NCBI RefSeq assembly: GCF_000014565.1
Contig: NC_008268.1
Coordinates: forward strand, 7,692,501-7,756,500
Length of the DNA stretch: 64,000 nt
Direction: 5' to 3'
Origin: Rhodococcus jostii RHA1
GTDB lineage: Bacteria; Actinomycetota; Actinomycetes; Mycobacteriales; Mycobacteriaceae
Under the pieces are notes generated by a model, which worked only from the letters and a program-made list of their open reading frames with translations, did not search any database and was not told the DNA's origin. How positions within the stretch are numbered: position 1 is the stretch's first letter; each line of letters begins with the position of its first letter. Position numbers and translations under genes: made by a program. This document shows, in pieces, positions 1 to 64,000 of the stretch.

Positions 1-195
1 GCGCATGACGCGCTGGAACAGGGTGTAGGCGAGGGGCGCGAGGCTCATGGCCGTGCCGGGGTGGCCGTTGCCGACCTTCTGCACCGCGTCCGCGGCGAGC
101 ACCCGGATGGTGTCGACGGCCTTGGTGTCCAGTTCGGTCCAGTCGGCGGGGTGAACCGGTTGCGTGAGGACGTGGATGTCGTCTGTGATCGACAC
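1..195 (-). CDS. tkt: transketolase, N-terminal fragment (runs off window)
   Basis: First 65 codons of a thiamine-diphosphate transketolase of the pentose phosphate pathway; the rest lies beyond the left edge. The GTG at 195 follows an AGGAGA ribosome site. The peptide reads DDIHVLTQPVHPADWTELD and then a stretch with GNGHPGTAMSLAPLAYTLF, the conserved ThDP-site segment whose His contacts cofactor and substrate in this family. It is divergent from ctaB, as in mycobacteria. The identity is firm from the GHPG motif and synteny; nothing can be said about the remainder of the protein. Confidence 0.93.
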   Translation of the reverse strand, partial: MSITDDIHVLTQPVHPADWTELDTKAVDTIRVLAADAVQKVGNGHPGTAMSLAPLAYTLFQRVMR

Positions 196-411
196 GGGCA
201 GAAGTCTCCTGACATGGGTGAACGTGGAGCCTGAGGATGCGTGGGCCTCTTGTGCGACTCCAGCCTAGTGTGCGGTCGTATCCGGGTCGATTCGGTTCGC
301 GCATTACGGCGGTCTACCATCGTTTGTAGTAGACGGCCGGCGGTCGCGAAGGACTTCGGGAGCAGGCGCCGGCATTCGGATATGGAATTACGCGTGGTGC
401 GAGGAGAGAAC

Positions 412-1395
412 GTGCGGACAGGGCATCAGCCGAGCGGACACGGCTTCGGCAGCCCCAGCCCCGCCCCCCGCGCGACCGACACCGGTACGGTGCTGGGTCG
501 CGTCACGGGCAAGGTCCTGGCCTACATCGCATTGACCAAGCCGCGGGTGATCGAGCTGCTGCTGGTCGCCACCATCCCGGCGATGCTGCTGGCGGATCGC
601 GGCAACGTCGACATCGCGCTGATCCTCAGCACGCTGTTCGGCGGATGGATGGGTGCGGCGAGTGCGAACTCGCTCAACTGCGTCGTCGACGCCGACATCG
701 ACAAGGTCATGAAGCGCACCGCCCGCCGGCCGCTGGCCCGCGACGCGGTCCCGACGTCCCACGCGTTCGTGTTCGGCATGACGCTCGGTGTCGCGTCGTT
801 CCTGTGGCTGTGGTGGCGGGCCAACCTGCTCGCCGGCTGCCTGGTCGTCCTGACCATCGCGTTCTACGTGCTCGTGTACACGATGGTCCTCAAACGCCGG
901 ACATGGCAGAACGTGGTCTGGGGCGGCGCCGCCGGCTGCATGCCCGTCATGGTCGGCTGGTCGGCGGTCACCGGGTCGCTGAGCTGGCAGCCCATCGTGC
1001 TGTTCCTGGTCATCTTCTTCTGGACGCCGCCGCACACGTGGGCCCTCGCCATGCGGTACAAGGAGGACTACAAGGCGGCCGGTGTCCCGATGCTGCCGGT
1101 GATCGCCACCGAGGAGCACGTCACCAAGCAGATCCTGCTGTACAGCTGGGCGATGGTGATCACGTCGCTCACGCTCGTCCCGGCCGCGGGTGTCGTCTAT
1201 GCCGCCGTGACCCTCGTCGCGGGCGCCTGGTTCCTGCTGATGGCCCATCAGCTGTACCGCAGCGTCCGAGGCGGAGCGGCCGTGAAACCGCTCCGCCTGT
1301 TCCTGCAGTCCAACAACTATCTGGCTGTCGTCTTCGTCGGTCTCGCCGTCGACTCGGTGCTGGGACTGCAGACCGTCGGCAGCCTGCTGAGCTGA
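412..1395 (+). CDS. ctaB: protohaem IX farnesyltransferase (haem O synthase)
   Basis: Integral membrane prenyltransferase of the UbiA family that adds farnesyl to haem B, giving haem O for cytochrome oxidase. I chose the GTG at 412 because a GAGGAGAG ribosome site lies 3-10 bases upstream and the reading frame before it is not conserved-looking. The 327-residue product has the first Asp-rich motif [21 protein letters not shown] (N-x3-D-x3-D) near residue 90 and the second loop [15 protein letters not shown] near residue 225, plus about nine hydrophobic helices. The haem A synthase ctaA lies 1.5 kb downstream on the other strand. The stop codon is the first TGA of a 25-bp tandem repeat. Confidence 0.95.
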
Positions 1396-1492
1396 CGCTC
1401 CGTGTCAGGGCCTGAGTTGACGCTCCGCGTCAGGGCCTGAGTTGACGCTCCGCGTCAGGGCCTGACTCGACGCTCCGCGTCAGGGCACCAGC
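1393..1492. repeat. four tandem 25-bp hairpin units between convergent genes
   Basis: Four copies, at 1393, 1418, 1443 and 1468, of a 25-base unit whose core is TGACGCtccGCGTCA, a 6-bp stem with a 3-base loop. Copies 2 and 3 are perfect; copy 1 has one G-T wobble and copy 4 lacks the outer pair. The first copy contains the ctaB stop codon, and the last contains the stop of the convergent quinone reductase gene on the other strand. It probably works as a bidirectional terminator that expanded by slippage. The function is inferred; the repeat itself is plain in the sequence. Confidence 0.85.
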
Positions 1493-2445
1493 ACGATCGA
1501 TCCCGTCGTCGCACGCGCCTCCAGGTCGCGGTGCGCCTCCTCGGCCCGCGCGAGCGGGTACTCCGCGCCCACCCGGACCGTCAGCGAACCGTCGGCGAGG
1601 GCGGAGAACACGTCTCCGGCCCGCCACGTCAGTTCCTCACGGTTTCGGATGTAGTGCGCGAGGGTCGGCCGGGTGAGGAACAGCGAACCGGCCGGGTTCA
1701 GCCGTTGCGGATCGAACGGCGGCACCGGGCCACTGGCCGCACCGAACAACGCGACCGTCCCCCGGATCCGTACCGACGCGAGACTGGCCTCGAACGTGGA
1801 CGCTCCGACACCGTCGTAGGCGGCTGCGACCCCGTCGCCGTCCGTCAGTTCACGCACCCGGGCGGCGATGTCGTCGTCGTATCGCAGCACCTCGTAGGCG
1901 CCGGCGTCACGGGACAGTTGTTCCTTGGCGTCGGAGGACACGGTGGTGATCACCCGCGCGCCCAGCGTGGTCGCCATCTGGGTCAGCAGCAGACCGACTC
2001 CGCCCGCTCCGGCGTGGACGAGGACGGTGTCGCCGGACCGGATCGGGTAGGTGGAGTGGGCCAGGTAGTGGGCCGTCATTCCCTGCAGCAGAGCGGAAGC
2101 GGCCTGCGGGGCGGGCACGGAGTCCGGGACCGCGATTGCGACCGCCGCGGGGACGACCACCTTCTCGGCGTAACTGCCGGGGCCGGAGCACCAGGCCACC
2201 CGGTCACCAGGAGCGATACCGGTCACGTCGCCGCCGACGGCCTCCACGACACCGGAGCCCTCGTCTCCGGGAACGTAGGGCAACGGCCGTGGGTACAGCC
2301 CAGTCCGGAAGTAGGTGTCGATGAAGTTGATGCCGATCGCGTCGGTGCGAACCAGAAGATCCGTCGCCCCGATCCGGGGTTCGGGAACCTCTGCCGGTTC
2401 GAGGACGTCGGGACCACCGAGACGGGAAACCTGTATAGCGCGCAT
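1480..2445 (-). CDS. qor: NADPH:quinone oxidoreductase, zinc-independent MDR family
   Basis: A 321-residue medium-chain dehydrogenase/reductase. The N-terminal GroES-like half runs MRAIQVSRLGGPDVLEPAEV onward, with the family signature segment VPGDEGSGVVEAVG near residue 80. The Rossmann half has the nucleotide loop HAGAGGVGLLLTQMATTLGA near residue 145. No zinc-binding cysteines are present, which fits the quinone-reductase branch rather than alcohol dehydrogenases. It faces ctaB head-on, with the repeat array between them, as the Rv1454c homologue does in M. tuberculosis. The physiological electron acceptor cannot be told from sequence. Confidence 0.9.
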   Translation of the reverse strand: MRAIQVSRLGGPDVLEPAEVPEPRIGATDLLVRTDAIGINFIDTYFRTGLYPRPLPYVPGDEGSGVVEAVGGDVTGIAPGDRVAWCSGPGSYAEKVVVPAAVAIAVPDSVPAPQAASALLQGMTAHYLAHSTYPIRSGDTVLVHAGAGGVGLLLTQMATTLGARVITTVSSDAKEQLSRDAGAYEVLRYDDDIAARVRELTDGDGVAAAYDGVGASTFEASLASVRIRGTVALFGAASGPVPPFDPQRLNPAGSLFLTRPTLAHYIRNREELTWRAGDVFSALADGSLTVRVGAEYPLARAEEAHRDLEARATTGSIVLVP

Positions 2446-2525
2446 GGTTTCAGTTCTACACGGCGCGGGCCGCCGTACGGAGCCTGGCGGACACGATGCC
2501 GCTACCGCCCAGTATTCTCGGGGTC

Positions 2526-2891
2526 ATGAGTACCGACACCCATGCCGAACAGGCGCCCGCGAGCCCGGCGCCCTCGCTGCCGTCCCACACGGTCGACGCG
2601 ATCAAAAAGTTCGTGGCCGAGCACGGCGGTTCCGCCAGTGCCGTCATCCAGCCGATCGGACTCGCCGGCGTCCGCATCACGCTCGTCGGCGCCGACGGCA
2701 TCCTCGGCGACCAGGTGGTCAAGGATCTCGCCACCGCGAACGCCGTCGTCGCATCCTTCGACGACGTCACCGTCTCGGAGTGGGACCGCGCGATCACCAG
2801 CATCGTCACGCCCCGCAAGGGTCACTTCCAGAAGATGGCCGGCTGGGTCGCGCGGCAGACGCGGTTCCCGAAGGCACGCAACGAGCGCTAG
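2526..2891 (+). CDS. conserved hypothetical protein (Rv1455-like position)
   Basis: A 121-residue soluble protein of unknown function in the place of Rv1455. It begins MSTDTHAEQAPASPAPSLPS and then has a compact alpha/beta stretch (HTVDAIKKFVAEHGGSASAV to the basic tail FPKARNER). No catalytic motif is visible. The ATG at 2526 is preceded at exactly 7 bases by TATTCT, a good -10 box, so the message is probably leaderless. Its TAG stop interlocks with the TAG of the convergent ctaA gene inside a single CTAG palindrome at 2888-2891. Confidence 0.75.
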   Translation: MSTDTHAEQAPASPAPSLPSHTVDAIKKFVAEHGGSASAVIQPIGLAGVRITLVGADGILGDQVVKDLATANAVVASFDDVTVSEWDRAITSIVTPRKGHFQKMAGWVARQTRFPKARNER

Positions 2892-3850
2892 ACGCTCGCG
2901 GTGTCCGGCTGCGTGACGTACTCGCGGGTGCGTCCCGCAGCCCACACCGCCGCGGTGGCCGCGGTGCATAACCCGGCACCCGCGACGTGGAATGCCACCA
3001 GGGCCGCGGGAACGTTCGTGAAGAACTGGACGAGTCCGATCAGCGCCTGCGCCACCACCAGTGCGAGCAGAACCTGCACGCGGATCTTCACCGCGCGGGT
3101 GGCGCCCACGGCGTACAGGCCGAAGCACAGGCCGACCAGCAACGCCAGGTAGCCCACCAGCAGTTGGGCATGCAGGTGCACGAGCGTGACGATCTCCACC
3201 TCGAGGCGCGGAACCACGCGGTCGAGACTCTTGTCTCCCGCGTGCGGTCCGGCGCCCGTGACCAGCGTTCCGGCGGCGAGCACCCCGGCCAGAGCGACAC
3301 CCGACAGCGCGGTGAGCCATCGCAGCGGGGCAGGGATCACGTCGATTGCCGGTGCATCGTCGGGTTCGCAGATCTTCGCGTACATCACGGTCGCAAGCCA
3401 CACCATCGCCATCGACGCGAGCAGGTGCACCGCCACCGTCCACCACAGCAGTCCGGTCAGCACCGTGACACCGCCGATCACGGCCTGCACGACGGTGCCG
3501 AGAGGCATCATCCACGCGTAGACGAGGACCTCTCGACGACGGCGGGCGCGGGTGACCGCGAGAACGATCAGAGCCGCGGCCACGACGACGACGAACGTGA
3601 GCAACCGGTTGCCGAACTCGACCGCCTGATGGACGACGGCGACCTCGCCGTGCCCGACCGGCACGAAACTGCCGGGGAAGCACTGCGGCCAGGTGGGGCA
3701 CCCGAGGCCGGACGCGGTCACCCGCACGACGGCCCCGGTGACGGCGATACCGCCCTGCGTGAGGATCACCGCGAACGCGATGACACGCTGCACGGTCAGC
3801 GACGGAAGGGGGAGACGGTCTACCAGGCTCAGAAACCCGCGATACAGCAC
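2888..3850 (-). CDS. ctaA: haem A synthase, COX15/CtaA family
   Basis: A 320-residue polytopic membrane protein that oxidises haem O to haem A for the aa3-type terminal oxidase. Paired histidine segments expected of the haem sites are seen: VVHQAVEFGNR near residue 78 (the HxxxEFxNR motif with its essential Glu), VAVHLLASM near 140, and LVHLHAQLLVGY near 222. Eight hydrophobic segments are present. It works after CtaB in the same pathway and shares its neighbourhood. The start follows the motif-bearing N-terminus MLYRGFLSLVDRL; an alternative start a few codons away cannot be excluded. Confidence 0.93.
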   Translation of the reverse strand: MLYRGFLSLVDRLPLPSLTVQRVIAFAVILTQGGIAVTGAVVRVTASGLGCPTWPQCFPGSFVPVGHGEVAVVHQAVEFGNRLLTFVVVVAAALIVLAVTRARRRREVLVYAWMMPLGTVVQAVIGGVTVLTGLLWWTVAVHLLASMAMVWLATVMYAKICEPDDAPAIDVIPAPLRWLTALSGVALAGVLAAGTLVTGAGPHAGDKSLDRVVPRLEVEIVTLVHLHAQLLVGYLALLVGLCFGLYAVGATRAVKIRVQVLLALVVAQALIGLVQFFTNVPAALVAFHVAGAGLCTAATAAVWAAGRTREYVTQPDTASV

Positions 3851-3919
3851 GACGTCGATGGTAGAGGGCCGTCAACTACAGCGTGTCGTTGGGCCGGTGG
3901 CGACGCGTTCGACTCCGTG

Positions 3920-5365
3920 CTACTCACCGCGAATACGCAGGATGCCGGTCACCGTGCCCTGCCAGAAGTCGCCGGTGTCGGTGACGAGTCCGGACATCTG
4001 CAGGGTGTCGTTGACCGCGGTGCCGGGGAGTGGGCTGGTGTGCTCGACCGAACCGTCCGCCGGATCGATCACCGCGAACGAGAAGCCGTCCAGGGGCGTC
4101 GTGACGTCGAACCCGTGACGGATCACGGTGTACAGGAGCCCGTCGCCGGTCGAGAGATGGGGCACCGCCGCGCTGCGGACGTCGTTGCTCCACACCTGGT
4201 GGCAGCCGATCGGGTCGATGTCGACACGGGTCATGCCGCCGGTGAACGGGGCGTTCGTCGGCACCGCCGGGCCCGCGCCGTCCGGAACCGCGGGATGCGG
4301 GTAGCCGTACGTCCCCGCGACGTACACCGAATTGGCGATGCCGATCGGGGAGTTCTCGCTGCCGCCCGGGCTGCCGAGCACCGGGACGGAGCAGATCTCG
4401 TCACCGGAATCGGCGCGGAAGACCCGAAGACTCACCTCCGGGTCGGCGTTGTCGACGATCGCGACGAAATCGCTGCCGGTCGACGGTCCGAAGTAGGTGG
4501 GGGTGGACCCGGTGCCGTGGCTGAGTTGCCCCGGCTTACGGTCCGGACCGCGGTCGTAGTCACGCCGCCAGTCCACACGCACCGCGCCGTCGCGGAGCGT
4601 GAACTGGTACAGGGCATGCGTCGTCGCGACCGCGGTGCCGGCGGGCGAGGTGGAGATGCTGTTCTGGACCTGTTCGCCCGCGGCCAACGGCAGAGCATGC
4701 GCGACGCCGGCGCGATCCACGGCTCCGACGACGCCGCCACCCGTGGCGAACCAGACGTTGCCCTGCCAGTCCGGCGTCAGCCCGGTCACGTTGTCGCCCG
4801 CCGGTACACTGCCGGACAGGTCGACGCGCGAGTCGACGGTGATCCGCCAGCGGCCTTCGGGATCCTGCGAATGTCCGAGGCGCAGTAGCTGACGGTTGCC
4901 GTCCACCACGACCAGCCGGTTGTCGTTGTCGAGGAACGCGTACACGCCGCCCAGGAGGCTGCCCTTCGCCAGCGCGAACGTGGCGAGCGAGTTGCCGAAC
5001 GGGGCGGCGGGGGCGGCGGGGTCGATGAGGTGAACGGTGGGGACCTGGCCGGCCACGGTTGTGCACAAGGCGACGACGAGCCGGTCGGAACCCTGCAGGA
5101 GGGTGGGGCACGCCGAGACCAGCGGGTATGCGGACAGGGTGAACGGGCCGGTGCCGGGACCGGGCAGCGGAGTCACGTCGGTGGATCCCGCGTCGCCGTG
5201 CATCGTGGACGTGCCCGCGGGTCCGAGGAACGGGTTCGGCGCGGCGGGCGGACCCCACTGCGGTGCGGCGCCCGCGGGCAGGGTGCCGCAGCCGAGGACG
5301 GCGAGCAGGACTGCCAGAACGGTGCCGGCGCTGCGGGCGCGCCGGGCTGCAGGTCGGCGGATCAC
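3920..5365 (-). CDS. secreted lipoprotein-like beta-propeller protein
   Basis: A 481-residue exported protein of unknown function. The GTG at 5365 overlaps the TGA of the upstream ABC permease (GTGA), so it is translationally coupled to the exporter. The N-terminus has Arg-rich residues, a hydrophobic stretch VLAVLLAVLGC and a cysteine in a lipobox-like context, pointing to a lipoprotein or a cleaved secretory peptide. The body has repeated segments of beta-propeller type (VYAFLDNDNRLVVVDGNRQ, LTPDWQGNVWFATGGGVVG, FSFAVIDPADGSVEHTSPL), similar to PQQ/quinoprotein-type blades. Linkage to the ABC exporter suggests a cell-envelope role; this is inference. Confidence 0.75.
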   Translation of the reverse strand: MIRRPAARRARSAGTVLAVLLAVLGCGTLPAGAAPQWGPPAAPNPFLGPAGTSTMHGDAGSTDVTPLPGPGTGPFTLSAYPLVSACPTLLQGSDRLVVALCTTVAGQVPTVHLIDPAAPAAPFGNSLATFALAKGSLLGGVYAFLDNDNRLVVVDGNRQLLRLGHSQDPEGRWRITVDSRVDLSGSVPAGDNVTGLTPDWQGNVWFATGGGVVGAVDRAGVAHALPLAAGEQVQNSISTSPAGTAVATTHALYQFTLRDGAVRVDWRRDYDRGPDRKPGQLSHGTGSTPTYFGPSTGSDFVAIVDNADPEVSLRVFRADSGDEICSVPVLGSPGGSENSPIGIANSVYVAGTYGYPHPAVPDGAGPAVPTNAPFTGGMTRVDIDPIGCHQVWSNDVRSAAVPHLSTGDGLLYTVIRHGFDVTTPLDGFSFAVIDPADGSVEHTSPLPGTAVNDTLQMSGLVTDTGDFWQGTVTGILRIRGE

Positions 5366-6162
5366 GTGAATCGGAACGTCCGGGCCGCCAGGGCTCCCGC
5401 GGCCGCACCCCAGACGACGAGGACGACGACGCTGAGCAGATCCACCGACCCCGACAGTGCGGCGTCGAGCGCGTGCGCGAGCGCACCGGACGGGATCAGC
5501 CGGGCCCCGGTGTGGAGGAGCCAGGGCAGCTCGCCGGTGGCGAACACCACGCTGCCGACGCCGACCATCACGAACCACAGGATGTTGGCCAGGGCGAGGA
5601 CGATGTCGGCGCGGAGGGTGCCGCCGAGCAGCAGTCCCATCGCCGCGAACGTCACGGTGCCGAGGGCGATGATTACGGCGCCGAGAACCAGTCCCCACGC
5701 ACTCGGACGCCAGCCGAGCGCCAGTCCGATCGCACCGAGGAGCACCGACTGCAGGGCGACGACGATGACCACGGCGGCGCTCTTCCCGGCGATGATCCCC
5801 CACCTCGGCAGGGGGGTGGCGCCGAGTCGCTTGAGGGCCCCGTACCGGCGGTCGAAGCCGACCGCGATGGCCTGGCCGGTGAACGCGGTGGACATCACCG
5901 CCACCATCATGACGGCGGGCACGACCTTGTCGACCCGCGACGTTCCGAGGTCGCCGATGGGCAGCAGGCACAGGCCGATGAGCAGTGTGATCGGGATGAA
6001 CATGGTCAGCAGCAGCTGTTCGCCGTTGCGTAGGAGCAGTTTGAGTTCGAGCGCGGTCTGCGCCCGCAGCATGACCGCCGCGCCACTCGGTCGGGGGTCG
6101 GGTGCGAACGTGCCCGGGGCGAAACGATTCTCCGTCAGACGGTCACTGGTGCTCATCGTCAT
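5362..6162 (-). CDS. ABC-2 type exporter permease
   Basis: A 266-residue membrane subunit of a drug/lipid-type ABC exporter (ABC-2 family), the homologue of Rv1457c. About six hydrophobic helices are present, with the cytosolic loop FDRRYGALKRLGATPLPRWG near residue 105 that is characteristic of ABC-2 permeases. The ATG at 6162 overlaps the stop of the ATPase gene (ATGA) and reads MTMSTSDRLTEN. It forms one operon with the ATPase upstream and the secreted protein downstream. The substrate is unknown. Confidence 0.9.
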   Translation of the reverse strand: MTMSTSDRLTENRFAPGTFAPDPRPSGAAVMLRAQTALELKLLLRNGEQLLLTMFIPITLLIGLCLLPIGDLGTSRVDKVVPAVMMVAVMSTAFTGQAIAVGFDRRYGALKRLGATPLPRWGIIAGKSAAVVIVVALQSVLLGAIGLALGWRPSAWGLVLGAVIIALGTVTFAAMGLLLGGTLRADIVLALANILWFVMVGVGSVVFATGELPWLLHTGARLIPSGALAHALDAALSGSVDLLSVVVLVVWGAAAGALAARTFRFT

Positions 6163-7103
6163 CCCCTCAGTTCCCGGCCGGTGAGTTCGAGGAAGACGTC
6201 CTCGAGGCTGCGCTGGTCGACGCGGATATCGCTGATCAGGGCGTCCAGATCGGCACACCACGACGCGACCGACGCCACCACCTTCGGATCGATCGGCCCT
6301 TCGACGAGGTAGGTGCCCGGTCCGGATTCGGCCACCCGGAAACCGTCGGGGAGGGCTTTGGCGAGGGGCTCGGTGTCCAGACCGGCGGGCGCGCTGAGCC
6401 GCAACTGGCCCTCGGCGCCGCGGCTGGTGACCTCGGCGGGCGTGCCTGCCGCGACGATCGACCCGTGGTCGATGATGACGAGCCGGTCCGCGAGTTCCTC
6501 GGCCTCGTCCATCAGGTGCGTCGTCAGCAGCACACTGACGCCGTCGCGGCGCAGGGCGTCGATCAGTTCCCACACGAGCAGGCGGGCCTGGGCGTCGAGT
6601 CCGGCGGTGGGTTCGTCGAGGAAGACCAATTCCGGCCTGCCGACCAGCGCGCAGGCCAGGGACAGGCGCTGCTGCTGCCCGCCCGACAGCCTGCGGTAGG
6701 GGGTGCGACGGGAATCCTCGAGTCCGAGGCTGCGCAGCAACCAGTCCGGGTCGAGGGGGTCGGCCGAGTAGGCCGCGACGAGGTCGAGCATCTCTCCGGC
6801 GCGGGAACCGGGGTAGGCGCCGCCGCCCTGGAGCATCACACCGATCCGGGCCCGGACGGCGCCGGCCTCCGCGACGGGGTCGAGTCCGAGGACGCGGACG
6901 GTGCCGCTGTCCGGCCGGACGAAGCCCTCACACATTTCGACGGTGGTGGTCTTACCCGCGCCGTTCGGACCGAGCAACGCGACCACCTGTGCAGGTTCGA
7001 CGGTGAGATCGAGTCCGTCGACGGCCCTCACACCGTCGAAGGTCTTCACCACGCCTTCCAGGCGTACAGCAGGTTGCGCCGATCCGGGCGTTCGCGAGGT
7101 CAC
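6159..7103 (-). CDS. ABC exporter ATP-binding protein
   Basis: A 314-residue ATPase that powers the ABC-2 permease encoded next. Walker A is GPNGAGKTTT near residue 45, the signature is LSGGQQQRLSLACAL near 140, Walker B is LVFLDEPTAGLD near 165, and the switch His is in LTTHLMDEAEELADRL. A C-terminal domain of about 90 residues follows, as in DrrA/CcmA-like exporters. It is the Rv1458c homologue. Starting at 7103 gives MTSRTPGSAQPAVRLEGVVK, the usual length. Confidence 0.93.
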   Translation of the reverse strand: MTSRTPGSAQPAVRLEGVVKTFDGVRAVDGLDLTVEPAQVVALLGPNGAGKTTTVEMCEGFVRPDSGTVRVLGLDPVAEAGAVRARIGVMLQGGGAYPGSRAGEMLDLVAAYSADPLDPDWLLRSLGLEDSRRTPYRRLSGGQQQRLSLACALVGRPELVFLDEPTAGLDAQARLLVWELIDALRRDGVSVLLTTHLMDEAEELADRLVIIDHGSIVAAGTPAEVTSRGAEGQLRLSAPAGLDTEPLAKALPDGFRVAESGPGTYLVEGPIDPKVVASVASWCADLDALISDIRVDQRSLEDVFLELTGRELRG

Positions 7104-7109
7104 GGGGAA

Positions 7110-8894
7110 TCAGCGTAAGCCCTGGCCTGGTGTGACCCGGCCGGTGCCCCGGCTTTCCGCGTCGGCGTCGTCCCGGGGCGGATCCGGGGTTTCCGGCACG
7201 GTCGGCTGCTGCTCCGAACCGACCCGCCACGGCAGCCGGTTGCGGGTGATCACGATCAGCGTTCCGGCCGTGAAGATGGTGGCGATGGCGGCCTGCACGA
7301 TGACGAACGGCTGGTACTCGCCGCCGTTCGGCATCAGGATGACGCTGACGATGGACGAGAAGACGATGGCGGGGACACGGAAGGCGGGTGCCGTGGCCCA
7401 GGCCGCGAGCGGCAGGACCGCCCACAGCAGATACCAGGGCTGCACCACGGGGAAGAGGAGGACGACCGCGCCGAGGGACAGCCCCAGCGCGCCGACCGCG
7501 TGGATCCGGCCGACGAGCGTCGCGACGAGCATCCGCAGTGTGATGAACGCCGCAGCGACGGCCGCGATCGGCCGGGTCAGGCTCAGCACCGCCGTCGTGT
7601 GGTCGCCGAGGCCCAGCAGGACCCCGGCCAGTCCGGTGCCCAGCCCGAGGAGCGTGGGGATGGACATCCAACTGCGGACCGCGTTCGCGGTGCCGAGGGT
7701 GTGTACCCAGCCGACGCCGAGTCCGCTGGACGTGCTGATGACGAGGGTGACCACCAGGGCCACCCCGCAGAGTAGGGCGGCCGCGGTGAGCACCGCTTTC
7801 GGTGTTCCGCCCCATCTCCGGGCCAGCGCCATCCCCACGAATCCCAATGCGAGGAGGGAGGGGATCTTGATCGTCGACGACAGGGCGATGAGTGCCGCCC
7901 CCGACAGCATTAGGAGGAGGGACTGCCCGCGGATCGGCTCCGATCGTTCGACGGCCCGCAGCGCCAGCTCGATTCCGGCCAGCATGAGGCCGAGCATCAG
8001 GGCCTCGTTGTGAATTCCGGCGACCAGGTGGAACAGCAGCAGGGGGTTGGCGGCGCCCAGCCAGAGGGCGCTGACCTCGGCGACACCGCAGCGCCGCGCC
8101 AGCCGGGGGAGTGCCCACACGATCATGGCCACACCGGCGAGGGCCAGCAGCCGGTGCAGGAAAATCCCCGCGACGATGTTCTCGCCGGTCAGCCAGCTGA
8201 TCCCGCGCCCCATCCAGAGGAACAGCGGCCCGTACGGCGCCGGGGTGTCGCGCCAGATCGTCGGCACGGTCCGGGTCAGGACGTGATCGACCCCGAGCGC
8301 ACCGGCGGGACCGATCGCGTAGGGATCGAGCCCGCGGGCCGCGATCTCGCTCTGCGCGAGGTACGAGTACACGTCCTTGCTGAACATCGGCGGCGCGACG
8401 GACAGCGGGATGATCCACAGCAGAAGGGTGCGGTCGAGCTGGGACCGGTTGAGGCGACGCACGGCCCCGGACTGCAGGCTGCCGATCGCGAAGCGCCCGA
8501 GGAGGAGCCACGCGAGCACGATCATCACGGTGCCGGTCATGGTGAGCGTCAACGCGACGCTGGGGATCCGGGCGGGAAGCCCGATGACGCGAAGCCCCTG
8601 GACCGGGTTCTGCAGGACCGGCTGGGCGCCTGCGCCCAGCGCGCCCACCGCCATCAGGACGGCTCCGGTGGCGCCGAACCGGCGGATCCCGCGGAGCTGT
8701 GCGGTTTCCTGCTTGTTCAGCCCCGCGGTTTCCGGCTCGTCGCCGTGCAACGCGGCCGCCACCGAGGCGCGCGGGGAGCGGCCGTCGATGCCCAGCGCCC
8801 GGCGGGCGAGCTCGGCCGGATGTCGAAGAGCGGCGCGAGCCGTGAAGGTCGGCTCCGCGCGGGTCGGCTCCGGGTTCTCGGGGGTCTGCGGCAC
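7110..8894 (-). CDS. mptB: alpha-(1,6)-mannopyranosyltransferase MptB-like, GT-C family
   Basis: A polytopic membrane glycosyltransferase of about 594 residues, in the place of Rv1459c. MptB uses polyprenyl-phosphate mannose to start the alpha-1,6-mannan core of lipomannan outside the membrane. At least 13 hydrophobic helices are visible. The loop SYLAQSEIAARGLDPYAIGP carries acidic residues, as in GT-C enzymes. The GTG at 8894 is preceded by TACGCT and six bases, which suits a leaderless message; a TTG at 8924 would add ten residues. The gene is divergent from sufR. Confidence 0.85.
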   Translation of the reverse strand: MPQTPENPEPTRAEPTFTARAALRHPAELARRALGIDGRSPRASVAAALHGDEPETAGLNKQETAQLRGIRRFGATGAVLMAVGALGAGAQPVLQNPVQGLRVIGLPARIPSVALTLTMTGTVMIVLAWLLLGRFAIGSLQSGAVRRLNRSQLDRTLLLWIIPLSVAPPMFSKDVYSYLAQSEIAARGLDPYAIGPAGALGVDHVLTRTVPTIWRDTPAPYGPLFLWMGRGISWLTGENIVAGIFLHRLLALAGVAMIVWALPRLARRCGVAEVSALWLGAANPLLLFHLVAGIHNEALMLGLMLAGIELALRAVERSEPIRGQSLLLMLSGAALIALSSTIKIPSLLALGFVGMALARRWGGTPKAVLTAAALLCGVALVVTLVISTSSGLGVGWVHTLGTANAVRSWMSIPTLLGLGTGLAGVLLGLGDHTTAVLSLTRPIAAVAAAFITLRMLVATLVGRIHAVGALGLSLGAVVLLFPVVQPWYLLWAVLPLAAWATAPAFRVPAIVFSSIVSVILMPNGGEYQPFVIVQAAIATIFTAGTLIVITRNRLPWRVGSEQQPTVPETPDPPRDDADAESRGTGRVTPGQGLR

Positions 8895-8991
8895 AAAGGC
8901 AGCGTAGCGGTGCGCCCAACACAAGCGGTTCGGCCAGTATTCCCGGGGCCGGGCGGCACATAATCACAGGTGTAAGGCAGGGCACCCTTAG

Positions 8992-9030
8992 TGGACCTGC
9001 GATCCGAATTCCGTCACACTGGTGTTGTGA
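8992..9030 (+). promoter_or_regulatory. sufR promoter with overlapping SufR-type operator
   Basis: A -35 box TGGACC at 8992-8997 and a -10 box CACACT at 9015-9020 are separated by 17 bases, and the sufR GTG begins seven bases after the -10, so the transcript would be leaderless. The inverted repeat ACACT-N5-TGTGA at 9016-9030 covers the -10 and the start codon. That arrangement matches, to my recollection, the element reported for the M. tuberculosis SufR repressor. A repressor bound here would block transcription of sufR and the suf genes behind it. The boxes are seen; the regulation is inferred. Confidence 0.65.
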
Positions 9031-9776
9031 AAACGGAAACGACACCACGTGCAACGACGGAAAGCGCAGTTCACGCGCCTTCCTCGGCGGCGCCTGTCGG
9101 AACCGCGTCACCCGTCGCCGTCGGCCACGAAGGCCATACCCGCGCTGCCGTCGTGAAGCTCCTCCTCGAGGAGGGACCGATCACCGCATCGGAAATCGGA
9201 ACCCGCCTCGGCCTCAGTGCCGCCGGTGTCCGCCGGCACCTCGACGCACTCCTGGACTCCGGTGAGGCGCGCGAGGCGTCCTCCGTCGCCGTGCGTCACC
9301 GCGGACGAGGGCGACCCGCCAAATACTTCCAGATCACCGCCAAGGGCCGCGGCAGGCTCGGACACGCGTACGACGACCTCGCCGGCGCGGCCATGCGTCA
9401 ACTGCGGGAGGTCGGGGGAGACGCTGCGATCACCGATTTCGCTCGTCGCAGAGTCCAGGCGATCGTCGGAAACGTGACCCCGGCCGCCGATCAGAGCGCC
9501 GAAGGCCTCGAAACCACCGCCGACGCCATCGCCGACGCGTTCACGACCGCGGGGTTCGCGGCGTCGACACGCCCGGTGGGCAACGGCGTGCAGATCTGCC
9601 AGCACCACTGCCCGGTCTCGCACGTGGCCGAGGAGTTCCCGGAACTGTGCGAAGCCGAGCAGGAAGCGTTCGCCCAATTGCTCGGCACCCACGTCCAGCG
9701 GCTCGCGACCATCGCGAACGGCGACTGCGCATGCACCACCCACGTTCCACTCGTCCCGCCGTCCGGTCCCAAATAA
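9027..9776 (+). CDS. sufR: SufR-type iron-sulfur transcriptional repressor
   Basis: A 249-residue DNA-binding regulator heading the suf operon (Rv1460 position). A winged helix lies at about residues 38-90 ([19 protein letters not shown] followed by [18 protein letters not shown]). The C-terminal half has cysteines at 191, 195, 208, 234 and 236 (CQHHC, LCEAE, DCACTTH), enough to bind the Fe-S cluster that SufR senses. I took the GTG at 9027; an upstream in-frame GTG at 8991 overlaps the -35 box and is unlikely. It should repress its own promoter when cluster supply is sufficient. Confidence 0.9.
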
Positions 9777-9870
9777 CAACGCTTTCCCGATAGATCCCCT
9801 AGTCAGCAACCGTTTTCCACCGGCGACCAGCCCTCGCCGGTCTCGTAACAAGACTCCGGAAGGAGCTCGC

Positions 9871-11331
9871 ATGACCGTCACATCAGACCAGGTGACATCC
9901 ACTGCGTCGGCCAACGCCGAGCCGCTCACGCAGGAAGAGACCATCGCGTCACTCGGGCATTACGGGTACGGCTGGTCCGATTCCGACGAGGCCGGTGCCA
10001 GTGCGCAGCGCGGTCTGTCCGAAGACGTCGTGCGCGACATCTCGGCGAAGAAGAGTGAGCCGGACTGGATGCTCGACATCCGCCTGCGCGCGCTGAAGAC
10101 CTTCGACAAGAAGCCGATGCCGAACTGGGGTTCGAACCTCGAGGGCATCGACTTCGACAACATCAAGTACTTCGTGCGCTCGAGCGAGAAGCAGGCCGAG
10201 AGCTGGGAAGACCTGCCCGAGGACATCAAGAACACGTACGACAAGCTGGGCATCCCCGAGGCAGAGAAGCAGCGCCTCGTCGCCGGTGTCGCGGCTCAGT
10301 ACGAGTCCGAGGTGGTGTACCACTCGATCCGTGAGGACCTCGAGGCGCAGGGCGTGATCTTCCTCGACACCGATACGGGCCTGAAGCAGCACCCCGAGCT
10401 GTTCCGGGAGTACTTCGGCACGGTCATCCCCGCCGGCGACAACAAGTTCTCCGCGCTGAACACCGCGGTGTGGTCGGGTGGCTCCTTCATCTATGTCCCG
10501 CCGGGTGTGCACGTCGACATCCCGCTGCAGGCCTACTTCCGCATCAACACGGAGAACATGGGCCAGTTCGAGCGGACCCTGATCATCGTCGACGAGGGCG
10601 CCTCGGTGCACTACGTCGAGGGCTGCACGGCGCCGATCTACAAGTCGGACTCCCTGCACTCCGCGGTCGTCGAGATCATCGTGAAGAAGGGCGGCCACTG
10701 CCGCTACACGACCATCCAGAACTGGTCGAACAACGTCTACAACCTGGTCACCAAGCGCACCAAGGTCGAGGCAGGCGGATCCATGGAGTGGATCGACGGC
10801 AACATCGGGTCGAAGGTCACCATGAAGTACCCGGCCGTCTGGATGATGGGCGAGCACGCCCGCGGCGAGGTTCTCTCCGTGGCATTCGCCGGTGAGGGAC
10901 AGCACCAGGACACCGGTGCCAAGATGCTGCACCTCGCGCCGTACACGTCGTCGACGATCATCAGCAAGTCGGTGGCACGTGGCGGCGGACGCGCGTCATA
11001 CCGCGGACTCGTCCAGGTCAACAAGGGTGCTCACGGTTCCAAGTCGACGGTCAAGTGTGACGCGCTGCTGGTCGATCAGATCAGCCGCTCGGACACCTAC
11101 CCGTACGTCGACATCCGCGAGGACGACGTGACCATGGGCCACGAGGCCACCGTCTCGAAGGTCAGCGACGACCAGCTGTTCTACCTGATGAGCCGCGGGC
11201 TCACCGAAGACGAGGCCATGGCCACGGTCGTGCGCGGCTTCGTCGAGCCGATCGCCAAGGAACTCCCGATGGAGTACGCCCTGGAACTGAACCGCCTGAT
11301 CGAACTGCAGATGGAAGGGGCGGTGGGTTAG
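9871..11331 (+). CDS. sufB: Fe-S cluster assembly scaffold SufB
   Basis: A 486-residue protein, scaffold subunit of the SufBCD complex that builds Fe-S clusters in the cytosol. It has the family segment [20 protein letters not shown] early on, the beta-helix core with [20 protein letters not shown], and the C-terminal [19 protein letters not shown] followed by [18 protein letters not shown]. It lacks an intein, whereas the M. tuberculosis SufB carries one. A good ribosome site (GGAAGGAG) precedes the ATG. Its stop overlaps the GTG of sufD by one base. Confidence 0.97.
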
Positions 11332-12560
11332 TGACCACGCCAGAAACTGGTGTCCAGAATCTCGGAGTCGCGGGAGCCGTCGCAGGCGAGAATCCGCGGA
11401 TAGCGCGAACCGCCACCGGCTCGCCGATCAAGAACAAGGGTGAGGTCTTCACCTCGTTCGACGTCAACGCCTTCGAGGTCCCGGGTGGTCGCGACGAGGT
11501 CTGGCGGTTCACACCGCTGCGCCGACTCCGCGGACTGCACGACGGAACGGCCGTCGCGAACGGCACGGTCACCGTCGACGTCGCCGGTCCGGACTCCGTC
11601 CAGGTCGAGACCGTCGGACGAGACGACGACCGGCTGGGCAAGGCCGGCGTGCCCGCCGACCGGGTTGCCGCGCAGGCCTACTCGGGTTTCGAGACGGCCA
11701 CCGTCGTGACCGTCGGCCGTGAGGTCGAGGTCGCCGAGACCATCAACATCACGGTCACCGGCCCGGGCGAGGACAAGGTTGCCTTCGGGCACCTGCAGAT
11801 CCGGCTCGACGCCTTCGCGAAGGCGACCGTCGTCATCGACCAGCGCGGCAGCGGCACGTTCGCCGAGAACGTCGAATTCGTTCTCGGCGACAGCGCCCGC
11901 CTCACCGTGGTCGCCGTCCAGGACTGGGCGGACGACGCCGTGCACGTCGCGTCGCATCACGCGCGGCTGGGCCGTGACGCGGTGCTCCGCCACAACGCGA
12001 TCAGCCTCGGCGGCGACCTCGTCCGCCTGTCCGCGACCGTCAAGTACGACGGCCCGGGCGGCGACGCCGAACTGCTCGGCCTGTACTTCGCCGACGCCGG
12101 ACAGCACTTCGAGCAGCGACTGCTCGTGGATCACTCGCAGCCGCACTGCAAGTCCAACGTGGTCTACAAGGGCGCCCTGCAGGGTGATCCGAATTCGGGC
12201 AAGCCCGACGCCCACACCGTGTGGATCGGCGACGTGCTGATCCGCGCCGCGGCCGAAGGTACCGACACGTTCGAGCTGAACCGCAATCTCGTCCTGACGG
12301 ACGGTGCACGCGCCGACTCGGTACCGAACCTGGAGATCGAGACCGGTGAGATCGTGGGTGCCGGCCACGCCAGCGCCACGGGACGATTCGACGACGAGCA
12401 GTTGTTCTACCTGCGCGCCCGCGGAATCCCCGAAGATGCGGCACGGCGACTCGTCGTGCGCGGGTTCTTCCACGAGATCATCAACAAGATCGCCGTCGCC
12501 GAGATTCGCGAGCGCCTCGAGGCAGCTGTCGAGGCCGAACTCGCCGCAGTCGGCGTGTGA
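11331..12560 (+). CDS. sufD: Fe-S cluster assembly protein SufD
   Basis: A 409-residue paralogue of SufB that completes the SufBC2D scaffold and helps iron entry. The C-terminal half has the SufBD core (HCKSNVVYKGALQGDPNSG, then GHASATGRFDDEQLFYLRARG and IINKIAVAEIRERLEAAVEA). The GTG start at 11331 shares its G with the sufB TAG stop, so translation is coupled. The N-terminal region contains WRFTPLRRLRGL, typical of SufD. Confidence 0.95.
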   Translation: MTTPETGVQNLGVAGAVAGENPRIARTATGSPIKNKGEVFTSFDVNAFEVPGGRDEVWRFTPLRRLRGLHDGTAVANGTVTVDVAGPDSVQVETVGRDDDRLGKAGVPADRVAAQAYSGFETATVVTVGREVEVAETINITVTGPGEDKVAFGHLQIRLDAFAKATVVIDQRGSGTFAENVEFVLGDSARLTVVAVQDWADDAVHVASHHARLGRDAVLRHNAISLGGDLVRLSATVKYDGPGGDAELLGLYFADAGQHFEQRLLVDHSQPHCKSNVVYKGALQGDPNSGKPDAHTVWIGDVLIRAAAEGTDTFELNRNLVLTDGARADSVPNLEIETGEIVGAGHASATGRFDDEQLFYLRARGIPEDAARRLVVRGFFHEIINKIAVAEIRERLEAAVEAELAAVGV

Positions 12561-12605
12561 CCCGAGCCGCCGGACCACTACTTCCCATTTCTTCGAAGGA
12601 TCACA

Positions 12606-13415
12606 ATGTCTACCCCTGACGCTTCCACCCCCGAAATCTCGGTCCTGGAAATCAAGGACCTGCACGTCGACGTCGCGAACACCGACGAGAACGCTGACCC
12701 GATCAACATCCTCAAGGGTGTGAACCTGACGGTTCGTTCCGGCGAGACCCACGCGATCATGGGACCCAACGGGTCCGGCAAGTCGACGCTGTCGTACGCC
12801 ATCGCGGGTCACCCCAAGTACCAGATCACCTCGGGCACCATCACCCTCAACGGTGAGAACGTCCTCGAGATGAGCGTCGACGAGCGTGCCCGCGCCGGAC
12901 TGTTCCTCGCGATGCAGTACCCCGTCGAGGTTCCCGGCGTCTCCATGTCCAACTTCCTGCGCACCGCGGCCACCGCAGTCCGCGGCGAGGCCCCGAAGCT
13001 CCGTCACTGGGTGAAGGAAGTCAAGGAAGCGCTGACCGAGCTGGACATCGACCCCTCGTTCGGCGAGCGCAGCGTCAACGAAGGCTTCTCCGGTGGTGAG
13101 AAGAAGCGCCACGAGATCCTGCAGCTCGGTCTCCTGAAGCCGAAGATCGCGATCCTCGACGAGACCGACTCCGGTCTCGACGTCGACGCCCTGCGCGTCG
13201 TCTCCGAGGGCGTGAACCGCTACAAGGAGCGCCAGCACGGCGGAATCCTGTTGATCACGCACTACACGCGCATCCTCCGATACATCAAGCCGGAGTACGT
13301 CCACGTGTTCGTCGGCGGTCGTGTCGTCGAGTCGGGCGGACCGGAACTGGCCGACGAGCTCGAGGCGAAGGGCTACGAGCGCTTCACCCAGGCTGCAGCA
13401 ACGCAAGGAGCATAA
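12606..13415 (+). CDS. sufC: Fe-S assembly ATPase SufC
   Basis: A 269-residue ABC-type ATPase, motor of SufBC2D. Walker A is GPNGSGKSTLSYAI near residue 55, the signature is FSGGEKKRHEILQL near 163, and Walker B is IAILDETDSGLDVDALR near 182, with the SufC-specific ETDSGLD. A typical Gly/Lys loop precedes FLAMQYPVEVPGVSMSNFL. It lies 45 bases after sufD with a GAAGGA ribosome site and is part of the same operon. Confidence 0.97.
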   Translation: MSTPDASTPEISVLEIKDLHVDVANTDENADPINILKGVNLTVRSGETHAIMGPNGSGKSTLSYAIAGHPKYQITSGTITLNGENVLEMSVDERARAGLFLAMQYPVEVPGVSMSNFLRTAATAVRGEAPKLRHWVKEVKEALTELDIDPSFGERSVNEGFSGGEKKRHEILQLGLLKPKIAILDETDSGLDVDALRVVSEGVNRYKERQHGGILLITHYTRILRYIKPEYVHVFVGGRVVESGGPELADELEAKGYERFTQAAATQGA

Positions 13416-15189
<1,774 letters not shown>

Positions 15190-15193
<4 letters not shown>

Positions 15194-15609
15194 GCGAGAC
15201 GCAGACGCCGGAGGCGGACGCCACGGCCGTACCGGAGCAGGCGACGGCCGACCAAGGCGGCGAGACCGCCACCGCCGCGTCGGGTGCGATTACCGACCCG
15301 AAACGCCTCGAGGAGCTCGAGGAGGCGATGCGTGACGTCGTCGACCCCGAACTCGGCATCAACGTCGTCGACCTCGGTCTCGTGTACGGGATCACCGAGG
15401 AAGAGGACGTCGTGACCCTCGACATGACGCTCACGTCGGCGGCCTGCCCGCTGACCGATGTCATCGAGGACCAGTCGCGGGGCGCGCTCGTGCGCAGCGG
15501 TCTGTGCAACGAACTGAAGATCAACTGGGTGTGGCTCCCGCCGTGGGGCCCCGACAAGATCACCGAGGACGGCCGCGAGCAGTTGCGCGCGCTCGGCTTC
15601 ACGGTCTGA
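15190..15609 (+). CDS. sufT: SufT-like MIP18/DUF59 Fe-S maturation factor
   Basis: A 139-residue protein with an acidic, Ala/Glu-rich N-terminus of about 40 residues followed by a MIP18 domain (RDVVDPELGINVVDLGLVY, then TLTSAACPLTDVIEDQ with the conserved Cys-Pro). Members help load Fe-S clusters into client proteins. It is the last gene of the suf operon (Rv1466 position), coupled to sufU by ATGA, and is followed by a strong palindromic terminator. Confidence 0.92.
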
Positions 15610-15626
15610 CCACCCACCACGGGTAA

Positions 15627-15670
15627 CGCGGAGGGGCTCGGCGAGATGCATCTCGCCGAGCCCCTCCGCG
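15627..15670. terminator. 44-bp perfect palindrome between sufT and ku
   Basis: Two 22-base arms starting CGCGGAGGGGCTCGGCG meet at the central GATGCATC with no mismatch. It sits just after the sufT stop and just after the stop of ku on the other strand, so it can form a GC-rich hairpin in either transcript and should work as a bidirectional terminator. No long T run follows, which is usual in actinobacteria. Confidence 0.85.
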
Positions 15671-15675
15671 TCGGT

Positions 15676-16572
15676 TCAGGCGCGCTTGCGTTCCGAACTG
15701 GATGATTTCGCTGTGGCCTTCTTCGCCGCCGTCTTGGCCGGAGCTTTCTTCGCCGGCTTCTTCTTGGCCGGTGCGGCCTTCTTCCCGGCGGCGTCGACGC
15801 TGCGCTGCAGGGCCGCCACCAGATCCACCACTTCGGCGTCCTCGCCGCTCTTCTCGACCTCGGCGACGGGGATGACCTTCTTGCCGCCCGACTCGATCAT
15901 CTCGTCGAGCAGTTCACGCAACTGCACCTGGTAGTCGTCGGTGAATTCGGTGGGGTCGAAGTCGTCGGCCATGCTGTCGACGAGCGTCTCGGCCATCGCG
16001 AGTTCCTTCGCCTTCGGCTTGTCGACGCCGTCGAGCGAGGAGAACTCGGCGACGCGTACCTCGTCCGGCCACAGCAGCGTCTGGATCACCAGCACCCCGT
16101 CGCGTGACCGCATCGCGGCCAGTCGGGTGCGCTGCCGGAGGGTGAAGTGGACGAGGGCTGTGCGGTCGCTGTTCTCGAGGGCAGTCGCGAGAAGGACATA
16201 CGCCTTCGGAGAGCTGGAATCCGGTTCGAGGAAGTAACTCTTCTCGAACAGAATGGGATCGATCTGTTCGGTCGGCACGAACTGCAGAACGGGAATCTCG
16301 TGTTTCTCGGCGGCAGGCAGTTTCCCGAAATCATCGTCCGTCAACACCACGCGCACGCCGTCGTCGGAGTCGTAGGCCTTGTCGATATCGGCGTATTGGA
16401 CGACGTTGCCGCATTCGGAGCAGACGCGGTTGTATTTGATCCGGCCGCCGTCCTTGGCATGGACCTGGTGAAACCTGATGTCGTGATCCTCGGTTGCCGA
16501 ATAGACCTTGACCGGCACATTCACGAGTCCGAACGCTATCGAGCCCTTCCATATCGACCGCATGCGTTCCAT
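15676..16572 (-). CDS. ku: DNA end-binding protein Ku
   Basis: A 298-residue bacterial Ku, which forms a ring on DNA ends and recruits LigD for non-homologous end joining. The N-terminus MRSIWKGSIAFGLVNVPVKVYSAT is diagnostic. A zinc-finger-like CSECG segment follows near residue 54. The last 35 residues are a Lys/Ala/Pro tail (KKAAPAKKKPAKKAP), the DNA-binding extension found in mycobacterial Ku. ATG 16572 has AAAGGAGA upstream at good spacing; ATG 16563 would drop MER. No ligD is within the window. Confidence 0.96.
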   Translation of the reverse strand: MERMRSIWKGSIAFGLVNVPVKVYSATEDHDIRFHQVHAKDGGRIKYNRVCSECGNVVQYADIDKAYDSDDGVRVVLTDDDFGKLPAAEKHEIPVLQFVPTEQIDPILFEKSYFLEPDSSSPKAYVLLATALENSDRTALVHFTLRQRTRLAAMRSRDGVLVIQTLLWPDEVRVAEFSSLDGVDKPKAKELAMAETLVDSMADDFDPTEFTDDYQVQLRELLDEMIESGGKKVIPVAEVEKSGEDAEVVDLVAALQRSVDAAGKKAAPAKKKPAKKAPAKTAAKKATAKSSSSERKRA

Positions 16573-16603
16573 GATGGTCTCCTTTTCGCGTTCGCGCGAC
16601 AGT

Positions 16604-17752
16604 TCATCGAACTTCCCGGCGAAGCGTCGAACGGAGAATCACACTGCGGATATCGCCGGAGGATGCCCGAAACATCCGCCCCATTGCCGACAGGGTGCCG
16701 CGCGGATTCGATCGTTCAGATAGATATGCCGCCTGGAGTTGTGGCGGCAGATCGAAGAAATGCTCGAAGAATTCGGGGACGTGTTCCGCATCCAGATTCA
16801 GGAGGACGCGGAGACCAACCGACCGCAGGGACGCGACGGTGCGGGCCTTCCACGACCACAGTCGCGCGTTCGAACCGTCACGAAGATCGCGGGCTAGAAC
16901 ATCTGCGCACAGGAGCGACGCTGCGACGCTGTAGCCCGTTCCGGGGTGCATCAACCCGGCGCGGGCCCCGAAGCGCACCTGATCCGAGCTGTGGGCACGA
17001 CCCGCCTCGGGAGGTGGCTCGACGGCGAATCTGACTCTCTCGACGTCCGAATGGGACGGCGCGGTGACGCCCCGCTGTCGGAGTCGGTCGTGGAGTCGGG
17101 TGGCGAGTTCCGAGATCGGGAGTGGCGGGCGACCGACCAGGCAGGTCTCTTCGAGCAGGAACCGGTCGTGCGCGAGCGGAACCCCGTAGAGGAAGGACGG
17201 CGCGTCCGAGGGTGATGTGCCGTTGTCGCGGCGCCAGTCCATGAACACCGCGGCCTCGCCGGCGAGCGCATGTGCGGCCGTGTCGGGGTCCACCACGACG
17301 CCGTATGCCGTCTGCTGGGCGAGGTCGGGGCTGTCGCCGGTGCCGCGGGCGTCGACGACGACATGCGCCTCCAGCGTGGACCCTCCGTCCAGCTGGACGG
17401 AGGTGGGGGAGAGGTCCACGGCTCTGCCTGGGAGAACAGTTCCACATTCCCTACTGAGTATTGATTGCAGTAAGGGTGTATTCAAAACACAATAGGTGCG
17501 ATCGATGATGTGGCGACGTGTCGTCCAGGCTGCCGGGCGAGAAGTTCTCGTTTCGACCGCGTCCCTCGGGAGCCAGCTGGGGAGCTCGTCTTCCCACGCC
17601 GCGTACGTCGCGGTCCACGATCTGCGGGGGAGTGGGTCGACCGAGACGACCGTCGCACCGAGAGCCGTGGCCCTGTGTGCCAGGGCGCGGCCGGCAGGCC
17701 CGAGGCCCACGATCGCAACGTCCCAGATCGCTGGGCGGGGAGATGCTGTCAC
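16604..17752 (-). CDS. crtL: lycopene beta-cyclase, CrtL/CrtLm type
   Basis: A 382-residue FAD-dependent cyclase that closes a beta-ring on lycopene. The N-terminal dinucleotide fold is WDVAIVGLGPAGRALAHRA; the family motifs DARGTGDSPDLAQQTAYG near residue 155 and PSFLYGVPLAHDRFLLEETCLVGRP near 210 are present, as is the FGARAGLMHPGTGYSVA segment. Close relatives in Rhodococcus (CrtLm) are monocyclases giving gamma-carotene-type pigments; mono- versus bicyclase activity cannot be read from sequence. GTG 17752 is chosen as it falls just before the dinucleotide fold; the ribosome site is weak. No other carotenoid gene is adjacent. Confidence 0.85.
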   Translation of the reverse strand: MTASPRPAIWDVAIVGLGPAGRALAHRATALGATVVSVDPLPRRSWTATYAAWEDELPSWLPRDAVETRTSRPAAWTTRRHIIDRTYCVLNTPLLQSILSRECGTVLPGRAVDLSPTSVQLDGGSTLEAHVVVDARGTGDSPDLAQQTAYGVVVDPDTAAHALAGEAAVFMDWRRDNGTSPSDAPSFLYGVPLAHDRFLLEETCLVGRPPLPISELATRLHDRLRQRGVTAPSHSDVERVRFAVEPPPEAGRAHSSDQVRFGARAGLMHPGTGYSVAASLLCADVLARDLRDGSNARLWSWKARTVASLRSVGLRVLLNLDAEHVPEFFEHFFDLPPQLQAAYLSERSNPRGTLSAMGRMFRASSGDIRSVILRSTLRREVR

Positions 17753-17807
17753 GCAGCAAGCCTGACACGGGGGCCGAGATCCCTGTCGAAACAAGCCTCC
17801 GTTCCAA

Positions 17808-17844
17808 AGTCGGACCCGGACGGAACTACAATATTTACCGAACT
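17808..17844. repeat. direct repeat copy 1 upstream of crtL
   Basis: A 37-base element that shares 29 positions with 18108-18144. The conserved parts are CCCGGACGGAAC at the left, a central TTT, and CCGAACT at the right. Within each copy, C(G/C)GAAC half-sites recur 17 bases apart. The AT-rich centre differs between copies. It lies about 60 bases upstream of crtL and could be an activator site or an ECF-type -35 region; this is inference. Confidence 0.6.
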
Positions 17845-18107
17845 CATCGTCGTACGCTCCGAATGGCTCGGGGGAGTGGGGCTCCACCCGGCGCACGTCG
17901 CGCTCCCGTCGACTCGCCACGGCCGGCCCGGACCAGTGGGGGCGTTGAGGGGAGTGCTGACGCGTGGCCCGGCTAAGCGGGCGTGGGGGAGCGCGGTGCG
18001 TTGGACGAGATGCAATTGCGCGGGGCGGGGAACCCGGATGCGCCTGCGAGGTCCCGAAACATGCCGGTCGCGCTTCCCGGTCCACCAGGTTGGGAGTCGG
18101 TGTACTG

Positions 18108-18144
18108 AGTCGGGCCCGGACGGAACATCCTAGTTTCCCGAACT
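18108..18144. repeat. direct repeat copy 2 upstream of the ABC-F gene
   Basis: Second copy of the 37-base element, exactly 300 bases from the first and in the same orientation, with AGTCGG, CCCGGACGGAAC and CCGAACT conserved. It lies about 250 bases before the ABC-F start codon. See copy 1 for the possible role. Confidence 0.6.
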
Positions 18145-18396
18145 ACCGTGGTGGCATTCACTCATCCCACCAACCGTCGTCACCGCAGCGCACACCTCGC
18201 GACTGCATCACACCCGATCGCCAGGCCGACGACGAAGAGGCCAGAGGCTTTCTACGAGCGGATACGGCCGCGAACGTTAGCGGGATCACTGGCGGGCGTG
18301 TTCCGAGTCGCCGGCGGTCGGGTAAAATTGCTGGTTCGTGTGTTCTTTGCGCAGTTTTTCTCATTCAACGCGAGCGTCATTTTCCTAGGAGTCTTG

Positions 18397-20028
18397 TTGA
18401 TCACCGCTACCGACCTGGAAGTTCGAGCTGGAGTGCGGACGTTGCTGTCCGCGCCCGGGCCGGCTTTGCGGGTGCAGCCCGGCGACCGCATCGGGCTGGT
18501 CGGCCGCAACGGTGCCGGCAAGACGACCACCCTCCGCATTCTCGCGGGGGAGGGGGAGCCGTATGCGGGTGCCGTGGTGCGCACCGGCGACCTCGGATAC
18601 CTCCCGCAGGACCCGAAAGAAGGCGACCTCGACGTCCTCGCGAAGGACCGCGTGTTGTCCGCGCGCGGCCTCGACGCGCTGCTGCGGGACATGGAGAAGC
18701 AGCAGATCCTGATGTCGGAGGTCGTCGACGACGCCGAGCGCGACAAGGCGGTGCGCAAGTACGGCAATCTCGAGGACCGCTTCTCGGCCCTCGGGGGGTA
18801 CGAGGCAGAGAGCGAAGCCGCACGCATCTGCAACAGCCTCGGCCTGGCCGACCGCATCCTCGGCCAGCAGCTGCACACCCTGTCGGGTGGTCAGCGCCGC
18901 CGTGTCGAACTGGCGCGCATCCTGTTCGCGGCATCGGACGGTAGCGGCGGACGGTCGGACACGACCCTTCTGCTCGACGAGCCGACCAACCACCTCGACG
19001 CCGACTCGATCACCTGGCTGCGGGGATTCCTGCAGAACCACGAGGGTGGTCTGATCGTGATCAGCCACGACGTCGATCTGCTCAACGACGTCGTGAACCG
19101 GGTGTGGTTCCTCGACGCCGTGCGCGGCGAGGCCGACGTGTACAACATGAGCTGGAAGAAGTACCTCGACGCCCGCGCGACCGACGAACAGCGTCGTCGC
19201 CGTGAGCGCGCCAATGCGGAAAAGAAGGCCGGTGCGCTGCGCGCGCAGGCCGCGAAGCTCGGCGCGAAGGCCACCAAGGCGGTGGCGGCGCAGAACATGG
19301 CGAAGCGCGCCGACAAGCTGATGTCCGACCTCGACGCGGAACGCGTGTCCGACAAGGTGGCCCGGATCCGGTTCCCCGAGCCGGCCGCGTGCGGCAAGAC
19401 TCCGCTGATGGCGGAGAACCTGACCAAGGTTTACGGTTCGCTCGAGATCTTCACCGGAGTGGACCTCGCGATCGACCGTGGGTCACGCGTCGTCGTGCTC
19501 GGTCTCAACGGTGCCGGTAAGACGACGCTGCTGCGCATTCTCGGCGGCGTCGAGACGCCGGACGCGGGCGGACTCGTTCCCGGACACGGGCTGAAGATCG
19601 GCTACTTTGCGCAGGAGCACGACACACTCGACGACAACGCGTCGGTGTGGGAGAACATTCGCCACGCGGCCCCCGACACGGGGGAGCAGGAGCTGCGTTC
19701 GCTGCTCGGTGCGTTCATGTTCACCGGGCCGCAGCTCGAGCAGCCCGCGGGCACCCTGTCCGGTGGTGAGAAGACGCGTCTCGCGCTCGCGGGTCTCGTG
19801 TCGTCCGCGGCGAACGTCCTGCTGCTCGACGAGCCGACGAACAACCTCGACCCCGTTTCCCGCGAGCAGGTGCTGGACGCGCTCCGCAGCTACACTGGTG
19901 CCGTCGTGCTGGTGACACACGACCCGGGTGCGGCCGAGGCACTCGACCCGGAACGGGTCATTCTCCTGCCCGACGGCACGGAGGACCACTGGTCGCAGGA
20001 CTACCTGGAACTGATCCAGCTCGCCTGA
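18397..20028 (+). CDS. ABC-F family ATPase (ribosome-associated type)
   Basis: A 543-residue soluble protein with two ABC domains and no membrane part, as in translation-factor/antibiotic-protection ABC-F proteins (Rv1473 homologue). Walker A motifs GLVGRNGAGKTTTLRIL and VLGLNGAGKTTLLRIL, signatures LSGGQRRRVELARIL and LSGGEKTRLALAGL, and Walker B motifs LLLDEPTNHLD and LLLDEPTNNLD are all intact. A charged linker of about 80 residues (RRRRERANAEKKAGALRAQA) joins the domains. I take the TTG at 18397, which has AGGAG five bases upstream and gives the usual start ITATDLEVRAG; the frame is open further upstream but without coding character. Confidence 0.92.
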   Translation: MITATDLEVRAGVRTLLSAPGPALRVQPGDRIGLVGRNGAGKTTTLRILAGEGEPYAGAVVRTGDLGYLPQDPKEGDLDVLAKDRVLSARGLDALLRDMEKQQILMSEVVDDAERDKAVRKYGNLEDRFSALGGYEAESEAARICNSLGLADRILGQQLHTLSGGQRRRVELARILFAASDGSGGRSDTTLLLDEPTNHLDADSITWLRGFLQNHEGGLIVISHDVDLLNDVVNRVWFLDAVRGEADVYNMSWKKYLDARATDEQRRRRERANAEKKAGALRAQAAKLGAKATKAVAAQNMAKRADKLMSDLDAERVSDKVARIRFPEPAACGKTPLMAENLTKVYGSLEIFTGVDLAIDRGSRVVVLGLNGAGKTTLLRILGGVETPDAGGLVPGHGLKIGYFAQEHDTLDDNASVWENIRHAAPDTGEQELRSLLGAFMFTGPQLEQPAGTLSGGEKTRLALAGLVSSAANVLLLDEPTNNLDPVSREQVLDALRSYTGAVVLVTHDPGAAEALDPERVILLPDGTEDHWSQDYLELIQLA

Positions 20029-20101
20029 GCACTGCGCGTAGATATCGCCGTCGCGGGGCTCTACCGTGGAAACCACCGTCGCTCGCCGACTGGAGGAGTT
20101 C

Positions 20102-20317
20102 ATGGCTGACATCGGGGTCTTCGCCAAGAGCGCTCGGATCACGGGACCGTCGCGCGCCGATCTGCAGGCGGAGCTGAAGGAGCGCTACCAGGCCGGAGCG
20201 AGTATTCGTTCCCTCGCCCGTGAAATGGGGAGATCGTACGGATTCGTCCGCAACATTCTTGCGGAGTCCGAGGTGGAGCTCCGCGGACGAGGCGGAGCTC
20301 ACCGTCGCAAGACCTGA
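20102..20317 (+). CDS. small helix-turn-helix protein (Rv1473A-like)
   Basis: A 71-residue protein, MADIGVFAKSARITGPSRAD onward, whose middle (LKERYQAGASIRSLAREMG then SYGFVRNILAESEVELR) is a single helix-turn-helix of the resolvase/homeodomain-like kind. The C-terminus is basic. GGAGGAG lies just before the ATG. An upstream GTG at 20066 would add 12 residues and sits at a TACCGT box, so it could also be used. It occupies the Rv1473A place. The target is unknown. Confidence 0.75.
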   Translation: MADIGVFAKSARITGPSRADLQAELKERYQAGASIRSLAREMGRSYGFVRNILAESEVELRGRGGAHRRKT

Positions 20318-20342
20318 CCGGTGTCGGTGGGGGAGTGCGGTG

Positions 20343-20909
20343 TCAGTCGCGGCGTCGGACGGATTCCTCGACGAGGTCGAGCACGGCCGACAGGTTGTCG
20401 CCGGCGTGCCCGGAGGCGATGCGTGCGACGAGGCCGTCGAGAACCAGGTCCAGGTAGCCGATCAGGACGTCGGTCGGTACGTCGTCGCGGAGGCGGCCCG
20501 CGGACTTCTGCCGCGCGAGGCGCGCCATGGTCGCCTCGGTGAGTTCCGCCGACCGCTGTGACCAGCTTCTGCGGAAGTCGGGATCGTTCCGCAGCCGCCG
20601 GGCGATCTCGAGCCGGGTTCCCAGCCAGTCGAACTGTTCGGGCTGGGCGAGCATGTCCCGCATCACCTGGACGAGGCCCTCGTGGGCGACGACGTCCGCC
20701 ATCCTGGTCGCGTCCTCGTGGGCGAGCGCCAGGAACAAGCCGTCCTTGTCCTTGAAGTGATGGAAGATCGCCCCGCGTGACAGTCCGGTCACTTCTTCGA
20801 GCCGGCGGACGGTGGCGCCGTCGTAGCCGTATTCGGCAAAGCAGCGGCGGGCGCCGTCGAGGATCTGACTGCGCCGTGCCGCGAGATGGTCTTCACTGAC
20901 CTTGGGCAA
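20343..20909 (-). CDS. acnR: TetR-family repressor of aconitase, AcnR-like
   Basis: A 188-residue TetR regulator (Rv1474c position). The N-terminal helix-turn-helix runs RSQILDGARRCFAEYGYDGATVRRLEEVTGLSRGAIFHHFKDKDGLF. In Corynebacterium AcnR represses aconitase and responds to citrate and magnesium. A matching operator lies in front of acn in this window. The start is TTG at 20909, preceded by GGAGGAAG. It is cotranscribed or nearly so with acn, with a large inverted repeat between. Confidence 0.88.
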   Translation of the reverse strand: MPKVSEDHLAARRSQILDGARRCFAEYGYDGATVRRLEEVTGLSRGAIFHHFKDKDGLFLALAHEDATRMADVVAHEGLVQVMRDMLAQPEQFDWLGTRLEIARRLRNDPDFRRSWSQRSAELTEATMARLARQKSAGRLRDDVPTDVLIGYLDLVLDGLVARIASGHAGDNLSAVLDLVEESVRRRD

Positions 20910-20929
20910 AGGCTTCCTCCTTCGTCGTT

Positions 20930-21071
20930 CGCCTGTGCGCGTTTCGGCCCTTCGCGAGAAAGGTCACCTCATGCACTAAGCGCGCACGACCATGTGTCCG
21001 GGACGGTGAGATCCGCTCGAAGATGGTCGTGCGCGCTTAGTGCCTGTCCTGGCCGAAAACGCGCACAGGCG
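20930..21071. repeat. nested inverted repeats between acn and acnR
   Basis: Outer arms at 20930-20949 and 21051-21071 (GCCTGTGCGCG and its complement, differing by one T) enclose inner arms at 20974-20993 and 21023-21042 (CACTAAGCGCGCACGACCAT and its exact complement, 20 of 20). The inner loop is 29 bases. The whole forms a 142-base cruciform or RNA stem that fills most of the acn-acnR gap. It may be an attenuator, a terminator or a miniature mobile repeat; the pairing is certain, the role is not. Confidence 0.8.
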
Positions 21072-21089
21072 CGGTAGCGCCTAGAGCGC

Positions 21090-24199
<3,110 letters not shown>

Positions 24200-24805
24200 A
24201 TGCCTGCCCCTATCGCCACCGCACTTCCTGCCAGTGTCATGCTCCCCGTCCAGTCGGCCCTCCCGTTGTCGACGGACCTTCCGGAAGACATCGACGTCTC
24301 CGACGTGGTCGCGGACGTGTCCGACGACGGCGTGTCGGCGCCGTCCGACGAGGCGAGTGACCTCGCCGCCGTGGTCGATCGCGCGGCCGACCACGGGATC
24401 AAGCTGAGCATCGTGGTGCTGGACGAGGATCCCGGCCGCGATTCGCAGCTGCGCGACCTCGCGACCGAGGTCGGGGCGGAAGAGGGCGGCACCGTTCTGG
24501 TGCTGAGTCCCAGCTGGGTCGGCACGTACAGCGATTCGATCAGCCGGGTCCTGCTCGAATCGGGTCAGGACCGCACCTACACCGGCGATGCGGTGGTCTC
24601 CGCCAATCACTTCGTCGACGAGGTGATCGAGCCGGGACCCCCGTGGGCCTTGTTCACGGCCGTCATCGTCGCGATCGTCGTGATCGCGTCGGGCGCCACG
24701 TTCTTCGCGAAATCGCGCCGCAGGTCCGGATCGCGTGACGACACCGCGGAAAAGGGCGACAACGCCGCGGGGGCCGGCACGTCGTACGAGCGACAGAAGC
24801 CCTGA
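24200..24805 (+). CDS. Rv1476-family membrane protein
   Basis: A 201-residue protein with an N-terminal soluble region (DLAAVVDRAADHGIKLSIVVLDEDP ... GGTVLVLSPSWVGTYSDSIS, an alpha/beta fold similar to a TPM-like domain) and one membrane helix near residues 150-170 (PWALFTAVIVAIVVIASGATFF), then a charged cytosolic tail. It occupies the Rv1476 place before ripA, suggesting a cell-envelope function. ATG 24200 is preceded by GGATGAGAG. The precise role is unknown. Confidence 0.8.
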   Translation: MPAPIATALPASVMLPVQSALPLSTDLPEDIDVSDVVADVSDDGVSAPSDEASDLAAVVDRAADHGIKLSIVVLDEDPGRDSQLRDLATEVGAEEGGTVLVLSPSWVGTYSDSISRVLLESGQDRTYTGDAVVSANHFVDEVIEPGPPWALFTAVIVAIVVIASGATFFAKSRRRSGSRDDTAEKGDNAAGAGTSYERQKP

Positions 24806-25163
24806 CGCCTCCCGAATTTCCGGGATAACTCGGCGGCAATTTTCACGATTCGCCCGACTGTGGCCGCTGCCTGCGTCGATGCGCGTAAATAGCGCCGACG
24901 ATTCACAGTTCGACATTTCCGCTGGTCAAATTACTCATGTGTTATTTGTGACTAAAGTTTCCATAGAGTCCGGAAGTGTCGTACGGTGCATTTGGCGCTC
25001 TTGGGGAAGAAGTGTCGCAGGCTGGTGATTGACGTCCAGAGTGACGGCGATCCGGTGTATGCCGGTGTCGTCGAAGCACGGGTAGGTGTGGCTTCCGCAA
25101 ATTTCTCCCCACGACGAGCACGGCGCGGTGTGCGTGATCGGTGCAGAACCGAGGGAGAGAGTT
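24806..25163. other. long 5' region of ripA
   Basis: 358 bases without a gene. ATTAC-N6-GTTAT at 24930-24945 is, on the other strand, ATAAC-N6-GTAAT, an 8/10 match to the MtrA direct repeat GTAAC-N6-GTAAC; MtrA activates ripA in mycobacteria. A possible -10 TAGAGT lies at 24964-24969. The leader that follows, about 190 bases, can fold at CCGGtgtatgCCGG near 25040. I could not match it to the ydaO/c-di-AMP riboswitch or any other known one. Confidence 0.4.
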
Positions 25164-26687
25164 GTGAAGCGACAAGCACGAGCTGGAGTGGGGCACCGTA
25201 GCTTCTCCCGCGGGCACACTCGCACGGCGCGCCTCCTGATCGGATTGGGCATCGTCGGAGCTCTGGTGGGCAGCACGCCCGGCCTGGCCGCCGCGGTACC
25301 ACCCCCGCCGCCGAATCCGTCCGACAACGACATCGCGCAGGCCCAGACCCAGGTGTCGGCGGGCCTCGGACAGGTCAGTGAACTGATCAACCAGGTGGCC
25401 TCCGCGGATCAGCAGCTCGCTCAGCTCGACAACGAGGTCGCCATCAAGCGCGAGGACGTGAACCGGGCGCTGGTCGATCTGCAGAACGCCCGCAGCGCAG
25501 CCGATTTGGCGGCCAATGTGGTCGGGGCCTCCCAGCAGGCGCTGCGCGACGCCGGGGCGCAGATCGAACTCGCGCAGAAGGACTTCGACAAGTACGCCCG
25601 GTCGAGCTACACGCAGGGCACCAACGTCTCCTCGATCTCGACCTACCTGGGCGCCCAGGGGCCCGGCGACGTCCTGGATCGCGCGCAGGTTCTGAAACTC
25701 CTGGCCACCAGCCAGAATGCGGTGCTCGAGGGTCTGCAGCGGGCACGGACCGCGCAGGCCAACAAGGACTCCGCGGCACGCGAGGCCAAGCAGCAGGCGG
25801 ACGTGGCCGCCGACCAGGCCGCGGCGAAGAAGTCGCTCGCGGAGCAGGCGATCGCGATCGCCCGGTCGGCGCTGCAGGATCAGGCTGCCAAGAAGGCACA
25901 GATCGAGAGCAACCGCGCCGCCGCCCAGGCCCAGCTCGAGGCCGCCCGCGGGAACGTCGCGGGGCTGCAGGGGCAGCGTGAGGCATACGCGACGTGGGAG
26001 GAGCAGAAACGCGCCGAGGACGCGCAGAAGGCGGCCATCGCCGCCGCGGCCCGGGAAGCCGCGACACAGGCCGCCGCGCGCGTCGCCGCCAACGAGGCGG
26101 CTCGACAGCGCGCCGCGGAACTCGCCGCCGGGCAGCGCGCGCACACCACGATCGAGGAGGACTCGGAGGACGAGGACTCCGACTACTCCGCCGACGGCGG
26201 GACGACCACACCGAAGTCCACCCCCAAGTCGAAACCGTCGACCAGCGGTGAGGACCTGACCGGCAGCGAGGCCATCGAGACCGTCATCGACCGGGGCCTG
26301 TCCCAGATCGGTGTGGAGTACGCGTGGGGCGGCGGCGACGAGAACGGACCCACCCTCGGCATCCGCGACGGCGGTGTCGCCGACAGTTACGGCGACTTCA
26401 ACAAGGTCGGTTTCGACTGTTCCGGTCTGATGATCTACGCGTTCGCCGGGATCGGCATTTCCCTGCCTCACTACACCGGGTATCAATACACCGCGGGCGA
26501 GCAGGTTCCCTCGGAGGAGATGCAGCGCGGCGACATGATCTTCTGGGGCCCGAACGCCAGCCAGCATGTCGCCCTGTATCTCGGAAACGACGAAATGCTG
26601 GAGGCCCCGCAGTCCGGATCGACCGTCCAGATCTCCCCGGTGCGATGGGACGGCATGACCCCTTACGCTGTCCGTATGGTGTCGTGA
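25164..26687 (+). CDS. ripA: NlpC/P60 peptidoglycan endopeptidase RipA
   Basis: A 507-residue secreted D,L-endopeptidase that cleaves peptidoglycan stems at the septum during daughter-cell separation. GTG 25164 has GAGGGAGAG upstream. Signal peptide: RHSFSR-type basic start, hydrophobic LLIGLGIVGALVGSTPG, AAAVP cleavage. Residues about 50-340 are coiled coil (QTQVSAGLGQVSELINQVAS onward) with a Pro/Thr/acidic linker; this segment inhibits the enzyme in mycobacteria. The C-terminal NlpC/P60 domain has Cys in GFDCSGLMIYAF, His in NASQHVALYLG and Glu in MLEAPQSG. M. tuberculosis has ripB next; here moxR follows directly. Confidence 0.95.
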   Translation: MKRQARAGVGHRSFSRGHTRTARLLIGLGIVGALVGSTPGLAAAVPPPPPNPSDNDIAQAQTQVSAGLGQVSELINQVASADQQLAQLDNEVAIKREDVNRALVDLQNARSAADLAANVVGASQQALRDAGAQIELAQKDFDKYARSSYTQGTNVSSISTYLGAQGPGDVLDRAQVLKLLATSQNAVLEGLQRARTAQANKDSAAREAKQQADVAADQAAAKKSLAEQAIAIARSALQDQAAKKAQIESNRAAAQAQLEAARGNVAGLQGQREAYATWEEQKRAEDAQKAAIAAAAREAATQAAARVAANEAARQRAAELAAGQRAHTTIEEDSEDEDSDYSADGGTTTPKSTPKSKPSTSGEDLTGSEAIETVIDRGLSQIGVEYAWGGGDENGPTLGIRDGGVADSYGDFNKVGFDCSGLMIYAFAGIGISLPHYTGYQYTAGEQVPSEEMQRGDMIFWGPNASQHVALYLGNDEMLEAPQSGSTVQISPVRWDGMTPYAVRMVS

Positions 26688-26816
26688 TCCATGATGTCGA
26701 TGAAGTAGTCCGCAGTGCGGATCGTGCTTGGTTGCGGCGGGGGTTGCTTGCACCTGGAATAGTTGAGCAAGTACGTGAACGGGCGGAACGATCTAGGTGA
26801 AAGCGGTGGATTCTTG

Positions 26817-28067
26817 GTGACCTCACGTGATGATGCGGTATCGGAGGGTGCAGCCCGGAAGGAGTCGCCCGCGAAGGCCGCTCCCGAAGGTGTGAAGAAC
26901 GGGGGTGCGGCCAACGGATCGGGTCCCCAGAACGTCACCGCGCCGAATGCACCCTCACAGAACGCGGGCACGCAGAGCGCGACGACGAAGACGGTCGCGC
27001 CCAATCTCGCCGCCGATGTCCAGACGCTGGAACGCGCAATCTACGAGGTCAAGCGCGTGATCGTCGGGCAGGACCGGCTCGTGGAGCGGATCCTGGTCGG
27101 TCTGCTCGCGAAAGGGCACGTGCTGCTCGAGGGTGTGCCGGGTGTCGCGAAGACCCTGGCCGTCGAGACGTTCGCGAAGGTGGTCGGCGGATCCTTCTCG
27201 CGTGTCCAGTTCACCCCCGACCTGGTGCCCACCGACCTGATCGGTACGCGCATCTACCGGCAGGGGCGCGAGGAGTTCGACACCGAACTCGGTCCCGTCG
27301 TCGCGAACTTTGTGCTCGCCGACGAGATCAACCGCGCGCCGGCGAAGGTGCAGTCGGCGCTGCTCGAGGTGATGGCCGAGCGGCACGTGTCGATCGGCGG
27401 CAAGCGGTACCACATGCCCGACCCGTTCCTGGTGATGGCGACGCAGAACCCGATCGAGAACGAGGGGGTGTACCCGCTGCCGGAGGCGCAGCGCGACCGC
27501 TTCCTGTTCAAGATCCTCGTCGACTACCCGACGGTGGAGGAGGAGCGCGAGATCGTCTACCGGATGGGTGTCGATGCGCCCGAACCCCACCAGGTCCTCG
27601 ATCCCGAGGAACTCGTCCGCCTGCAGAAGGTCGCGAGCGGCGTCTTCGTGCACCACGCGCTGGTCGACTACGTGGTGCGGGTCATCGCGGCCACGCGCAC
27701 GCCGGCCGAGTTCGGTCTCCCCGAGGTCGACGGCTGGATCGCGTACGGCGCGTCGCCGCGCGCGACGCTGGGCATCATCTCCTCGGCCCGCGCGTTGGCG
27801 TTGCTGCGTGGGCGTGACTACGTGGTGCCGCAGGACGTGCTCGAGGTGATCCCGGACGTGCTTCGTCACCGTCTCGTGCTGTCCTACGACGCTCTCGCCG
27901 ACGAGGTCAGCCCGGACGACGTCATCTCCCGTGTGCTGCAGACCGTGGGTCTGCCGCAGATCGCCGCACAGCCGACGACGGTCCCGGCCGGCCCCGCCGG
28001 TCACCACGGACCGCCTGTCCCGTCCACGTCGGTGCCCGGACCGACGGCGATGAGCCAGCCACGGTGA
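26817..28067 (+). CDS. moxR1: MoxR-family AAA+ ATPase
   Basis: A 416-residue AAA+ chaperone-like ATPase. The first 70 residues are Ala/Asn-rich and disordered. Walker A is LLEGVPGVAKTLAVETFAK, Walker B is FVLADEINRAPAKVQSALLEVM, and sensor motifs MATQNPIENEGVYPLPEAQRDRFL follow, as in MoxR proteins. GTG 26817 is taken (weak ribosome site GGTGGA); an in-frame TTG at 26763 would add 18 residues. It is coupled by GTGA to the DUF58 gene, then to a VWA gene, the classical MoxR-DUF58-VWA set that matures protein complexes or metal centres. Confidence 0.92.
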   Translation: MTSRDDAVSEGAARKESPAKAAPEGVKNGGAANGSGPQNVTAPNAPSQNAGTQSATTKTVAPNLAADVQTLERAIYEVKRVIVGQDRLVERILVGLLAKGHVLLEGVPGVAKTLAVETFAKVVGGSFSRVQFTPDLVPTDLIGTRIYRQGREEFDTELGPVVANFVLADEINRAPAKVQSALLEVMAERHVSIGGKRYHMPDPFLVMATQNPIENEGVYPLPEAQRDRFLFKILVDYPTVEEEREIVYRMGVDAPEPHQVLDPEELVRLQKVASGVFVHHALVDYVVRVIAATRTPAEFGLPEVDGWIAYGASPRATLGIISSARALALLRGRDYVVPQDVLEVIPDVLRHRLVLSYDALADEVSPDDVISRVLQTVGLPQIAAQPTTVPAGPAGHHGPPVPSTSVPGPTAMSQPR

Positions 28068-29038
28068 GTGCGCGTACCGCCGGTGCGCAGAGTTCCGGCC
28101 CGCCGCCGTCGTTTCGCTCCGGCGAACTCCGTGATCCCAAACTGTCCGCCGCGCTGCGGACGCTGGAACTGACCGTCCGCCGCCGCCTCGACGGGGTGCT
28201 GCACGGCGACCATCTGGGCCTGATCCCGGGCCCGGGTTCCGAACCCGGTGATGCCCGCGAGTACCAGCCGGGCGACGACGTCCGTCAGATGGACTGGTCG
28301 GTGACCGCCCGGACGACGCACCCGCACGTCCGGCAGTCGGTGGCCGACCGGGAACTCGAGACGTGGCTCGTCGTCGACCTGTCGTCGAGCCTCGACTTCG
28401 GGACCGCCGGCTGCGAGAAGCGGGACCTCGTGGTGGCGGCTGCCGCCGCCGTCACGCATCTGACCAGCGGCGGCGGGAACCGGATCGGGGCGATCGTCTC
28501 CACCGGCGCCCAGACCACCAGGATCCCGGCCCGGGGCGGCCGCATTCATGCGCAGGCGATGCTGCGTCAGATCGCGACCACCCCGCACGCCCCGGACGGG
28601 GTGCGGGGTGACCTGCAGGGTGCGGTGGAGTCGTTGCGCCGACCCCAGCGTCGCCGCGGTCTGGCCGTCGTCATCAGTGACTTCCTGGGGCCGATCGACT
28701 GGGAGCGGTCGCTGCGGGCGATCTCGGGCCGCCACGACGTACTCGGTGTCGAGGTGCTCGACCCGCGAGATCTGGAATTACCCGACATAGGGGATGTAGT
28801 GCTGCACGATCCGGAGTCCGGACGGACCCGCGAGTTCACGACCACACCTCAACTGCGCGCCGACTTCGCGCGGGCAGCGGACGAGCACCGCCTGCAGGTG
28901 GAGCAGTCGTTGCGGCGCTGCGGCGCCCCGCTGCTCAGTCTGCGGACCGACCGGGACTGGATCTCGGACGTCGTGCGGTTCGTGTCCGCCCGGAAGCACA
29001 GCTACGGGACCGCGACGAACCAGAGGTCCCGCCGGTGA
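28064..29038 (+). CDS. DUF58 protein, MoxR partner
   Basis: A 324-residue soluble protein with the DUF58 signature [36 protein letters not shown], then a VWA-like fold with [15 protein letters not shown]. It is the Rv1480 homologue. GTG 28064 overlaps the moxR stop, and its own stop overlaps the next GTG, so the three are made together. It is thought to present substrates to MoxR; the client is not known. Confidence 0.9.
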
Positions 29039-30015
29039 GCCTTTCCCAGTTCACCTCACCGTGGTGGCTGCTGTTCCTCCTGGTCGTCGTGGCATTGGTC
29101 GCGGGATACGTGTGGGTGCAGCGTCAGCGGCAGAAGCACACCCTCCGGTTCACCAACTTCGCGCTCCTCGAGAAGGTGGCGCCGTCGCGGCCGGGCCGGG
29201 CCCGGCACATTCCGGCGCTGCTGATGGTGCTGGCGCTGGTGTTCTTCAGTGTGGCGCTGGCCGGACCGACGGAGGACAAGCGGGTTCCGCGGAACCGGGC
29301 CACCGTGATCCTCGTCATCGACGTGTCGTTGTCGATGAAGGCGACCGACGTGGAACCGACCCGGCTGGCCGCCGCGCAGGACGCCGCGAAGTCGTTCGCC
29401 GACGGGCTCACCCCCGGCATCAATCTCGGTCTCGTCGCCTTCGCCGGCACGGCCTCGGTGCTGGTGTCGCCGACCACCAACCGGGAGGCGTCGAAGGTCG
29501 CGATCGACAATCTGCAGTTGAGCGAGCGGACCGCCACCGGTGAGGCGATCTTCACGTCGCTGCAGTCGATCGACACCCTGGCCGCGGTGCTCGGCGGCAG
29601 TGATCAGGCGCCGCCCGCCCGCATCGTGCTGCTCTCGGACGGCAAGCAGACGGTCCCCGAGAACCCGGACGATCCGCGCGGAGGGTTCACCGCGGCCCGG
29701 CAGGCGAAGGACAAGGACGTCCCCATCTCGACGATCTCGTTCGGCACCAGCTACGGCAAGGTCGAGATCGAGGACGAACGCATCCCCGTGCCCGTCGACG
29801 ATCCGTCGCTGCGGGAGATCGCGAATCTCTCCGGGGGCAGCTTCTTCACGGCGTCGAGCCTGGAGGAACTGCGTGACGTCTACGACACCCTCGAGGAGCA
29901 GATCGGTTTCGAGACCACCCGCGGCGACGCCAGCCGCCCCTGGCTCGTGCTGGGTGTCCTGTCCGCCACGGCGGGGCTGATCCTCGCGCTGGTCCTGCGT
30001 CAACGGCTGCCGTGA
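29035..30015 (+). CDS. membrane-anchored von Willebrand factor A domain protein
   Basis: A 326-residue protein (Rv1481 homologue, BatA-like). Two helices at the N-terminus ([19 protein letters not shown] and [19 protein letters not shown]) and one at the C-terminus ([19 protein letters not shown]) flank a VWA domain whose metal-ion site [10 protein letters not shown] (DxSxS) is intact. It forms an operon with moxR1 and the DUF58 gene through GTGA overlaps. Confidence 0.9.
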
Positions 30016-30060
30016 TCTGCGTTCCACCGCGGCCCCGCGCTTCCACTCCTGCACATCTGA

Positions 30061-30828
<768 letters not shown>

Positions 30829-30875
30829 CTCTCCCCACTCCACTTCCCGGACTTTTTCTCACAGGAGGACACCTC

Positions 30876-31673
30876 ATGGGCGGATTGCTCGAAGGTAAGA
30901 CCATTCTCGTCACCGGCATCATCACGGACGCGTCCATCGCGTTCCACGTCGCCAAGGTCGCCCAGGAACAGGGCGCCAAGGTGATCATCACCGGATTCGA
31001 CCGTCTCCGGCTGATCGATCGCATCGCGCAGCGCCTGCCGCAGCCGGTGCCGCCCGCGCTCGAACTGGACGTGCAGAACCCGGAGCACCTCGCGAGCCTC
31101 GCCGACCGCATCCGGGAGATCGCGCCCGAGGGTGTCGACGGCGTCGTGCACTCCATCGCGTTCGCGCCGCGGTCCTGCCTGGGCAGCCCGTTCTTCGACG
31201 CACCGTGGTCGGATGTGGGAGTGGCGTTCGAGGTCTCCGCCTACTCGTACGCGTCGCTGTCGAAGGCGCTGCTGCCGGTGCTGAACGACAACGCGTCGAT
31301 CGTCGGCATGGACTTCGATCCCGCGCGCGCGGTGCCGTTCTACAACTGGATGGGCGTCGCCAAGGCCACGCTCGAGTCGGTGAACCGGTATGTCGCCAAG
31401 GAGGTCGGCGAACGCGGTATCCGCTCCAACCTCGTCGCGGCCGGCCCGATCAAGACCCTCGCCGCCAAGGCCATCGCCGGTACCGCCACCGACGACGCCA
31501 AGCAGATGAACGAACTCAACACGGCGTGGGACGAGCGTGCGCCCATCGGCTGGAACGTCGATGACCCGGAGCCGGTCGCGAAGACCGTGTGCACCGTGCT
31601 GTCCGACTGGCTGCCCGGCACCACCGCGTCGATCATCTACGTCGACGGTGGCGCCCACGCGATGGCCGGCTAG
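30876..31673 (+). CDS. inhA: enoyl-ACP reductase InhA
   Basis: A 265-residue NADH-dependent enoyl reductase of FAS-II and the target of isoniazid and ethionamide in mycobacteria. It has the [21 protein letters not shown] cofactor loop, the Ser corresponding to S94 in [10 protein letters not shown], and the catalytic [18 protein letters not shown] (Tyr and Lys). The substrate-loop residues differ from M. tuberculosis at GFMPQT (here AFAPRS). AGGAGGAC precedes the ATG. It lies 47 bases after fabG1 in one operon. Confidence 0.96.
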
Positions 31674-31723
31674 GGCACGACCCGGGGAGTGCGCCCCGAA
31701 CGGCACCACGGAAGATGGGGATC

Positions 31724-32824
31724 ATGATCGCTGCGAATTCGACGGACGGTTCCGGTTCCCGGTTCGATGCCCTTCTCGTGTTGTCGTTCGGGGGTCCGGA
31801 GCAGCCCGCCGACGTGCGCCCGTTCCTGGAGAACGTCACCCGGGGCCGGGGGGTGCCGCCCGAACGTCTGGACGCGGTCGCCGAGCACTACCTGCACTTC
31901 GGGGGTGTGTCGCCGATCAACGCCCTCAATCGCGACATCATCTCCCGCGTCGAATCCGAATTGGCAAGCGCCGGAATGGATTTGCCCGTCTATTTCGGTA
32001 ACCGGAACTGGCATCCGATGGTCGAGGACACCGTCGCCCGGATGGGCGCGGACGGGGTGCGATCCGCGCTCGTGTTCCCGACGTCGGCGTGGGGCGGGTA
32101 CTCGGGCTGCAGGCAGTACCACGAGGACGTCGCCCGGGCACGGGCCGCGGCCGGAGACGGGGCACCGCACCTGCGGAAGCTGCGGCAGTACTACGACCAC
32201 CCGCTGTTGATCGGTGCGTTCGCCGACGCCGTCCGCGAGGCCGCGGCGCAGCTGCCCGCCGACCGGCGGGCCGACGCACGGCTGGTGTTCACCGCGCATT
32301 CCGTGCCGGTGTCCGCGGACCTCAACGCGGGACCGCCCGCGGAGGGCGGTCATCTCTACAGCCGGCAGGTGGCCGAGGCGGCCCGGCTCACCGCCCGCGC
32401 CGCCGGCTTCGACGACTTCGACCTGGTGTGGCAGTCCCGGTCCGGGCCACCCCAGGTGCCGTGGCTCGAGCCGGACATCTGCGACCACCTCGACGCCCTC
32501 GCCGCCCGCGCGGTGGGCGCGGTGATCGTGTGCCCGGTGGGATTCGTGTCCGATCACCTCGAGGTGGTGTGGGATCTCGACACCGAGGCCCGGGACAGGG
32601 CGGCCGACCTCGGCATCGACTTCGTCCGTGCCGCCACCCCCGGAACGGATCGGCGTTTCGCGGAACTCGTCGTCGCACTCGTGACCGAGCAACTGTCCGG
32701 CACGCCCGCCGAGCGGCTCGGGTCCGAGCCGCTGCTCGGTTCGACCCTCGACGGTCAGTCCTGCGCGGTCGACTGCTGCAAGGCCGTCGTCAGGCCGTCA
32801 GGCCGCCCCGCGCACACGCATTGA
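31724..32824 (+). CDS. hemH: ferrochelatase (haem or coproporphyrin type)
   Basis: A 366-residue enzyme that inserts ferrous iron in the last steps of haem synthesis; in actinobacteria the substrate is usually coproporphyrin III (CpfC). It has [19 protein letters not shown], the catalytic His in [10 protein letters not shown], and near the C-terminus [11 protein letters not shown], whose cysteines with one in [10 protein letters not shown] form the [2Fe-2S] site of actinobacterial enzymes. I take ATG 31724, with GGAAG nine bases upstream; ATG 31715 would add three residues. Same place as Rv1485. The end overlaps the convergent next gene by 35 bases. Confidence 0.94.
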
Positions 32825-33599
32825 CGGCGGCGGTGCGCGCCGAGCGCACCGCCGACCGCAGCGGCCGCAGCAGGTCCTCGAGCGTGGCCGCACCCGACGC
32901 GGACACGGTGCGTGCGGGGGCCATCTGCTCGGCGACCGTGAGGATCGCGGCCACCTGATCGGCCGAGTCCAGGATCCGCAGCGCCCGCGGGGCGATCGTC
33001 GTCGGATACCGGTGCCGCGCGGACTGCGCCAGCGCATCGGCGATCAGCGCGCGCGGATCGGCGCCGAAACCGGAATCGAGCATGTGCAGCGCCTCGAGCG
33101 CGGCCGCGGCGTCGCGCACCGCCTGCCGCATCGAGAACTCGGCCTCACCCAGCCCGGTGTGGTGGGCGTCGAGGGGAAGCCGCTCGATCGTCGACACCGT
33201 CCAGCGCAGCACGTCGGGACCCTCGACGTGCGGGACCAACCCCGTTCCGGACCGGCCGGGCGGTCCGACGAGCACACCCTCGCCTGCGCTGATCGCGGCG
33301 GACGCGAACTCGGTGCCCGCGGGAAGCCCGCGGACGTCTCCCGGGCCGGGCAGCACCAGCCGGATCTCGGTCTCGGGTTGCGACACCGAGCGGCGCATCG
33401 CCTGCAGCAGCGCCGTCACCCCGGCGTCCCGCGGGTGGGGCCACGGCAGCCCGGTGCGGCCGGCCGTCTCCTCGTCCCCGGCGCAGGCGAGATGCATCGG
33501 CGCCCACGCGTGGAGGGCGTCGATGACGTCGTCGGGTGCACTGTTCCCGGCGAGCCAGGAACTGGCCCACACGGTGAGAGTGGCGCTGGGTGAAGTCAC
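32790..33599 (-). CDS. conserved hypothetical protein (Rv1486c-like)
   Basis: A 269-residue soluble protein of unknown function conserved in this place in mycolic-acid bacteria. The N-terminal half ([24 protein letters not shown]) and the long helical C-terminal half ([39 protein letters not shown]) contain no recognised catalytic motif. GTG 33599 follows TATGCT by eight bases, so the message is likely leaderless. Confidence 0.75.
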
Positions 33600-33666
33600 G
33601 ATAAACGAGCATATGTCGGCGTGGCGGCGTGTGCGTAATGGCGCCGCTGGCATAGCGTCAGCGCCC

Positions 33667-34506
33667 GTGAGCGGAGGCGACAGATACGGCGACATCTTTT
33701 CCGGGCACCCACGCGCGCGCAAGCCCGTGACGCCGACGGTCCCGGCCGAGCGGGACCTGGTGGTCGAGGATGCGGGCACCGGTTTCTGCGGGGCGGTGGT
33801 GGGGTTCGAGCGCACCTACGACGGCGATTTCGTCCGCCTCGAGGACGGGGCGCGCCGCACCCGGTTGTTCGCGATGCGGGAGGCGGCGTTCCTGATCGAC
33901 GGGAAACCGGTCACCCTGGTCCGCCCGGCGGCCAAGCCCGCCGGACCGGCCACCACCCGATCGGCGTCGGGATCGACCAAGGTGGCGGGGCTGCGGGCCC
34001 GGACGGCGCTGGCGAGCCGGATCTGGGTGGAGGGCGTGCACGACGCCGCCCTCGTGGAACGGGTGTGGGGGCACGACCTGCGCGTCGAGGGTGTCGTCGT
34101 CGAGCACCTCGAGGGTCTCGACAATCTCGGGGAGCGGCTCGCCGAATTCCGGCCCGGCCCCGGACGGCGCGTCGGTGTCCTCGTCGATCACCTCGTCACC
34201 GGATCGAAGGAGACGCAGCTGACGCAGGGACTCGGGCCGAACGTGCTCGTGACCGGGCACCCGTTCATCGACGTGTGGGAGGCGGTCCGCCCGTCGGCGG
34301 TGGGCATCGAGGCGTGGCCGAAGATCCCGCGCGGTGAGGACTGGAAGACCGGGGTGTGCCGCGAATTGGGGTGGGGGACACCGCGCGACGGCTGGCGCCG
34401 GGTCTATTCGGCCGTCAACACGTTCCGGGACCTGGAGGCGCCGCTGATCGGGGCGGTCGAACAGTTGGTCGACTTCGTCACCGTCGGTTCCGGAGATTCT
34501 GGTTAG
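33667..34506 (+). CDS. DUF3097 family protein
   Basis: A 279-residue actinobacterial protein matching DUF3097 by its segments TKVAGLRARTALASRIWVEG-VHDAALVERVWGHDLR and VLVTGHPFIDVWEAVRP. The WVEGVHDA / VVVEHLEGLDNL pattern recalls a Toprim-like nucleic-acid fold, which is my inference. GTG 33667 lies eight bases after TAGCGT, a leaderless arrangement, divergent from the Rv1486c-like gene. The open frame extends far upstream, but antisense to that gene. Confidence 0.75.
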   Translation: MSGGDRYGDIFSGHPRARKPVTPTVPAERDLVVEDAGTGFCGAVVGFERTYDGDFVRLEDGARRTRLFAMREAAFLIDGKPVTLVRPAAKPAGPATTRSASGSTKVAGLRARTALASRIWVEGVHDAALVERVWGHDLRVEGVVVEHLEGLDNLGERLAEFRPGPGRRVGVLVDHLVTGSKETQLTQGLGPNVLVTGHPFIDVWEAVRPSAVGIEAWPKIPRGEDWKTGVCRELGWGTPRDGWRRVYSAVNTFRDLEAPLIGAVEQLVDFVTVGSGDSG

Positions 34507-34514
34507 ATGGTGTT

Positions 34515-34946
34515 GTGGCTGCATTGATTTGGCTGGTAGCGGGGGTGCTGCTCGCCGCCGCGGAAGCGTTGACGGGGGATTTCTTCCTCCTCATGCTGGC
34601 GGGCGGTGCGCTGGCCACGGCCGGGGTCACCGCGATCACCGACTTCCCGGTCTGGGTCGACGCGGTGATCTTCGGGGTGCTGTCCCTCGCCCTGATCCTC
34701 GGGGTGCGGCCGGTGTTGTTGCGTAAGTTCGAGACCCCGCCGCCGACCCCGACCGGGATCGAGGCGCTGACCGGCAAGCAGGCCCTGGTGCTCGAGGAGG
34801 TCGCCGAACACGCGGGGCAGATCAAGCTCGGCGGCGACGTCTGGACGGCCCGCCCGCTCGACAGCACGGAAGTGTATCCACCGGGAACGACCGTGACGGT
34901 AATGCAAATTGACGGCGCGACCGCCGTCGTGTGGAGGGGACCGTAG
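34515..34946 (+). CDS. NfeD-like membrane protein
   Basis: A 143-residue protein (Rv1487 homologue) with three close hydrophobic helices (LIWLVAGVLLAAAEALTGDFFLLMLAGG and VDAVIFGVLSLALILGV) and a C-terminal OB-fold domain (ALTGKQALVLEEV ... VMQIDGATAVVW) typical of short NfeD proteins, which pair with SPFH proteins in membrane domains. The SPFH gene starts on the base after its stop. Confidence 0.9.
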   Translation: MAALIWLVAGVLLAAAEALTGDFFLLMLAGGALATAGVTAITDFPVWVDAVIFGVLSLALILGVRPVLLRKFETPPPTPTGIEALTGKQALVLEEVAEHAGQIKLGGDVWTARPLDSTEVYPPGTTVTVMQIDGATAVVWRGP

Positions 34947-36149
34947 ATGGCAGCGCTCATCGTGTTGATCGTGCTCGTGTTGTTCGTCGCCCTGGTGGTG
35001 GCCAAATCGGTGGCGCTGGTGCCGCAGGCCGAGGCCGCGGTGATCGAGCGACTCGGCCGGTACGCGCGGACCGTGTCGGGCCAGTTGACGTTCCTGATCC
35101 CCTTCGCGGACCGCATCCGGGCCAAGGTGGATCTGCGGGAACGGGTGGTGTCGTTCCCGCCGCAGCCGGTGATCACCCAGGACAACCTGACACTGAACAT
35201 CGACACCGTCGTGTACTTCCAGGTCACCAACCCGCAGGCCGCGGTGTACGAGATCAGCAACTACATCGTCGGCGTCGAGCAGTTGACCACCACCACGCTT
35301 CGCAACGTCGTCGGGGGCATGACGCTGGAGGAGACGCTCACCTCGCGTGACTCCATCAACGGGCAGTTGCGCGGCGTGCTGGACGAGGCCACCGGCCGGT
35401 GGGGCCTGCGCGTCGCCCGGGTCGAACTCAAGAGCATCGATCCGCCGCCGTCCATCCAGGAGTCGATGGAGAAGCAGATGAAGGCGGACCGCGAGAAGCG
35501 GGCCACCATCCTCACCGCCGAGGGTCACCGGGAGTCGGCGATCAAGACGGCGGAGGGCGACAAGCAGTCCCGCATCCTCGCCGCGGAGGGCGCGAAGCAG
35601 GCGTCGATCCTCACGGCCGAGGGTGAGCGGCAGTCCCGCATCCTGCGGGCGCAGGGTGACCGGGCCGCGAAGTACCTGCAGGCGCAGGGGCAGGCGAAGG
35701 CGATCGAAAAGGTGTTCGCCGCAATCAAATCCGGCAAGCCCACCCCCGAGCTCCTCGCCTACCAGTATCTGCAGACGCTGCCGCAGATGGCGCAGGGCGA
35801 CGCGAACAAGGTGTGGCTGGTGCCCAGCGACTTCGGTGACGCCCTCAAGGGTTTCGCGAAGACCCTCGGCGCGCAGGGGCAGGACGGGGTGTTCCGGTAC
35901 GAGCCGTCCACCACGGAGGAGGATCTGCCCAAGCCCGAGGACGATTCGGAGGAGGTCGCCGACTGGTTCGAGACCAAGTCCGACCCGGCCATCGCGCAGG
36001 CCGTCCGCGCCGCCGAGGTCGAGGCACGTCGTCCAGTCGACGGGCCGGGACCGCTCGCGAAGTCCGGTGGCGCCGACGAGCATCCGCCGCTGGATCCGGG
36101 TGGCGCGCCCGGGCAGCTGCCGCCGCCCGTCACGCCGCCGGGTCACTGA
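34947..36149 (+). CDS. SPFH/band-7 membrane protein, QmcA-like
   Basis: A 400-residue stomatin/prohibitin-family protein (Rv1488 homologue). One N-terminal membrane helix is followed by the SPFH domain (VIERLGRYARTVSGQLTFLIP ... IDTVVYFQVTNPQAAVYEI), a coiled-coil with repeated ILxAEG units (ATILTAEGHRESAIKTAEGD, RILAAEGAKQASILTAEGE), and a Pro/Glu-rich tail. It scaffolds membrane microdomains together with NfeD. Its end overlaps the thioesterase pseudogene on the other strand by 20 bases. Confidence 0.92.
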   Translation: MAALIVLIVLVLFVALVVAKSVALVPQAEAAVIERLGRYARTVSGQLTFLIPFADRIRAKVDLRERVVSFPPQPVITQDNLTLNIDTVVYFQVTNPQAAVYEISNYIVGVEQLTTTTLRNVVGGMTLEETLTSRDSINGQLRGVLDEATGRWGLRVARVELKSIDPPPSIQESMEKQMKADREKRATILTAEGHRESAIKTAEGDKQSRILAAEGAKQASILTAEGERQSRILRAQGDRAAKYLQAQGQAKAIEKVFAAIKSGKPTPELLAYQYLQTLPQMAQGDANKVWLVPSDFGDALKGFAKTLGAQGQDGVFRYEPSTTEEDLPKPEDDSEEVADWFETKSDPAIAQAVRAAEVEARRPVDGPGPLAKSGGADEHPPLDPGGAPGQLPPPVTPPGH

Positions 36150-36867
36150 CCGACTCCGACGCGGCGTAGCGGCCAGCAACGGCCGGAGTACTCCGAAGAG
36201 CTGTTCGGGTGTGTGCTCGAGGTAGAAGTGATCGCCCGTCATGATGCGCACCTCGCGCAGCTCGGTGGTGTGCCGATCCCAGGCGTGCAGATCCCGCTCG
36301 CCGACCAGCGGATCGGCGTTCGCTTCGAGCACGTGCATCGGACAGGGAAGCGGCGGGTCTGCGGGATCGCGGTACCCGGTGCAGAGGCGGAGATCGTCCC
36401 GCAGTGCGGGGAGGCAGCGGTCCCGCCACGCCGGCCGGGCCGGGAGGTCGGCGGGCAGCCCGCCCGTGGCGCGCAGCAACTCGATCAGGGCCGGGTCGTC
36501 CCAGGTCGTCGACCGGCGGCAGCGGCGAGGGCAGGTGCGGCGCCGAGTACGCGGACAGTAGCAGCGCCCGCGGGAGCGGGTGCCCGGCCGCGCGCCGGCG
36601 GCACGCGAGCCGGTACGCGATGAGCGCCCCCATGCTGTGCCCGAAGAAGACGTGCGGCTGCGTGAGTGGTTCGGCGAGCTCGGACTCGAGTGCGGTGACG
36701 AGGGACTCGACGCCGGTGAACCCGGCTTCGCCGGCACGGCTCTCCCGGCCTGGCACGGCAACAGGCCATACCGACACGTGCGGGCTCAGGGCGCGGTGCC
36801 AGTGCCGGTACGTCGAGGGTCCGCCGCCGGCGTGGGGGAAGCAGAACAGCCGGAGGGTGCCGGGCAC
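36130..36867 (-). pseudogene. type II thioesterase, frameshifted
   Basis: Editing thioesterase of the GrsT/TEII kind, which frees stalled acyl groups from polyketide synthases. The first 125 residues are normal: LFCFPHAGGGPSTYRHW, then the nucleophile motif FFGHSMGALIAYRLA. After LPPVDDL near 36507 the frame shifts by one base. The rest continues in the next frame as DDPALIELLRATGGLPADLP ... MHVLEANADPLV ... MTGDHFYLEHTPEQLF, which carries the catalytic Asp and His regions. The shifted frame has no stop nearby. A sequencing error is possible, but the partner PKS is also broken. Confidence 0.82.
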
Positions 36868-36871
36868 GGCG

Positions 36872-37507
36872 CTACGCGGCCGCGACGAGCGTGGCGAGTT
36901 CGTCGGCGAGAGCTGCCACCGTGGACCGGATCTGGTCCTCGGTGTGGCACGAGGTGACGAAGAAGCGCAGCCGCGCGAGGTCTTCCGGCACGGCCGGGTA
37001 GAGGATGGGGTTCACGTTGATGCCGCGCCGGAGCAGGGCGTTGGACAGGGCGAGGGTGCGGAGTGAATCCCCGACGATGCACGGGATGACCGGGGTGTCC
37101 TCCGAGTCCCCGGTGTCGATTCCGGCGTCCGTGGCGAGCTGCAGGAAGAGCCGGGAGTTGCGGCGCAACCGGTCCAGGGCCTCCGGTTCGGCGCGCATCT
37201 GCCGGATCGCGGCCAGGGACGCCGCGGCATTCATCGGCGTGATCCCGACTCTGTAGACGAAGCCGGGCGTCGTGTACTTCAGGAAGCGGATGAGCTCGGC
37301 GCTGCCCGCCACGTAGCCGCCGCAGCCGGCCAGGGCCTTCGACATCGTGCCGGACCACAGCTCCACGTCGTCGCGGTCGACGTCGAAGTGCTCGCCGATG
37401 CCCCCGCCGGTGGCGCCGAGCACCCCGATACTGTGCGCCTCGTCGATCATCATCAGCGCCCGATGCTTCTTCTTCACCGCGATCATCGCGGGCAGGTCGG
37501 GGATGTC
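36872..37507 (-). pseudogene. PKS AONS domain, C-terminal piece (segment 3)
   Basis: C-terminal part of an alpha-oxoamine synthase, a PLP enzyme that couples an acyl chain to an amino acid with loss of CO2. It begins abruptly at DIPDLPAMIAVKKKHRALMMIDEAHSIGVLG, contains the PLP lysine in WSGTMSKALAGCGGY, and ends normally. Residues before DIPDLP, normally YSMDG, are replaced by unrelated sequence, so the junction with inserted DNA is at about 37507-37509. It is five bases from the thioesterase gene. Earlier segments of the same gene are at 41153-41372 and 43227-43986. Confidence 0.85.
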
Positions 37508-37841
37508 GGTGGTTGGGCTGTGCAAGGCGGCATGGGAGGGCCGGTGGCCTTCTCGGCGCACAGATCCGGGTGACCGAATCTGTGACCGTGCGGAGCTCGA
37601 TTCTTATCTGGGCAGGCCCGGATGGGAGTGTGTGGGAGCGACGCCGGAGCGGGGGGCGTCGCTGGTCAATCCAAAAAGATGTTGCGGGACAGCACTTCTG
37701 GTGAGGTGTATCGAGGTATGCACGGATCGCGGTTCGAGTCCGCGGGGCAGCAGGCGGGGTTGAGCCGGATGCTCGACGGCGCGCCCGAGGGCCGGTTCGC
37801 CGGTGGCGTGGTTCGGGCGGTGCTTGAGTTCCTGACGGAGG
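37508..37841. other. unassigned sequence left of the IS110 transposase
   Basis: 334 bases between the AONS junction and the transposase stop codon. A plus-strand frame at 37622-37864 (80 codons) gives MHGSRFESAGQQAGLSRMLDG in its middle, resembling nothing I know. A perfect tRNA-like T arm, CGCGG-TTCGAGT-CCGCG, lies at 37728-37744, but no acceptor, D or anticodon arm is found. It may hold the end of the IS110 element. Confidence 0.35.
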
Positions 37842-38805
37842 TCAGGCCACCTGGCGGCTCGTAGGCTTGGTCTTGGCGGGCTGGGCTGTTGGAGCGCATC
37901 GCGACTCCTGGGACTCCTGGCCCGCCACGTGCTTGCGGCGCTCACGCATCCGCTGGTATCGGACGTTGTCGCGCCGCCGCGGGTCGATCTTGTAGCGCGC
38001 CGTGACGATCGCCCGGCCCTCGGCCTCGGTGATCGGCGTGCCGTCGACGTCCCGCAAGGCGTACGGCTGGCCGGCACGCATACAGGCGGCGATCCGGGTG
38101 ACCAGATGGGTGGCCAGATGACAGATCGCGGACTCGTGGTGCCGGTCGCCGACCATCAACCGCTGGTACTTCGCCGCGAACTGGGTATCGACCCTGCGGG
38201 CCTGGTCGGCAGCGGTGCACAGCATCTCACGCAACAGCGGATCCCCGGCCTTGGTGATCGAGGACTCGACCTTGCTCACCCCGGACTGGCTGACCTTGGG
38301 AACCAGAGCGATGACCGCGCTGATCACCGCCCCCACGCCGGGAGCAGAGGCAACGATGCCGGCCGGGTCGGCGTCGGCGTAGAGGTTCGCGACTCGCTCG
38401 TCGATCTGCTTGATCTGACGGGTCAGGAACAGTGCCTGTTCGGCTTCGTGGGCGATGTCCTCAGCGAGCTCGGCGAAGTCTAGCAAGGGCAGCCGGGCGA
38501 GCAATTCGGAGTCGATCCGGTCGTTCTTGGTGTGCTTGGAGTAGTACTTACGCAGGTCGGCCGACTGGGTGGTCGGGACCATCACCACGCGTGCACCGTG
38601 GCGACGGAACCACTCCGCCAACACGATCCACGCGTTCCGGGTCGGCTCGACCACCACGGTCAGCTCTGCCGGATCGGGCAGGTCCAAGTCCGCCCACAAC
38701 CGTTCCAGAACTTCCGGCCACGCCATACCGTGGCACCATCACGGGCGAGCGTTGCCTGATGCTCCGCCCGGACAGCCACGTCGATCCCCAACGTCAATGC
38801 CATCG
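37842..38805 (-). pseudogene. IS110-family transposase, decayed
   Basis: RNA-guided DEDD transposase family. The start MALTLGIDVAVRAEHQATLA (first Asp) at 38805, after AGGAGT, reads to WRGRKFW and then shifts frame near 38715; the other frame continues ERLWADLDLPDPAELTVVVEP (Glu) and KHTKNDRIDSELLARLPLL (Asp, Asp). The family's central region of roughly 110 residues is missing between LLARLPLL and DFAELAEDIAHEAEQALF, and about 20 residues between VISAVIA and LVPKVSQSG (which keeps the catalytic-Ser motif). These in-frame losses and the frameshift make it inactive. Size is 294 residues against about 400. Confidence 0.85.
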
Positions 38806-38811
38806 TCATTA

Positions 38812-39347
38812 CTCCTGTCGGTCCACATCCCTGTTCACCAGGTGACTGACCATCGCGGCCACGGCCCAGACATTCTCTAAGCAGGAGTCCACGCCTACCG
38901 GCCGGCTCCAAGATCCCGAACAAGGACACCGTTCGACCAGACACCGAGCCCGCAGACGACCACTCAGAAAGCCAGGGATCACCAGGTGTCCCGGTCGGAC
39001 GTTCGGCCCGCCTGCGGACTCCCTCCGAGGCTAAATGTCGGAGGTCGGCGTTACAGTCGAGGTCCTGCGAGACAAGGGGTGCCACATGTGCTGGTGGGAG
39101 GGTTGATGGATGACGTCAGGGCGGTGCCGGCATCGTTGTCCGGTCGGTTCTCTGCGCTGCGGTCGACACGGAATCACCACCGGCTGTGGGGCGGCGCCGC
39201 CGCGCCGACGGATCCACTCGCCGATCCACGCACCACTCCTGCACAAACCTGCCGCGTCGTGGGAGTCGCCGGGACGGTGAGCATGGCGGGCGATCGCGAG
39301 TCGTCTCGGACTGCGACGGTGCTCGCCGCTCATGAATTGGGCCCGGC
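38812..39347. other. non-coding stretch between IS110 transposase and tnpB
   Basis: 536 bases. The part just upstream of the transposase corresponds to the IS110 left end, where the bridge RNA is encoded in active members. The right part must include the left end and promoter of the TnpB element. A plus-strand frame at 38986-39351 (121 codons) ends in ATGA overlap with the tnpB start, but its composition is not convincing and it has no serine-recombinase or HUH motif. Confidence 0.4.
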
Positions 39348-41150
39348 ATGACCGGGCCGGGATCGACCGTGCCGCGGCAGTTCGCGTTCACCACCCGCGC
39401 CCATGTGGCGGTCGACGCCGTGACCGGTGAGCCGATCGGCCTCGACGACGTCGACATCCGGGTGGGGTGGCTGCTGGACCTGATCGCGGCGGCGGGTGCC
39501 GAGTTGGTATCGCGGCTGTGGAAGCCGGCAACGTTCGATGTGCTCGCCGCCGGTCGGGACCGCCAGGACCGCAGACTGCCCGCACAGGGTCATGTCGCCG
39601 CGGCCCGCCTCGGCTGGAACCCGACCTACCCGGACGGGGTCTATGTGCCGTCACGGGTCACGCGGGTGGTTACCGCTCAGGTGATGGCCACCCTGCGGAC
39701 ACTGACGCACCGGGACACCGCGATCACGGCGCTCTCTCACCGATTCGACCCGGCCACCGGAGCTGTGGCGTGGCCGACCGAGCCGGGCGACCATGTGTCG
39801 GCGGGCTTCCTCCGCGGCGTGCGACGTCAGCTCGCCGCCCGCGCCCGCGGCGGTGGGGCACCGGCCGGCCGGTTGCGGATTAGCGACGTCCAGGGACTGC
39901 CGCAGACGAGCGCGATGGCCTGGCTGTCGGCCGCCGATCGACAGCTCGCACAGATCGCCGTCACAGACCGTGACCTGGTGTTGACGGTAAAGCTGCCCAC
40001 CAGCCCGGCCCCGTCGGGGCGGGCGCAGTGGCGGCGGGTGCGGCTGACCGCCGCCATCCCCGCGCACCTGCACGGCAGAGCTGTCATCGACTGGCATCTG
40101 CCGACCCTGGTCCTCGACCGCCGGGGCCTGCTGTGGCGGTGCGCGGCGACCGAACCCGTCCCTGCCGACGACCTGGACTCGGCCACCGTCGCGGTCGGGG
40201 TCGACTGGTCCCCGTCCACTCTCGGTGCCGCCGCCCTGACCGCCGACAACCCGGACGGGCTGGTGTCGGACTACCGGGGCTTCACCTACGACGACCGCGG
40301 CCTCGGGATCAAACTGGCCCGCCTACAGGCCGAGGGGCAGCTGCTGCACGCCAAGGCGGCCCGGTTGACGCAACTGGCCGCCACCGCCCCGCCCGAGGTC
40401 CGCGCCCAGCTGGAGGAGAAGATCGCCGTCCTCGACGCCCACCGCAAAGCGGTGGGTATCAAGCGGGGGAAAATCAACCGGGAACTCGCGTTCCACTTCG
40501 CCCGCCAGGTCACCGACTACGCCGCCACCGCCCAGGCGCAGCTGATCGCGGTCGAGGATCTCACCACCCTCGAGACCCGCGGGCACGGCCGGGTCAACAA
40601 CAACCGGGCCGCGCAGTCCGCCCGCCGACAAGCCGTCGCCGCCCTCGCCCACACCGCCGCCGGTGCCGGCATCACGGTGGTCTCGGTGCCCGCCCGGGGA
40701 TCGTCCGCACAGTGTCCGGGCTGCGACGAACCACTTGCACGCCCCGGCGGCTACCACACCGCGTGGTGCCCTCGCTGCCGGGTCGGCGGCAACCGCGACC
40801 ACGTCGCCGGGGTGAACCTGGCCAAACGCGCACTGCTCGGAAAAGGCAAGGTCACCCGTCGGCGTGGGCAGTTACCCGCGGTCCGGGTGGCCAAGCACGC
40901 GCCGGTGCGGCCATCGCGAGACAAACACGGTCCCACCCCGAGTCGGCCACGGCATCGCCGGGTCCGCCGCAGCCTGCCCACCGCACCACGGCGGTTGGGG
41001 GTGAATCCGAAACAGTATGTTCCTGCATCACAAGCGTCGGTGTGGGACACGGTCGAACCCGCACCGCCGCACGGTGATGCGGGTAGCCGTGACACACGTC
41101 CATCTCTAACGCCCGCCACACCAGTGGCAAAGGACATGAGATCTACGTAG
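39348..41150 (+). CDS. TnpB-like RuvC nuclease (OrfB/IS605-IS607 class)
   Basis: A 600-residue RNA-guided-nuclease-family protein. The split RuvC site is complete: D286 in AVGVDWSPST, E403 in LIAVEDLTTLETRGHGR and D484 in GGNRDHVAGVNLAKR. A zinc ribbon has C456/C459 (CPGC) and C474/C477 (CPRC). The N-terminal 280 residues form a recognition part longer than that of usual TnpB (about 400 in total), and a basic tail of about 100 residues follows RuvC. Size approaches compact Cas12 proteins such as Cas12m, but no CRISPR array is near. No tnpA transposase is adjacent. The end of the gene is at the junction with interrupted AONS sequence; an omega-RNA is expected around this 3' end. Confidence 0.85.
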   Translation: MTGPGSTVPRQFAFTTRAHVAVDAVTGEPIGLDDVDIRVGWLLDLIAAAGAELVSRLWKPATFDVLAAGRDRQDRRLPAQGHVAAARLGWNPTYPDGVYVPSRVTRVVTAQVMATLRTLTHRDTAITALSHRFDPATGAVAWPTEPGDHVSAGFLRGVRRQLAARARGGGAPAGRLRISDVQGLPQTSAMAWLSAADRQLAQIAVTDRDLVLTVKLPTSPAPSGRAQWRRVRLTAAIPAHLHGRAVIDWHLPTLVLDRRGLLWRCAATEPVPADDLDSATVAVGVDWSPSTLGAAALTADNPDGLVSDYRGFTYDDRGLGIKLARLQAEGQLLHAKAARLTQLAATAPPEVRAQLEEKIAVLDAHRKAVGIKRGKINRELAFHFARQVTDYAATAQAQLIAVEDLTTLETRGHGRVNNNRAAQSARRQAVAALAHTAAGAGITVVSVPARGSSAQCPGCDEPLARPGGYHTAWCPRCRVGGNRDHVAGVNLAKRALLGKGKVTRRRGQLPAVRVAKHAPVRPSRDKHGPTPSRPRHRRVRRSLPTAPRRLGVNPKQYVPASQASVWDTVEPAPPHGDAGSRDTRPSLTPATPVAKDMRST

Positions 41151-41152
41151 AC

Positions 41153-41372
41153 GCTGTCGTGGATGACCAGGCAGTGACGTTGGTGGCGTGTCCGCTCACG
41201 AGGGCGATCCGTCCTCGGTGCCGAGCAGGCCGGCCAATTCGGCTTTGAGTTCGCGGTGTACCGGATTCTCCCCGGACAGCAGCCGACTGGCCGAGCGGGA
41301 ACTGCCGTCGCGGGCGACCGCGTCCTGCACCGCCGACACGACGGCGGGGTGCCCGGACATGCCGAGGTAGTT
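41153..41372 (-). pseudogene. PKS AONS domain, middle piece (segment 2)
   Basis: Reading down from 41372 on the minus strand gives NYLGMSGHPAVVSAVQDAVA, RDGSSRSASRLLSGENPVHR and ELKAELAGLLGTEDG, the N-terminal half of an alpha-oxoamine synthase. A one-base shift then gives IALVSGHATNVT, and a second change gives LVIHDS. It continues the frame broken off at 43227 (VVNFSS) and stops where the TnpB element begins. It is thus a stranded fragment between two insertions, with its own frameshifts. Confidence 0.85.
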
Positions 41373-43226
41373 CTACCGGGGCTGCGCCCCAGCCCGACGA
41401 GGCATGTGGGGGCGGGCTGCAGTCAGGGGCCCCGGCCAGTCGGGTGATGACCCTGGTCGACGTTGTCGATCGGGTGTATGAACCGTCGTAGCGGTTGGTT
41501 GGCCTACCGGCCGCCCGATCGTCCGGAGCTCATCATGACCATACCGCGCAGCGTCGCCGATGTGCTGACCACGCACACGCTCTTCGAGGTCGAATGCATC
41601 GACCGGATGTACCTCAACGTCTACGTTCCCGGGCTGCAATACGCCCCGGGTCTCGTCGCCTACGTGCACCGACAACTCGGGTTGCCGGTCGCCTCGACCG
41701 CCCCGTTGGCGAGGATCACCGACCGCTTCTCGGCGGCGGTGCACCGTTTCGCCGACACCCGACACATCCCGTGGGTCGACTTCGTCAAGGGTCAGCGCAA
41801 GGACGACGTCATGCACGAGCACCTGCAGCACTTCACCGCGGCCGAGGGAGTGGTGTTCATCGGACGGGCGCAGGAGAAGACCCCGTTGTTCCGCACCGAG
41901 AAACGCCGCGACGCGGACGGCAACAGCTACCCGTGGATCGTCAAAACCACCGGCATGGTCAACCATTACTACTTCTACTGCGTCGACGCGGACTTCGGAC
42001 CTTTCTTCCTCAAGTTCTGCTCGTACTTCCCCTACAACGCCAAACTCTGTATCAACGGCCACCATTGGGCCCAACGTCAGGCGGCGAGGGCCGGGCTCGG
42101 GTTCACCGCGCTCGACAACGCCTTCGCCGCCGTCGACGACCCCGACGCGCTGCAGGCGATCTGCGATCGGCTGACCGGTCCCCGGATCGATGCCCTGCTC
42201 CGCAAGTGGCTGGCGATTCTGCCGGATCCGTTCACCGACGCCGATCGGGACGTCGGCTACCGCTACGACCTGTCGATCCTCCAGGCCGAGTTCTCCCTGA
42301 CCCAGATGCTCGACGCCCCGGTCTCGGGGCGGGTGTTCTTCGAGCAGGTCATCCGCGACAACCTCGATCTCGGTCGCCCCGATCAGGTCACGCTGGTGTT
42401 CGACCGGCGGTTGATGCGCCGGGGGCCGCGTGCCACCCCGGGACGATTCCGCACCCGGGTGATCACCGAAGGCGTCATCCCCAGCCTGCACGTCGACTAC
42501 AAGCACACCACCATCAAGCAGTACCACAAACAGGGACGCGCCCTGCGTACCGAGACCACCATCAACGACACCCGCGATTTCCACCTCGGGAAACGACTGA
42601 CACATCTGCCCGCCCTGCGGGAGATCGGCTTTCACGCCAACCGACGCCTGCTGCGCGCCGGGCGACTCAGCCACGACCCGATCACCGGCGCCGACGCCCT
42701 CGCCGCCATCACCGGCCCCCTCACCACCGCCACCGGCACCCGCGTCCCGGGCTTGCGGTTCGCCGACCAGCGCAGCCACGCCCTGCTCTCCGCGCTGCTG
42801 GTCTTCCGGCTGCACCCGAACGGCTTCACCAACAAGGACTTGCGCACCCTCACCGGCGAGCTGCGCGGACTCGACCCGGACACGGTGTCTACTGGGCAGA
42901 TGACCTACGACCTGCGCCGGCTGAAAACCCGCAACCTCATCGTCCGGATCGAGGGCACCCACCGGTATCAGGTCACCAACCACGGACTCGACACCGCGAA
43001 GTTCCTCACCTGTGTCCACGATCGGGTCCTGCGCACCGGCCTGGCCGAACTCGCCACGCCGACAACCACTCCCGGTCGCCTGCGATCGGCTGCTACCACG
43101 TATCGCAACGCTGTCGATACCCTCACCGGCACAGCGCAACTCGCAGCCTGAAACACCAAGCCGTCGAACGTGACCCGAACACCACAAACTTGACCCCAAA
43201 ATCCGGCTACGCCATCTTTAGCTACC
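41373..43226 (+). mobile_element. new single-gene insertion element, about 1854 bp
   Basis: The AONS gene reads VVNFSS up to 43227 and resumes with NYLG at 41372; only the Tyr codon is affected. Everything between is inserted, which fixes the element to within a base or two. It holds one gene (41535-43151) with about 160 bases of 5' and 75 bases of 3' flank. The left flank has GGGGCtgcGCCCC and GGCCtaccGGCC hairpins. I see no terminal inverted repeats and no clear target-site duplication; one base of the target seems lost or altered. Confidence 0.7.
41535..43151 (+). CDS. uncharacterised 538-residue protein of the insertion element
   Basis: I recognise this as one of a family of multi-copy actinobacterial proteins without assigned function. 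The ATG at 41535 has GGAG seven bases upstream. Conserved-looking blocks: PWVDFVKGQRKDDVMHEHL near residue 80, VVFIGRAQEKTPLFRTEKRR near 105, VNHYYFYCVDADFGPFFLKF near 140, FPYNAKLCINGHHWAQRQAA near 170, and VDYKHTTIKQYHKQGRALRT near 320. A C-terminal winged helix (TNKDLRTLTGELRGL ... MTYDLRRLKTRNLIVRIEG ... YQVTNHGL) fits DNA binding. Since it is the only gene in the insert, I infer it is the transposase or recombinase. No DDE, HUH or RuvC motif is evident. Confidence 0.6.
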   Translation: MTIPRSVADVLTTHTLFEVECIDRMYLNVYVPGLQYAPGLVAYVHRQLGLPVASTAPLARITDRFSAAVHRFADTRHIPWVDFVKGQRKDDVMHEHLQHFTAAEGVVFIGRAQEKTPLFRTEKRRDADGNSYPWIVKTTGMVNHYYFYCVDADFGPFFLKFCSYFPYNAKLCINGHHWAQRQAARAGLGFTALDNAFAAVDDPDALQAICDRLTGPRIDALLRKWLAILPDPFTDADRDVGYRYDLSILQAEFSLTQMLDAPVSGRVFFEQVIRDNLDLGRPDQVTLVFDRRLMRRGPRATPGRFRTRVITEGVIPSLHVDYKHTTIKQYHKQGRALRTETTINDTRDFHLGKRLTHLPALREIGFHANRRLLRAGRLSHDPITGADALAAITGPLTTATGTRVPGLRFADQRSHALLSALLVFRLHPNGFTNKDLRTLTGELRGLDPDTVSTGQMTYDLRRLKTRNLIVRIEGTHRYQVTNHGLDTAKFLTCVHDRVLRTGLAELATPTTTPGRLRSAATTYRNAVDTLTGTAQLAA

Positions 43227-43986
43227 TAGCTGGAGAAGTTGACGACCTCCGCGCCCCAGATCATCGACGTGTCTCGCGTGGCGCCGTCGTTGACGAGGAA
43301 GTACGGGTTGCTGACCCGAGCCCCTCGGCCGTGTTCAGCCGTGCGGCGAGCGCCTGAACCTCCGGGAACCCCGCGATGCGGAACTCGGGTGCGACCGCGG
43401 TGCGTAGGGCCTCCGGTTCCTACGAAACCGACGGTTCCGGCCGTGGGGACACGGGTGCGTGGTGCGAGGTCACGTGCGCGATGACATCGCCGAGGGTGCG
43501 GCTAGGGGAGAACCACTGCGGTTCGACGACGAGACCGGGGAATGCGCGGCTCACCCCGCCGAACAGGTCGGTGATCATGATCGAGTTGAATCCGAGGTCG
43601 CCGACGAGCGTATGTATCGCCTTCAGCGCCGCTGCCGGGAATCCGCTGACCCGGGCGACTTCCGCGCGCACCCTCGTCGCGACGTCGCCGACCGGTGTAG
43701 CGGGGACCCGGCCCGGCGTCCGGCGTCGCCGCCGGCACGGGGAGGGCTACTCCGGGAACGCCGTTGGCGGCAGCAGCGAGGACGGCGGCCTGTTCCCGGA
43801 AGAGCGCGATCGGTTGTTCCCTGGTGGTGTCTCCGGGTCGGGCGTCGGGCGTCGCGTGGGCGGGTGCGGGGTCGGCGCGGCCGCGGGTGCCTCGTCGGGT
43901 GTCCAGAAGCGAGCGGTGGTCGCGAACTCGTATCCGCTGAGCCGTCGGCGGACTCGGGCACCCGGCTCGTGGATGTCGCCCGGGGG
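43227..43986 (-). pseudogene. PKS remnant: AT linker, ACP and start of AONS (segment 1)
   Basis: From high to low coordinate: GARVRRRLSGYEFATTARFW, the linker after a PKS acyltransferase domain; a frame change; then REQPIALFREQAAVLAAAAN; another change; then an acyl carrier protein (VRAEVARVSGFPAAALKAIH ... VGDLGFNSIMITDL, with the phosphopantetheine Ser in LGFNS); after a stop, EFRIAGFPEVQALAARLNTA; and NPYFLVNDGATRDTSMIWGA ... VVNFSS, the start of an AONS domain, cut at 43227. At least three frameshifts or stops. Its upstream end abuts the stop of the membrane-protein gene, so the KS-AT part has been deleted. Confidence 0.82.
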
Positions 43987-43989
43987 CGA

Positions 43990-44517
43990 CTACGTGATGA
44001 GGGCGCGTCCCGTTCCGCACACCGCGATCGCCCAGAGCACGCTGGTGAACGTGCCGATGATGAACTGTTCCGACGCGTGCGGTTCGCGCAGTTCTGGGTA
44101 GCGGGCCAGTCCCTTGACCGCCAGGACGACGGCGATGCCCTCCGGCCAGGCCGCGAGGATCGCCACCGCGACGGCGGCACGCTCGAGGAGTCCGATGATC
44201 CGTCCGCCGCGCAGCGGCCCGGCGTCCGGCCGCGGGTCGGAACCGGCGTCGGGCTGGCGGCGCGCGATCCGGAACGCGGCCAGCACGAGGGGCGCCCCGC
44301 CGGTGGCGGCGGCCGCGACACACAGGACGAGGGTCGCGGCGAGCGCGAAGCCCGTGACCGGGGTGGTGGCGGACGCGGCGAGCGCGGCGACGGCCAGGGC
44401 GAGCGCGACCACGATCGGCGCCGCCCACTGCGACATCCAGCGGGGGCTGCGCGGCGCCGCGAGCACCAGCGGGGCGACGGCGGCGACGCCGAGGGCGATG
44501 AGTGCGAGGGTCGTCAC
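43990..44517 (-). CDS. membrane protein paired with SatD-like regulator
   Basis: A 175-residue protein with about four membrane helices (VTTLALIALGVAAVAPLVLA, WAAPIVVALALAVAALAAS, FALAATLVLCVAAAATGG, AAVAVAILAAWPEGIAVVLAV) and a final one near SEQFIIGTFTSVLWAIAVCG. The GTG at 44517 overlaps the stop of the SatD-like gene (GTGA), so the two are coupled. Function unknown; a toxin/regulator or envelope role cannot be chosen from sequence. The PKS remnant starts on its stop codon. Confidence 0.8.
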   Translation of the reverse strand: MTTLALIALGVAAVAPLVLAAPRSPRWMSQWAAPIVVALALAVAALAASATTPVTGFALAATLVLCVAAAATGGAPLVLAAFRIARRQPDAGSDPRPDAGPLRGGRIIGLLERAAVAVAILAAWPEGIAVVLAVKGLARYPELREPHASEQFIIGTFTSVLWAIAVCGTGRALIT

Positions 44518-45095
44518 GTGTCCGCCTTGCGTAGGAGTCGTTCGGCCAGTCGTCGTCCGGCGCTCTCGACGTGCCAGCCGGCGGTGGAGAGTCGTTGGGA
44601 GACCGCCTGCTTGCTGATGCCCAGCGCGCGGGCCGCCTCGGTCTGGGTGGAGCCGTGCCGCATTTGTTCGACGGCCTCGCGGCCCTCCTCGGTGCGGCGC
44701 GCGACGAGGATCGCGACGAGGGTGAGGGCGGTGTCGGCGTCGGCGGCGCCGTCGGGGTCGGAGCCTTCGACGGCCACCCGGCCGGGGGCGTTCTTGGCGC
44801 GGTCGACGGCGACCCGTGCGGACTCGAACGCGGGGCCGCGCCCGGCCCGGGTCTCGGCGGGGAGGGGTTCCTCGACGGGGCCGGCGCCGATGCCGATGCT
44901 CCAGTGTTCGCGTCCGACGAGGTCGAGGGCGAGGTCGACGACGGTGGCCGGGTCCGCGACCACGGCCTGGACCTCGTCGCCGGCGGTCCGCTGGAACGGG
45001 CGGACGAGGTCGCGGTGCGCGAATTCGGTGAGGAGTTGGGCGACGCGGTCGACGTCGCGGCGGCTTCCGCGCTGGTCGACCGTCAACACGAACAT
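44514..45095 (-). CDS. SatD-like protein with C-terminal helix-turn-helix
   Basis: A 193-residue protein. The N-terminal 110 residues match SatD-type proteins (MFVLTVDQRGSRRDVDRVAQL ... FQRTAGDEVQAVVADPATVVD ... HWSIGIGAG), and the C-terminus has a helix-turn-helix (STQTEAARALGISKQAVSQRL). It may therefore sense a ligand and regulate its own operon. Start ATG 45095 lies six bases after TAACCT, with TTGACA 17 bases before that, an excellent leaderless promoter. Direct and inverted TTGA/TCAA repeats lie just upstream. Confidence 0.8.
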   Translation of the reverse strand: MFVLTVDQRGSRRDVDRVAQLLTEFAHRDLVRPFQRTAGDEVQAVVADPATVVDLALDLVGREHWSIGIGAGPVEEPLPAETRAGRGPAFESARVAVDRAKNAPGRVAVEGSDPDGAADADTALTLVAILVARRTEEGREAVEQMRHGSTQTEAARALGISKQAVSQRLSTAGWHVESAGRRLAERLLRKADT

Positions 45096-45159
45096 GGGTC
45101 AAGGTTAGAAACTGGATACCACGATGTCAAGACTCAAAGCTTGACTTACTTGGTTCAAG
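45096..45159 (-). promoter_or_regulatory. satD promoter with repeated TTGA/TCAA operators
   Basis: On the minus strand TTGACA (45130-45125) and TAACCT (45107-45102) are 17 bases apart, and the ATG is six bases after the -10. Upstream, TCAAAGCTTGA at 45134-45144 and CTTGGTTCAAG at 45149-45159 are two 11-base dyads 15 bases apart, with another TCAAG at 45127. They are probable binding sites for the SatD-like protein. They overlap the last codons of the TVP38 gene. Confidence 0.65.
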
Positions 45160-45865
45160 GCTGCGCTATTGACTCGTCCTCGGCGGGGCGGTCCACGGCC
45201 ACGTCCGGCATCGCGTCGCCGGAACCGTCCAGCGGCCGCCGGGAGTCCACCACCAGCCCGGCGATTCCGGCGACGATGCACACCGCGGACAGCACGAGAA
45301 GTCCCGGCTTCGTCTCCCCGGTGAGGGCGTCGCCGAGAACGACGATGCCGACGGTTCCCGGCAGCACACCGACCACCGTGGCCAGCACGTACGGGACCAA
45401 CCGGATCGAGGACACCCCGGCGCAGTAGTTCACCACGGAGAACGGGACGAACGCGATCAGGCGCAGCGAACCGACGGCGAGCCAGCCGCGCCGGGCGATC
45501 CGCTCGTCCACCCGGCGGATCGTCGGGTTGGAGATGCGCTGCCACACCACGTCCCGGCCGACGGCGCGCACCAGGTAGAGGGCGAGTACGGCACTGACCG
45601 TCGACGCCAGCACCGCGATCGCGATGCCCAGCCACGCACCGAACAGCAGACCGGCACTCAGCGTGAACACCGTGCGGGGGAACGGGAACACCGTCATCAC
45701 CGCGTGCACGGCGACGAAGACGAGCGGAAAGGCCGGCCCGACGGATCGCGCCCATTCCCGCACCTGCAGCACGGACGGGTGCGGGGCCAGCAGCGCCACG
45801 ACGACCAGCGCGACTGCCAGTACTGCGACGCCGATCACCCTGCGGTCCCCGAGGCGTCTCTTCAC
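45155..45865 (-). CDS. TVP38/TMEM64 (VTT/DedA-like) membrane protein
   Basis: A 236-residue membrane protein, Rv1491c homologue. About five helices; the VTT core includes VFPFPRTVFTLSAGLLFGAWLG and the motif RLIAFVPFSVVNYCAGVSSIRLVPYVLATVVGVLPGT. Related proteins scramble or transport lipids. GTG 45865 starts VKRRLGDRRVIG. The tail (DSRRPLDGSGDAMPDVAVDRP) is acidic and cytosolic. Confidence 0.88.
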   Translation of the reverse strand: MKRRLGDRRVIGVAVLAVALVVVALLAPHPSVLQVREWARSVGPAFPLVFVAVHAVMTVFPFPRTVFTLSAGLLFGAWLGIAIAVLASTVSAVLALYLVRAVGRDVVWQRISNPTIRRVDERIARRGWLAVGSLRLIAFVPFSVVNYCAGVSSIRLVPYVLATVVGVLPGTVGIVVLGDALTGETKPGLLVLSAVCIVAGIAGLVVDSRRPLDGSGDAMPDVAVDRPAEDESIAQP

Positions 45866-45914
45866 AGGGCACCAGGCTACCCGGGTGACCGGTGCGGGGC
45901 GCCGCGAGCGGCGG

Positions 45915-46736
45915 TCAGGACGGGCGGCGGCGCCCCGTCACGGTCGCCTCGACGCAGACCTGCCCGCCGGACGTCCCGGCCACCCGGGCCACCGCCACCG
46001 AGCGGCCCGCCCTGACCACGTCCGCGGTGAACGTCGTGTCGCGGTCGAGGGGAACCGGGCGGAAGTAGTTGATCCGCGCGGAGGCCGTGTCCATGTCCGC
46101 GCCGCCCCGGCTCAGGGCCGCGCGCGCCGCGAGGTCCACCGCGCATGCCTGGACGCCGCCGTGCATGAACCCGAGCTTGTTCGCGACCAGCGGGTTGGCC
46201 GGCACCACGACCCGGGTGCCGGGTCCGTCCTCGATCCGCCCGCCGATCCAGTCGAGCGGCGCGGCCCCCGGTTCCGGGAAGTCGGGCAGGGCCGACCCGG
46301 CCGCCGCCGGCGCCGGCAGGTCCACGAAGTTGCCCCACAGGGTGCCGGTGGCGATGAGGGTGCCCGCCGAGTCGTGGACGCGGGCGGTCGACGTGCCGCC
46401 GTCGGCGGTGAGTGCGAGGAGCCGGCTCTCCGCCCGCAGCGTCGGGCCCTGCCACCGCCGGGGTGTGAGGACGTCCACCGACAATTCGGCCGTGACCAGG
46501 CCGTCGCGTGCTCCGCGCCGGTCCCACACGGTGAATCCGAGGAGATCGTCGAGCAGCACGGCGAGGACGCCGCCGTAGGGGGTGCGGGCGGTATTCGAGG
46601 CGAGCGCACCGATGTCCATGCTCATACGATTGAGTGGTTCGCCGCGGTCGTCGACGTCCCGGGTCGGCGCGCCGAGGCCGAACAACCGCTGCGTGGCGGT
46701 GCGATCGGTGACCACCGGTTCGTGCGCAATGCGCAT
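45915..46736 (-). CDS. acyl-CoA thioesterase, double hotdog (PaaI-like)
   Basis: A 273-residue protein made of two hotdog folds. The first includes YGGVLAVLLDDLLGFTVW, the second NKLGFMHGGVQACAVDLAARAAL, where the HGG of PaaI-type thioesterases is intact; both are followed by beta segments such as SARINYFRPVPLDRDTTFTADVVRAGRSVAVARV. It should hydrolyse acyl-CoA. It is divergent from mutA, but the substrate is not evident. Confidence 0.85.
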   Translation of the reverse strand: MRIAHEPVVTDRTATQRLFGLGAPTRDVDDRGEPLNRMSMDIGALASNTARTPYGGVLAVLLDDLLGFTVWDRRGARDGLVTAELSVDVLTPRRWQGPTLRAESRLLALTADGGTSTARVHDSAGTLIATGTLWGNFVDLPAPAAAGSALPDFPEPGAAPLDWIGGRIEDGPGTRVVVPANPLVANKLGFMHGGVQACAVDLAARAALSRGGADMDTASARINYFRPVPLDRDTTFTADVVRAGRSVAVARVAGTSGGQVCVEATVTGRRRPS

Positions 46737-46853
46737 GACCTGAGGTTATTCATCGTGTGGTGATCCTCACGATAGGGGGCGCCGAACTGCGGCTAGCATC
46801 ACAGTCACACAATGTATTGATCGATCGCTCATCAGGGAGAGGAAGCCGACACC

Positions 46854-48770
46854 GTGTCATTAGCTTCAGAAGCCGAGGAAGCTGCGCGGGCGTACGCCGA
46901 CTGGCAGCACTCCGTGGCCGGAGTCCTCGCGAAGTCGCGTCGGATCGACGCCGCGGAACTCGGTCCGGAACCCCAGAAGCTCCTCGAGACCGTCACCTAC
47001 GACGGTGTCACCGTCGCGCCGCTGTACAGCCCGCGCGACGAGCGTCCGGAGCAGCCCCTGCCCGGCACCTTCCCCTACGTGCGCGGCGCGGACGCCACCC
47101 GGGACGTGAACGCGGGCTGGCTGGTCAGCGCCCGCTTCGGCGAGGGCGCGGAGGCGGCGGACGTCAACCGCGCCGTCCTCGACTCCCTGGAGAACGGTGT
47201 CAGCGCGCTGTGGCTCGCCGTCGGCGGCGCCGACCTTCCGGTCCGGTCGCTGGAGACGGCGCTCGACGGGGTCCTCCTCGACCTGGCACCGCTCACCCTC
47301 GACGCCGGAACGGACGCACCGCTCGCGGCGCGGGCACTGTTCGCGCTGCTCGACGCGCGTGCCGCCGCGGGTGACGGGGTCACCGACCGCACCGCGGTCC
47401 GCGTCGGCCTCGGGACCGCCCCGCTCACGAGCGCGTTCTCCGGTACCGCCGACGTGGCACTCGGCGACGCGGTGGCCCTCGCGGCCGAGGCCGCGTCGCG
47501 CGCGGAGAGTGTGCGGGCAATCACCGTGGACGGCACCGCATTTCACAACGCCGGCGCGTCCGACGCCGAGGAACTCGGCGCGGCGATCGCGGCGGGCCTC
47601 GAATACCTGCGGGCGCTCACCGAGAGCGGCCTGACCATCGGGCAGGCGCTCGGGCAGCTCGGCTTCCGGTTCTCGGCCACCGACGACCAGTTCCAGACCA
47701 TCGCCAAGTTCCGGGCGGCGCGGCTGGTGTGGGCGCGGATCGCCCAGGTGTGCGGCGCGTCCGACTTCGGCGGCGCCCCCCAGCACGCGGTCACCTCGGC
47801 CGCGATGATGGCGCAACGCGATCCGTGGGTGAACATGCTCCGCACGACGCTCGCCGCGTTCGGAGCCGGTGTCGGCGGCGCGGACGCCGTCACGGTGCTG
47901 CCGTTCGACGCCGCACTGCCCGCCGGGGCGCTGGGAGTGTCGAAGACCTTCGCCGCCCGCATCGCCCGCAACACCCAGCTGCTGCTGCTCGAGGAGTCGC
48001 ATCTCGGCCGGGTGCTCGATCCGGCCTCCGGATCGTGGTACGTCGAGGACCTCACCCAGCAGGTGGCGGCCAAGGCGTGGGAGTTCTTCCAGCAGATCGA
48101 GGCGGCCGGCGGCTACCTCGCCGCGCTCGACGCCGGCCTGATCTCCGAACGCATCGCCGCTACCCGCGCCCAACGTGATTCGGACATCGCGCACCGCAAG
48201 ACCACCGTCACCGGCGTCAACGAGTTCCCGAACCTCGCGGAGGCACCGCTGCCCGCGGGCGCCGCCGAGACCGGCAGCGTCGCCCGGTACGCCGCCGCGT
48301 TCGAGGCGCTGCGGGACCGCTCCGACGCCTACCTGGCGGCGCACGGTGCGCGACCCGCCGTGTTCCTGGCCCCGCTCGGCCCCGTCGCCGAGCACAACGT
48401 GCGGACCACGTTCGCCGCGAACCTGCTGGCGTCGGGCGGCATCGAGGCCCGCAACCCCGGCCCGCTCGCAGTCGGAGACGGCAGCATCGCCGCCGCCGCG
48501 AAGGACTCCGGCGCCGGTATCGCGGTGATCTGCGGTACCGACAAGCGGTACGCCGCCGAGGCCACCGCCGCGGTGGAGGAACTGCGCGCGGCCGGTGTCG
48601 GCACCGTGCTGCTCGCCGGCCCGGAGAAGGTCGTCGCCGACGCCGACGGCTCCGCCCGGCCCGACGGATTCGTCACCGCCCGTATCGACGCAGTCTCGGT
48701 CCTGTCCGGCCTGCTCGACACCATCGAGAGCTCGAGCGACTCCTCGGGCGACACAGGGAGCAAGAAGTGA
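46854..48770 (+). CDS. mutA: methylmalonyl-CoA mutase, small subunit
   Basis: A 638-residue non-catalytic subunit of the adenosylcobalamin-dependent mutase that interconverts methylmalonyl- and succinyl-CoA, linking propionate, odd-chain and cholesterol breakdown to the citric acid cycle. It has the TIM-barrel mutase fold ([79 protein letters not shown]). The C-terminal cobalamin-binding-like domain lacks the DxHxxG motif, as expected for this subunit. GTG start with GGGAGAGGAAG upstream; coupled to mutB by GTGA. Confidence 0.96.
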
Positions 48771-51058
48771 CTACTCGCGAGGTCAAGCACGCGATCGGCA
48801 GCTTCGCCGACGTGCCACTGGAGGATCCGCAGTTTCCGCAGCCGTCCGCCCCGACGCCGGAGCAGACGGAGGAGCTGATCGCGGCCGCCGCGGCCGCGAA
48901 CCACTACAGCCCGGAACAGGTGGTGTGGTCCACCCCCGAGGGCATCGACGTCAAACCGGTGTTCACCAAGGCCGACCGCGACGCCGCCGAGGCCGAGGGC
49001 TACCCGGTGGGCAGTTTCCCGGGCGCCGCACCGTTCGTGCGCGGCCCGTACCCCACCATGTACGTGAACCAGCCGTGGACGATCCGGCAGTACGCGGGCT
49101 TCTCCACCGCCGCCGAATCCAACGCCTTCTACCGCCGCAACCTCGCGGCCGGACAGAAGGGTCTGTCGGTGGCGTTCGACCTGGCGACGCACCGCGGCTA
49201 CGACTCCGACCATCCGCGGGTGCAGGGCGACGTGGGCATGGCCGGGGTGGCGATCGACTCGATCCTGGACATGCGTCAGCTGTTCGACCACATCCCGCTC
49301 GACCGCGTCAGTGTGTCGATGACCATGAACGGTGCGGTGCTGCCGATCCTCGCGCTGTACGTCGTGGCCGCCGAGGAGCAGGGTGTCGCCCCGGAGCAGC
49401 TGGCCGGAACCATTCAGAACGACATTCTGAAGGAGTTCATGGTCCGCAACACCTACATCTATCCGCCGAAGCCGTCGATGCGGATCATCTCCGACATCTT
49501 CGCGTACACCAGCGCGAAGATGCCGAAGTTCAACTCGATCTCCATCTCCGGGTACCACATCCAGGAGGCCGGGGCCACCGCCGACCTGGAGCTGGCGTAC
49601 ACCCTCGCGGACGGTGTGGAGTACATCCGCGCCGGCCTCGACGCCGGCATGGAGATCGACAAGTTCGCGCCCCGGTTGTCGTTCTTCTGGGCGATCGGCA
49701 TGAACTTTTTCATGGAGGTCGCGAAGCTGCGGGCGGGTCGCCTGCTGTGGAGTGAACTGGTCGCGAAGTTCGAGCCGAAGTCCGCGAAATCGTTGTCGCT
49801 GCGCACCCACTCGCAGACGTCGGGTTGGTCGTTGACCGCGCAGGACGTATACAACAACGTGGCCCGCACGTGCGTCGAGGCGATGGCGGCGACGCAGGGG
49901 CATACCCAGTCGCTGCATACCAACGCGCTCGACGAGGCGCTGGCCCTGCCGACGGACTTCTCCGCCCGCATCGCCCGCAACACCCAGCTGCTGCTGCAGC
50001 AGGAGTCGGGGACCGTCCGTCCCATCGACCCCTGGGGCGGATCGCATTACGTCGAGTGGCTCACCCACCAGCTGGCCAACCGGGCGCGCGCGCACATCGC
50101 CGAGGTCGAAGAGGCCGGCGGCATGGCGCAGGCGATCAGCGAGGGCATCCCGAAGCTGCGCATCGAGGAGGCCGCGGCCCGCACGCAGGCCCGCATCGAC
50201 TCCGGCAGGCAGCCGCTGGTCGGCGTCAACAAATACGTGCCGGACGAGGCCGACGAGATCGAGGTCCTCAAGGTCGAGAACTCGCGGGTCCGCAAGGAGC
50301 AGCTCGAGAAGCTGGACCGGCTGCGCGCCGACCGCGATTCGGACGCCGTCGAGGCGGCGCTCGCCGAGCTGAGCCGCGCCGCGGCCACCACCGAGGCCGG
50401 GGCGAGCGAAGCGACGGGTCATGTCTCGATGGAGAACAACCTGCTGGCCCTGGCGATCGACGCGGCCCGCGCGAAGGCCACCGTCGGGGAGATCTCCGAG
50501 GCGCTCGAGAAGGTGTACGGGCGCCACCAGGCCGAGATCCGGACCATCAGCGGGGTGTACCGGGACGAGGCCGGAAAGGTCGAGAATATCAGCAAGGCAA
50601 CGGAACTCGTCGAGAAGTTCGCGGAGGAGGAGGGCCGGCGTCCCCGTGTCCTCATCGCCAAGATGGGGCAGGACGGCCACGACCGCGGCCAGAAGGTGAT
50701 CGCCACGGCCTTCGCGGACATCGGATTCGACGTGGACGTGGGACCGCTGTTCCAGACCCCGGAAGAGGTCGCCAACCAGGCGGCCGACAACGACGTCCAC
50801 GTGGTCGGTGTGTCGTCGTTGGCCGCAGGTCACCTCACGCTGGTGCCTGCGCTCCGGGAAGCCCTCGCGGCGGTGGGACGTCCCGACATCATGATCGTCG
50901 TCGGCGGCGTCATCCCGCCCGGCGACTTCGCCGAACTGTACGAGGCGGGTGCCGCCGCGATCTTCCCGCCCGGGACGGTCATCGCGGACGCCGCCAGCGG
51001 TCTGCTCGAGAAGCTGGCCGCGCAGCTCGGCCACGACCTGACGGGCACCCCGGAATAG
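48767..51058 (+). CDS. mutB: methylmalonyl-CoA mutase, large catalytic subunit
   Basis: A 763-residue catalytic subunit. The barrel contains [22 protein letters not shown] (with the active-site Tyr) and [22 protein letters not shown]. The B12 domain has [25 protein letters not shown], the DxHxxG whose His (about residue 638) replaces the cobalamin lower ligand, then [14 protein letters not shown] and [14 protein letters not shown] 48767 overlaps the mutA stop. The meaB gene begins one base after its stop. Confidence 0.97.
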
Positions 51059-51059
51059 C

Positions 51060-52064
51060 ATGGGGCGCCCTCCAGTCGACATCGATGCCCTCGCCCAGGC
51101 CGTGCACAACAATCAGCGCGCCGGCCTGGCGAAGGCCATCACCCTGGTCGAGTCCACCCGGACCGACCACCGTGAGGCGGCGCAGCGGCTGCTGCTCGAG
51201 CTGCTGCCGGAATCTGGGAAGGCGCACCGGGTGGGTATCACCGGTGTGCCCGGCGTCGGGAAGTCCACGTTCATCGACGCGCTCGGGATGCACCTGATCG
51301 GGCAGGGGCACCGGGTCGCGGTCCTGGCCGTCGACCCGTCGTCGACGCGCACCGGCGGGTCGATCCTCGGCGACAAGACGCGGATGGCGCGGCTGACCGT
51401 CGAGAAGGACGCCTACATCCGGCCGTCACCGACGTCGGGCACGCTCGGCGGGGTCGCAAAGGCGACCCGCGAGACGATCGTGCTGCTCGAGGCCGCCGGA
51501 TTCGACGTGATCCTCGTCGAGACCGTGGGCGTCGGGCAGTCCGAGGTGACGGTCGCGAACATGGTGGACTGCTTCTGCTTCCTCACCCTGGCCCGCACCG
51601 GCGACCAGTTGCAGGGCATCAAGAAGGGCGTCCTCGAACTCGCCGACCTCGTCGCCGTCAACAAGGCGGACGGCAAGCACGAGCGGGAGGCGAAGGGCGC
51701 CGCCCGGGAACTCGCGGGTGCACTGCGGCTGATCTACCCGCACGACGCCGTCTGGACGCCGCCGGTGATCACGATGAGCGGCCTCGAGGGCGTCGGTCTC
51801 GAGGACTTCTGGGACACCGTCTGCCGGCACCGTGAGGTGCTCACCGCGGCCGGGCAGTTCGAGGAGAACCGGCGCCGCCAGCAGGTGGACTGGACGTGGA
51901 CGATGGTCCACGATCAGCTGCTGCGCCGGCTCGCGTCCAACACCCGGGTCAAGGCGATCCGCGGCGAGGTCGAGCAGCGGGTGCGGGACGGTTCGCTGAC
52001 GGCGGCGCTGGCCGCCGCCGAGATCCTCGACGCGTTCGACGGCACCGACGCGTCAGCCGACTGA
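51060..52064 (+). CDS. meaB: MeaB GTPase chaperone of methylmalonyl-CoA mutase
   Basis: A 334-residue G3E-family GTPase (Rv1496, formerly annotated ArgK). The P-loop is GVPGVGKSTFIDALG, switch/Walker B is DVILVETVGVGQSEVTVANMVD, and base recognition is VAVNKADGKHEREAKG (NKAD). It protects and reloads the B12 cofactor of MutAB. It begins two bases after mutB. The end overlaps the convergent nucleoside hydrolase gene by 12 bases. Confidence 0.95.
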   Translation: MGRPPVDIDALAQAVHNNQRAGLAKAITLVESTRTDHREAAQRLLLELLPESGKAHRVGITGVPGVGKSTFIDALGMHLIGQGHRVAVLAVDPSSTRTGGSILGDKTRMARLTVEKDAYIRPSPTSGTLGGVAKATRETIVLLEAAGFDVILVETVGVGQSEVTVANMVDCFCFLTLARTGDQLQGIKKGVLELADLVAVNKADGKHEREAKGAARELAGALRLIYPHDAVWTPPVITMSGLEGVGLEDFWDTVCRHREVLTAAGQFEENRRRQQVDWTWTMVHDQLLRRLASNTRVKAIRGEVEQRVRDGSLTAALAAAEILDAFDGTDASAD

Positions 52065-53090
52065 TTTCGCGAAGCGCCCGACCCGGTCGACGAGATCGTC
52101 GAAGAACGCGGCCGGGTCGGTGCGCACCGCGATGTCGACGTTGGGTTCCCGGTTCCAGTGCCCCACCCAGTCGGCGACCGTGGTGCCCCGGGTGAGCCGG
52201 CCGTGCAGTTCGACGTCGACGGTGGCCGGACGGGTCCTCGTGATCGCCGGGTTCAACGCCACCGCCGCCGCGAACGGATCGTGCATGTGCGCCAGGAAAC
52301 CCTGGTCGTGGGTGCGGTGGAAGTCCATGTAGAAGCGGATGGCGTCGGACAGGTGCCGGATCACCGGGTTGGACGCGGTCGAGCGCACCTGCGGCCCGTC
52401 GTCGGGGGAGATGATCTCGGCCGGTGTGCTGCCCGCCGCCTCCGCCAGCCGCCGGACGTGGTCCGGTGTCATCTCGATCGTCTCGGTGACGTCCAGTCCG
52501 CACAGGATCGGGCGCCTGCCCGCCGGCAGCCCGGAGAACGCGTCGAACACCTCCTTGGCCGCCTCCGGGTCCACCGACACGTTCCACTCGCTGGTGGGGG
52601 TGGTGTTGCCGGGGTGGTTGAACGCCCCGCCCATCACGACCAGGCGCCGCAGCAACCGGGGCAGCTCCGGTTCCTCGCGGATCGCGAGGGCCAGATTCGT
52701 CAGCGGTCCCGTCACCAGCCCGGTCAGCTCGCCGGGGTGGGCGCGAACCAGATCGACCCACAGGGTGGTGGCGTCCCGCTCCGACAGCGACCGCCCGGAC
52801 GGGGGGAGGACGGCGTACCCGATGCCCTGGGGTCCGTGCGTGTCCTCGGTGGTGCGCAGCGGGCAGTCCAGCGGCACCCGGGCGCCGAGCGCCACCTCGA
52901 TGTCGGGTGCGCCGCACAGGGCGAGCCAGTTCAGGTTGTTCGCCGCGACCTGCTCGACGGGCACGTTGCCCGCGGTGCTGGCGATGCCGACGATCTCGGC
53001 CTCCGGACTGGCCAGCAGGTACAGCAGGGCGAGGGAGTCGTCGATGCCGGTGTCGACGTCCACGATCAGCCGGTGTGCGGGGGCGCTCAT
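52053..53090 (-). CDS. inosine/uridine-preferring nucleoside hydrolase
   Basis: A 345-residue N-ribosidase of purine/pyrimidine salvage. The calcium and ribose site DVDTGIDDSLALLYLLAS (DxDxxxDD) is intact at the N-terminus, with VTGPLTNLALAIREEP and LVVMGGAFNHPGNTTPTSEWNVSVDPEAA further on, and the C-terminal HDPFAAAVALNP with the catalytic-region His. ATG 53090 overlaps the OsmC stop. Base preference cannot be told. Confidence 0.93.
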   Translation of the reverse strand: MSAPAHRLIVDVDTGIDDSLALLYLLASPEAEIVGIASTAGNVPVEQVAANNLNWLALCGAPDIEVALGARVPLDCPLRTTEDTHGPQGIGYAVLPPSGRSLSERDATTLWVDLVRAHPGELTGLVTGPLTNLALAIREEPELPRLLRRLVVMGGAFNHPGNTTPTSEWNVSVDPEAAKEVFDAFSGLPAGRRPILCGLDVTETIEMTPDHVRRLAEAAGSTPAEIISPDDGPQVRSTASNPVIRHLSDAIRFYMDFHRTHDQGFLAHMHDPFAAAVALNPAITRTRPATVDVELHGRLTRGTTVADWVGHWNREPNVDIAVRTDPAAFFDDLVDRVGRFAKSVG

Positions 53091-53554
53091 GCGACGCGCA
53101 CCGCCGGACGGTGCCGGACCGGGAAGTTGACCGACCGGGCGATGAAACACTTCTCGTGTGCGCGGGTGTGCAGCTGTTCGGCGCGCGCGACCATCGACCC
53201 GTCGGCGACGGTCACGACCGGCGCCAGCACGACCTCGGTGAACTCGCCCGCCCCGTCCGGGTGTTCGACCATCGTGCCCGTCGGGTCGTCCCGGTAGTCG
53301 ACGACGACCACACCGGCCGCGGCGGCCAGCCCCAGGTACCACAGCATGTGGCACTGCGACAGCGACGCGACGAGCAGTTCCTCCGGATTCCAGCGGGTGG
53401 CGTCGCCGCGGAACGACGGGTCCGCGCTGCCCGGCAGATCGGGTTTCCCGGCCGCCGCGATCACGTGGTCGCGGTCGTAGGCGTCCGGGCCCGCCGTTCC
53501 CGCGCCGCGGTTGCCGGTCCAGGTGACCGTCAGCGTGTAGTCGTGTGTGCTCAC
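53087..53554 (-). CDS. OsmC-family peroxiredoxin-like protein
   Basis: A 155-residue protein of the OsmC/Ohr superfamily that reduces organic hydroperoxides. The two reactive cysteines are in ASLSQCHMLWYLGLA and AHEKCFIARSVNFPV. The start GTG 53554 gives VSTHDYTLTVTWTGNRGAGT. It is coupled to the nucleoside hydrolase gene by ATGA and is divergent from the maleylpyruvate-isomerase-family gene. Confidence 0.88.
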   Translation of the reverse strand: MSTHDYTLTVTWTGNRGAGTAGPDAYDRDHVIAAAGKPDLPGSADPSFRGDATRWNPEELLVASLSQCHMLWYLGLAAAAGVVVVDYRDDPTGTMVEHPDGAGEFTEVVLAPVVTVADGSMVARAEQLHTRAHEKCFIARSVNFPVRHRPAVRVA

Positions 53555-53644
53555 CCGACCATTCTTCACGGCCGCGCGATGAGTTTCGCCGGCGGGCACG
53601 GTCTGCCTCCGTAGGGCACGACACGGCGACCGGAGGAGACGGAC

Positions 53645-54274
53645 ATGGCACGGGACACGGCACCGGACTGGGTCGCTGGGGAGCGGCGCGACCTGGCGTC
53701 GATGCTGGCGGGACTGACGCCGGAGCAATGGGACGCGCCGTCGCTGTGCGCGGGGTGGCGCAGCCGGGAGGTGATCGCGCACATCACCATGCCGTACCGC
53801 CTGTCGACGCCGCGGATCCTGCTGAAGATGGTGAAGGCGCGCGGCAACTTCAACCGGATGTCGGACGCGCAGGCCCGCGAGGACGCACGGACCGTGACCG
53901 CCGACGCGCTGCTGCACACGCTGGAGGAGAACGTCGCGCACCCGTGGAAGCCGCCGGGCGGCGGCTTCGAGGGGGCACTGTCCCACGACGTGATCCACGG
54001 TCTGGACGTGTCGGTGGCGCTCGGCCTGGGCAGGCGGGTCCCTGACGACCGCCTCGACCGGGTGCTCGGCGGCGTCGGCCCGAAGCACGTCAAGTACTTC
54101 GGCACCGACCTGACGGGAGTGCAGCTGACCGCGGACGATCACCCCTGGACCTTCGGTGCGGGTGCGCCGCTGCGCGGTTCCGCCCAGGACCTGCTCCTCG
54201 TGCTGTGCGGTCGCCGGTTGCCGCCGGGACATCTGAGCGGGGATCCGAGCGCACGGTTCACAGCGACGGGCTGA
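53645..54274 (+). CDS. maleylpyruvate isomerase / mycothiol-dependent enzyme family protein
   Basis: A 209-residue member of the DinB-like mycothiol-dependent superfamily (TIGR03083 type): DWVAGERRDLASMLAGLTPEQWD, LCAGWRSREVIAHITMPYR with the metal-binding His, and GALSHDVIHGLDVSVALGL with the second and third His positions. It may transfer or use mycothiol, the thiol of actinobacteria; the substrate is unknown. CGGAGGAG precedes the ATG. Its end overlaps the convergent CoA transferase gene by 17 bases. Confidence 0.85.
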   Translation: MARDTAPDWVAGERRDLASMLAGLTPEQWDAPSLCAGWRSREVIAHITMPYRLSTPRILLKMVKARGNFNRMSDAQAREDARTVTADALLHTLEENVAHPWKPPGGGFEGALSHDVIHGLDVSVALGLGRRVPDDRLDRVLGGVGPKHVKYFGTDLTGVQLTADDHPWTFGAGAPLRGSAQDLLLVLCGRRLPPGHLSGDPSARFTATG

Positions 54275-55565
54275 GCCCGGGCCAGGAGGGGGCGTCGCCG
54301 CCCCAGGGCCGGGCCGGGAACGGGTAGTCGTCGAATTCGGCCAGGGCGGGACGGGCGGTCACCAGGTCGCCGTGCGCGGTGAGGCAGCGGGGCCCGGGCA
54401 TGGCGGGCGGCGGCGGATCCTCGGATCGGCCGTCCGCGGTCAGCAGCCACGCGCCGGTGCGGGCGAGTGACACGTCGACGGAGCGGCCGCGTCCGTCGAC
54501 GTGCCCCGCGGCGACGGCGTCGACGATGCCGGCGGCGAGCAGATAACCGGTGGCGTGATCGAGTGCCTGCGCGGGCAGCGCACCCGGGGTGTCGCCGCCC
54601 TCGATCGTCGCGATCCCCGACGCCGCCTGGACGATGCTGTCGAAGCCGCGGCGGCGCGCCCACGGTCCGGAGCCACCCCACGCGCACACCCGTCCCCGCA
54701 CCAGATGGCCGGGGGCGTCGTCGAGCAGCCCGTCCAGTGCGCCCGGACGGTACCCGGTGACGACCACATCGGCCTCGGCGAGCAGGCTGCCCCACACCAG
54801 CCTGCCGTCCGCGGACCGCACATCGAGCAGCGCGGTCCGCTTGCCCTGCCCGGTGTCGAGGTGCTGCACGACGATCTCGGGGATCGACGGCGGATCGATC
54901 CGCAGCACGTCGGCGCCGAGCAGCGCCAGCGTGCGGGTGGCGACGGGGCCGGCGATCACCCGGGTCAGGTCGAGGACCTTCACCCCCGCCAACGGCCCCG
55001 AGCCGGGCACCCGGTGGGAGCGGTGCCGTGTCCGGGGACGGGAGCTCTCGGCGTGCACGACGGTGGAGACGAGGTCGCCGGACGCGGCGGCCGCCCCCTG
55101 CGCGCTCGCCGCCCACTCCGCCGCGGTCCGCACGCGCACAGCGATGGCCTGCGCCGCGGCGGCACGGTCCTCGACGTCGGCGGCGGTCAGGCGCCCGATC
55201 CGGGCGGCCACCGCGTCGCGGCCTGCGTCGTCCGAGAGGGCGAGTGCCGCCAGCAGTCTCGTGCGGTGATGCGGGTAGTTGGCGTGGGTCCGCACCCAGC
55301 CGTCCGACGCCGCGAAGAACCCCGACAGCTCCGCGAAACCGGACACCGGGGCCCCTGACACCCGCAGCAGCCGGTCGCTCGCGAACGAGGCGGCGATCCG
55401 CTCGGGATCGAGCCGCCACGACCGGGGGTCGCGGCCGTGCGCGCTGTCGTACCGGTCGACGGCGCCGGTGAGCGCGGCCACCGAACCGGCCGCCAACGTG
55501 AGCACGGGGAGGCGGGCCGCCAGGTAGTTGCCGGGGTCGCCGTAGTCGATCACGGTGGGGATCAT
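54258..55565 (-). CDS. CaiB/BaiF family III CoA-transferase
   Basis: A 435-residue formyl-CoA/carnitine-CoA transferase family protein. The core is PLAGVKVLDLTRVIAGPVATRTLALLGADVLRIDPP, then LLAEADVVVTGYRPGALDGL and RRRGFDSIVQAASGIA, followed by QALDHATGYLLAAGIVDAVAAG. The N-terminal 190 residues form a second, diverged part. The start ATG 55565 overlaps the stop of a 35-codon frame (ATGA). The acyl substrate is not known. Confidence 0.88.
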   Translation of the reverse strand: MIPTVIDYGDPGNYLAARLPVLTLAAGSVAALTGAVDRYDSAHGRDPRSWRLDPERIAASFASDRLLRVSGAPVSGFAELSGFFAASDGWVRTHANYPHHRTRLLAALALSDDAGRDAVAARIGRLTAADVEDRAAAAQAIAVRVRTAAEWAASAQGAAAASGDLVSTVVHAESSRPRTRHRSHRVPGSGPLAGVKVLDLTRVIAGPVATRTLALLGADVLRIDPPSIPEIVVQHLDTGQGKRTALLDVRSADGRLVWGSLLAEADVVVTGYRPGALDGLLDDAPGHLVRGRVCAWGGSGPWARRRGFDSIVQAASGIATIEGGDTPGALPAQALDHATGYLLAAGIVDAVAAGHVDGRGRSVDVSLARTGAWLLTADGRSEDPPPPAMPGPRCLTAHGDLVTARPALAEFDDYPFPARPWGGDAPSWPGLSPSL

Positions 55566-55669
55566 CCGGGCACCTGCACTGTCATATCCGCGCCGTCGAT
55601 GGTGGCGGCCGGCAGTTCGGTCTGCGTGACGATCTCGGAACGGTAGCGGTCATAACCCGGGAGAGTCAT
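55562..55669 (-). pseudogene. 35-residue N-terminal fragment of a maleylpyruvate-isomerase-like protein
   Basis: A 35-codon frame MTLPGYDRYRSEIVTQTELP ... DGADMTVQVPG, overlapping the upstream stop and the downstream start by ATGA at both ends. The sequence looks like the first helix of mycothiol-dependent maleylpyruvate isomerases (YxRYxxEIVxQTxLL ... GADxTxxVPxCPGW), cut at VPG. The coupling suggests it is still translated, perhaps only to link its neighbours. Confidence 0.55.
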
Positions 55670-56526
55670 GGGCTCACGGTAGCGAGCAACCGGTTGCACC
55701 GGTCGCGCACTGCGGCACGAAGCGGTGCGGCGCGGTCGGCCAGCGCCGACTGCTCCCGGACGTACTCGGCGCGGCCGTGCGGGGTCTCGATCGGGATCGG
55801 GGTGTACCCGTAGGCGGTGAGGTCGTACGGGCTGGCCCGCATGTCGAGTTCCCGTGCGGCGAGCGCCAGCTCGAAGCAGTCGACGGTCAGGTCCGAGTCG
55901 ATCATCGGCGCCAGCTTGTAGCAGAACTTGTACAGATCCATGGACGCGTGCAGGCACCCGGGCTGTTCCCGCCCGAGCTGGTCTTCGCGGGTCAACGGCT
56001 CACTGTTCCGCGGTTCGGCGGCCGGGGTGAAGAACCGAAACGCGTCGTAGTGGGTGCACCGCAGGTTCAGCGACTCCACCACGGAGTCGGTGCCGCCCGG
56101 CCCGAGCCGCAGCGGGACGCTGCCGTGCCGCACCTCCTCGGAGCGGTAGACCATCGCCCACTCGTGCAGGCCGAAGCAGGACAGGTGGGTGGGACGCCCG
56201 GCGGTCGCCTCCATCAGTCGTGCGGTGAAGGCGACCGTGTCCGAGCGGCGCTGCAGGAATTCGGGGTCGACGGTGACCCCGCGGTCGGTGCGGTGATACC
56301 CGCGGAGTTCGGCGTACTCCTGCCCGTCGGCGAGGACCGTTCCCCACCCGGGGTGCCAGCGCAGCAGCTGATTCGGCCGGTAGCTGTAATAGGTGAAGAG
56401 GAAGTCGATCACCGGGTGGGTCTCGCCGCGTTCCCGGCGCTGCAGGTGCGGTCCGATCAGCGCGGACACCCTCGCCCGGTGCCGGTCGCGGCGAGGGATC
56501 CACTCCGACGCGTCCAGAACGTCCAT
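55666..56526 (-). CDS. conserved actinobacterial protein annotated as 3-methyladenine DNA glycosylase
   Basis: A 286-residue protein, MDVLDASEWIPRRDRHRARV onward, with the conserved segments HPVIDFLFTYYSYRPNQLLRWHPG, LSCFGLHEWAMVYRSEEVRHG, LRCTHYDAFRFFTPAAEPRN and QPGCLHASMDLYKFCYKLAPMIDSDL. Homologues are commonly named 3-methyladenine DNA glycosylase, but I see no helix-hairpin-helix or AAG active site, so the name is weak. ATG 56526 begins just after the CBS-protein stop. Confidence 0.7.
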   Translation of the reverse strand: MDVLDASEWIPRRDRHRARVSALIGPHLQRRERGETHPVIDFLFTYYSYRPNQLLRWHPGWGTVLADGQEYAELRGYHRTDRGVTVDPEFLQRRSDTVAFTARLMEATAGRPTHLSCFGLHEWAMVYRSEEVRHGSVPLRLGPGGTDSVVESLNLRCTHYDAFRFFTPAAEPRNSEPLTREDQLGREQPGCLHASMDLYKFCYKLAPMIDSDLTVDCFELALAARELDMRASPYDLTAYGYTPIPIETPHGRAEYVREQSALADRAAPLRAAVRDRCNRLLATVSP

Positions 56527-56530
56527 CCGA

Positions 56531-57619
56531 TCAGCTCGTTCGCTGTCCCGGATTGACGCCGTTGACGCGGTGGGTGCCGTCGCGGACGGTGCCCACGTAT
56601 TCCTCGACGAGGTCCTCGAGGGCGACGATGCCGACGATCTGCCCGGACGCGTCCGCCGCCGCCCCCAGGTGGGAGCTGGCACGCCGCAGACTGGCCAGGG
56701 CCTCCGCGAGGGGGGTGGTGGTCGACATGCGCGGCAGCGGACGGATGTCCGACCGCGGGATGACGGTGTCGGGTCCGGCCTCCTCGTCGAGGATGTCGTC
56801 GAGCACGTCCTTGAGGTGCAGGTACCCGACCAGTGAGCCGTCGTCGGCGCGCACCGGGTACCGGGAGTACCCGGTCTCGACGACGGCCTGCTCGATGGCG
56901 CCGAGCCGGGTGCCGCCGTCCGACAGGGGGATGGTCCGGGCCTTGTCGAGGGGGATCATCACCTCGCTGACCGTGCGGTCGGTGGTCTCCAGCGCCTGGG
57001 TGAGCCGGCGGTGTTCTTCCGCGTCGATCAGTCCCTCGGATCGGGATTCGCCGATCATCTCGGACAGCTCGACCGCCGACACGGTGACGTCGAGTTCGTC
57101 CTTCGGTTCCACCCGCAGCAACCGCAGCGTCAGGTTGGCGCACAGGTTGTAGAAGGAGATCAGCGGGCGGGCCAGCTTGATGAACAGCAGGTGCACCGGG
57201 ACCAGCAGCATCGCCGTCCGCTCCGGGCCCGCGAGCGCGATGTTCTTCGGCACCATTTCACCGAGCAGGATGTGCAGCACCACGATCAGCGCCAGCGAGA
57301 TGGTGAACGCCACCGGGTGCAGCAGCCCGGCGGGCAGGCCGACCGCGTGGAGCGGCACCTCGAGGAGATGCGCGATCGCCGGTTCGGCGACCTTGCCGAG
57401 CAGGATCGAGCAGATGGTGATGCCGAGCTGCGCGGCCGCCAGCATCAGCGACAGGTTCTCGCCCGCCGTGATCACGGTGCGGGCGCGTTTCTTGCCCTGC
57501 GACTCGAGGGCCTCGAGCCGGTCGCGGCGGGCCGAGATCAGCGCGAACTCGGCGCCGACGAAGAAAGCGTTGCCTCCCAGCAGCACGAAGGTCAGCAGCA
57601 CACCGAAGAGGTTACTCAT
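56531..57619 (-). CDS. CNNM/CorC-type membrane protein with CBS domains
   Basis: A 362-residue protein (Rv1841c homologue). The DUF21 membrane domain spans residues 1-200 ([26 protein letters not shown] ... [15 protein letters not shown] ... [13 protein letters not shown]), followed by two CBS domains ([20 protein letters not shown] and [35 protein letters not shown]). It lacks a C-terminal CorC domain. Relatives move or sense magnesium and other divalent cations. It overlaps the sister gene upstream by eight bases. Confidence 0.92.
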
Positions 57620-58982
57620 CGTCGTCCTCCTCGCTGTCGGTGTCGCCGGTCTCGTCGGGCTTGGGGGTGAGCAGCACCCGGTCGATGCGCCGGCCGTCCA
57701 TGTGGGTCACGGTGGCGACCCATCGGCCGCCGGGGTCGTGTGCGCCCTCGGGCAGTGGCAGTTCCACCTCGTCGCCCTCGTCGGGTATCCGCCCGAGCTC
57801 GGTGAGGACGAGTCCGCCGAGGGTTTCGTACTCACCCTCGGGTGCGGTATAGCCGGTGGTGTCGGAGACCTCGTCGACGCGGAGGAGCCCGGAGCAGGAC
57901 CAGCCGTCCCCGACCCGCTGGACGTCGATCTCGGATTCGTCGTGCTCGTCGCGGACGTCGCCGACGATCTCCTCGATCAGGTCCTCCATGGTGACCATCC
58001 CGGCGGTGCCGCCGTATTCGTCGACGACGAACGCGACCTGCATGCCGTCGGACCGGATCCGCTCCATCAGGGCGTCACCGTCCAGGCTGGAGGGCACCAC
58101 CGGGACCTTCTGGGCGAGCGAGTTGAGGCGGGCGGTGCGCCGGCGGTGGGCGGGCACCGCGAACGCGTGCTTGATGTGGACGACGCCGACGGCGTCGTCC
58201 AGGTCGCTTTCGACGACGGGGAAGCGGGAGAACCCGGTGCGGGAGGCGGTGTCGATGAGGTCGGCGACCGTGTCCGTGGTGGACAGGGTCACGATCTTCA
58301 CGCGGGGGGTCATCAGTTCCTCCGCGGTGCGTTCCCCGAACCGCAGCGAGCGGTTCACCAGCAGCGCCGTGCCCTTGTCGATGGCGCCGCGCTGCGCGGA
58401 CGTCCGCACGAGCGACCCCAGCTCCTGCGGGGACCGCGCCGACCGCAGTTCCTCGGCCGGTTCGATGCCGAGGCGTCGCACCAGCCAGTTCGCGGTTCCG
58501 TTGAGCCCGTTGATGGCCCACTTGAAGATGAGCGAGAACGCCGCCTGCATGCCGGCCGTCGCGCGTGCGGTGGGCAGGGGGTGGGCGATGGCGAGGTTCT
58601 TCGGCACGAGTTCGCCGAACACCATCGAGAACGAGGTCGCGAGGACGAGGGCGATCACCAACGACGTTGCCGCGGCAGCGGATTCACTGAACCCGATCGC
58701 GGACAGCACCGGGGTGATGAACCGTGCGAGGACCGGCTCGGACAGGTAGCCGGTGATCAGCGTGGTGATGGTGATGCCGAGCTGCGCCCCGGACAGCTGG
58801 AAGGACAGGGTGCGGTGGGCGTGCTGCACCTGCCGGGCCCGGCGGTCACCGTCGCGGGCGTGCGAGTCGACGGTGCTGCGTTCGAGGGCGGTGAGGGAGA
58901 ACTCGGCCGCCACGAACAACGCGGTACCTGCGGTCAGGGCGAGAAAGCCGAGGAGGGCGAGAATGCTGAGCGCGATGTCCAT
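57612..58982 (-). CDS. CNNM/CorC-type membrane protein with CBS and transporter-associated domains
   Basis: A 456-residue sister of the previous protein (Rv1842c homologue). DUF21 domain ([26 protein letters not shown] ... [19 protein letters not shown]), two CBS domains ([22 protein letters not shown] ... [30 protein letters not shown]), and the C-terminal CorC_HlyC domain ([14 protein letters not shown] ... [20 protein letters not shown]). The two proteins probably act together. Confidence 0.92.
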
Positions 58983-58985
58983 GTG

Positions 58986-59225
58986 TCATCGCCGCCGAGC
59001 TGAGGAACGGGGGTCGCCGGGTTTGTCTCCCGGCTCGCTAGAGGAGCCCTCCGAACCGGCGGAATCGGAGTCCGGTTCCACGGAGCAGGAGGCGACGGCA
59101 CTCCCGGAGACGGCGGGTGGGGCGCTTGCTTCGTGTGTGGGTGCCGCGGGCACCGGAGTCCTCTCGTTCGGCCTCGACGGCCCGGACGGGTCCGGCGCCG
59201 AGAATGGTGTGGTTGAGCGACCCAT
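58986..59225 (-). CDS. possible small Pro/Ser-rich protein
   Basis: A 79-codon frame, MGRSTTPFSAPDPSGPSRPN ... PAVSGSAVASCSVEP ... RSSARRR, ending four bases before the CBS-protein start. It is low in complexity, has no domain, and fills most of the gap of about 300 bases between the guaB1 stop and the CBS genes. It could be a leader peptide or a chance frame. Confidence 0.3.
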   Translation of the reverse strand: MGRSTTPFSAPDPSGPSRPNERTPVPAAPTHEASAPPAVSGSAVASCSVEPDSDSAGSEGSSSEPGDKPGDPRSSARRR

Positions 59226-59229
59226 GATA

Positions 59230-59269
59230 CCGGTGGATGTCCGGTTCCGTGGAACAGGACACCCACCGG
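59230..59269 (-). terminator. imperfect hairpin after guaB1
   Basis: CCGGTGG (59230) and TGTCC pair with GGACA and CCACCGG (ending 59269), with an inner GTTCC/GGAAC. It lies 20-60 bases past the guaB1 stop on the transcribed strand. Probable factor-independent terminator. Confidence 0.55.
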
Positions 59270-59287
59270 CGCATCAGGACGCGGTCG

Positions 59288-60727
<1,440 letters not shown>

Positions 60728-61606
60728 TCAGGACGATACCGGGGAAGTTGCGGTGGTGTCGGATGTCCGCTGGGCCTGCGACCTGGACAGTCCGATCGTG
60801 GCCACCAGCATCACCGCGACCGCGCAGCCGACCACCACGAGTCCGGGGCCCGCCACCCGCAGCCGCTCGTCGAGGACGGTCATGCCGAGGAACACGGCGG
60901 CGAGTGGTTCGGCGATGGTCAGCGCGGGCAGCGACGCGGACAACGGTCCCACCTGGAAGCCGCGCTGCTGCAGGTACACCCCGACCAGGCCGGCGGCGAC
61001 GAGCGCCCACGCCTGCCAGCTGCTCAGCACCGCCCACAGCCCGCGGGGCACCAGTTCGACGACGTACTTGGTGAACGCGACCGCCACCCCGTACAGGATG
61101 CCGCCCGCCCCGCCGAGCAGCAGCGCACGCCATCCGGGGTCGATCTTCGATATCCCCGCGGCGGCCGCGACCGCCACCACCGCCAGGAGGATGCCGAGCG
61201 GCAACACCCATTCGCGGAAGGGGGCGTCGATGTTGCCCTCGGTGGGGTCGCCGATCACCAGGAAGATCGCGAGCGCGACGGCCAGTGCGACGGCGAGGGC
61301 CCAGGTGGTGCGGCTGAGCCGGTACCCGGAGAACTTCGCCGACAACGGCAACGCGAACAGCAGTGCCGTCACCAGCAGCGGCTGCACCACGAGCACCGAT
61401 CCGAGCGCCAACGCCACCGCCTGCATCGCGTACCCGCCGCCGTCTCCGACGAAGCCGGCCCACCAGCGGGGACTGCGCAGCAGGGTGGTCATCAGCGCGG
61501 CGTCCTCGGGGACGGCGGACGCCGCGCTCTGCTGGGCGACCGACGCGCACGCGAACAGCAACGCCGCGATCAGTGCGCACACGATCGACGCGAACGGCAG
61601 GGACAT
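60728..61606 (-). CDS. DMT (EamA-like) superfamily transporter
   Basis: A 292-residue membrane protein with ten hydrophobic helices. The N-terminal half includes PFASIVCALIAALLFACASVAQQSAAS and the repeat half GGAGGILYGVAVAFTKYVVELVPRG, with LPALTIAEPLAAVFLGMTVLDERL, the usual end of EamA repeats. Likely a small-molecule exporter or lipid carrier, substrate unknown. It starts five bases after the helicase stop and ends three bases before the guaB1 start. Confidence 0.85.
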   Translation of the reverse strand: MSLPFASIVCALIAALLFACASVAQQSAASAVPEDAALMTTLLRSPRWWAGFVGDGGGYAMQAVALALGSVLVVQPLLVTALLFALPLSAKFSGYRLSRTTWALAVALAVALAIFLVIGDPTEGNIDAPFREWVLPLGILLAVVAVAAAAGISKIDPGWRALLLGGAGGILYGVAVAFTKYVVELVPRGLWAVLSSWQAWALVAAGLVGVYLQQRGFQVGPLSASLPALTIAEPLAAVFLGMTVLDERLRVAGPGLVVVGCAVAVMLVATIGLSRSQAQRTSDTTATSPVSS

Positions 61607-61611
61607 GCCTC

Positions 61612-63009
61612 TCAGTGTGCCCCGCGGTTGCGGTGTCCGTGCGGAGTTGACGCAGGTCCGGGTTTCCGGCCGCGTCGGGCACCCGCCCGCGGTGCCCCGC
61701 CGTCCCCGGGGCGGCCGCGGCGGCCCGGGCGACCCCCGGTGTCGTGCGCCTGCCTGCCCTTCTTCGGGGTGTCCTGCGCCGGTGCCCGGGTGTCGGGCGC
61801 GGGGACCGGCTTCCCGGTGGGGCGGCGGGCGCCGGTGATCTCGGCCAGCACCGTGTCGCCGGGCCGCACCCGCACGCCGTCCACCTCGATCCCGGCCTTG
61901 CGGGTCAGCTTCTCGACCTCGGCGCGTTCGTCCTCGGTGACGAGGGTGACCACCACGCCGGACTCGCCGGCGCGGGCGGTGCGGCCCGCGCGGTGCAGGT
62001 AGTCCTTGGGGTCGGCCGGGGGGTCGACGTGGACGACGAGCGAGATGTCGTCGACGTGGATGCCGCGCGCCGCCACGTCGGTGGCGACCAGGACCGGGGT
62101 GGTGCCTTCGGCGAACGATTCGAGGGTGCGGGTGCGGTTGTTCTGCGCCTTGCCGCCGTGCAGGGCGCCCGCGGAGATGCCCGCCTCGTGGAGTTGCTGC
62201 GCGAGCCGGTCCACACCGTACTTGGTGCGCACGAACATGAGGGTCCGACCCACCCGTGAACCGATATGTGCCACAACGGATTTCTTGTCGACCCGGTCGA
62301 CGAACAGCAGGTGGTGGCGCATGGTGCTCACCGACGCCGTGACCGGCGCCGTCGAGTGGGTGACCGGGTCCCGCAGGTACCGGCGGACGAGGGTGTCGAC
62401 CTCCCCGTCGAGGGTCGCCGAGAACAGCAGCCGCTGACCGTCCGCCGGGGTCTTGTCGAGGATCGTCGTGACCTGCGGCATGAACCCCAGGTCGGCCATG
62501 TGATCGGCCTCGTCGAGCGCCAGTACGGTCACGTCGTCCAGGGACACCGACCCCTGCGCCACGTGATCGGCGAGGCGTCCCGGCGTCGCGATCAGCAGGT
62601 CGACCCCCCGCGACAGGATCTCGACCTGACGTTTGATGGGAATCCCGCCGACGACGTTCGCCACCCGCAATCCCACGGACAGGGCCGGCTCGTCCAGCGC
62701 CCGCTCGATCTGCAACGCCAGTTCACGGGTGGGCACCAGCACGATGCCGCGGGGGAAGCCCCGCCTGCTCGCGGCGCCCTTGAGCCGCACCAGCATCGGC
62801 AGTCCGAAGGCGAGGGTCTTCCCGGACCCGGTCGGCGCGCGGCCGAGGACGTCGCGGCCCGCGAGGACGTCGGGAATGGTGGCCGCCTGGATCGGGAACG
62901 GCGCCCCGATACCGCTGCGGTCGAGGGCGTGGGTCATCACCGCGGGGAGACCGAGCGCGAGGAACGTCTCACCCACCGGTGCGGGGGAGGAGAACTCGTC
63001 GTCGGGCAT
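61612..63009 (-). CDS. DEAD-box RNA helicase
   Basis: A 465-residue ATP-dependent RNA helicase. Q motif PFPIQAATIP, motif I GRAPTGSGKTLAFG, Ia VPTRELALQI, II VLALDEADHMADLGF, III LLFSATLDGE, V ATDVAARGIHVDD, VI YLHRAGRTARAGESG, all intact. The C-terminal 90 residues are Arg/Gly/Pro-rich (GRPGRRGRPGDGGAPRAGARRGRKPG), an RNA-binding tail. Roles in ribosome assembly or cold response are typical. Confidence 0.95.
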   Translation of the reverse strand: MPDDEFSSPAPVGETFLALGLPAVMTHALDRSGIGAPFPIQAATIPDVLAGRDVLGRAPTGSGKTLAFGLPMLVRLKGAASRRGFPRGIVLVPTRELALQIERALDEPALSVGLRVANVVGGIPIKRQVEILSRGVDLLIATPGRLADHVAQGSVSLDDVTVLALDEADHMADLGFMPQVTTILDKTPADGQRLLFSATLDGEVDTLVRRYLRDPVTHSTAPVTASVSTMRHHLLFVDRVDKKSVVAHIGSRVGRTLMFVRTKYGVDRLAQQLHEAGISAGALHGGKAQNNRTRTLESFAEGTTPVLVATDVAARGIHVDDISLVVHVDPPADPKDYLHRAGRTARAGESGVVVTLVTEDERAEVEKLTRKAGIEVDGVRVRPGDTVLAEITGARRPTGKPVPAPDTRAPAQDTPKKGRQAHDTGGRPGRRGRPGDGGAPRAGARRGRKPGPASTPHGHRNRGAH

Positions 63010-63052
63010 ATCGAGAAGGCTACCGCCTCCGAGTAGGGGCCTCCGACGCCTC

Positions 63053-63083
63053 GGCCGTGACGTACCCGCGGTACGTCACGGCC
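63053..63083 (-). terminator. hairpin after gnd
   Basis: GGCCGTGACGTAC and its exact complement enclose CCGCG: 13-bp stem, 5-base loop. It lies 23-53 bases past the gnd stop in its transcript and just upstream of the helicase start, separating the two genes. Confidence 0.8.
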
Positions 63084-63105
63084 GGGGACGGGCAGTGTGC
63101 GACGC

Positions 63106-64000
63106 TCAGGCCTGCACTTCGCTGCGGTCACCGCTCCAGAGGGTGTGGAACTTGCCCTCCGCGTCGACCCGCTCGTAAGTGTGGGCGCCGAAGAAGTCAC
63201 GCTGCCCCTGCGTGAGGGCCGCGGGCAGCCGCTCCGCGCGCAGCGCGTCGTAGTAGGACAGCGACGACGCGAAAGCCGGCACCGGAATGCCCAGCAGCGT
63301 GGCGGTGGAAACCACCCGGCGCCAGCTGTCGATGGCCGTCTCGATGGCGTCCCGGAAGTACGGGGCCAGGATCAGGCTCGGCAGCTTCGGGTTCTCGTCG
63401 TACGCATCCTTGATGCGGTTGAGGAACCGGGCCCGGATGATGCAGCCGCCACGCCAGATGGTCGCGAGGTCGGCGGGGTGCAGGTCCCAGTCGTATTCGG
63501 CGCTGCCGGCCGCGATCTGATCGAATCCCTGCGCGTAGGCCACGACCTTCGACGCGTACAGGGCCTGCCGGATGTCCTCGGTGAACTGGGCGGCATCGGT
63601 GGGCTTGTCGGCGAGGACGCCGGACGCCAGCCCGACCGCGGCCTTGCGCTGCTCGCGGGACCCGGACAGGGCGCGGGCGAACACGGCCTCGGCGATCCCG
63701 GTGACGGGGACACCGAGGTCGAGCGCGGACTTGACGGTCCAGCGGCCGGTGCCCTTCTGCTCGGCGGCGTCGACGATCACGTCGACGAGCGGCTTGCCGG
63801 TCTTGGCGTCCTTCTGCCGCAGCACCTCCGCGGTGATCTCGACGAGGTAGCTCTCGAGGTCGCCGCCGTTCCATTCGGTGAACACGTCGGCGATCTTGTC
63901 GGCGTCGTAGCCGAGGGCGGACCCGAGCAGGTTGTACGCCTCGCCGATGAGCTGCATGTCGGCGTACTCGATGCCGTTGTGCACCATCTTCACGAAGTGG
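63106..64000 (-). CDS. gnd: 6-phosphogluconate dehydrogenase, C-terminal part (runs off window)
   Basis: The last 298 residues of an NADP-dependent decarboxylating 6-phosphogluconate dehydrogenase of the pentose phosphate pathway. The visible part begins HFVKMVHNGIEYADMQLIGE, where KMVHNGIEY holds the catalytic Lys and the HN pair. ADLATIWRGGCIIRARFLNRI and the C-terminal QRDFFGAHTYERVD (substrate-binding His/Arg tail) follow. This is the long, classical form, the Rv1844c homologue. The N-terminal Rossmann domain is outside the window. Confidence 0.96.
   Translation of the reverse strand, partial: HFVKMVHNGIEYADMQLIGEAYNLLGSALGYDADKIADVFTEWNGGDLESYLVEITAEVLRQKDAKTGKPLVDVIVDAAEQKGTGRWTVKSALDLGVPVTGIAEAVFARALSGSREQRKAAVGLASGVLADKPTDAAQFTEDIRQALYASKVVAYAQGFDQIAAGSAEYDWDLHPADLATIWRGGCIIRARFLNRIKDAYDENPKLPSLILAPYFRDAIETAIDSWRRVVSTATLLGIPVPAFASSLSYYDALRAERLPAALTQGQRDFFGAHTYERVDAEGKFHTLWSGDRSEVQA

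Follow-up and report, generated by a model that had tools for sequence, protein, structure and literature searches.

The window, 64,000 nucleotides from the 9.7 Mb genome of Rhodococcus jostii RHA1 (G000:C1:7692501-7756500), contains an insertion sequence of 1853 bp at 41376..43228 (+ strand). That this block is a real and mobile unit is seen in its ends, which appear at unrelated sites, and in related genomes in which its site is empty. Our analysis indicates that it is probably an autonomous insertion sequence, the only protein of which would be its transposase, a tyrosine nickase of the TBP fold that transposes it as a single strand.

Boundaries, empty sites and other copies

A block carrying one gene interrupts, between 41372 and 43229, a - strand gene for an AONS-like protein. 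The original prediction had read the flanks as VVNFSS and NYLG and had found in the block a single gene, for 538 aa. Both readings were borne out: on the - strand VVNFSS starts at about 43230 and NYLG runs to 41372, and the gene has its ATG at 41535. The block is also real as predicted, and only its ends, put at 41373 and 43226, shift slightly. A CTA is found at the left junction (41373..41375) and another at the right end of the element (43226..43228), followed in the right flank by the G of the CTAG target (43229..43229). If the cut follows CTA, as we infer for the A of the left one, the element extends from 41376 to 43228.

The same flanking DNA without the block was found in G007 (locus L011), G026 (L012) and G024 (L017). 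There the flanks join with an overlap of 1-3 bases at TA/CTA, reading GTTCTA/GCTGG in L011, GTTGTA/GCTGG in L012 and GTTGTA/ACTGG in L017 (the slash marks the junction), that is, a single CTA in the first and GTA in the other two. According to the match table, both flanks are adjacent in G005, G008 and G010 as well. The block had been described as free of target duplication. Since each junction has a CTA and the empty site has a single one, this is true only when the second CTA is counted with the element. Other copies keep the second CTA, suggesting that it is part of the element; a target duplication of 2-3 bp would give the same sequence picture and cannot be told apart from it. Terminal inverted repeats are indeed missing, since among the 25 longest inverted pairs of 59 none links both ends.

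Matching DNA was detected in 14 of the 28 genus genomes, several of them with short or empty-site matches only. Copies with identical ends occupy unrelated places, among them short derivatives that have lost the gene. The first base of the window element is also the first base of the copies in L005, L007, L008 and L093, and L005-L008 stop at CTAG, after which the sequences differ. Identity between the copies in L005 and L094 is 99.2% across 1855 bp, with only 21 bp in common in their 600-bp left flanks. Within G000 there is one full copy and one internally deleted copy (G000:C2:20291-21338), which starts at the base of 41373 and the right match of which reaches only 43213. The gene-less copies of L064, L067 and L069, of 260-270 bp, retain both ends, with the left end reduced to about 45 nt as judged by eye. 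Used as query, gene-less DNA recovered 4 copies in 3 of the 28 genomes, the fourth (in G026) being known from its match coordinates, at 79% and covering positions 5-259 of 270. The uninterrupted site of the gene-less copy of G009 was found in G017, as a gapless join at 86% identity with CCAG replacing CTAG. Neighbours thus differ among the copies while both boundaries are common to them, the reverse of a gene at a fixed place with conserved neighbours. The element has fixed ends, is mobile and is covered by no family model or paper in our searches, which fits the proposal of an unreported insertion sequence family.

The AONS gene carries signs of other insertions. A TnpB-like protein of 600 aa with a Cas12f1-like TNB domain (39348-41150, +) sits in it, and within the same gene there is a degenerate IS110-family transposase (37842-39085, -). 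We have considered a common origin of the element and the neighbouring TnpB-like gene, and dropped it. The left-end pattern occurs in the window only at 41376 and no AACTTGAC was seen by eye near 41150, indicating that the TnpB-like gene is a separate and older insertion. The order follows from L011, which matches window positions 39855-41375 at 87%, up to the edge of that locus, and has no 1.85-kb element, so that TnpB would have inserted earlier and the element later. The CTAG target of the window lineage is at a stop codon site of the AONS gene. L011 and the window lineage have this stop, where the coding strand of L012 and L017 shows a codon for tyrosine; the change from tyrosine codon to stop would have created the CTAG that served as target.

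Ends, hairpins and target

The left and right ends are unlike each other in sequence. The left one (CTA/MCGRGGC...GCCYCAGMCCGAC, 41376..41406, +) is conserved across phyla, with the consensus CTA-MCGRGGCtNcGCCYCAGMCCGAC holding from Rhodococcus to Burkholderiales and Chloroflexi, and the ends of the element recur in Actinomycetota, Chloroflexota, Acidobacteriota and Proteobacteria. It contains a hairpin, GGGGC-TGC-GCCCC (41378..41390, +), with compensatory changes: among 20 distinct sequences the column pair 7-17 was GC in 10 and AU in 10, and the pair 10-14 was CG in 17 and UA in 3. Over this hairpin and the leader stem described below, the share of paired cells was 95.9%, as opposed to 90.0% after shuffling, and the pairing was lost when the partner was slid. 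The evidence for the hairpin is this covariation, single-strand folding energies of the left end having shown no clear gain over shuffles.

At the right end a conserved box, AACTTGAC (43187..43194, +), precedes a hairpin, GGC-TAC-GCC (43205..43213, +). In most right ends read, the box is followed after about 25-35 nt by CTA/G. It was invariant in 12 of the 12 right ends of alignment A5, which were chosen among ends showing it; L040 has a variant, and L050, L097 and L098 deviate more. The right ends read also have a WAG 3-5 nt ahead of the terminal CTAG, an observation made by eye and without statistics. The guides of IS608 pair with its cut site. CTAG being self-complementary, the right-end WAG might base-pair with the cut site in the same way here, and the target may be chosen through such pairing with the WAG(-N3-5-)CTAG repeat. 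On the left side the hairpin begins 2 nt past the inferred cut, leaving no room for a 5' guide of the IS608 type.

Insertion takes place at CTA/G, with A at position -7 in 18 of 24 distinct left flanks (p 1.2e-9, uncorrected). These 24 come from 54 left-end matches. Merging flanks that agreed at 15 of 20 bases gave 29, from which L005, L007, L036, L051 and L086, with flanks ending in AGTA, were left out; the retained flanks L002 and L037 have GTACAA in common and may also be insertion sequence ends. Positions -3 to -1 were C in 24, T in 20 and A in 23 of the 24, a frequency that is no independent measure because CTA was inside the search pattern (three mismatches allowed). Similarly, the right-end pattern required CTAG, so the G at +1 cannot be counted independently; it rests on the empty sites, of which L017 has A, and on copies with flanks that begin to differ at that place. 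CCA flanks were found in L040, L077, L080 and L115. The last three have distinct left ends (GTGAGG/GAGAGG) and probably represent a second subfamily, with about 44% protein identity.

Left flanks of the types ...GTTGCAGTA and ...CTGTAGTA were examined as a possible target preference and discarded, as they resemble the ends of other insertion sequences abutting CTA. Apparent ends of this kind adjoin the left CTA in 5 of the 29 distinct flanks (the five left out above). L064 also has one, and it is only beside L064 that a transposase, of IS701, is named. Such abutting ends suggest that these other elements used the same CTA(G) as their target.

The 538-aa protein and its relatives

The gene of the predicted transposase (41535..43151, +) codes for a protein of 538 aa that gave nothing significant in sequence searches of Pfam, NCBIfam, PHROGs or PDB. 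The same family searches matched the ORF at 37842-38726 to IS110 models. The AlphaFold model contains the C-terminal winged helix of the original prediction (about residues 390-505), and the search for a hidden nuclease fold suggested at that time turned up a duplicated TBP-like domain (about residues 15-377), for which the nearest enzymes were the Rep_trans rolling-circle initiators. TBP and Rep_trans were among the PDB neighbours of the model (Z <= 9.1). With the full protein Foldseek ranked 4cij first, at low TM-scores; the catalytic domain alone performed more weakly, its top rows being unrelated proteins of low probability.

For the acidic and tyrosine residues at the catalytic positions of Rep_trans, the protein shows conserved equivalents in the same order, D23, QxE252, KxYxK (Y330) and RxE340. 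We compared the motif set N' (D), I (RxD), II (T/SxY/ExG), III (YxKxxE) and IV (W/LxRxE). The metal Asp of N' corresponds to D23 (codon 41601..41603, +), motif I appears as QxE with E252 (42288..42290, +), and motif II is reduced to Y322. Motif III is found as YxK without the fixed E, in a K-Q-Y-x-K with Y330 (42522..42524, +; 344/345), the proposed nucleophile, located in a strand of the model and not in a helix. Motif IV is found as RxE, formed by R338 and E340 (42546..42554, +; each 344/345). Model and motifs together support the view of the protein as a TBP-fold tyrosine nickase. The PF02486 model (Rep_trans) did not match it, and matched in 0 of 198 phylum genomes including G000; the controls that matched were Bacillus subtilis, alone among 14 named genomes, and the yardstick RepD. 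Alignment with hhalign gave a probability of 0.1, against a Rep_trans profile of five sequences only. Both the Pfam model and the profile test being negative, we do not file the protein under Rep_trans; we propose that it acts in the manner of such an enzyme.

The known systems closest to this prediction are the Rep_trans (PF02486) initiators and the MOBT relaxases (RepD/RepSTK1, ICEBs1, Tn916). The duplicated TBP-like fold, predicted here, is common to them, as are the order D - xE - Y - [KR]xYxK - RxE on matching strands and the hairpin substrates. In contrast, the protein of the element has no Pfam or profile-profile match to them, has a winged helix in place of the DNA-binding domain of RepD and lacks the helix between motifs III and IV, and the context is an insertion sequence instead of a plasmid origin or conjugation module. 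Rep-Arvir, the replication initiator of archaeal viruses and plasmids, also combines a TBP-like catalytic domain with a winged helix, is related to Rep_trans by structure only and has one viral-structure match in common with our protein; it differs in its tyrosine motif, and the consulted part of its description mentions no insertion sequence (PMC13107129).

Relatives are very numerous. At E <= 0.001, three overlapping protein searches accepted at least 8000 of 8000, at least 6797 of 7998 and at least 8000 of 8000 candidates, and among the 120 best listed per search nearly all were named 'hypothetical protein'. The 27 loci from genome contigs belong to Actinomycetota, Chloroflexi, Acidobacteria, Proteobacteria, Planctomycetes and a Capsulimonadaceae bacterium. 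Relatives were present, often as pieces, in 11 genomes each of the order set (298) and the phylum set (296), both of which include G000, and in 24 of 72,556 plasmid records. Viral contigs gave 71 pattern matches and 0 relatives, and no relatives were found in phages. On a linear plasmid of Mycobacterium riyadhense two members of different subfamilies are adjacent (L097:1486-4542). A Paraburkholderia plasmid codes for a relative, at 26% identity, in which the catalytic motifs are present; it is annotated as an ArsR regulator (L098:1453-2967) and matches Pfam by its winged helix only.

Mode of movement

We propose that the hairpins of both ends are, most likely, recognised as single-stranded DNA by a nickase that joins a TBP-like domain of Rep_trans type, present in duplicate, to a winged helix at the C-terminus. 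One strand would be cut after the CTA of the left junction and after the terminal right CTA of the element, with Y330 as nucleophile and the metal held by D23, E252 and E340. The flanks would then be rejoined and the freed strand, presumably as a circular intermediate, would enter a new CTA/G target, preferably with A at -7. Movement as a single strand is what the type of enzyme, the hairpin ends and the lack of inverted repeats suggest. In this the element would resemble IS200/IS605 or IS91, with an enzyme not related to theirs.

The original prediction left open whether the protein or an RNA from the hairpin-rich 5' flank mobilises the block. The model and the conserved motifs favour the protein. 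The leader does have a conserved stem (5' arm 41427..41438, 3' arm 41520..41531 directly upstream of the start codon, both +) with changes on both sides in 4 of 11 pairs; Rfam gave no family on it, either in the window at the gathering threshold or in eight related loci at E up to 0.5. This covarying stem would suit an RNA-guided element in the style of IS110/IS1111 that uses its leader as guide. We consider this improbable because different phyla share much the same short target, the protein matches no DEDD or RuvC family, and the gene-less copies, with about 45 nt of left end, lack the leader. The RNA is thus apparently dispensable in cis, although a guide might be provided in trans, and translational control seems the more likely function of the stem.

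The fold predicted for the protein is that of plasmid initiators and some relatives are on plasmid records, as if the block were the remnant of an integrated rolling-circle plasmid in which the initiator only replicates and other enzymes move the unit. One gene between two fixed ends, many sites, precise empty sites and short derivatives make this distinctly unlikely. Elements of IS630/Tc1 have CTAG/TA as target and duplicate the TA inside CTAG, and the TA at both junctions, single in the empty site, would agree with a cut-and-paste DDE element of this type. Such elements have a DDE enzyme and inverted repeats, and the 1.85-kb element showed neither, the repeats having been sought among the 25 longest inverted pairs: its two ends differ in sequence, its protein is TBP-like in the model and it matched no DDE family, so we regard this reading as highly unlikely. 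Finally, the absence of inverted repeats and of a long duplication, the terminal hairpins, the short target beside one end and the gene-less derivatives are all features of IS200/IS605 and IS91/Helitron. The transposases of these are HUH enzymes, with a fold unrelated to the one predicted here. A Y1 transposase of this kind diverged beyond recognition is hardly credible given a proposed tyrosine in a strand instead of a helix, no conserved HUH seen by eye in alignment A1 or the column list of A3, and the TBP and Rep_trans neighbours of the model.

The reading as a TBP-fold tyrosine nickase can be extended, with somewhat more reserve, to a class of bacterial transposons found in several phyla, with thousands of database relatives, that would move as single-stranded DNA by means of such an enzyme. 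To our knowledge, the Rep-type nickase fold is not known from any transposon enzyme, and the literature searched, which excluded bioRxiv and covered subscription journals thinly, contained no such transposase. If true, this would add a further transposase superfamily to the DDE, HUH, tyrosine and serine recombinase and RuvC-type enzymes, and give a function to a very common 'hypothetical protein'. The nickase fold of plasmid replication and conjugation would also power transposition, and TBP-like nickases would be linked to insertion sequences as HUH enzymes already are. The precise ends, the four-base target and the natural short derivatives make the element directly testable, and possibly a tool for single-strand integration.
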